From the NCBI GenBank assembly GCA_012514975.1, contig JAAYZF010000408.1, forward strand, positions 1-33,900: DNA of 33,900 nucleotides. Reading direction: 5' to 3'. Origin of the DNA: a bacterium (GTDB lineage Bacteria; Auribacterota; UBA3054; JAAYZF01). The position numbers and the translations under genes are program-made. This document shows, piece after piece, positions 1 to 33,900 of the stretch. The notes beneath the pieces were generated by a model, which did not search any database, was not told where the DNA came from, and saw only the letters and a program-made list of their open reading frames with translations. Position 1 is the first letter of the stretch. The number at the start of each line of letters is the position of its first letter.

Positions 1-294
1 GGCGGCCCTGCCGAACGTGGGCGACCCGCGCCGGATGTCAACGGCGACGTCGTACACTTCGCCGCGCGTGACGCGGACGAGCTTGCCCTGCGCATGCGGC
101 GCGAGCTGGTAGTGCAGGCCGCGCACGGTGTTCTTCACTGACGAGCTGTTGTTGTCCTGGACGAACTCGGCGGCGATGCCGTGCGCGGCGAACACGTCCT
201 TGCGGTAGCTCTCGAAGAAGAACCCCCGGTTGTCGCCAAAAACGCGGGGCTCGATGATGATGACATCAGGAATGTCGAGCGGTGTGAATTTCAC
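1..294 (-). CDS. rfbC: dTDP-4-dehydrorhamnose 3,5-epimerase, N-terminal part (cut by window edge)
   Basis: This family epimerises dTDP-4-keto-6-deoxyglucose at C3 and C5, the third step of dTDP-L-rhamnose synthesis for cell-surface polysaccharide. The 98 visible codons, about half of the usual length, read [20 protein letters not shown] and continue with [13 protein letters not shown] (21-33), then QDNNSSS (45-51) and RGLHYQ (57-62). These are the hallmark RmlC motifs; H60 corresponds to the catalytic base of the family. The start is taken as GTG at 294 because the family N-terminus begins there and no upstream in-frame ATG exists; the ribosome site is weak. The gene runs off the left edge, so the rest of the cupin barrel and any rfbA/B/D neighbours cannot be seen. 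It points the same way as the exporter operon on its right, but a terminator-like repeat and about 400 nt separate them. Confidence 0.93.
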
Positions 295-381
295 TGTGGT
301 CTCGTCGGGATGAGCACAAGAAATGCGCAGGCAGGCCGTCTCACCCGCGCCGCATCGATTGTCGCATGACGGCACGGTGAT

Positions 382-409
382 TGTACAGAAAAGCGGCGCG
401 GAGGTCAAA
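382..409 (-). promoter_or_regulatory. Possible rfbC promoter
   Basis: On the minus strand TTTGAC (409-404) is followed after 16 nt by TACAAT (387-382). This predicts a start near 375 and a leader of about 80 nt before the rfbC GTG. The -10 box is good, but the spacing is one short of optimal and the -35 is approximate. Confidence 0.4.
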
Positions 410-417
410 CGCCGTGC

Positions 418-436
418 CACGGGCATCCTGTCCGTG
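418..436. repeat. Short hairpin CACGGGCA-TCC-TGTCCGTG
   Basis: Eight paired bases (one G.T pair) enclose a 3-nt loop in the gap upstream of rfbC. On the rfbC strand it lies upstream of the putative -10, near the -35, so it could be an operator-like palindrome or simply an intergenic hairpin. Confidence 0.4.
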
Positions 437-635
437 AACCGGTCCATGCCGGGGCTCACACGCAGCACGCCAATGTGGACGCCGATCCTCGCCGTCTGGA
501 ATCGGCGGCCGTGAACGAACGCGGATGTTGCTTCGCTCAATCCGCGTCTGCAACCGTGTGCGGCGCGGGACGCACGGGGTTGATTATGAAGCGGCCGCGC
601 CCGGCATCGCGAGATTCGCATGTTCATGTGGCACG

Positions 636-689
636 AAAGCGCCGGTATGACCGGCGCACTCCAAAGCGCCGGCGTGGCCGGCGCACTCC
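636..689 (-). terminator. Two tandem 27-nt hairpin units ending the exporter operon
   Basis: Unit 1 (636-662) and unit 2 (663-689) share AAAGCGCCGG-N5-CCGGCGCACTCC; only the 5-nt loop differs (TATGA, CGTGG). Each forms a 7-bp stem GCGCCGG/CCGGCGC. Read on the minus strand, directly after the hlyD-like stop codon at 695-697, each stem is followed by TTT. This fits a doubled intrinsic terminator, although the T-runs are short. The exact duplication with a variable loop also resembles a dispersed intergenic repeat. Confidence 0.6.
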
Positions 690-694
690 ATGGG

Positions 695-1909
695 CTACAT
701 CGTCGCCGAGGAGAACAGGTAGCGGAACTCGTGGAAGATGCGCTGGATCAGCCTGACGTCGCGCGTGATGACGAGCGCCGTCCCGTTCATGTCCTGCCTG
801 AATTCGAGCGCCTTGTCAAACGTCGTGTGAAGCCCCCCGGGCAGCTCGACCTGGACGAGATACTGGTCGTTGCGCGGCGTGAGCGACATGGCGGCGACGG
901 TGCCTCGCAGCGAGCCGTACTCACGGTACGGATAGCTGTCGCACCGGATGTAGACCGTCTGCCCGCGCTGCACCTTGCCCGAGCCGGCGACCGGAAGGAG
1001 CATCTTGCCCACGATGCTCGTCGACCGCGGCACGATGGTCATCACCTCATCGCCCGTGCGGACGAACTGGTTGTTGTTCCAGAACTGGAAGAAGGAGACT
1101 TCGCCGTCGATCGGCGCCTCGAGGAGGTACTTGTGTTCCCACTCGGCGAGCTGGCTTTCAAGGCGCTTGTACATGAGCTGGATGGAGAGGACGAGCTTGT
1201 TGCGCACGTAGCCGATCTCGGCGTTGACGTAATCGAGCGTGGCTTTCTTCTCATGGAACGCGCGTTCCGCCTCGGCGAGCTCGACCTCGGCCATCAGGCC
1301 CTTGTCGAACAGGGTCCTGCTGCTCTTGTATTTCATCTCGGCGACCTCGACCTCCTTCTCCGTCACGACTTTCTGGCGGACGAGATCGCTGACGAAATCG
1401 CCGTACCGCGGCGCCTGCACGCCGCCGGCCGCATGGCTGAGGATGAGCTGGTACGACGTGAGGTCCTCGAGGAACCCGGCATAGGACGCCTGCAGCTCGC
1501 CGAGCGAGGCGGCGCGGTCGAACACCATGTTGGATACGCAGGCCGGGTCGGCAAAGAACGGTTTGAAGCCGAGCAGCGCGCGCTTGAGCGCGAAGACGTC
1601 CTCAAGCCGCGCGGGATTGCCGATCGAGGCGAGCACCGTCCCCGCCGTCACCGCCGCCTTGTCCTGCACGTGCAGCAGCAGCGGGCCGCTCGACCGCGCG
1701 ATGGCGCTCACCGGCGGCGTGGTCGAGACGATCGTGACGCGCGCGGAGATGACGTCCGGATAGCGTATCATCCACGACACGAAGAGCAGGACGGCGAGCG
1801 TGAGGAACACCGCGGTGATGCCCCAGCGGACGAGCCAGCCGGGGATGTGGTTCATGATCTCCTGCACGTCGTCGCTTACGAGCGGCATGTCGCTGTGATC
1901 ATCGCTCAT
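695..1909 (-). CDS. HlyD-family membrane fusion protein of a type 1 peptide exporter
   Basis: In this family the adaptor is anchored in the inner membrane and links an ABC exporter to a TolC-like outer-membrane channel. The 404-residue protein has a short cytoplasmic N-terminus, one membrane segment at about 27-48 ([18 protein letters not shown]), a lipoyl/barrel half-motif at about 75-95, a long charged helical hairpin at about 165-265 ([34 protein letters not shown]), then the returning lipoyl and barrel strands ([27 protein letters not shown]). Its ATG overlaps the exporter stop codon by 4 nt (ATGA at 1909-1906), so the two are translationally coupled. The pair resembles CvaA/CvaB-type GG-peptide exporters. 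No TolC homologue lies in the window, so an outer-membrane partner must be encoded elsewhere. Confidence 0.92.
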
Positions 1910-4089
1910 GCGCCGAGCTCCAGTTGGTTCCTGACAAGCGTGTAATAGACGCCGCGCGCCGCCACAAGCTCCTCGTGCGTGCCCTGCTCGGCAACCGTGC
2001 CCGCGTCAAGCACGAGCAGATGGTCGGCATGCTGCACCGTGCTGAGCCGGTGCGCGATGATCATGACCGTCCTGCCGCAGAAGAGCGCGTTGAGGTTCTC
2101 CATGATGACGCGCTCGTTGCACGCGTCGAGCGCGCTGGTCGCCTCGTCGAAGAAGAAATACTCGGGGTCGCGATAGACTGCGCGGGCGATGAGGATGCGC
2201 TGCTTCTGCCCCTGGCTGAGGCCCTGGCCTTCGGGGCCGATCTTCGTGTTCAGCCCGAGGGGAAGCGTGTCGATGAACTCCTGCAGGTTGGCGATCCTGA
2301 CCGCGCGGACGAGCTCGTCGACGCGGACCTGCTCGTCGCCGAGCGCGATGTTCCGGGCGATCGTGTCGGTGAACAGGTAGCCATCCTGCATGACGACGCC
2401 GCATCTGCCGCGCCAGAAATGCGCCGGCAGATGGCGCAGCCGCGCGCCGCCGACACGGATGTCGCCGCGCGTCGGCTCGTAGAACTTCAGCAGCAGTTTG
2501 AGCAGCGTGGTCTTCCCGCTGCCGCTCGCGCCGACGATGGCGGTGATCTTCCCGTGGGGAATGACGGCGGAGATGTCGTGCAGCACCTCTTCCGGCTGTG
2601 GCCCGGGATAGGCGAACGAGACGCCGGCGAGCGTCAGCGTGCGGTCCTCGGGCAGCGTCGTCGCGGCAGTGAACGCGCCGGCGGCCTCCTCGTTCCGCTC
2701 GGCGTGCACTTCGCTCAGACGCTCCGAGCTTATCCGCGCGTCCTGCGCCGCGTGGATGAAGCGGATGAACTGGTCGATCGGGCCGCTGAGCTGGCCGATG
2801 ATGTACTGGACGGCGAGCATCATGCCGAGCGTCATCCGGCCGTCGATGACTTCCTTCGCGGCGATGAAGGTGATGATGATGTCCTTGGCCTTGAGAAGGA
2901 AGAGCATGCCGGCCTGCTGGTACTGCGAGAGGGACAGGCCTTTCATGTTGAGCTTGAAGAGGGCGGCCTGGAGGTGTTCCCATTCCCAGCGTTTCTGCCG
3001 CTCGCTGTTGGTAAGCTTCAGCTCGGGCATGCCGTTGATGAGCTGGATGAGCTTTCCCTGCGTCTCTGCCCGGCGCGCGAACCGCTTGTAATCGAGCGCG
3101 CTGCGGCGGCCGAGGAACAGGGCGAGCCAGCACGCCGCCAGGAGCGTGCCGCCGCAGAACACGCCGAGGATCACCGGGCTGTACACGGCGAGCACGATGC
3201 TGAAGATGACGAAATTGACGAACGTGAACAGGATGCCAAGCGTCGATGACGAGAGGAAGTGCTCGATGCGCTGGTGGTCGCCCACGCGCTGCAGCAGGTC
3301 GCCGACGGTGCGCGTGTCGAAGAACGACAGCGGCAGCGCCATCAGCTTGGTGAGGAAATCCGAGACGATCGAGATGTTGACGCGCGCGCCCACGTGCAGC
3401 AGTATCCAGCTCTGGATGAACTCGACGGACGTCTGGCTGACGAAGAGCATGATCTGCGCGAGCAGGACGGTGTAGACGAACCCGATGTCCTGGTTCGCGA
3501 TGCCCACGTCGACAATCGCCTGCGTCAGGAAGGGGAAGATGAGCGTCAACAGCGAGCCGAAGACGACGCCGAGCACGAGCTGCGCGAGATGCCGCTTGTA
3601 CCGCCAGAGATAGGAGAGCATGAACGCCATGCCGCTGCGCCGCTTCGGCGCCTCGAGCTCGTCGTGGTGGAACGCCGGGGTGGGCTCGAGCAGGAGGACC
3701 ACGCCCTCCTGGTTGCCCGCGCTGGCCCAGCCGGCAAGAAATTCGTCCCGCGAGTAGGAAAGCATCCCGTGCGCCGGGTCGGCCACGCGGACGCGGTTGC
3801 GCCCGACGGCGACGATGACGACGAAGTGGTTCTGCTGCCAGTGGGCGATGCAGGGCAGCGGCGCCTCGGTGCGCAGGATGGCGAAGGACACGCGGGCCGC
3901 GAGGGTGCGGAACCCGATGCTTTCGGCCGCGGTGCTGATGCCGAGAAGGGAGACGCCGGCGCGGGTGATGGCGCAGCGGTCGCGCAGGAGTTCGAGGGGG
4001 ATGCTCCTGCCGTAATGCCGCGCGACCATGCGGAGGCAGGTCGGGCCACAGTCTGTCGCATCAAGCTGGCGGTACACCGGGAAGTGCAT
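1906..4089 (-). CDS. Peptidase-containing ABC transporter (C39 peptidase, membrane and ATPase domains fused)
   Basis: These exporters cut double-glycine leaders on the cytosolic side and export the released core. The 727 residues contain, in order: a C39 peptidase domain (about 1-135) with Q8, catalytic C14 in DATDCGPTC, H88 in QQNHFVVI and D104 in VADPAHG; a six-helix membrane domain (about 155-450); and an ABC ATPase with Walker A GASGSGKT (520-527), signature LSQGQ (624-628), Walker B YFFFDE (644-649) and H-loop H680. The triad is intact, so this is a processing exporter and not a degenerate C39-like one. It starts 15 nt after the response regulator stop, without a clear ribosome site, and overlaps the hlyD-like gene. 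The natural substrates are the two GG-leader peptides encoded divergently at 7326-7735. That pairing is inferred from context. Confidence 0.95.
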   Translation of the reverse strand: MHFPVYRQLDATDCGPTCLRMVARHYGRSIPLELLRDRCAITRAGVSLLGISTAAESIGFRTLAARVSFAILRTEAPLPCIAHWQQNHFVVIVAVGRNRVRVADPAHGMLSYSRDEFLAGWASAGNQEGVVLLLEPTPAFHHDELEAPKRRSGMAFMLSYLWRYKRHLAQLVLGVVFGSLLTLIFPFLTQAIVDVGIANQDIGFVYTVLLAQIMLFVSQTSVEFIQSWILLHVGARVNISIVSDFLTKLMALPLSFFDTRTVGDLLQRVGDHQRIEHFLSSSTLGILFTFVNFVIFSIVLAVYSPVILGVFCGGTLLAACWLALFLGRRSALDYKRFARRAETQGKLIQLINGMPELKLTNSERQKRWEWEHLQAALFKLNMKGLSLSQYQQAGMLFLLKAKDIIITFIAAKEVIDGRMTLGMMLAVQYIIGQLSGPIDQFIRFIHAAQDARISSERLSEVHAERNEEAAGAFTAATTLPEDRTLTLAGVSFAYPGPQPEEVLHDISAVIPHGKITAIVGASGSGKTTLLKLLLKFYEPTRGDIRVGGARLRHLPAHFWRGRCGVVMQDGYLFTDTIARNIALGDEQVRVDELVRAVRIANLQEFIDTLPLGLNTKIGPEGQGLSQGQKQRILIARAVYRDPEYFFFDEATSALDACNERVIMENLNALFCGRTVMIIAHRLSTVQHADHLLVLDAGTVAEQGTHEELVAARGVYYTLVRNQLELGA

Positions 4090-4104
4090 GGCGGTGGCGT
4101 ACGG

Positions 4105-4755
4105 TTAGCGGTGTGGTGACGCGATCCCCTCGCGGACGGCGAAGCGGATGAGATCGGCGGTGGTGGCGAGCCCCAGTTTTTCCTGCACGTTGGAGCGGTG
4201 GGTATGGACGGTCGAGACGCCGACGTGGAGCATCTCGGCGATTTCCTGCGTGGTCTTCCCCTCGGCGATGAGCTGGACGATCTGCCGCTCGCGGTCGGTG
4301 ATCCGGGCGAGCGGGCCGTCCTCGCCGGGATCGAGGCGCGTGAGGTAATCCTGCACGACGAGAGGCGTAAGCGACGCGCTGACGAACCGCTCGCCGCGCA
4401 CGACGGCGCGGACGGCGGTGAGGAGCTCCTCGAGCGCGCACTGCTTGAGCAGGTAGCCCATTGCGCCGGCCTTGAACATGCGCTGGATGTAGCCGAGGTT
4501 GGCGAAGCCGGAGAGGGCGACGACGCGCCCGCGCGTCCGCTGGACGATGAGCTTGGTGGCCTCGATGCCGTTCAACTGGGGCATCTCGACGTCCATGATC
4601 ACCAGGTCGGGCTTGAGCTGCTCGGCAAGGCGCACGGCCGTGTCGCCATCCCCGGCCTCGCCGGCGATCTCGATGTCGCACTCCTTGCCGAGCACGGCGC
4701 GCAGCCCTTCGCGCACCACGGCATGATCGTCCGCGACGAGAATCCGAATTGGCAT
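4105..4755 (-). CDS. NarL/FixJ-type response regulator
   Basis: This is a two-component transcription regulator of 216 residues. The receiver domain (1-120) shows the acidic pair D9/D10, phosphoacceptor D55 in LVIMDVEMP, S82 and K104. A LuxR-type helix-turn-helix follows at about 150-210 (ITDRERQIVQLIAEGKTTQE, then STVHTHRSNV). The ATG at 4755 is chosen over upstream in-frame codons because the receiver fold starts exactly there and GGGGAGGACC lies just before it. It begins 1 nt after the kinase stop codon, so kinase and regulator are coupled and almost certainly partners. The regulator is co-transcribed with the peptide exporter, which makes the divergent peptide promoter and its own operon promoter the obvious candidate targets. 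Confidence 0.95.
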   Translation of the reverse strand: MPIRILVADDHAVVREGLRAVLGKECDIEIAGEAGDGDTAVRLAEQLKPDLVIMDVEMPQLNGIEATKLIVQRTRGRVVALSGFANLGYIQRMFKAGAMGYLLKQCALEELLTAVRAVVRGERFVSASLTPLVVQDYLTRLDPGEDGPLARITDRERQIVQLIAEGKTTQEIAEMLHVGVSTVHTHRSNVQEKLGLATTADLIRFAVREGIASPHR

Positions 4756-4756
4756 G

Positions 4757-7096
4757 TCAGGTCCTCCCCGTGTCGCGTGCAAACTCCACGTTAAACACCG
4801 CGCCGGCGCCGGGCGCGCTGTCGCACCAGACACGGCCGCCCATGCGTTCGACGAACGTCTTGACAATCGAGAGGCCGAGGCCGGTCGATGTCTCGCCTCC
4901 CGTCGGCTTCGCGCTCAACCGCGCGAATTTCCTGAACAGCTTCCGGCGGTCCTCCTCGGTAAGACCGGGGCCCTCGTCGCGCACGCTGCAGCGCACCACG
5001 CCGCTGCCCGCCGTGACGGTCATGTGCACGGTGCTGCCCTGCGGCGAGTATTTCACGGCGTTCGACAGGAGGTTGTCGAGCACCTGGCGCAGCGCGCCTG
5101 CATCGCCGCATACACGCGTGTCGAGCTCGTCGATGGCGGTGGTGACGGCGATGTTCTTCTGCGCCGCGGCGGCGGCATGCTGCGCGGCGGCTTCGCGCGC
5201 AATGGCGGCGAACTCCACCGGCTCAGACGCGAGCTTCAGCTCATCCGACTCGATCATCTCGCTGCTGAGCAGGCGCGAGGTGATGAGTTCCATGCGGCTG
5301 GCCGCCCTGAGCACCGTGCCCACCTGGCCGCCCACGTCGGGCAGCGCGGCGATGCGCTCGTCCTCTTCGAGCACGGAAGCGGTGAGCAGGAGCGCCGTGA
5401 GCGGGTTGCGCAGGTCATGGGCGACGATATGGAGCAGGTCCTTCTTCTCGCGGATGACTTCCTCGAGCCGCTGGTTGGCGCGCTGGAGCTGCGCATTGAG
5501 CGCGTCGAGCTCGACGGTGCGCACGCGGTACAGCTCCGCGTCGCGCTTGGCCGCCTCGGCTTCATGGACGGCCTGGAGCTTCTTGAAATGCGCGTCCGAC
5601 GTGTCGTTGAACACGCGTTCCTTGAGCGCGTGGAACTCCTGGTGGTGCGCGAGCGCGCCGCGATGGTCGCCCTTGCGCTCGAGCGCGCGGGAAAGACAGT
5701 GATGCGCCTTGTACGCGATTTCCTGTGACTCGATCGTCCCGGCCGTCTCGAGCGCGGCGCGCGCATGGGCGCAGGCGTCATCCAGATACCCCTGTTCGCG
5801 CCGCACGTCGCTCAGGCCGAGCAGCGCCTCGCCCTCCCGCCTGCGGTGGCCGAGCGAGGCGGCGAGCGCGCGGCTTTGCTCGAAGCATGTGGCCGCGGAA
5901 GGCAGATCGCCCATCGCATAGTGGACGTCGCCGATGTCGCACAGGGCGTTTGCCGCATCGCGTTCATCGCCCGCGCCGCGTGCGACGTCAAGGCTCTTGC
6001 CAAGCCATTCGAGCGCTTCGCCGTACGCCCCGCGGCGGTAGCACACGGCGCCGAGGTTGGTGTACGTGGGCGCGGCGCTCCGCTGGTCGCCAATGGCCTC
6101 CCAGATCGCCAGCGCCTTGTGCAGGCAGGCGAGCGCGGCATCGTAGTCCCCGGCCTTCATGTATAGAAAGCCGACGTTGTGATAGTTGTACGCCTCGCTG
6201 TACGTGTCGCCGGTGCGCTGCGCGATCTCGAGGCTCTTGATCGCGTACTCGAGCGCGCCGGGATAGTCGCCGCTCTCCTGGTAAAGCGCGCAGAGATTGC
6301 CGTACACGGCGGCCTCGACCGCCTGGTCGCCAAGGAGCTGGCCGATGGCAAGGCTCTCGTGATAGCGCGTGACCGCCCTGGCGTACTTGCCGAGCCGCTG
6401 GCAGACGAGGCCGAGCGAGTTGAGCGTCACGGCCTGGCTGCGCACATCCTTGAGCGCCCGCTTCAACCGCAGGCTGCGCAACAGGTACTTCCGCGCGTTG
6501 CGATGGTCCGACTGCTGCGCGTAGACATTGCCGATGTTGCCCGCGATGACCGCTTCGCCCCGCGTGTCCCCCGCCGCGCGCATCAGGTCCAGCGCCAGCA
6601 TGTACGCGTCAAGCGCCTCGGCATACTCGTGCAGCGTCGCATGCACGGTGCCGATGGCTTTCAGGATCGAGGCGAGGCGCTCCGTGTCGCCCGCGCGCGC
6701 AGCCGCCGTGCGCGCATAGTCGTAGAAGCTGAGCGCATTGCGGAAATCGCACAAGGCGCGGTAGGCGCCGCCGATCGCCTCATGCAGCTCCGCCTCCGTC
6801 CCGGCGCGCGCGTGGCCGTTCGAGCCCGCGAGCTCGTACGCGCGCAGCGTCTTGCAGCCCATCTCGACCGCCTGCTTGTGCCGGCCGAGAACGGCGAGCG
6901 CAAGCGTCATCGCGTGGCGCGCACGGCCCACCTGTGCGGCAATGCCATGCTGCTCGGCGGCGGCGCAGGCTTCCTCCGCCAGACGGAGCGCCTCCGCGGG
7001 ATTGGCCTCGCGCACCCTCTCGGCATGGTCGAGCATGTGCTCGACCGCCTGCTCGTCTGCGCCGGTGAACGCTTCTGTTCGGAGTGCTTCGGGCAT
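4757..7096 (-). CDS. Soluble TPR-repeat sensor histidine kinase
   Basis: The 779-residue kinase should autophosphorylate and pass phosphate to the adjacent regulator. Residues from about 15 to 480 form a long series of tetratricopeptide-like helical pairs of roughly 40-residue period; repeated elements such as YHNVGFLYMKAGDYDAALAC and YTNLGAVCYRRGAYGEALEW are clear. A coiled coil at about 490-550 leads into the HisKA domain with H560 in IVAHDLRNPLTA, an N-box at about 672-684 (VLDNLLSNAVKYSP), G1 DEGPGL (707-712), an F-box FRKFARL and G2 TGLGLS. No signal peptide or membrane segment is visible, so the sensor is cytoplasmic. The ATG at 7096 follows GGAGG at 7111-7107. It is the first gene of the operon. 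The ligand is unknown; an internal peptide is a reasonable inference because TPR folds bind peptides in RRNPP regulators. Confidence 0.93.
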   Translation of the reverse strand: MPEALRTEAFTGADEQAVEHMLDHAERVREANPAEALRLAEEACAAAEQHGIAAQVGRARHAMTLALAVLGRHKQAVEMGCKTLRAYELAGSNGHARAGTEAELHEAIGGAYRALCDFRNALSFYDYARTAAARAGDTERLASILKAIGTVHATLHEYAEALDAYMLALDLMRAAGDTRGEAVIAGNIGNVYAQQSDHRNARKYLLRSLRLKRALKDVRSQAVTLNSLGLVCQRLGKYARAVTRYHESLAIGQLLGDQAVEAAVYGNLCALYQESGDYPGALEYAIKSLEIAQRTGDTYSEAYNYHNVGFLYMKAGDYDAALACLHKALAIWEAIGDQRSAAPTYTNLGAVCYRRGAYGEALEWLGKSLDVARGAGDERDAANALCDIGDVHYAMGDLPSAATCFEQSRALAASLGHRRREGEALLGLSDVRREQGYLDDACAHARAALETAGTIESQEIAYKAHHCLSRALERKGDHRGALAHHQEFHALKERVFNDTSDAHFKKLQAVHEAEAAKRDAELYRVRTVELDALNAQLQRANQRLEEVIREKKDLLHIVAHDLRNPLTALLLTASVLEEDERIAALPDVGGQVGTVLRAASRMELITSRLLSSEMIESDELKLASEPVEFAAIAREAAAQHAAAAAQKNIAVTTAIDELDTRVCGDAGALRQVLDNLLSNAVKYSPQGSTVHMTVTAGSGVVRCSVRDEGPGLTEEDRRKLFRKFARLSAKPTGGETSTGLGLSIVKTFVERMGGRVWCDSAPGAGAVFNVEFARDTGRT

Positions 7097-7116
7097 CAGA
7101 TAGTATCCTCCACCTG

Positions 7117-7145
7117 ATTATAGCAGAGGGTGCCTTTGGGCGCAA
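7117..7145 (-). promoter_or_regulatory. Promoter of the kinase-regulator-exporter operon
   Basis: On the minus strand TTGCGC (7145-7140), 17 nt, then TATAAT (7122-7117) preceded by TGC (extended -10). The predicted start near 7110 puts the GGAGG ribosome site (7111-7107) at the very 5' end of a leader of about 14 nt. Confidence 0.7.
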
Positions 7146-7173
7146 GCAGGCATGCCGGCCAGGCATATTTGAG

Positions 7174-7205
7174 AAAAATCGTATTTTTTTCGGCCAAAAA
7201 TCGTA
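7174..7205. promoter_or_regulatory. Perfect direct repeat AAAAATCGTA x2, candidate shared operator
   Basis: AAAAATCGTA occurs at 7174-7183 and 7196-7205, a period of 22 bp (about two helical turns). The match extends to 13 of 14 bases when the following TTTT/GTTT is included. The pair sits in an AT-rich patch between the two divergent promoters: 24 nt upstream of the peptide -35 and 28 nt upstream of the kinase-operon -35. This geometry suits a dimeric activator, most simply the operon's own response regulator. That assignment is inference. Confidence 0.55.
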
Positions 7206-7229
7206 GTTTGTGCTATTGATATGCCGCTT

Positions 7230-7258
7230 TTGACGTGATATACTCGTTGTGGTACAAT
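7230..7258 (+). promoter_or_regulatory. Promoter of the GG-peptide genes
   Basis: TTGACG (7230-7235), a 17-nt spacer, then TACAAT (7253-7258). The predicted start near 7265 gives a leader of about 61 nt before the first peptide ATG. It is the best sigma70-like match in this gap on the plus strand. Confidence 0.75.
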
Positions 7259-7325
7259 AACCAGTTGCGGACGTTGCTTCCGTTTCGTCACTCGTTACAC
7301 CATAACCACTCATCAGAGGTACACC

Positions 7326-7496
7326 ATGAACAGCAGCAAAACCATTGCCGCAGTCGAAGACCGCACCAGCATCACCCGCCTCACCGCGGATGCACAGAAG
7401 AAACTCGTCGGCGGTATCGGCATCGCCCCCTCAGGCCCCTCCACGCGCGATACCAGCATCAACGGCGACACCCAGGGCTTCGTCATCTACGAATAA
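7326..7496 (+). CDS. Double-glycine-leader peptide precursor, copy 1
   Basis: This 56-residue precursor starts at ATG 7326 with AGAGG at 7315-7319. The leader MNSSKTIAAVEDRTSITRLT continues as ADAQKKLVGG (21-30). L-12, the GG at -2/-1 and a hydrophobic -4 match the GG-leader consensus. The predicted core is 26 residues: it begins IGIAPSGPSTRD and ends QGFVIYE. It has three acidic residues, one Arg, no Cys and no Lys, so no disulfide or lanthionine is possible and it does not look like a cationic bacteriocin. It lies divergent to a C39 exporter and kinase operon, the probable processing and control machinery. A longer frame in another phase covers it and could cause it to be missed. No homologue was recognised; mature activity is unknown. 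Confidence 0.88.
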   Translation: MNSSKTIAAVEDRTSITRLTADAQKKLVGGIGIAPSGPSTRDTSINGDTQGFVIYE

Positions 7497-7567
7497 CCGA
7501 AGCGCCTGAACGCAGCTCAAGACTGAAACAAACTGACGTGAAACACCATTACAGAAAGGAACGCACC

Positions 7568-7735
7568 ATGAAGACAAGCAAGACCATCGAAACCGTGAAA
7601 GCCATCAGCATCATCGAGCTCAGCAAGGACGCCCAGAAGAAACTCGTCGGCGGCATCGGCATCGCCCCCTCAGGCCCCTCCACGCGCGATACCAGCATCA
7701 ACGGCGACACCCAGGGCTTCGTCATTTACGAATAG
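7568..7735 (+). CDS. Double-glycine-leader peptide precursor, copy 2
   Basis: This 55-residue precursor starts at ATG 7568 with AAAGGA at 7555-7560. The leader MKTSKTIETVKAISIIELSK continues as DAQKKLVGG (21-29), closer to the GG consensus than copy 1 (L-12, S-11, L-4, G-2, G-1). The 26-residue core is identical to copy 1. From the codon for D in DAQKK to the end, the copies differ only at four third positions and in the stop codon (TAA versus TAG); 71 nt of the core-coding DNA are exactly identical, while the leaders diverge freely. The gene lies 71 nt after copy 1, probably on the same transcript, and is followed by a hairpin cluster and terminator. Confidence 0.9.
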   Translation: MKTSKTIETVKAISIIELSKDAQKKLVGGIGIAPSGPSTRDTSINGDTQGFVIYE

Positions 7736-7746
7736 TGTGTGTCAGT

Positions 7747-7798
7747 GCTCCCCGCGGAGCATCCCCTGCCGGGGATTATCAGCCTGCTCGTCAGCAGG
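7747..7798 (+). other. Cluster of three short-loop hairpins in the peptide mRNA 3' region
   Basis: Starting 12 nt after the copy 2 stop codon, three perfect hairpins follow: GCTCC-CCGC-GGAGC (7747-7760), ATCCCC-TGCC-GGGGAT (7761-7776) and CCTGCT-CGTC-AGCAGG (7783-7798). All have 4-nt loops. They may protect the 3' end of a short mRNA or act as a regulatory RNA structure; the sequence shows only the pairing. Confidence 0.6.
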
Positions 7799-7813
7799 CA
7801 ATCGTCAAGCGAT

Positions 7814-7854
7814 GCCGGACGGCATGCATCACGCTGCCGCCCGGCCGCTTTTTC
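7814..7854 (+). terminator. Intrinsic terminator of the peptide transcript
   Basis: A two-part stem GCCGG-a-CGGCA (7814-7824) pairs with TGCCG-c-CCGGC (7835-7845) around a 10-nt loop. After CGC comes TTTTT (7849-7853). This is a classical Rho-independent terminator placed 79 nt after the copy 2 stop codon. Confidence 0.8.
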
Positions 7855-7892
7855 TTGTTGCCGCGCACAGCCCTTCGCACCCGGTCCAACGC

Positions 7893-9056
7893 CTACATGC
7901 CGCGGCACCAATGCACGGCATAGCCCGCCGCAGCTCCGCCTGCTATCAGCCACGCGGAGTTGAGCGTGTACCGGACGAGAAGCAGCAGGCACAGGATCCC
8001 GGCGCACACGGTCACCGGATCAACGAACGAAGCACGGCCAAGCTGGACGGCCACGGCGAGCATCAGGCCGATCGACGCCGCGTTCACGCCGTCAAGCAAC
8101 GCGCCGGCAAGGGGCGACGAGCGCATGCGCGCCACCAGCGGCCCGCTCAGCGCGACAAAGACAAACGAGGGAAGAAAGATGCCCGCGGTGGCCAGCAGCG
8201 CCGCCTGCGGCCCGCCAAGGACGTAGCCGACGAATGCCGCGGTCGAAAACAGCGGGCCGGGAGTGATCTGCCCCGCGGCCACCGCGTCGATCAACTGCTG
8301 GTCCGTCAGCCAGCCCAGCCGCTCGACAAAATCACCGCGCAGAAATGCCAGCAGCACATAGCCGCTGCCGTAGAGCACGGCCCCGATTTTCAGGAACGTC
8401 AGGAACAGCGTCGAGGACGAAAACGGCGCCGCGCCCGCCGCCGATATGCCTGCCGCCGCCAGCGGCATGATCGCGCATGATGCCCCGCGTATCCGCTGCC
8501 CGGCAATGCGTGCCACCGCCACCACCGCCCCACACCCGAACAACACGGCCAGCTCATTCACGCCGCACAACGACAACACACACGAAACGGCCACCCCAGC
8601 CGCCATCGACGGGGTCTTCGCCGCTGCCCTGCGCAGGTTCCACAGCGCGAACCCTATGATTGCCATCACCACCGGCTTCACGCCGTACAACAGCCATGCC
8701 GCCTGCGGCAGCGTGCCATACCGCACATAGAGCCAGCCGAAACCCATGGTGATCAGCATCGCCGGCACGATGAAGCACACTCCCGCGGCGACGAGGCCCG
8801 GCCATCCCGCGCGGCGATAGCCGATGTGAATCGCCATCTCCGTCGAGTTCGGCCCCGGAATCAGGTTTGCAGCGCCGAGCAGATCGAGGAACTCGCCGTC
8901 GGTGAGCCAGCCACGGCGTTGCACGATCTCACGGTGCATCAAGCCGGTATGCGCGGCCGGCCCGCCGAAGGAGGTCAGACCGATTTTGAGAAACATGAGC
9001 GCGACGTCCCTGACGCGCCGGCCGTCGATCCCAGGTTGTGCGTCTTTCTCCCGCAT
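7893..9056 (-). CDS. chrA: ChrA-family chromate/anion transporter
   Basis: The 387-residue inner-membrane protein belongs to the long, two-domain CHR family, whose characterised members export chromate. Both halves carry the family signature: FLKIGLTSFGGPAAHTGLMH near 22-41, then AANLIPGPNSTEMA, and in the second half FLKIGAVLYGSGYVLLAFLR followed by AGQITPGPLFSTAAFVGY. About ten hydrophobic helices are visible. ATG 9056 is chosen because the family starts a few residues later and the promoter ends 5 nt upstream. It stands alone, convergent to the peptide genes and divergent from an oxidoreductase. No ChrB-like regulator is nearby. The substrate could be another oxyanion. Confidence 0.9.
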   Translation of the reverse strand: MREKDAQPGIDGRRVRDVALMFLKIGLTSFGGPAAHTGLMHREIVQRRGWLTDGEFLDLLGAANLIPGPNSTEMAIHIGYRRAGWPGLVAAGVCFIVPAMLITMGFGWLYVRYGTLPQAAWLLYGVKPVVMAIIGFALWNLRRAAAKTPSMAAGVAVSCVLSLCGVNELAVLFGCGAVVAVARIAGQRIRGASCAIMPLAAAGISAAGAAPFSSSTLFLTFLKIGAVLYGSGYVLLAFLRGDFVERLGWLTDQQLIDAVAAGQITPGPLFSTAAFVGYVLGGPQAALLATAGIFLPSFVFVALSGPLVARMRSSPLAGALLDGVNAASIGLMLAVAVQLGRASFVDPVTVCAGILCLLLLVRYTLNSAWLIAGGAAAGYAVHWCRGM

Positions 9057-9061
9057 GGCCT

Positions 9062-9090
9062 ATTGTACCACTTTGCCCGCGCGGTGTCAG
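9062..9090 (-). promoter_or_regulatory. chrA promoter, abutting the start codon
   Basis: On the minus strand CTGACA (9090-9085), 17 nt, then TACAAT (9067-9062). Only 5 nt separate the -10 box from ATG 9056, so transcription from it should start at or beside the start codon (leaderless mRNA). Confidence 0.7.
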
Positions 9091-9178
9091 CATGGGTCCG
9101 TCCCCGTTCCGGCGAGCGGGGACTCCTGCATGCCGGGCACACCAGGCGGCCGACACTGGACGGCCCGCGTGTGGGTAT

Positions 9179-9207
9179 TTGCGCCCGCAGCCGTTTTATG
9201 CTACCAT
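9179..9207 (+). promoter_or_regulatory. Possible promoter of the oxidoreductase-epimerase pair
   Basis: TTGCGC (9179-9184), 17 nt, then TACCAT (9202-9207) with an upstream TGC (extended -10). It would give a leader of about 95 nt before ATG 9309. The rest of the 250-nt gap shared with chrA shows nothing else clear. Confidence 0.5.
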
Positions 9208-9308
9208 TTTCTCCTGTCAGCACAGTCATCCCCGCGCGGCCGCAGGCAGCGGGCCGGCGGCAGGATGGCCTTGGCTGGCGGTTTCCTAACTTGTGAGCTC
9301 TGGCGATC

Positions 9309-10361
9309 ATGTCCTCTCCTCTTCGTTGCGGTATCATCGGCTGCGGCGTCATCGGCCCGGCCCATGCGGAAAGCTATCAGAGAATCAGCGGCGTCCAGGT
9401 GGCCTGGGCATGCGACCTCGTCGAGAGCAAGGCGCGCGCCATGGCCGCGAAGTTCAACATTCCACACGTGACCACGCGTTGCGAAGAGGTGCTTGCGGAC
9501 GAAACGGTGGACTGCATCTCGGTGTGCACCGATCACGCCAGCCACTCACCCATCACCGTCGCGGCGCTCAAGGCGGGCAAGCACGTGCTGTGCGAGAAGG
9601 CGCTCGCGCAAAACACCGCCGCGCTCGACAAAATGTTCGCCGCGCATGCGCATCATCCGCACCTCGTGTTCAGCGGCGTGTTCCAGCACCGGTTCGACGA
9701 GGCGTTCCGCTACATGAAACGTCTGGTTGACGCGAAGGCATTCGGCGACATCCTTACCGCATGCGTCCAGGTGCGCTGCCTGCGGACGCACGAATACTAC
9801 CAGGCGGACGAATGGCGGGGCACGTGGGCCAAGGAGGGCGGCGCCGTGCTCATCAACCAGGCGATCCATTTCATCGACGCCCTGCTCTGGATCATGGGCG
9901 GCGCCGAGGCCGTCTGCGGCACCCACGCGAACATCACGCACAACGGCGTCATGGAAACGGAGGACACGGCAACCGCCGTCGTCCGCTTTGCCTCCGGCGC
10001 GCTCGGCACGATCGAGGCCACCTGTTCGAGCAACATAGGCTGGGAATATACCCTCTCCATACACGGCTCACTCGGCTCGGTCGACCTGCGCAACGCCAAG
10101 CTGATGAAAGTCTCCTTCAGCGACAGCGCGCGTGAAGCTGAGGTCGCCACGCGCCTCGCCTCCATCACCGAGGAGCGCACGCTGAACGCCGCGAAATCGT
10201 ACTATGGCTCGGGCCATCCGGCACAGATCGCCGATTTCGTTGCCGCGATCCGCGAGGGCCGCGCACCGTTCGTCCCCGCGCACTCCGCGCGCCATACGGT
10301 CGATACAGTCCTCGCCGTGTATGAATCGCACCGCAAAGGCACGTGGGTGAAGCTGACTTGA
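9309..10361 (+). CDS. Gfo/Idh/MocA-family NAD(P)-dependent oxidoreductase
   Basis: The 350-residue protein has an N-terminal Rossmann domain with IIGCGVIGPAHAESY (GxGxxG at 11-16), a dinucleotide-contact region SVCTDHASHS (71-80), and CEKALA (95-100) at the position where most family members have EKP. The C-terminal alpha/beta domain carries GGAVLINQAIHFIDALLWIM, the usual H-containing catalytic helix, around 178-197. Members oxidise or reduce sugars and cyclitols; the substrate cannot be read from the sequence. ATG 9309 fits the Rossmann start; the ribosome site is poor. A sugar-nucleotide-type epimerase follows 45 nt later on the same strand, so the two probably act in one carbohydrate route. 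Confidence 0.9.
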   Translation: MSSPLRCGIIGCGVIGPAHAESYQRISGVQVAWACDLVESKARAMAAKFNIPHVTTRCEEVLADETVDCISVCTDHASHSPITVAALKAGKHVLCEKALAQNTAALDKMFAAHAHHPHLVFSGVFQHRFDEAFRYMKRLVDAKAFGDILTACVQVRCLRTHEYYQADEWRGTWAKEGGAVLINQAIHFIDALLWIMGGAEAVCGTHANITHNGVMETEDTATAVVRFASGALGTIEATCSSNIGWEYTLSIHGSLGSVDLRNAKLMKVSFSDSAREAEVATRLASITEERTLNAAKSYYGSGHPAQIADFVAAIREGRAPFVPAHSARHTVDTVLAVYESHRKGTWVKLT

Positions 10362-10384
10362 TGATGTGGTGACTTGATGATGTG
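10354..10384 (+). repeat. Direct repeat TGACTTGATGATGTG x2 across the oxidoreductase stop codon
   Basis: The 15-mer occurs at 10354-10368 and 10370-10384 (period 16). The first copy contains the stop codon (TGA at 10359-10361) and encodes the last residues, so the duplication extends from coding into non-coding DNA. Confidence 0.7.
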
Positions 10385-10393
10385 ATGATCTGT

Positions 10394-10408
10394 ATTCCAT
10401 CATTCCAT
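10394..10408 (+). repeat. Two ATTCCATC-type units running into the epimerase start
   Basis: ATTCCATC (10394-10401) is followed by ATTCCAT (10402-10408), whose last two bases are the first two of the epimerase ATG. The same octamer occurs three times after the epimerase gene (11446-11469). Confidence 0.6.
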
Positions 10409-11405
10409 GGCTACCGTCCTCTTCATAGGCGGCACAGGCGTGATCAGCGAAGCGGCGACCGAGCTCGCCGCGGCGCGCGGCGTCGCGCTCACGCTGCTCA
10501 ACCGCGGCACGACGGACGCGCCGGTGCCGCCCGGCGTCGAGCGCATCATCTGCGACGCGCGCGACAAGGCTGCGCTTGCCGCGGCCGTTTCAGGCCGCAC
10601 ATTCGATGCCGTGGTCGACTGGATCGCCTTCACTCCCGAGCATGTCCAGGCCGACATCGACGTCTTCTCGGGCCGCATCGGCCAGTATGTCTTCATCAGC
10701 TCGGCCACTGTCTACGAGAAGCCGCCGCGGCACTATCTCATCACTGAACGCACACCGCTCGGAAACCCCTTCTCCCCCTACGCGCAGAACAAGATCGCCT
10801 GCGAAACGCTCCTCATGCGGCGTTTCAGAACAACAGCGTTTCCTTGCACGATCGTGCGACCATCGTATACCTACGGGAATACCAAGATCCCCTCGTGCAT
10901 CGCCGTGAGCGATTACACCATCGTCGACCGCATCCGCCGCGGCAGGCCGATCATCGTCCATGGCGACGGCCAGTCGCTTTGGACGATGACGCACAACACT
11001 GACTTCGCCGCGGCCTTTCTCGCAGTGCTCGGCTCCCGCAAGGCGCTCGGGCAGGCGTATCACATCACGTCCGACGAAGTGCTCACCTGGGACCAGATTC
11101 ACCAGGCAATCGGCGCCGCAGTCGGCATCGAGCCCGAGATCGTCCATGTGACGACCGACATGATCTGCGCGGTTGCGCCCGAAAAGACGGCCGGGCTGAA
11201 GGGCGACAAGATGTACTCCATGATTTTCGACAACTCGAAGATCAAGGGCATGGCAATGGGCTTTGCGGCGAAGACCATGTTTGCCGAAGGCGTGAAGCGC
11301 TCGATCTCCTGGTTCGAGGCGAAACCCGAGCGCATGAGAATCAATGCCGATGCACACGCGCTCATCGACCGCATCATCACGTCCGCCCGGCTGCGACAGA
11401 CTTGA
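10407..11405 (+). CDS. NAD-dependent epimerase/dehydratase (extended SDR family)
   Basis: The 332-residue protein has the nucleotide-binding motif FIGGTGVIS (6-14), an acidic end to the second strand region, SSATVYE (98-104) and the active-site pair Y125/K129 in YAQNK. It continues with a substrate domain including VRPSYTYGNTKIP and HNTDFAAAFL. The architecture is that of NAD-dependent sugar-nucleotide epimerases and reductases; no specific substrate can be assigned. The ATG at 10407 has no Shine-Dalgarno sequence and is embedded in a short repeat, but the Rossmann strand starts immediately after it. It probably shares a transcript with the oxidoreductase upstream. Confidence 0.88.
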   Translation: MATVLFIGGTGVISEAATELAAARGVALTLLNRGTTDAPVPPGVERIICDARDKAALAAAVSGRTFDAVVDWIAFTPEHVQADIDVFSGRIGQYVFISSATVYEKPPRHYLITERTPLGNPFSPYAQNKIACETLLMRRFRTTAFPCTIVRPSYTYGNTKIPSCIAVSDYTIVDRIRRGRPIIVHGDGQSLWTMTHNTDFAAAFLAVLGSRKALGQAYHITSDEVLTWDQIHQAIGAAVGIEPEIVHVTTDMICAVAPEKTAGLKGDKMYSMIFDNSKIKGMAMGFAAKTMFAEGVKRSISWFEAKPERMRINADAHALIDRIITSARLRQT

Positions 11406-11445
11406 ACCATCAGCCGCCTGCTCCTGCAGCCACCCAACACCCAAC

Positions 11446-11469
11446 ATTCCATCATTCCATCATTCCATC
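11446..11469 (+). repeat. Tandem repeat (ATTCCATC)x3
   Basis: Three exact 8-bp units lie 40 nt after the epimerase stop codon. The same octamer flanks the other end of that gene (10394-10408). Confidence 0.7.
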
Positions 11470-11492
11470 ACTCTATCGCCCCGGTTTTCCCC

Positions 11493-11690
11493 ATGCCTGC
11501 CCGCTACATCACCAGACACGGCATCCGCTACAAAGTCACGCCGATCGGGCTGATCGCCTGCCCTGTTGCGGACGGCCTGAGGAAGAAGCACGCGTGCCGC
11601 GACTGCTTCTCGTGCCAGTGGTGCGCGGACGAGCGATGCCACAGGTGCCTGCGGGCGAAACGGACAGCCGGGCGCCGGAAAGGCCGTTGA
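11493..11690 (+). CDS. Small Cys-rich protein, possible zinc-binding
   Basis: The 65-residue reading frame begins MPARYITRHGIRYKVTPIGL and contains a compact cysteine cluster ACRDCFSCQWC (35-45) then ADERCHRC (46-53), six cysteines and one histidine in about 20 residues, ending in a basic tail. The CxxCxxCxxC-N5-CxxC spacing suggests a small metal-binding knuckle or ribbon. No ribosome site is obvious and no family was firmly recognised. It lies between the epimerase and a helicase on the same strand. The dense, regular Cys spacing argues for a real gene; lack of initiation signals argues for caution. Confidence 0.5.
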   Translation: MPARYITRHGIRYKVTPIGLIACPVADGLRKKHACRDCFSCQWCADERCHRCLRAKRTAGRRKGR

Positions 11691-11752
11691 ACGCCCCATG
11701 GCGCCCATTCCCGCGTCTGCGGCGGCGGGCTGCCGCGGCGAACGCGGTTGGA

Positions 11753-11781
11753 TTGCATTCAGACGCCGAGTTTGCTACACT
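11753..11781 (+). promoter_or_regulatory. Helicase promoter, close to the start codon
   Basis: TTGCAT (11753-11758), 17 nt, then TACACT (11776-11781) with an upstream TGC (extended -10). ATG 11793 lies 11 nt after the -10 box, predicting a leader of only about 5 nt. Confidence 0.6.
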
Positions 11782-11792
11782 TTATCGCCCAT

Positions 11793-13259
11793 ATGAACAC
11801 ACCAGACACACACAAGGTCATCGAACCCAAGGACGCGTTGCCTGAAACAACGCTTGAACACCTGCCCGCACACATGCGCGATGCAGTCGCCCGCATGGGC
11901 TGGCCCGCACTCATGCCCGTCCAGGCAAAGGCAATCCCCTACATGCTCGCCGGACGCGACCTCATGGTCCAGTCCCGCACCGGCAGCGGCAAGACAGGCG
12001 CATTCGTTCTGCCCATCCTGGACCGGATCGACCAGGCGCGCGCGGTAACGCAGGCGCTGGCGCTCGTGCCGACGCGCGAGCTGGCAGTCCAGGTGGCTGC
12101 CGAGGCGCACACGCTCGCCGGCGACGCCGGCGTGCGCGTTGCAACGCTCTACGGCGGCGTGAGCTACGGGCCGCAGCTCGATGCGCTCAAGCGCGGCGCG
12201 CATTTCGTCGTCGGCACGCCCGGCCGCATTCTCGACCATCTCCTGAAGCGGAACCTCACTCTCGACGGTCTCCGGATTCTCGTGTTCGACGAGGCCGACC
12301 GGATGCTCTCGATGGGCTTCTACCCGGATATGAAGCGGCTGCAGCGCTACGTGCCCCGCGAGTACAATGCCTACATGTTCTCGGCCACGTTCCCGCCGCA
12401 CGTCATGCGCCTCGCCCACGAGTTCATGCATCACCCCGACATGCTCAGCCTCAGCCGCGACCATGTCCATGTGACGGACACGGAGCACGCGTACTACATC
12501 GTGCCCGCCATGCAGCGGGACCGCGCGCTCATCCGCGTCATCGAGATGGAGAACCCCGAGTCGGCCATCATCTTCTGCAACCGCAAGGCCGATGTCGACT
12601 ATGTCACCATCGTGCTCCAGCGCTTCGGCTACGATGCCGACCGGCTGAGCGCCGACCTATCCCAGGCAGCACGTGAAAAAGTGCTCTCGAAACTCCGCGC
12701 CGGCACTCTCCGCTTCCTCGTCGCCACCGATATCGCCGGCCGCGGCATCGACATTCCCGACTTGTCCCATGTGATCCAGTACGACCCGCCCGAGGACCCC
12801 GAGGCCTACGTCCACCGCGCTGGCCGCACCGGCCGCGCGGGCGCCACGGGCACGGCGCTCACCCTCGTGACCGACATGGAGGAGGACTCGCTGAAGGGCA
12901 TCGGCCGCCGCTTCCACATCGAGTTCCTCAAACGCCCCCTGCCAAGCGACGAGGACATCCAGAACATCGTGTCGCAGCGGCTGACCGTGCTGCTCGAAGC
13001 CAAGCTCCGCGCTTTCGACCGCGTCCAGGTCGAACGCATGCAGCGGTTCATGCCCCTGGCACAATCGCTCGCCGATAACGAAGACGAGCTCGCCGTCATG
13101 GGCATGCTCCTCGACGAATACTATCAGCAGACATTGCACGGCAAACCCGTGCCGCCCCAGATGGAGGAGTCAGCGCAGCAGTACAGTGAAAGGCCGCCAA
13201 GGGAAGGTGGCGGCGGGCGGCGCCGCGGCGGCGGCGGGCGCGGCGGCAGGCGGCGATAG
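11793..13259 (+). CDS. DEAD-box ATP-dependent RNA helicase
   Basis: This family remodels RNA and ribonucleoprotein in the cytoplasm (ribosome assembly, mRNA decay, cold adaptation). The 488 residues hold the complete motif set: Q-motif (WPALMPVQAKAIP), motif I SRTGSGKT (61-68), PTREL, GG and TPGR, DEAD in VFDEADRML, SAT, then in the second domain IIFCNRKADVD, ATDIAGRGIDIPDL and HRAGRTGRAG. A final tail rich in Gly and Arg (REGGGGRRRGGGGRGGRRR) probably binds RNA. ATG 11793 is preferred to an in-frame TTG at 11748 because a promoter -10 lies between them and family similarity starts later. It does not match a specific named helicase. Confidence 0.95.
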   Translation: MNTPDTHKVIEPKDALPETTLEHLPAHMRDAVARMGWPALMPVQAKAIPYMLAGRDLMVQSRTGSGKTGAFVLPILDRIDQARAVTQALALVPTRELAVQVAAEAHTLAGDAGVRVATLYGGVSYGPQLDALKRGAHFVVGTPGRILDHLLKRNLTLDGLRILVFDEADRMLSMGFYPDMKRLQRYVPREYNAYMFSATFPPHVMRLAHEFMHHPDMLSLSRDHVHVTDTEHAYYIVPAMQRDRALIRVIEMENPESAIIFCNRKADVDYVTIVLQRFGYDADRLSADLSQAAREKVLSKLRAGTLRFLVATDIAGRGIDIPDLSHVIQYDPPEDPEAYVHRAGRTGRAGATGTALTLVTDMEEDSLKGIGRRFHIEFLKRPLPSDEDIQNIVSQRLTVLLEAKLRAFDRVQVERMQRFMPLAQSLADNEDELAVMGMLLDEYYQQTLHGKPVPPQMEESAQQYSERPPREGGGGRRRGGGGRGGRRR

Positions 13260-13330
13260 GCATGCGGGACTCATCGCCGATGATTCGGCATCAGCTCTTC
13301 GCGGCGGCTTTGTTGCATGCGCTGCCTTCT

Positions 13331-13392
13331 GCCAGTGCAAGCGTGCTCGCGAATCCAACGGGAGCCCCTGCGAGCACGCCTGCTGCACTGGC
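13331..13392. repeat. Long inverted repeat (19 bp paired, 62 nt overall)
   Basis: GCCAGTGCA (13331-13339) pairs with TGCACTGGC (13384-13392), and GCGTGCTCGC (13341-13350) pairs with GCGAGCACGC (13370-13379). A small internal loop (A against CTGC) separates the two stems, and the terminal loop is 19 nt. Both stems are perfect. There is no T-run on either side, so it is not a standard intrinsic terminator. Confidence 0.75.
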
Positions 13393-13451
13393 AACCACCA
13401 CGACCATTCCAACACCTGCAAGCACGATACCATATTCCACGCCGCTTGTCT

Positions 13452-13490
13452 ATCAACCAAAGGATGATTTCCCCTCAACCTTTGGTTGAT
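13452..13490. repeat. Perfect 12-bp inverted repeat with an extra half-site
   Basis: ATCAACCAAAGG (13452-13463) and CCTTTGGTTGAT (13479-13490) flank a 15-nt loop. A third related half, TTGGTTGACA, follows at 13504-13513. This could be a terminator stem, a protein-binding palindrome or the trace of a small mobile element. Confidence 0.7.
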
Positions 13491-13518
13491 GTCATGTAGT
13501 CTCTTGGTTGACACACGC

Positions 13519-13557
13519 GGGGCCGGCGCCGGATTAGGCCGGGTGTTCCGGCGCCCC
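13519..13557. repeat. Bulged GC-rich inverted repeat next to the amidase 3' end
   Basis: GGGG and CGCCGGA (13519-13522, 13527-13533) pair with TCCGGCG and CCCC (13547-13557) with a CCGG bulge. It lies 10 nt beyond the amidase stop codon and may serve as its 3' stem, although no T-run follows. Confidence 0.5.
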
Positions 13558-13566
13558 GTTCCGTCT

Positions 13567-14364
13567 TCACAGCTTCCGGTGCTCGAGCGCGCGGATGCGG
13601 GCACGCGCGTCCTTTACCGCCTCGATCGTCACGTCGGCAAGGCACATTCCCTCGTTCTCCCCGTCGCATTCGGCAACGACATCGCCCCACGGGCTGATGA
13701 TGCACGTGTGCCCGTGGCTCTCCGCGCCCGTCTCGCCGTTCACGCCGGATTGGTTGGGCGCAACGACCCACGAGAGATTCTCGATCGCGCGCGCCTGGAG
13801 GAGCGGCAGCCAATGCTTCTGCCCTGTCCGCCTGGTGAAGTCGGAGGGAATGAGCAGAACGCCCGCGCCGCGCGCAACCTGCTCGCGGTACAGCTCGGGA
13901 AACCGGAGGTCGTAGCAGATGGACATCCCGAACTCAAGCCCGCCGTGCGCCAGCGTCACCACATCGTCCCCCGGCTCGAACAGCTCGGCTTCACGGAAAC
14001 AGACCGTGTCGCCGTCGTACAGCTCGAACAGGTGCATCTTCCGGTAGCTCGCCCCGATCGTCCCGTCCGGCAGGACGAACAGAGCGGTGTTGTGGCATGC
14101 CGTGCCTGCGCGTTCGACGATCGCCCCCCAGACGACCGCGACGCCGTGCGCGCGCGACAGCTCGCAGAGCCGGTCGGTCACAGGCCCGGGCACGGGCGAC
14201 GCCGTTGCGCGGAAACCTGTGTCCCGGCCTTTGAAGAGGACATTCTCGGGGAAGACCACAAGCCCGGCGCCGTCCCGCGCCGCCTGCGCGATGAACGCGG
14301 CGCATTTCGCGATATTGGCTTCACGATCACTGCCTGATGACATCTGGACTGCCGCGATTTTCAT
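13567..14364 (-). CDS. Carbon-nitrogen hydrolase, Nit1/deaminated glutathione amidase-like
   Basis: The 265-residue protein is a nitrilase-superfamily amidase. The Glu-Lys-Cys triad is complete: E40 in VVFPENV, K109 in SYRKMHLFEL and C150 in MSICYDLRFPELYR. The YRKMHLF and CYDLRFPELYR contexts are those of the Nit1/NitFhit branch, whose members hydrolyse deaminated glutathione as metabolite repair; exact substrate remains unproved. It starts 10 nt after the pbpC stop codon without a clear ribosome site, so it is probably read by coupling as the last gene of the macroglobulin-pbpC operon. A metabolite-repair enzyme in an envelope operon has no evident functional link. Confidence 0.88.
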   Translation of the reverse strand: MKIAAVQMSSGSDREANIAKCAAFIAQAARDGAGLVVFPENVLFKGRDTGFRATASPVPGPVTDRLCELSRAHGVAVVWGAIVERAGTACHNTALFVLPDGTIGASYRKMHLFELYDGDTVCFREAELFEPGDDVVTLAHGGLEFGMSICYDLRFPELYREQVARGAGVLLIPSDFTRRTGQKHWLPLLQARAIENLSWVVAPNQSGVNGETGAESHGHTCIISPWGDVVAECDGENEGMCLADVTIEAVKDARARIRALEHRKL

Positions 14365-14374
14365 TGGATGGTGC

Positions 14375-16630
14375 TCATTCGACGGTTATTGTTGCAACGG
14401 CAGTGTTGCCGCGCTCGTCCGCGCAGACAATGCTGTGCGCGCCCTGCTGAAGGCGCCATGAAACCTCCTGATCCGCCGGTCCTGCGCTCAGAAGCGCGTC
14501 ATCGACAAACCAGTACTGCCGGGCCCCGCGCGCGCCGCCCGCGGATGCAAGGCGGATCGACTGCGCCGCGCTCGCGCTCGCGAGAATGTACGTCGAGCTG
14601 TCAGGCGGCGAGACAATGCTGAGCGCATCGCCTCCGGCAGACGCGGGCACGCCGATGCCGGCCAGATAGGTTGCGACGGCAGCGGGCCAGCGCTGCGCAA
14701 CGCCATCGCGTTCCCCCTGCATGCCGGCAATGCCGTGCATCGTGCATGGCGCCGGGTCGGAAACCCCGGCAATGTACGCCGCATGGATACAGCGCGTGCA
14801 GGCGGATGACGCCGGCCTGCCGCTGAGCGTGCACGTGTCCCTCCTGGCGATGCCGGCCGGCTGGCGGAACCACGGGGCGAGGCCGTGTGGATAGAGCGCG
14901 CGCATCAGGTCGAACGCCAGCGGCGCTGCCGCCTCGATGCCGACGAGCGCCGGCGCCGGCGTTCCGTCAGGATTGCCGAGCCAGACGGCGGCGACGTACT
15001 CGGGATTCCAGGCGACCGTCCACGCATCACGCGCGCCCGCCGATGTGCCGGTCTTCCACGCAATGCGCGGCATGCGGGCATCGGCAGCATGGCCCGCAAG
15101 CGCCAGCGCGCGCTCATCGCCGCCGAGGATGTCCGTGACGAGCCACGCAGCCTCCTCCGAGAAGATGCGCCTCCCCGGCGCCGCGGGTTGGCCGCCGAGC
15201 AGACGGTAGGGCGCGTACACGCCGCCACGCGCGAGGCACGCATATGCATTCGCCAGATCGAGCGGCGAAACAGCGGCCGCGCCGAGCACGACGGTCGCAT
15301 CGTCTGCGTACCGCGGCGCAGCGGCTGACGCGAGGCCCAGGCTGCCCAGCAGCGTGGTGAACGAGCGCGTGCCGGCCTCGCGCACGATGTGCAGCGCGGG
15401 GATGTTGAGCGAATCGACGAGCGCGGCGCGCGCAGTGACAAGGCCGGAGAACTCCTTCGCGTAATTGCGGGGCTGGTAGTCGCCCATGCGCACCGGCACA
15501 TCAGCGATCATCGTGCCGGGTGTCAGCATTCCGCGGTCGAACCCGAGGGCGTAGGCAAAGGTTTTTAGGGCGGAGCCGGGCGAGCGGCGCGCCGCCGCCG
15601 CGTTCACCTGGCCCGCGTGCGCCTCGTCGCGATAGTCAGGCGAGCCGATGAGGGCGATGACGCCGCCGGTCCTGACATCAATGATGACGGCCGCGCAGCC
15701 GTGCACGCCGTGCGCTGCCATACGCGCGGCGTGGCGCCGCACGAGCTGCTCCGCGCGGCGCTGGACGCCGGCGTCGAGCGTGGTGACCTGCGCACCCGTC
15801 CGCCCGCGCCCGCGGCGTGAAAGGACGAGATCGCAGAAATGCGGCGCGGCAAACGGCAGCGGCTGGCGCGCGACAGCCAGCGACTGCCGCGTCGCCGCGG
15901 CACGCTGGGCCGGCGTGATGAACCCGCATGCCTCCATGCGGTCAAATACGTATTCCCGCCGCGCACGCGCAGCCTCGCAGTGCCGGTCGGGGCGGAATCG
16001 CGATGGCGACTGGAGCAGGCCGATCAGCAGCGCGCTCTCGCCAAGCGTGAGGTCCCGCGCCGCCTTGGCGAAATAACAGCGGCTGGCCGCCTCGATGCCG
16101 CGCAGATTCGCTCCAAACGGCGCACGGTTCAGATACTGCTCGAGAATCGCATCCTTGCCGAGAATCCGCTCGAGCTGCACTGCGCGGAATGCCTCGATGA
16201 GCTTCGCGCGCAGCGTGCGCCGCCGCGGCTCCATCATGCGGATCACCTGCATCGAGATCGTTGATGCGCCTGACGCCGGCCTGCCAAGGCGCAGATCGAG
16301 CCACGCCGCGCGGGCAATGGCGGCCAGGTCAACGCCGTGGTGGCTGTAGAACCGTTTGTCCTCGGCGGCGACAAGGGCGCGCACAGCCCAGTCGCTCGTC
16401 TCGGCAAGGGACACGGGCGTGCACACGACATCACCGTCGCCGAGCGTGACGCGCAGCGGCCGGCCATCGCTGCTGAGCAGGCGCAGCGAAGCGGGATAGC
16501 GCCCGAGTTCCGCGCGCGGGAACGGCAGCGCGGGAAGCACGAACGCGGCAGCAATCACCCCTGCCGCGCAGCCGGACGCGCACAGCAGGGCAATCGGCCG
16601 CCATCCCGTCCTGGGAATCCTGGTGTCCAT
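14375..16630 (-). CDS. pbpC: Penicillin-binding protein 1C (bifunctional class A PBP)
   Basis: This periplasmic, membrane-anchored enzyme polymerises and cross-links peptidoglycan. Its 751 residues show an N-terminal anchor (about 12-35), a GT51 transglycosylase domain with E90 in AAEDKRFYSHHGVD and GASTISMQVIRM, ILEQYLNRAPFG and AASRCYFAKAA, then a transpeptidase with SALK (353-356), SLN (407-409) and KTG (526-528). A final BiPBP_C-type beta domain (about 660-751) is typical of PBP1C. ATG 16630 is chosen, 1 nt after the macroglobulin stop codon, because the anchor follows at once; upstream in-frame codons lie inside that gene. The macroglobulin-pbpC order matches the pairing known from E. 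coli (yfhM-pbpC). Confidence 0.94.
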   Translation of the reverse strand: MDTRIPRTGWRPIALLCASGCAAGVIAAAFVLPALPFPRAELGRYPASLRLLSSDGRPLRVTLGDGDVVCTPVSLAETSDWAVRALVAAEDKRFYSHHGVDLAAIARAAWLDLRLGRPASGASTISMQVIRMMEPRRRTLRAKLIEAFRAVQLERILGKDAILEQYLNRAPFGANLRGIEAASRCYFAKAARDLTLGESALLIGLLQSPSRFRPDRHCEAARARREYVFDRMEACGFITPAQRAAATRQSLAVARQPLPFAAPHFCDLVLSRRGRGRTGAQVTTLDAGVQRRAEQLVRRHAARMAAHGVHGCAAVIIDVRTGGVIALIGSPDYRDEAHAGQVNAAAARRSPGSALKTFAYALGFDRGMLTPGTMIADVPVRMGDYQPRNYAKEFSGLVTARAALVDSLNIPALHIVREAGTRSFTTLLGSLGLASAAAPRYADDATVVLGAAAVSPLDLANAYACLARGGVYAPYRLLGGQPAAPGRRIFSEEAAWLVTDILGGDERALALAGHAADARMPRIAWKTGTSAGARDAWTVAWNPEYVAAVWLGNPDGTPAPALVGIEAAAPLAFDLMRALYPHGLAPWFRQPAGIARRDTCTLSGRPASSACTRCIHAAYIAGVSDPAPCTMHGIAGMQGERDGVAQRWPAAVATYLAGIGVPASAGGDALSIVSPPDSSTYILASASAAQSIRLASAGGARGARQYWFVDDALLSAGPADQEVSWRLQQGAHSIVCADERGNTAVATITVE

Positions 16631-16631
16631 G

Positions 16632-19600
16632 TCAGTACGCTGCTTCAACCACGAGATTCGTCCTGCCGTGCACGCTGCGCGCCTCGAGGTCGTACATGCA
16701 CTCGGCCGAGACCGCAGGATACACGTATGCACCCGGCGTCACGGCGCGCGCGGCATAGTAGAACGCTTTCCGGCCCTTGAGACTGTCGATGAAGACAATC
16801 ATCCGGTCATCCCGCTGCTCGACGTTCTGCACTGCGACAAGTTCATTCCGGCGCTCGGCGACCCAGGGGATGATCTGCGACGTGCGCAGTTCGGTGTTTT
16901 CGATTTCAAGCCCCGCGGGCAGCAGGTCTTCGACAACAATGTTCGCGCGTTCCTCGGTGCCTGTGTCAAGCGCGACTTTGACGACGACGAGTTCGCCCTG
17001 CGCAAGCGCGGCCGCTCCGCGCGCCTTGCCGCTCACATCGAGCAGCTCGCGGCGGACACTGATCAGCCGGTCGCATTCGTTCGTCGCCGCGGCAAGCGGC
17101 ACGCCCTGTGCCCGCCAGTAGTAATAAAGCTTCCCCGCCCCGCGGTTTGTAATGGAAACCGTGCCGGCCACCTTCGATTCCCACGCGTTCGTCTCGGGCA
17201 CGGCGGCATGACCGCCACTCCAGGCAATCAAGCCGGACATGGTGTGTTCAGCGCCGCGCTGCATGCGCGCATATCTCCCGAGGGCGGCGGCGAGCCATGC
17301 GCGTTCCTGCGTGGCAAGCCAGCCGCCGCCATTCATGAGTGCCTGGGCCTGCGGAACGAGCTGCGCGACAATGGGCGCCTGGGGATCGATGTCGAGCCAG
17401 ACGAACAGCAGGACCGCGATCGACCGTGCGCCGCTGTTGAGCGGGCCGGACGCATCGCGCCGCGTCGCGCGGGCCGCAACAGGCGTGACAGGCGCGAGCA
17501 TCGCCGCCGCGTCGCGTCGTGTGCCGCACGCGGCAAGCGCGCCCGCAAGGTTCAGCCGCGAAGGCACATCGAGCTGGTCGGCAATCTCGCTGAGCCGCGC
17601 CGTCCACGCCTCGACACGCCTGCCTGCCGTCGCGAGCACCCAGCATGCATACGACCGCACCGCCATGCGCTCGCGCCATGCATCTTCCGCCTTGGGATCG
17701 CGCTGCGGAACAGGCTGCGAGACAAGCTGTTCGAGATAGCGGAGCGCCGCGTTCAGTTGGTCTCCCGGCACCTCATGGCCGTTGCGTTGCGCCTCAACAA
17801 GGAAATGCGCCGCATACGCCGAGCCCCACGCGTAGGCACCGATGCTCCGCGGCCACGTCGAGAAACCGCCGTCGGGCTCCTGCATCGACAGGACGCGCAG
17901 AATGCCGCTCTGGACATGGCGCGCAAGCTCCTCCGGCCCGAGGCTGCCCGGCCGCACGGCCCCGGCAAGATCCCCGAGGAACAGCAGTGGCAGCGATGCC
18001 GAAACCGTCTGCTCGAGACAGCCGTACGGGTATTCAAGCAGATCGGCGATGCCACCCGCAAGTTCGAGCGACGGCATGCCGGAGCAGCGCAACACGGCGC
18101 GCTCCGTCCCCGGCAGCCATGTGTACGGCGCAGCAAGCGCTACGGCGGCGCCGGGCTCGACCGCGCCGAACGCACCGTGCGCCGTCAGCCCCGCCGCGGG
18201 CCGGACAGGCAGCTCGATCACCTCGTCATAGGTCTCGGCGCCCGCTGCGGCATGCACGGTCACCCGCGCAACACCGGCGCTGGAAAGGGCGTTCACGTCA
18301 AGAGCCAGCAGCGCCTGCCCGTCCCTCGCGACGGCGATGTTCGTTGCCGCAGGCATGATGCTGACGGGCCCGTCGCACGTGACGGACATCCTGACGGCCG
18401 CATCGCCGCCCGTTTCATTGGAAATCTGGACTGGCATGCCGCACCGGTCGTCCGGCGCGAGGAATCTGGGCAGACTCGTCCTGACGACCAGCGGCCGCTT
18501 GACGGTGACGTACGCGCTCGTCGCTCCGAGCTGCGCAACGCTCGCGGATGTCGCCATCACGCGCAGCCTGCCGGTGAACTCGGGCACGGGAAGAGACACA
18601 ACGGCCGTCCCGTTCGACGCGGCCATCACGCTGCCCGCCCACAGGGCGACGGGCTTGAACCGCCGCGCGCTTACCGGGTTCAGCCGCACACGGAGCTCCT
18701 CCTCATACACGCCGTCGCCGCCGGGCGCCGACTTCAGCGCCACAAGCGTCTTCTCCCACTCGGGGAGCAGCAGGCTGTACACGTCGAACGCGTCAACGCC
18801 CAGCCGGCGCTGCTGCTCGAAGTACGCCAGCGGATCAGGCGTCTCGAAATCCGTGAGCATGCAAATGCCTTCATCAACCGCAGCCACGCTGAATTCCGTC
18901 TGCTGCGCCGCGGCGGCAACCTGGATCGTGACGGAAAGCGTGCTCTGCGGGCGGAGCACTGCCGGGGCATCGAGCGCAAGCACCGCCCGCTTGTCCGGCC
19001 GGGAAACGCGCAGGGCAATAGTGCCGCTGGCGCGATGGGGGCTGCGCATCTTCTCCGCCATGACGGGCCTGAGCACGCAGACGGAACAGTAGACGTTCGG
19101 CGCGAATGCATCCGTAACGGGTATCTCGATCTCGCGCGTGTTCTCCCGCATCTCCAGCACACGCGATTCGATGATGCGGTCGGACTCGATGGTGAAGAGC
19201 GCTGTGCCGGCGAAGGGCGCCTTGATGACGAGCCGCGCCGTCTGCCCCGGGAGGTACGTCTTCCTGTCAAGGTCAAGCTCGGCGCGTCCGGGCCGTTCCC
19301 GCGACCATGACACCCAGGCGTCGTCCGGCGACCCTGCATACATCTCGATCGATGCGCCGGCAACTCTCTCCGCCGCGCCAACGCTCAGCAGATACTGCCC
19401 GGCGGACGAACAGACGATGGAGCACACGCCCGTGCCCGCGACGAGCGCAACGTCCTGCGTGGCCACCGCGGAGAGCACGCGCTCGGATTCGTATTCGTAC
19501 CGCCCGTCGCTGCGTTTCTTGAGGACTGTCGACCACGAGATCTTGCTGAGCACGGCGGATGCCTGTCCCACCGCGGCAGGCGAACCATCGGGCAGGACCG

Positions 19601-22040
19601 CCGCAACATCCAGCCGAACCGGCTCTCCCGCCCGCACCGCATCACCGTCAAAGCCCGGCTGCACGCCGAGATACGCGTCATACACGTCAACCATCCGCGT
19701 CGTAAAAGCCGAGACGGCACGGCCGCTGCCCTCGCGCACGGTCGCGCTGAGCACAGCCTTGATCGCCGACGGCGGGCGCCACGTCGCAACGACCTCGGCG
19801 ACAAACTGCGTCGCGCCGTCCGCGTCAAGCATCCCGCTGCCGGCCACGCGCTCGATCTCGGGGAATTTCCTCTCGCCGTCCCCGAACACGTAGCCGCTCC
19901 ACCGCGGATGCGTGAACGCCACGGGAACAAACCGCACGGACGCCTCGACCGGCTGCCCCGCCGCGGGCCTGCCGAACAGAAACTCCGCAAGAACGGTGAA
20001 CGGGAATGATGCGCTCGCACGCGCCGTGTCAGTCGTCACGCCCGCCTTGATCTGCGGCGGAACGAAGTCCTCGATGCTCACCGTCGTCGAGCCGAGCAGC
20101 GTCTCGGTGCCTGGCATGAGCAGTTCAAAGGTATAACGGCCCGTGCGGAGAAACACGGGCAGGTCGCTGTCCAGCGCCGCCGTGCCCTGCGCGCTGAGCA
20201 TGGCATTCAGCGTGCGGTATGGACGCCCGTCCGGCTTGGTGACGCGGAGCACGACGGGAAACGGCTCCGGGCAGTTCATCTCGCGGTCGCGCACGATGGC
20301 CTTCACATGCGCCGTCTCGCCCGGCCGGTAGATGCCGCGGTCGGTGAACACGGACGCCTCGCAGCCCCGGCTGAGATACGCGATGCCGTCGGTGCCCCTA
20401 TCGCGTTCGAGCTTCGCGCCGTCCAGCCTGAGATATGACAGGTCGCTCCCGCGCTCGGCGACGACGACATACGGCACCGAGCCCGTGGCCGCGAAATCGC
20501 CGGTGAAGCGCACGATGCCGTTCGTGCCCGTGACACCAACCGCCGCTGCCTGGTTCTGCGCCGAGTACACACGCACCGTCACGTCGGCAATGGGGCCGGC
20601 CGTGCGGATCGAGTTTGCCCACACGAGCATATCCTTGTCTGACTGGCGCACGGAGAGCCCGATGTCGGTGGCGACGACGAGCTGGCGTTCGTCGCCCGTT
20701 CTGTCCGCGGAGACGGTGAGAAGAAATGCGCCCGATACGTGTCCGCCCGTCAGATCATCGAGCCGCACGAACACTTGCGTCGCCACGTTCGGCTCGAACG
20801 GCACCGGGTACTCGTGGCTGGCCACAAGCTGACTGAGCCTGCTGTGCCCGCCCCCCGGCCACCAGCCGCTCCAGCGCGATTCCTGGTACGCGAAGTGCAC
20901 CAGGTTGTTCGGGTAGATCCGTTCCGCCGCGAGGGCGATCCTGGGCACGTTCACGCACTCGATCGCGACGAGCTTGCTGCCCGCGGTGGAGAGATACGTT
21001 CCCTGGCCGGCGAAGCGGGTCGCAGCCGCCCGGTCAGGCATGTACACCGTGCGTGTAACAGCCGCCTGCAACGCGGTGTTGTTCCTGCCCTTCAGCCCTT
21101 GCGTGAACGTGACGGTGTACGTCTTGCCTGGCTGGAACGCGCCGGTCAGTCTGCACCCGCTCTCGCGCCAGCCATGGATCTGTTCAACGGTGAACGCGAC
21201 ACTGGGAGAGATGGTAATGCAGTCGCGCAGCGTGCTGAAGTCGAGCGGTGCGGTGAATTCCGCGCTGATGGCGCACGGCCCGAATGGATCGCTCTGCCCT
21301 GCGATGGAATCCAGCGCAAGCCCCTGTCTGAGCTTGAGCTCCCTGCTCACTGCGTGCTCCGTGCCGAGCGGCCCGGCGGCGCTGCGCAATCCCTCGGCAA
21401 TCGTCACGGTGATGTCGTCGCGCGAAAGCCATTCGGTCTCGATGAGCACATCACGCGACTCGGCCCTGCCGGCAAGCTCATAGCCAACCGGCTCGCCGTC
21501 GCACGTGACGGTCACGAAACCTTTCATCTGCTTGGCCATGGGCGCGCTGGAGAAGCGAAGGCGGAGCGTCGCATGGCGGTCCTTGCCGTCCACCTGCGTC
21601 ACATCAAGCAGTTCGAGCGGTCGAGTGTGGAACGTGAAGCGCGGCGGCCCTGCCAGGCCTGCACGGCGGGTGAACGATTCATCGAGCGCGGCGCCGAACG
21701 CGGTGCATTCGCGCCACGGCGCCGCGGGCTCGAACACGAGTTCATCCTCCGCCAGCCAGCAGAACCGGCCGGCAACCGCGGGCGTGAAGCTCACCGGGCC
21801 GCTGGACGTCCACCCGCCGATTTCGCCGCGCGGGGCGACGGGCTCGCTGAAACGCCACGTGAGCGCGGCTTTGTTGCTGACCATCGCGCCCTCGCCGGGC
21901 GTGAACGCAACGGCAACGGGCTTGCGCCCGCCCTGCCGGTCAAACCATCGGACAAGCTTGAGTACCGCGTAGCCGTTGATCAACAGGAACGCGCAGCAAA
22001 GAAGAAACCACTGTCTGCGTACCGCCCGGCTGGATTGCAT
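16632..22040 (-). CDS. Bacterial alpha-2-macroglobulin with intact thioester motif
   Basis: Bacterial alpha-2-macroglobulins trap foreign proteases in the periplasm and work beside PBP1C, which repairs the wall. The 1802-residue protein has an N-terminal membrane segment (about 10-30, WFLLCCAFLLINGYAVL), an Ig-like domain region, a series of MG domains with the bacterial hallmark DRGIYRPGETAHVKAIVRD, and the thioester motif YGCLEQ with C1341 and Q1344, followed by the alpha-helical thioester domain. No clear lipobox is seen, so it appears to be anchored by its helix and not by lipid. ATG 22040 is chosen because AGAGG (22049-22045) precedes it; an in-frame ATG at 22070 overlaps the -10 box. 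The pbpC start follows its stop by 1 nt. Confidence 0.93.
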   Translation of the reverse strand: MQSSRAVRRQWFLLCCAFLLINGYAVLKLVRWFDRQGGRKPVAVAFTPGEGAMVSNKAALTWRFSEPVAPRGEIGGWTSSGPVSFTPAVAGRFCWLAEDELVFEPAAPWRECTAFGAALDESFTRRAGLAGPPRFTFHTRPLELLDVTQVDGKDRHATLRLRFSSAPMAKQMKGFVTVTCDGEPVGYELAGRAESRDVLIETEWLSRDDITVTIAEGLRSAAGPLGTEHAVSRELKLRQGLALDSIAGQSDPFGPCAISAEFTAPLDFSTLRDCITISPSVAFTVEQIHGWRESGCRLTGAFQPGKTYTVTFTQGLKGRNNTALQAAVTRTVYMPDRAAATRFAGQGTYLSTAGSKLVAIECVNVPRIALAAERIYPNNLVHFAYQESRWSGWWPGGGHSRLSQLVASHEYPVPFEPNVATQVFVRLDDLTGGHVSGAFLLTVSADRTGDERQLVVATDIGLSVRQSDKDMLVWANSIRTAGPIADVTVRVYSAQNQAAAVGVTGTNGIVRFTGDFAATGSVPYVVVAERGSDLSYLRLDGAKLERDRGTDGIAYLSRGCEASVFTDRGIYRPGETAHVKAIVRDREMNCPEPFPVVLRVTKPDGRPYRTLNAMLSAQGTAALDSDLPVFLRTGRYTFELLMPGTETLLGSTTVSIEDFVPPQIKAGVTTDTARASASFPFTVLAEFLFGRPAAGQPVEASVRFVPVAFTHPRWSGYVFGDGERKFPEIERVAGSGMLDADGATQFVAEVVATWRPPSAIKAVLSATVREGSGRAVSAFTTRMVDVYDAYLGVQPGFDGDAVRAGEPVRLDVAAVLPDGSPAAVGQASAVLSKISWSTVLKKRSDGRYEYESERVLSAVATQDVALVAGTGVCSIVCSSAGQYLLSVGAAERVAGASIEMYAGSPDDAWVSWSRERPGRAELDLDRKTYLPGQTARLVIKAPFAGTALFTIESDRIIESRVLEMRENTREIEIPVTDAFAPNVYCSVCVLRPVMAEKMRSPHRASGTIALRVSRPDKRAVLALDAPAVLRPQSTLSVTIQVAAAAQQTEFSVAAVDEGICMLTDFETPDPLAYFEQQRRLGVDAFDVYSLLLPEWEKTLVALKSAPGGDGVYEEELRVRLNPVSARRFKPVALWAGSVMAASNGTAVVSLPVPEFTGRLRVMATSASVAQLGATSAYVTVKRPLVVRTSLPRFLAPDDRCGMPVQISNETGGDAAVRMSVTCDGPVSIMPAATNIAVARDGQALLALDVNALSSAGVARVTVHAAAGAETYDEVIELPVRPAAGLTAHGAFGAVEPGAAVALAAPYTWLPGTERAVLRCSGMPSLELAGGIADLLEYPYGCLEQTVSASLPLLFLGDLAGAVRPGSLGPEELARHVQSGILRVLSMQEPDGGFSTWPRSIGAYAWGSAYAAHFLVEAQRNGHEVPGDQLNAALRYLEQLVSQPVPQRDPKAEDAWRERMAVRSYACWVLATAGRRVEAWTARLSEIADQLDVPSRLNLAGALAACGTRRDAAAMLAPVTPVAARATRRDASGPLNSGARSIAVLLFVWLDIDPQAPIVAQLVPQAQALMNGGGWLATQERAWLAAALGRYARMQRGAEHTMSGLIAWSGGHAAVPETNAWESKVAGTVSITNRGAGKLYYYWRAQGVPLAAATNECDRLISVRRELLDVSGKARGAAALAQGELVVVKVALDTGTEERANIVVEDLLPAGLEIENTELRTSQIIPWVAERRNELVAVQNVEQRDDRMIVFIDSLKGRKAFYYAARAVTPGAYVYPAVSAECMYDLEARSVHGRTNLVVEAAY

Positions 22041-22068
22041 GATGCCTCTGTTACAGGTTTTACAGAGC

Positions 22069-22077
22069 ATTATACCA
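22069..22077 (-). promoter_or_regulatory. Extended -10 promoter of the macroglobulin operon
   Basis: On the minus strand TGG-TATAAT (22077-22069) forms an extended -10 box. The -35 region is weak (TCTTTC). The predicted start near 22062 gives a leader of about 22 nt carrying AGAGG. The -10 overlaps an upstream in-frame ATG, which excludes that ATG as the start codon. Confidence 0.55.
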
Positions 22078-22198
22078 CAAAGGATGGGCAGGAAAGAGGG
22101 AAGAAGGACGAAGAGGACGAAGGGGACCTGAAGGACGGGTACGGCAGAAACCGCTCAGCCACACGGCAGATCACAGATCATGAATCATAAATGCCACC

Positions 22199-22768
22199 TC
22201 ACTTCCCCAGCTCCGGATGCTCCATGAAGGCGTAGGCAATCAAATGGCAAATGTTAAGATGGGCGTCCTCGACCACGCCGTAGTGCGCCGAGTTGACGAC
22301 GAGCACCTGCTCAGCGATGCCGGCAAGCGCGCCGCCTTTGCCGCCGACGAGCGCGATGGTCCTCATGCCGTTCCTCGTTCCCCACTCGAACGCTTTGACA
22401 AGATTGGGCGAGCTGCCGCTGACGCTCATGGTGAAGAGGACGTCGCCGGGCTTGGCATGGTTCTCGAGCTGGCGGACGAAGATATCGGCATAGTCGTAGT
22501 CGTTGCCGATCGCGGTGATCCAGCCGATGTTGTCATTGAGCGACATGCAGCGGAAACGCCTGCCGAGCTTGTCAGATGCGCCTTTGCCGAGATCGGTGAC
22601 AAAGTGCTGCGCGGTGCCGGCACTGCCGCCGTTGCCGAAGACGAAGATCATGCGGTCTTCCTTGAGCGCAACGCGGAGCGTCTCGATGGCCCCGCTGATC
22701 TGTTCGAGCGGAAGGTGATCGAGCGCCGCCTTGTATGTTTCGAGGTACCCTTTGAGCCAGTCAATCAT
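22199..22768 (-). CDS. SIS-domain sugar-phosphate isomerase, GmhA-like
   Basis: The 189-residue protein is a single SIS domain of the phosphoheptose isomerase (GmhA) type, which converts sedoheptulose 7-phosphate for heptose synthesis. Visible motifs: FVFGNGGSAGTAQHF (43-56), the phosphate-binding SVSGSSPNLVKA and the C-terminal EDAHLNICHLIAY helix with the expected His. The catalytic Glu of E. coli GmhA (HFAEEL) is Asp here (HFVTDL, D59), so activity on heptose is not certain. The ATG at 22768, preceded by GGCGGA, is preferred to the upstream frame, which lacks SIS character. It is divergent from a TIM-barrel epimerase-like gene. Confidence 0.85.
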   Translation of the reverse strand: MIDWLKGYLETYKAALDHLPLEQISGAIETLRVALKEDRMIFVFGNGGSAGTAQHFVTDLGKGASDKLGRRFRCMSLNDNIGWITAIGNDYDYADIFVRQLENHAKPGDVLFTMSVSGSSPNLVKAFEWGTRNGMRTIALVGGKGGALAGIAEQVLVVNSAHYGVVEDAHLNICHLIAYAFMEHPELGK

Positions 22769-22801
22769 GATCGGTCCGCCTGATCGGTTCCAGAATGTGG
22801 A

Positions 22802-22819
22802 GGCACAGTCCCCTGTGCC
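22802..22819. repeat. Perfect 7-bp inverted repeat GGCACAG-TCCC-CTGTGCC
   Basis: The palindrome lies between the predicted minus-strand start (near 22839) and the SIS start codon, hence in the 5' leader of that mRNA. It could be an RNA hairpin or an operator; it could also be one copy of a dispersed repeat. Confidence 0.6.
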
Positions 22820-22845
22820 AATGCCGTACAGAATATGTAGTTCAT

Positions 22846-22854
22846 AGTATAGCA
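22846..22854 (-). promoter_or_regulatory. Extended -10 element of the SIS isomerase gene
   Basis: On the minus strand TGC-TATACT (22854-22846). No good -35 is seen at 17 nt (TACCAT). It overlaps the region used by the opposite promoter, so divergent transcription here may compete. Confidence 0.5.
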
Positions 22855-22872
22855 TGATGCGGCGGAAAATGG

Positions 22873-22878
22873 TACAAT
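22873..22878 (+). promoter_or_regulatory. -10 box of the ketose epimerase-like gene
   Basis: TACAAT at 22873-22878 stands 9 nt before ATG 22888. No clear -35 is seen. Transcription would start about 3 nt before the start codon, a nearly leaderless mRNA. Confidence 0.5.
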
Positions 22879-22887
22879 TGAGCCGCC

Positions 22888-23742
22888 ATGCTCTTCGGTG
22901 TTAATCTGCTCTTGCTAGGCGACTCGGTCGACCGGCGCGTCATGCGCTGGTTCCCACGGCTTAAGGAGATGGGATTCGACGGTGTCGAGGTGCCCGTATT
23001 CAACCCTGACGCCGTGCCCGCGGACGAGATTCGCGCGCAGGCCGCCAAGGCGGGGCTGCTGCTGACCGCCTCAGGCGCGCTCCCGCCCGGCACGCGTTTC
23101 TACGGCAAGGCAGCCGCGCCACGCAGGGCAGCCGAAAAGTACATCCGCGGGTGCATCAAGGCTGTTGCCGCGCTCGGCGCGCCGGTGGTGTGCGGCCCGC
23201 TGTACAAGGCGGTCGGCGATGTCGACCAGTCGCTCCCGCTCGAGCAGCAGCGGCGCGAGACGGCAAAGGCATTGAAGCAGCTCATGCCCCTTGCCGAGGA
23301 AGCGGATGTCACACTCGCGTTCGAGCCGCTCAACCGGTTTGAAACGAACTTCATGAACACGGTGGCGCAAGGCATCGCCTTCTGCCGCGCAACTGGCAGC
23401 AGGAAGGCCGGCCTCCTGCTCGATACCTTCCACATGCACATCGAGGAAAAGGACAGCGCCGCCGCATTTCGCGCCGCGGCTGCGGCGGGCGTGCTTGCCC
23501 ATGTGCACTTGAGCGAGAATGATCGCGGAATCGCCGGCACGGGCCAGGTGCACTGGCGCGAGGTGGGCGCGGCGATCAAAGCCTCGAGGTACAGCCGCTG
23601 GTGCGTGCTCGAGAGCTTCAACCAGGAGAACCAGGCGATCAAGACGGCAGTGTCATGCTGGCGCCCGTTCTTCCCGAGCGAGAAACGCTTCGCTGCCGAA
23701 GGGCTGGCATTTGTGAGGAAGTTGCTCTCAGATGCCCATTGA
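22888..23742 (+). CDS. TIM-barrel sugar epimerase/isomerase, D-tagatose 3-epimerase-like
   Basis: The 284-residue protein belongs to the AP-endonuclease-family-2 TIM-barrel sugar isomerases. It has the metal-site pattern of ketose 3-epimerases: E146 in AFEPLNRFE, D179 in LLLDTFHMHIEE, H205 in LAHVHLSEND and E242 in VLESF. The EPLNRFET string is especially characteristic of D-tagatose/psicose 3-epimerase relatives. The spacing of these four residues agrees with that family; the real substrate is unknown. ATG 22888 lacks a Shine-Dalgarno but follows a -10 box by 9 nt. The last codon and stop lie inside a heptanucleotide repeat. It is divergent from the SIS isomerase and convergent to an oxidoreductase. 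Confidence 0.88.
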   Translation: MLFGVNLLLLGDSVDRRVMRWFPRLKEMGFDGVEVPVFNPDAVPADEIRAQAAKAGLLLTASGALPPGTRFYGKAAAPRRAAEKYIRGCIKAVAALGAPVVCGPLYKAVGDVDQSLPLEQQRRETAKALKQLMPLAEEADVTLAFEPLNRFETNFMNTVAQGIAFCRATGSRKAGLLLDTFHMHIEEKDSAAAFRAAAAAGVLAHVHLSENDRGIAGTGQVHWREVGAAIKASRYSRWCVLESFNQENQAIKTAVSCWRPFFPSEKRFAAEGLAFVRKLLSDAH

Positions 23743-23763
23743 CCATTGACCATTGACCATTGA
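23736..23763 (+). repeat. Heptanucleotide repeat (CCATTGA)x4 at the gene end
   Basis: Four exact 7-bp units begin within the last codons of the TIM-barrel gene; the first unit supplies its TGA stop codon (23740-23742). A C-rich pyrimidine tract follows up to the convergent oxidoreductase. Confidence 0.85.
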
Positions 23764-23823
23764 CAGTTCTCAATCCGCATTTCCCAGTTCCCCACCCCAC
23801 TCCCCGCCCCACCCGCCTTCTCC

Positions 23824-24948
23824 TCACGGCGCCTTCTTCAACGCGATCATCCTGCCCGGGCCTTCAGCGAATTTCTCGAACATGTGGGTAATCTGCCAGC
23901 ACTGGAGGAGGGTGCCGCGCGTTGGCTGTCGTTTCTCGAGGATTGCCGACGCGAATTCGAGGATCTCATCGTAGTAGCCAAGAAGGAAGAGGCCCTTGCT
24001 GTAGAGCTGGCCGAGCTGGAACTCGGGTTCCCAGAGCGCGGTGGTGGTGCCGATGCCGCCGGTGAAGTAATTGGGCTTTGCGCCGTACGGCTCGCGCGGG
24101 CCATCGGGCGCGGGGCCTTGGAAGCAGTAGACGCGGCAGTTCTCGATGACAACGGTCTGGCACTGCGTTCCCACCACATACAGCCGCTCGACGCCGCCTG
24201 CCACTCCCGACCCGCCATGCGTGAACGCCATGCTTGCCACCTTGCCGTCGTCATACTCGAACGTGACGACGCCCGAGCCGTGCGCGGCGCGATGATAGAT
24301 CATGCGCTGTGGCATCCCGGCGAGATAGAGCATCATCGAGGCGGGATGGCAGAAATGGTCGAGGAACGCCGTGGCCGGCCGGCAGAACTCGCCGTTCCAG
24401 AACACGCGCAGCTCGTCCATGGTGGGAATGCGTTCCTCGCGCTGGAGCAGAAGCGTCATCGGGTCGCCGAATGCCGGGTCGCTGATGAGGCTCCTGGCCT
24501 TGGTGGTCATCTGGAAGAACATGCGTTTGAGGCCGCAGACGACGATTCTGCCCGAGTCATCCGCCGCCTGCATCATTGACTCGACTTCGCGCGCGGTGGC
24601 CGAAGGCGGTTTCTCGATAAAGACACTGACGCCGCGCGCGAGGCAGTCGGCGGCGATGCGTGGATACACGGGCCGGCCGCTCGCGTCGAAATTGACGCAG
24701 ACGACGACGCCATCGAGCTCCTCCTTGTCGATCATCTCGCGATAGTCGGTGTACGAGGCGTGAGCGCCGAATGCGCGCGCATAGACGGCGGCTTTCTCGC
24801 CGTCAAGGTCGCACGTCGCGGCAAGGTCGACGGGAGTGAACTGGAATGTGGGGAACAGATTCCTGAACGAATGACTGCCACAGCCGATGGCGCCAATCCG
24901 CGCGAGCGGCTGGTCAGTGACTTTGCCGAGAAAGGAGATGTGTTTCAC
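23824..24948 (-). CDS. Gfo/Idh/MocA-family NAD(P)-dependent oxidoreductase (second copy)
   Basis: The 374-residue protein has a Rossmann motif ARIGAIGCGSHSFRN (16-30), the region VVVCVNFDAS (81-90), the conserved IEKPPSAT with EKP at 112-114, and a C-terminal domain with FLDHFCHPASMMLYLAGMP where the catalytic His is expected. It is only distantly like the oxidoreductase at 9309, so the two are not a recent duplication. Substrate unknown. I choose GTG 24948 as start: the upstream extension of 42 codons lacks family character and contains a full promoter, whose -10 ends 7 nt before the GTG. It lies downstream of mutS2 on the same strand but has its own promoter. Confidence 0.87.
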   Translation of the reverse strand: MKHISFLGKVTDQPLARIGAIGCGSHSFRNLFPTFQFTPVDLAATCDLDGEKAAVYARAFGAHASYTDYREMIDKEELDGVVVCVNFDASGRPVYPRIAADCLARGVSVFIEKPPSATAREVESMMQAADDSGRIVVCGLKRMFFQMTTKARSLISDPAFGDPMTLLLQREERIPTMDELRVFWNGEFCRPATAFLDHFCHPASMMLYLAGMPQRMIYHRAAHGSGVVTFEYDDGKVASMAFTHGGSGVAGGVERLYVVGTQCQTVVIENCRVYCFQGPAPDGPREPYGAKPNYFTGGIGTTTALWEPEFQLGQLYSKGLFLLGYYDEILEFASAILEKRQPTRGTLLQCWQITHMFEKFAEGPGRMIALKKAP

Positions 24949-24955
24949 GGCATGG

Positions 24956-24984
24956 AGTATAGCATTGGCATGTGCGCCTGTCAA
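24956..24984 (-). promoter_or_regulatory. Strong promoter directly before a GTG start
   Basis: On the minus strand TTGACA (24984-24979, perfect), 17 nt ending in TGC, then TATACT (24961-24956). The start codon GTG (24948) is 7 nt after the -10 box, so the mRNA should begin at or within one base of the start codon. Confidence 0.8.
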
Positions 24985-25054
24985 TCGCCTCTGCCGTGAT
25001 CCTGGATTCGCTGCAGAGGCTGAAAGCCGGTTCCGGCGAGTGAAGCGGCCGAGG

Positions 25055-27445
25055 CTATGCCGGCGCCCCGGCATCGTTCCGCGCGGGACGCGGGCGGCGG
25101 ATTTTCGAGAACGGCAGGTCGGCCTCGAGCACGCCTATGCGCACACGCAGCGTCTTCTTCGCGCGGTTGATCGAGGTGACCACGGCCGCGCTGCGGAGCA
25201 CCGGCGCGTAAATCGTGTCGCCCTCCTTCAACCCGTCGAGGAATTCCCTGACGCGTTCCGGTGGTTCCTTTTCCTGCTTCGGCTCCTGTGCCTCGGGAGG
25301 CGCGGCGGTCTTCACGCTTTTGGCGCGCGTCTTCGTCTTCGATGCGCCTTGTGCATCAAAAACGAATGGTTGGTCGGAGACCTGGTCGAAGGGAATCTCG
25401 AAGAGGCCGTCCTCGATGGCAATGATCATGATGCCATGCCGGCGGCGGATTTCCCTGACAAAGCCGTGGCATCTGAGCGGCGTGACGTACACCCGGTCGC
25501 CGGGTTTTACCTGTTCGATGAACCGCGCGTGGAGTTCGGCGAGCGGCGTGCCCGAGGCGACGGTGTGGACGAGCGCCTGGAGTTCCCTGGCCTTGTCAGC
25601 CCACGGGTTGGGCGCGCTCTGCGCCGCGGCGGCGAAGTCGCCGACTGTTGTCGTAACGTCGCGGACGGTGCGTTCGAGGAGCTCATGCGCGGCGCGCACC
25701 TGTGTGCGGCGTTCGGCGTCGATGCGCTGGATGCGCTGTTCGAGCTCGTTGCGCAGCGTTTCGAACTTCGCGCGCGTCTCCTCGGCCGCATGGCGCGCCT
25801 CCTGCACCTGGTCAACCAGCACGGTCTCCCCGGGCTGGCCGCTGGCAAGCAGCTCGCGCGTCTGGTCGAGCACGCGCCGGGGCATGCCGAGCCGTGTGGC
25901 GATCGCAAGCGCGTTGCTCGAGCCGGGCTGGCCGGTGATGAGCCTGAACGTTGGTTTCAGCGTCGCGCGATCGAATTCCATGCAGGCGTTTTCGACGCGC
26001 GGCGTCGTGTAGGCGTACGTCTTGAGCGAGCCGAGATGCGTCGTGGCAACCACGCGCGCCTCGCGATCGTGGAGGAAGGAGAGGATGGCCGTGCCGAGCG
26101 CGGCGCCCTCGACAGGGTCCGTGCCCGAGCCGAGTTCATCGAGCAGGACAAGCGTGTTGCGATGCGCGCCATCGAGGATGCGCGCGATGTTCGTCATATG
26201 GGAGGAAAACGTGCTGAGCGACTGCTCGATGCTCTGCTCGTCGCCGATGTCGGCAAAGACGTTGGCAAAAACCGGCAGGGCGCTGCCGTGCGCGGCGGGG
26301 ATGTGCATCCCTGCCTGCGCCATCAGGGCCAGGAGGCCAAGCGTTTTCAGTGCAACGGTCTTGCCGCCCGTGTTCGGCCCCGTAACGATCAGCGCATCGA
26401 AATCCTCGCCCAGCCGGGCCGAGAGGGGCACGACCTCGGTGAACACGTCGCCGACGTGAACACCCGCGCCGCGTGCGCGGCAGGCAAAGTACAACAGCAG
26501 CGGATGGCGCGCCTCGACGACGTGCAACACCGGCTCATCATTGATCGCCGGGCTGGCCATGCGGAACTCGATGGCGAACCGGGCCTTAGCGTACGCAAGG
26601 TCGATCTGTGCAAGAAGGTCAAGCGAGCGCGAAATGTCGTCCGCGCGGCTCGACACCATGCGCGTGAGCTCCCAGAGGATGCGGGTGATTTCGCGGCGCT
26701 CCTCGAACCGCGTGTTCTCGAGTTCATTGACAAGGTCGGTGACGGCATGGGGCTCGATGAACACCGTGGCGCCGGTGTTGGACTTGTCGAGGAGCATGCC
26801 GGGAATCATCCGGCGGAAGCTTGCCTTGACGGCGAGGACGGGGCGGTCGTTGCGCGTGAGCAGCTCGCGGTTCTCGAGCAGCGGCTGGATGTCAGGCGAG
26901 CCGGCGAGCGAACGCATGCGGTCGTTGATCTGCTCGCGCAGGCCGGCGATACGGCGGCGCAGGTCGTGGAGCTCGGGCGAAGCCGAATCGCGCAGTGTGT
27001 TGTCGCTGTCGACACAGCGGAGTATTTCGGCAATGATGGCGCGGAAATCGCCGAGCCGCGCGGCAAGATCCCACAGTCGCGGCGCGGCGTCCTTGCGTGC
27101 ATCGAGGAACTGCCTGATGGCCGAGACGGCTTCGAGCGTCTCGGCGGCGTCGAGCAGATCGGCCGGCTCGAGCGGCGCGTGGAGGGTGGTGATGGCGGCG
27201 ATGGCGGAACGGATATCGCGCGCTCCGGCAAAAGGCAGGCGGCCCGCGGCGGAGACAACCGACGCCATCTCGCCCGTTTCCGCTATGAGACGGCGGACAG
27301 TCTCGATGCAGGCGCCGGGAAGCAGCGCAAGGGCCTCGGCCTTGCCGAGCGCCGTGCCCGCGTAGGTCGAGAGCACGTCGCGCACGGCGGGGAATTCGAG
27401 CACGCCGAGCGTGTGGGGGTCAATCTGTGCGGAAGACACGGTCAT
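25055..27445 (-). CDS. mutS2: MutS2-family ATPase lacking the Smr domain
   Basis: MutS2 proteins act in recombination control and, in some bacteria, on collided ribosomes. The 796 residues contain the MutS2 core region, lever and clamp helices, and an ABC-type ATPase with GPNTGGKT (356-363), the SLSTFSSHM loop and LVLLDELGSGTDP. A coiled coil (about 520-600) follows, then two KOW-like beta segments (GDRVYVTPLRCHGFV and GDTIYAPVLRSAAVV). The protein ends in PARNDAGAPA: the usual C-terminal Smr nuclease domain (DLRG and HGxGxG motifs) is absent, and the 106 nt before the next gene leave no room for it. ATG 27445 is preferred to an in-frame TTG at 27454; neither has a good ribosome site. Confidence 0.9.
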   Translation of the reverse strand: MTVSSAQIDPHTLGVLEFPAVRDVLSTYAGTALGKAEALALLPGACIETVRRLIAETGEMASVVSAAGRLPFAGARDIRSAIAAITTLHAPLEPADLLDAAETLEAVSAIRQFLDARKDAAPRLWDLAARLGDFRAIIAEILRCVDSDNTLRDSASPELHDLRRRIAGLREQINDRMRSLAGSPDIQPLLENRELLTRNDRPVLAVKASFRRMIPGMLLDKSNTGATVFIEPHAVTDLVNELENTRFEERREITRILWELTRMVSSRADDISRSLDLLAQIDLAYAKARFAIEFRMASPAINDEPVLHVVEARHPLLLYFACRARGAGVHVGDVFTEVVPLSARLGEDFDALIVTGPNTGGKTVALKTLGLLALMAQAGMHIPAAHGSALPVFANVFADIGDEQSIEQSLSTFSSHMTNIARILDGAHRNTLVLLDELGSGTDPVEGAALGTAILSFLHDREARVVATTHLGSLKTYAYTTPRVENACMEFDRATLKPTFRLITGQPGSSNALAIATRLGMPRRVLDQTRELLASGQPGETVLVDQVQEARHAAEETRAKFETLRNELEQRIQRIDAERRTQVRAAHELLERTVRDVTTTVGDFAAAAQSAPNPWADKARELQALVHTVASGTPLAELHARFIEQVKPGDRVYVTPLRCHGFVREIRRRHGIMIIAIEDGLFEIPFDQVSDQPFVFDAQGASKTKTRAKSVKTAAPPEAQEPKQEKEPPERVREFLDGLKEGDTIYAPVLRSAAVVTSINRAKKTLRVRIGVLEADLPFSKIRRPRPARNDAGAPA

Positions 27446-27478
27446 CGGGAGCAATCAAAGAGAAGCATGGCGCTTGAT

Positions 27479-27499
27479 GCGTGTGGCCGGACCACACGC
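27479..27499. repeat. Perfect 8-bp inverted repeat GCGTGTGG-N5-CCACACGC
   Basis: It lies about 60 nt after the gltD stop codon and 33 nt before the mutS2 start, so it may form the 3' stem of the gltBD transcript. No T-run follows on the minus strand, hence terminator function is uncertain. Confidence 0.55.
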
Positions 27500-27559
27500 G
27501 CGGCGGCCGTGCATGCCCGCCCTCCACTCTGCAGGCGGATGACCGCCGCGCTCCACGCA

Positions 27560-28987
27560 CTACAGCGCCTGCAGGTAGCGGTCGGCACCCGCGGCGGCGA
27601 GGCGGCCATGGTCGATTGCGCGAACGATCAACGACGCGCCCACCATGGCGTCTCCCGCGGCGAACACGCCGGGCACGCTGGTCATGTAGTTCTCATCCAC
27701 CACGATGTCGCCACGCTGGCTCAGCGGCAACGCAAGGTCCTGCACCAGCGGCCCGTGCTCGACATGGACGAAGCCCATTGCAAGGAGCACGAGCCCGGCC
27801 CTCAGCTCGAACTCCGAGCCGGCGATCTCCTTGAACTGCATTCTGCCCGACGCGTCCTTTGCCCACTCGAGCCGTGCGCATTTCATCGCGGAGACGGCGC
27901 CGTTGACGCCAACGAACTCCCTGGTGTTGATGCTCCACATGCGCTCGCAGCCCTCACCCTGCGATGACGACGTGCGGAGAATCGCCGGCCACAGCGGCCA
28001 TGGGTTGTCCGGCGCGCGCTCGGCAGGCGGCTTGGGCAGCAGCTCGATCTGGGTGATCGAAGCGGCGCCCTGGCGGCGCGACGTGCCGATGCAGTCGGAA
28101 CCGGTATCGCCGCCGCCGATGACGACGACGTTCTTTCCCTTTGCCGAGATCGCCATGTCATCAGGGATCGCGTCGCCCGCATTGCGCCGGTTCTGCTGCG
28201 TGAGGAAATCGAGGGCGAAGTGGATGCCCTTGAGCTCGCGGCCGGGCGCCTTGATGTCGCGTGGAACGCCCGCGCCGGCGCAGATGACAATCGCGTCGAA
28301 CGACCGGCGGAGGTACTGCGCCGAGACATCGCGGCCAACATCCACGCCGCACTCGATGCCAAGGCCCTCGGCCTTCATCTGTTCGATCCGGCGGTCGATG
28401 ACCCATTTCTCGAGTTTGAAATCCGGAATGCCGTAGCGGAGCAGGCCGCCCAAGCGTTTCGATTTCTCGAAGATGACGACCTCGTGGCCGCTGCGCACGA
28501 GCTGCTGCGCGGCCGAAAGGCCCGCGGGGCCGGAGCCGATGACGGCGACGCGGCGGCCCGTGGAGAACCCGGCCGGCTCGGGCACGATCCATCCTTCCTT
28601 CCATCCGTGCTCGACGATTTCGAGCTCGATGTGCTTGATCGTCACGGCGGGCAGGTTGATCGAGAGCGTGCACGCGGGCTCGCACGGCGCGGGACAGACG
28701 CGGCCGGTGATCTCGGGCAGGTTGTTCGTCTTGTGGAGGAGATCGAGCGCGCGGCGCCACTGGCCGCGGTAGACCATGTCATTCCAATCGGGAATGAGAT
28801 TCTTCACCGGGCAGCCGAACGCGTGGCAGAACGGGATGCCGCAGTCCATGCAGCGGGCAGCCTGGCGTGCGAGCTCGTCCTCCGGAAGGAGCTGTTCGAA
28901 CTCCTTGAAATGCCTGACGCGCTCCTCGACAGGCGCCTTCGCGGGGTCCTGCCGTGTGAATTCCATGAAACCGGTTGGCTTGGCCAT
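27560..28987 (-). CDS. gltD: Glutamate synthase (NADPH) small subunit
   Basis: GltD supplies electrons from NADPH through FAD and iron-sulfur clusters to GltB, which makes glutamate from glutamine and 2-oxoglutarate. The 475 residues show the cysteine-rich N-terminal cluster motifs CMDCGIPFCHAFGCP (46-60) and CPAPCEPAC, an FAD-binding VAVIGSGPAGLSAA, an NADPH-binding VVVIGGGDTGSDCIGTSRRQ and the C-terminal second FAD site GVFAAGDAMVGAS. Length and order match the bacterial beta subunit. ATG 28987 has GGGAGA about 9 nt upstream. It follows gltB by 78 nt, a gap that holds a small hairpin. Confidence 0.96.
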   Translation of the reverse strand: MAKPTGFMEFTRQDPAKAPVEERVRHFKEFEQLLPEDELARQAARCMDCGIPFCHAFGCPVKNLIPDWNDMVYRGQWRRALDLLHKTNNLPEITGRVCPAPCEPACTLSINLPAVTIKHIELEIVEHGWKEGWIVPEPAGFSTGRRVAVIGSGPAGLSAAQQLVRSGHEVVIFEKSKRLGGLLRYGIPDFKLEKWVIDRRIEQMKAEGLGIECGVDVGRDVSAQYLRRSFDAIVICAGAGVPRDIKAPGRELKGIHFALDFLTQQNRRNAGDAIPDDMAISAKGKNVVVIGGGDTGSDCIGTSRRQGAASITQIELLPKPPAERAPDNPWPLWPAILRTSSSQGEGCERMWSINTREFVGVNGAVSAMKCARLEWAKDASGRMQFKEIAGSEFELRAGLVLLAMGFVHVEHGPLVQDLALPLSQRGDIVVDENYMTSVPGVFAAGDAMVGASLIVRAIDHGRLAAAGADRYLQAL

Positions 28988-29043
28988 AGTATCTATCTCC
29001 CTTCACAACATCGTACGCAACTCTTCTTCATCAGCGCCTTCGA

Positions 29044-29060
29044 CCGGCGCACCGCGCCGG
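29044..29060. repeat. Hairpin CCGGCGC-ACC-GCGCCGG between gltB and gltD
   Basis: A perfect 7-bp stem with a 3-nt loop lies 6 nt beyond the gltB stop codon and 56 nt before gltD. It may stabilise the gltB 3' end or reduce gltD expression. The stem heptamer is the same as in the two hairpin units at 636-689. Confidence 0.6.
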
Positions 29061-29065
29061 CTGGT

Positions 29066-33664
<4,599 letters not shown>

Positions 33665-33735
33665 CTGTCGCAAAACTCCCGGGATAACGTCTGTGCCGCC
33701 GCTGCCGTGCAGCGGCTTGATCCATGCAATCCTTT

Positions 33736-33764
33736 ATTGTAGCGTTTTTCGCCCGGGGATTCAA
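33736..33764 (-). promoter_or_regulatory. gltBD promoter
   Basis: On the minus strand TTGAAT (33764-33759), 17 nt, then TACAAT (33741-33736). The predicted start near 33729 gives a leader of about 65 nt before ATG 33664. Confidence 0.7.
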
Positions 33765-33822
33765 GAATGGAGGGGCTCTACCGGAAAAGTTGCGAGGAAT
33801 GCTACACAAGGCATCCGAGGAG

Positions 33823-33851
33823 ATTATAGCAGAAGGGATGAGAGGAGACAA
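33823..33851 (-). promoter_or_regulatory. Second upstream minus-strand promoter
   Basis: TTGTCT (33851-33846), 17 nt ending in TGC, then TATAAT (33828-33823). It could be a distal gltBD promoter or drive a short RNA. The remaining bases to the window end show no gene I can support. Confidence 0.5.
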
Positions 33852-33900
33852 CCCAGAATCCGTCCCCCTGTCCAGATGCGACACACACGAGAAGGTCAAC

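Follow-up and report, generated by a model that had tools for sequence, protein, structure and literature searches.

A locus in the window, the whole 33,900-nucleotide stretch of DNA analyzed here, is fairly likely to be a dedicated peptide-export locus controlled by its own cytosolic two-component pair, whose cue would be intracellular and whose regulator would act at a direct repeat beside the peptide promoter. The observations in hand that underlie this reading are the gene set, the catalytic triad of the exporter, the membrane-segment-free kinase, the conservation of the operon in relatives and the geometry of repeat and promoter. The parts are of known kinds, but they are combined, unusually, with an intracellular kinase, and relatives conserve this combination.

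Gene set of the locus

The genes for a kinase, a regulator, an exporter and an HlyD adaptor form a tight minus-strand operon, from which two GG-peptide genes diverge (Table 1). An earlier note on this DNA had described the same arrangement, and every gene was found in its place, with the domains of the four operon proteins called from Pfam profile matches.

Table 1. Features of the locus, with positions in the window and the profile match or upstream signal recorded for each
Feature	Position	Strand	Match or signal
HlyD-family periplasmic adaptor	695..1909	-	Pfam HlyD_3 5.6e-14
C39 peptidase-ABC exporter, leader-cleaving type	1906..4089	-	Peptidase_C39 8.9e-33 + ABC_membrane + ABC_tran
NarL/LuxR-type response regulator	4105..4755	-	Response_reg 1.7e-26 + GerE 5.9e-16
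Cytosolic TPR histidine kinase	4757..7096	-	TPR_12, HisKA 3.5e-10, HATPase_c 4.7e-27
Putative operator for the regulator: direct repeat AAAAATCGTAtTTT / AAAAATCGTAgTTT with a period of 22	7174..7209	+	
Promoter TTGATA-17-TATACT for peptide genes	7216..7244	+	
Alternative overlapping promoter TTGACG-17-TACAAT for peptide genes	7230-7258	+	
GG-leader peptide 1, 56 aa, core IGIAPSGPSTRDTSINGDTQGFVIYE	7326..7496	+	AGAGG Shine-Dalgarno-like sequence upstream
GG-leader peptide 2, 55 aa, core identical to peptide 1	7568..7735	+	AAGGA Shine-Dalgarno-like sequence upstream

The exporter has the domain architecture of a PCAT, with an N-terminal C39 domain carrying a Cys/His/Asp triad joined to ABC membrane and ATPase domains. 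Its residues C14, H88 and D104, which the earlier note had called an intact triad, do align with the C39 protease domains of LahT (6mpz) and PCAT1 (4ry2). By its domains and triad it is a C39 peptidase-containing ABC transporter, for which Gly-Gly cleavage is predicted. It falls below the equivalog cut-off for NHLM exporters (TIGR03796, 439 bits vs 853), and the named exporters closest to it in sequence are of the Bacteroidota C39/HlyD type (53-60%). The HlyD gene, which shares 4 nt with that of the exporter, encodes an adaptor with one N-terminal membrane segment.

The kinase is built of a TPR superhelix (to about residue 475), a long signalling helix (478-578), a HisKA domain with H560 and a HATPase domain (AlphaFold model, mean pLDDT 84.5). 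Because its peak 19-residue hydropathy of 1.06 lies far under that of the exporter (2.59) and the HlyD adaptor (2.34), no membrane segment is evident, and its earlier description as soluble holds; hydropathy likewise revealed no transmembrane segment in the kinase's relatives. The DNA-binding domain of the regulator is GerE (Pfam).

The two peptides are 80% identical overall, with identical 26-residue cores and leaders that both end in QKKLVGG. The match of the cores extends to the DNA level, with 1 nt difference over 26 core codons vs 24 nt over 28 aligned leader codons, which reflects recent homogenisation rather than selection alone. The core, of about 2696 Da, is acidic (calculated pI 4.3) and lacks Cys, and such a small peptide fits, if weakly, a signal or effector better than a pore-forming bacteriocin. 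The lanthipeptide leader profile NF038153 scored 13.9 bits, under its cut-off of 22. As the earlier note had held, no modification enzyme lies beside the window's operon, and among the listed frames no obvious small membrane-protein gene for immunity is present between or beside the peptides, novel-type immunity proteins being possible. Two weak leader-like matches elsewhere in the same genome (C78 and C116) were rejected, L017 having no GG peptide in the stretch inspected and L016 an internal stop, and the start of contig L111 was set aside as a low-complexity repeat.

Conservation of the operon and the promoter repeat

The order kinase-regulator-exporter-HlyD is complete in a relative from family f3 (L098) and recurs in L100 (family f2), where the kinase is cut at the contig end and the exporter contains a 5-N assembly gap, and in L099, where the kinase is also cut. 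The exporter is 68-69% identical to the relatives' copies (69% to the relative of another family with the recurring operon order), the adaptor is 54-58% identical to its operon counterparts, and the operon exporters form one clade in the exporter tree (SH-aLRT 100). Because the gene order recurs in another family, and partly in two more genomes, the linkage is real.

A short gene with a Shine-Dalgarno sequence and an ATG start lies divergent and upstream of the kinase in both L098 and L105, each copy being cut by a contig end. Since the relatives' contigs end at the peptide gene and no complete copy is readable, conservation of the peptide is unproven. Searches with tblastn for a homologous peptide in six order-level relatives returned chance-level matches only, and a start-site pattern search to extend the cut peptide genes of two genomes (G002 and G005) recovered known places only; promoter-pattern matches considered as further peptide genes in these two genomes were rejected, as the extra matches precede an unrelated conserved gene pair. 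A Sulfotransfer_3/glycosyltransferase gene follows HlyD in L098 and L099. It was rejected as a conserved modifying enzyme and is regarded as accessory, because in G005 another glycosyltransferase lies upstream of it (L118) and because no match to the enzyme turned up in G000, searched with the G002 copy, or in G001.

The peptide genes sit behind a sigma-70-like promoter that is preceded by a direct repeat, with a period of 22 in the window and 21 in L098. In both, the second unit of the repeat starts exactly 20 nt before the -35 box (TTGATA and TTGATT, respectively), and the promoter follows with the same spacing (TTGATT-17-TATAAT in L098); in L098 the short divergent gene, truncated where the contig ends, lies behind it. 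None of 500 shuffles was as good as the repeat in the window, nor in L098 (0/500 each), and the repeat of L105 is weak (249/500). The window's repeat is the only copy in the 4.1-Mb genome, allowing up to 3 mismatches. This uniqueness, together with the geometry kept in L098, ties the regulator to the peptides, and the repeat is proposed as the regulator's putative operator. Conserved operon order and repeat-promoter geometry thus bear out the earlier expectation that the parts belong together.

Known systems and alternative readings

The earlier note had concluded that the combination matches neither the Gram-negative nor the Gram-positive pattern. This was overstated, as Rax, the streptococcal Com/Blp/Sil systems and five Bacteroidales loci all join a GG peptide, a C39 exporter and two-component proteins. 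In Xanthomonas, the raxX-raxSTAB cluster encodes a GG-leader precursor and the leader-removing exporter RaxB of the RaxAB complex, with raxH/raxR as neighbours; RaxH-RaxR is an orthologue of ColS-ColR whose part in the regulation of rax is not settled (PMC6637879, PMC8306577). The likeness lies in the Gram-negative setting, the short GG-leader precursor, the leader-removing exporter and the two-component pair in a neighbouring cluster. However, the tyrosine sulfotransferase RaxST is part of the rax cluster, whereas none lies beside the window's operon, and the window's pair sits inside the exporter operon and consists of a soluble TPR kinase and a NarL-type regulator, with no membrane kinase of the RaxH/ColS type.

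The streptococcal ComABCDE, BlpABC-RH and Sil systems combine a GG peptide, a C39-type exporter and an accessory protein with a two-component pair (PMC5295010, PMC2766830), and SilCR-induced promoters carry a pair of 10-bp repeats separated by 11 bp, a period of 21 (PMC2766830). The window likewise has a GG peptide, a C39 exporter and an accessory protein, as well as a direct repeat at the promoter of the peptides whose period is close to two helical turns (22 in the window, 21 in L098 and 21 in Sil), the window's operator being putative. These circuits employ membrane kinases and LytTR regulators, in contrast to the window's soluble TPR kinase, which is no polytopic membrane receptor, and its GerE regulator; autoinduction belongs to those circuits and would be hypothetical for the window's locus. 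In the cited parts of PMC4997328, several small GG peptides of cyanobacteria (EbfG) are secreted with the help of the C39 peptidase transporter PteB and have a biofilm rather than a bacteriocin role, and those parts do not describe a linked two-component operon.

Many Bacteroidota C39/HlyD exporters, the closest named sequences to that of the window, also have GG peptides nearby, and at five Bacteroidales loci (L074, L080, L084, L090 and L097) a kinase lies divergent from a GG peptide, C39 and HlyD. The TPR kinase-NarL pair, however, is absent within 5 kb of the exporter at 80/80 Bacteroidota/FCB-type loci examined, and the kinase of L097, which is accompanied by an OmpR-type regulator, seems from its sequence to possess two membrane segments plus a periplasmic portion. 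Separation of pair and exporter, which the earlier note had named as counter-evidence, was therefore seen in part, at these 80 loci and in a paralogous TPR kinase-regulator pair of the same genome (L110) away from any exporter. Finally, RRNPP receptors are cytosolic TPR regulators that work with a small secreted peptide, lack a kinase domain and rely on re-import by an oligopeptide permease. The window similarly pairs a cytosolic TPR protein with a small peptide of predicted export, but its TPR protein has a kinase domain, and an oligopeptide-binding protein was not found in its own incomplete genome.

It is quite improbable that the two-component pair serves general sensing and adjoins the exporter by chance. 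The genome does hold other paralogous regulators (C271, C255, C272 and C165, the last with its own TPR kinase), and the window's regulator is 43-44% identical to the operon copies vs 41% to an unlinked regulator. Gene order kept across families, and a putative operator at the peptide promoter that is unique in the genome and of conserved geometry in L098, argue otherwise. Counting against the preferred reading, the operon regulators are not one clade in a tree that left a single origin undecided, which may reflect exchange of the pair or fast divergence. A bacteriocin locus, in which the pair would time the production of antimicrobial cores, is unlikely: C39/HlyD exporters paired with GG leaders are often exporters of bacteriocins, and three tandem GG peptides adjoin the nearest outside exporter (L018), yet an immunity gene is not evident among the listed frames and the twin cores are identical, acidic and Cys-free.

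A closed autoinducing (quorum) circuit, in which the exported core or the uncleaved cytosolic precursor would be the TPR ligand and drive its own expression, is likewise doubtful. Kinase and exporter are co-conserved, TPR domains can bind extended peptides, with the TPR part of the kinase model closest to that of LGN, a peptide binder, and the repeat geometry resembles that of SilCR-induced promoters (PMC2766830). The kinase, however, has no extracellular domain, and the oligopeptide-binding protein SBP_bac_5, present in G005 and G009, was not found in G000, G001, G002 or G007, in genomes that are 64-86% complete and may encode other importers. That the soluble TPR kinase reads its own GG peptide inside the cell, as uncleaved precursor (export-status sensing) or as re-imported core, would unite Com exporter logic with RRNPP TPR reception and is improbable. 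Of the peptide signalling put forward as plausible in the earlier note, export and regulation survive as the best reading; a self-contained signalling circuit is not supported, the kinase being cytosolic and showing no sign of sensing the exported peptide.

A proposed mechanism and its significance

Under the preferred reading of a dedicated export locus with its own cytosolic pair, an intracellular cue would cause the TPR kinase to phosphorylate the NarL-type regulator, which would bind the 22-nt-period direct repeat beside the divergent promoter and thereby switch on the twin peptide genes. That the pair turns the peptides on is probable. The C39 domain of the exporter would then cleave both precursors behind their Gly-Gly motifs, and the 26-residue core would leave the cell through the ABC/HlyD pair and a presumed TolC-type outer-membrane channel.

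Little of the peptide signalling in Gram-negative lineages has been charted, and most GG peptides in them are classed as bacteriocins. The locus provides a compact, conserved and testable case: a single operon, a single promoter whose putative operator is unique, and a 26-residue product within reach of chemical synthesis. Sensing of the peptide by the soluble TPR kinase, if it occurs, would be a new way of reading a secreted peptide; failing that, the locus still shows that a dedicated internal sensor can govern the export of such peptides.

The operon and its distribution

The window comprises the whole of contig C387, from an assembly of 4.1 Mb in 484 contigs that is 76% complete. The gene set described in the earlier note, with four genes on the minus strand and two peptide genes on the plus strand, was recovered in full. 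Spacing within the operon is tight, with 1 nt between kinase and regulator, 15 nt between regulator and exporter, and a 4-nt overlap of the exporter gene with that of the adaptor; the Pfam domains are TPR, HisKA and HATPase_c (kinase), Response_reg and GerE (regulator), Peptidase_C39, ABC_membrane and ABC_tran (exporter), and HlyD_3 (adaptor). The exporter triad was likewise found intact, with C14, H88 and D104 aligning with the C39 domains of 6mpz (LahT) and 4ry2 (PCAT1). Elsewhere in the window, two genes lying next to each other read like penicillin-binding protein 1C and an alpha-2-macroglobulin-like protein and appear to be an ordinary pair.

Coordinates of features in the window and in comparison loci
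Feature	Location	Strand	Details
HlyD adaptor	window 695-1909	minus	
C39-ABC exporter	window 1906-4089	minus	
NarL-type regulator	window 4105-4755	minus	
TPR kinase	window 4757-7096	minus	
Direct repeat	window 7174 and 7196		AAAAATCGTATTTT and AAAAATCGTAGTTT; period 22; divergent intergenic stretch
Twin peptide genes	window 7326-7496 and 7568-7735	plus	
Near-identical core DNA vs diverged leaders	window 7364-7495 and 7603-7734		twin peptide genes
Penicillin-binding protein 1C-like and alpha-2-macroglobulin-like genes	window 14375-22070	minus	
Contig ends inside short divergent gene	L098:1-60 and L105:1-40		
Glycosyltransferase/sulfotransferase genes	L098:7137-11054 and L099:7920-10330		two g3 genomes
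Kinase/GG-peptide arrangement, Bacteroidales	L097:6586-12463		
Tandem GG peptides, Edwardsbacteria	L018:8287-8707	minus	

Among 44 genomes of the phylum, the exporter was matched at E below 1e-100 in five only, which belong to families f1, f2 and f3 within this order. The order of kinase, regulator, exporter and HlyD is complete in L098 (G002) and recurs in L099 (G009), where the kinase is cut at the contig end, and in L100 (G001, a different family), with a cut kinase and a 5-N assembly gap in the exporter; in G005, the exporter and a cut HlyD lie on one contig and the kinase on another. The suggestion that the parts belong together is supported by this recurring order and by the repeat-promoter geometry at the peptide gene, described below; no relative yielded a complete peptide gene, the contigs breaking off at that point. 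In an exporter tree built without G001, the order's copies form one clade (SH-aLRT 100), neighboured by exporters of Edwardsbacteria and Ignavibacteria. A further 80 exporters were compared, almost all of them from Bacteroidota and related phyla. HlyD mostly adjoins the exporter in these loci, and neither a TPR kinase nor a NarL-type regulator is present within 5 kb (at least 4 kb is available on both sides in 52 loci). Given the recurring gene order in relatives and the absence of kinase and regulator near these exporters, the four-gene operon is conserved as a unit within this order and is based on an exporter type that is widespread. Between families, identity is 68-69% for the exporter, 54-58% for HlyD, 43-44% for the regulator and 33-46% for parts of the kinase; the kinase-regulator pair may have evolved fast or been replaced, alternatives that the regulator tree does not separate.

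In L098 and L099, a fused glycosyltransferase/sulfotransferase gene follows HlyD, with a second sulfotransferase-like gene, lacking a Pfam match, nearby; modification of a peptide or a glycan is possible.

Twin peptides and the divergent promoter

Both precursors close their leader with QKKLVGG, in line with the KKLVGG reported earlier, and share the core IGIAPSGPSTRDTSINGDTQGFVIYE, which is indeed acidic (calculated pI 4.3) and Cys-free. The leaders differ at 24 positions across 28 aligned codons and the cores at one, synonymous, position across 26 codons. Since silent positions agree too, the cores were homogenised recently, by duplication or gene conversion, and the contrast with the leaders points to gene conversion, or duplication of a cassette, confined to the mature peptide. 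Taken alone, this homogenisation carries little information on selection.

The window's promoter, TTGATA-17-TATACT, lies 20 nt after the start of the second repeat unit. At the equivalent position in L098, AAAAATTACAACTTTT occurs twice with period 21, and the promoter (TTGATT-17-TATAAT) likewise lies 20 nt after the start of the second unit; each repeat was equalled by 0 of 500 shuffles. L105, a relative's kinase locus, has the same promoter, but its repeats are weak. The pattern occurs once in the window's genome, at the peptide promoter. In L098 (MKNLNTLKNERIIVE..) and L105 (MKTLKN..), the promoter precedes a short divergent gene, upstream of the kinase, that has a good ribosome-binding site; the contigs stop about 15 and 6 codons into it, respectively, and breaks at the same gene in two assemblies hint at repeated peptide genes. 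SilA acts on peptide-induced promoters through promoter-side direct repeats of 10-bp units with an 11-bp spacer (PMC2766830). The predicted operator, which would tie the window's regulator to the peptides, similarly has direct repeats about two helical turns apart beside a promoter, although SilA carries a LytTR domain and the window's regulator a GerE domain.

Relation to known GG-peptide systems

The claim that this combination matches neither known pattern drew too sharp a contrast, as both the Rax cluster and certain Bacteroidales loci have two-component proteins near a GG peptide. The Rax cluster of Xanthomonas comprises a GG precursor, a leader-removing exporter and its partner RaxA, and the role of the neighbouring two-component pair is debated (PMC6637879, PMC8306577); precursor, exporter and nearby pair are shared with the window. 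A second arrangement of GG peptide and two-component proteins is seen in five Bacteroidales loci (L074, L080, L084, L090 and L097), where a kinase is divergent from a GG peptide, followed by a C39 exporter and HlyD. Their peptides, of 45-49 residues, have a METTFEKLNDQEMINVVGG-type leader and an acidic, Cys-free core, and an OmpR-type regulator was identified in L097. Gram-negatives were screened for GG peptides and transporters, as possible signals or bacteriocins, by Dirix et al. 2004 (as cited in PMC6637879), and PMC4997328 describes a role for Synechococcus GG peptides in biofilm formation. New features are the inclusion in the exporter operon of a soluble TPR kinase and a NarL-type regulator, the conserved geometry of the putative operator, and the lineage.

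Outside the order, the closest named exporter is that of Edwardsbacteria (L018). Beside it lie three GG peptides in tandem, each of 38 residues, whose leaders are nearly identical and whose Tyr-rich tails vary.

What the kinase may sense

No membrane segment was seen in the kinase, which has no extracellular part; its predicted model runs from a TPR superhelix through a single long helix to the kinase core. LGN is a binder of extended peptides, and because the predicted TPR model resembles it, the kinase may sense peptide inside the cell, the precursor included. Such sensing would suit a true autoinducing circuit, but this appears unlikely given the missing extracellular part and the failure to find an oligopeptide-permease binding protein in the incomplete genomes G000 (that of the window), G001 and G002; one is present in G005 and G009. 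This kinase type is also not specific to peptide export, since a second TPR kinase-regulator pair in the window's genome (L110) adjoins no exporter, and another exists in G007 (L109, downstream side lost at the contig end). Several paralogous NarL-type regulators occur in the window's genome (C165, which holds L110, C271, C255 and C272); one of them is paired with a TPR kinase and lies next to genes for large surface or RHS-type proteins.

The earlier note's observation is confirmed and its interpretation partly supported: the parts belong together, but the proposal of a self-contained signalling circuit is not supported, and no evidence was obtained that the kinase senses the exported peptide. 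The best reading of the locus, and a reasonably probable one, is peptide export under its own cytosolic kinase-regulator pair.
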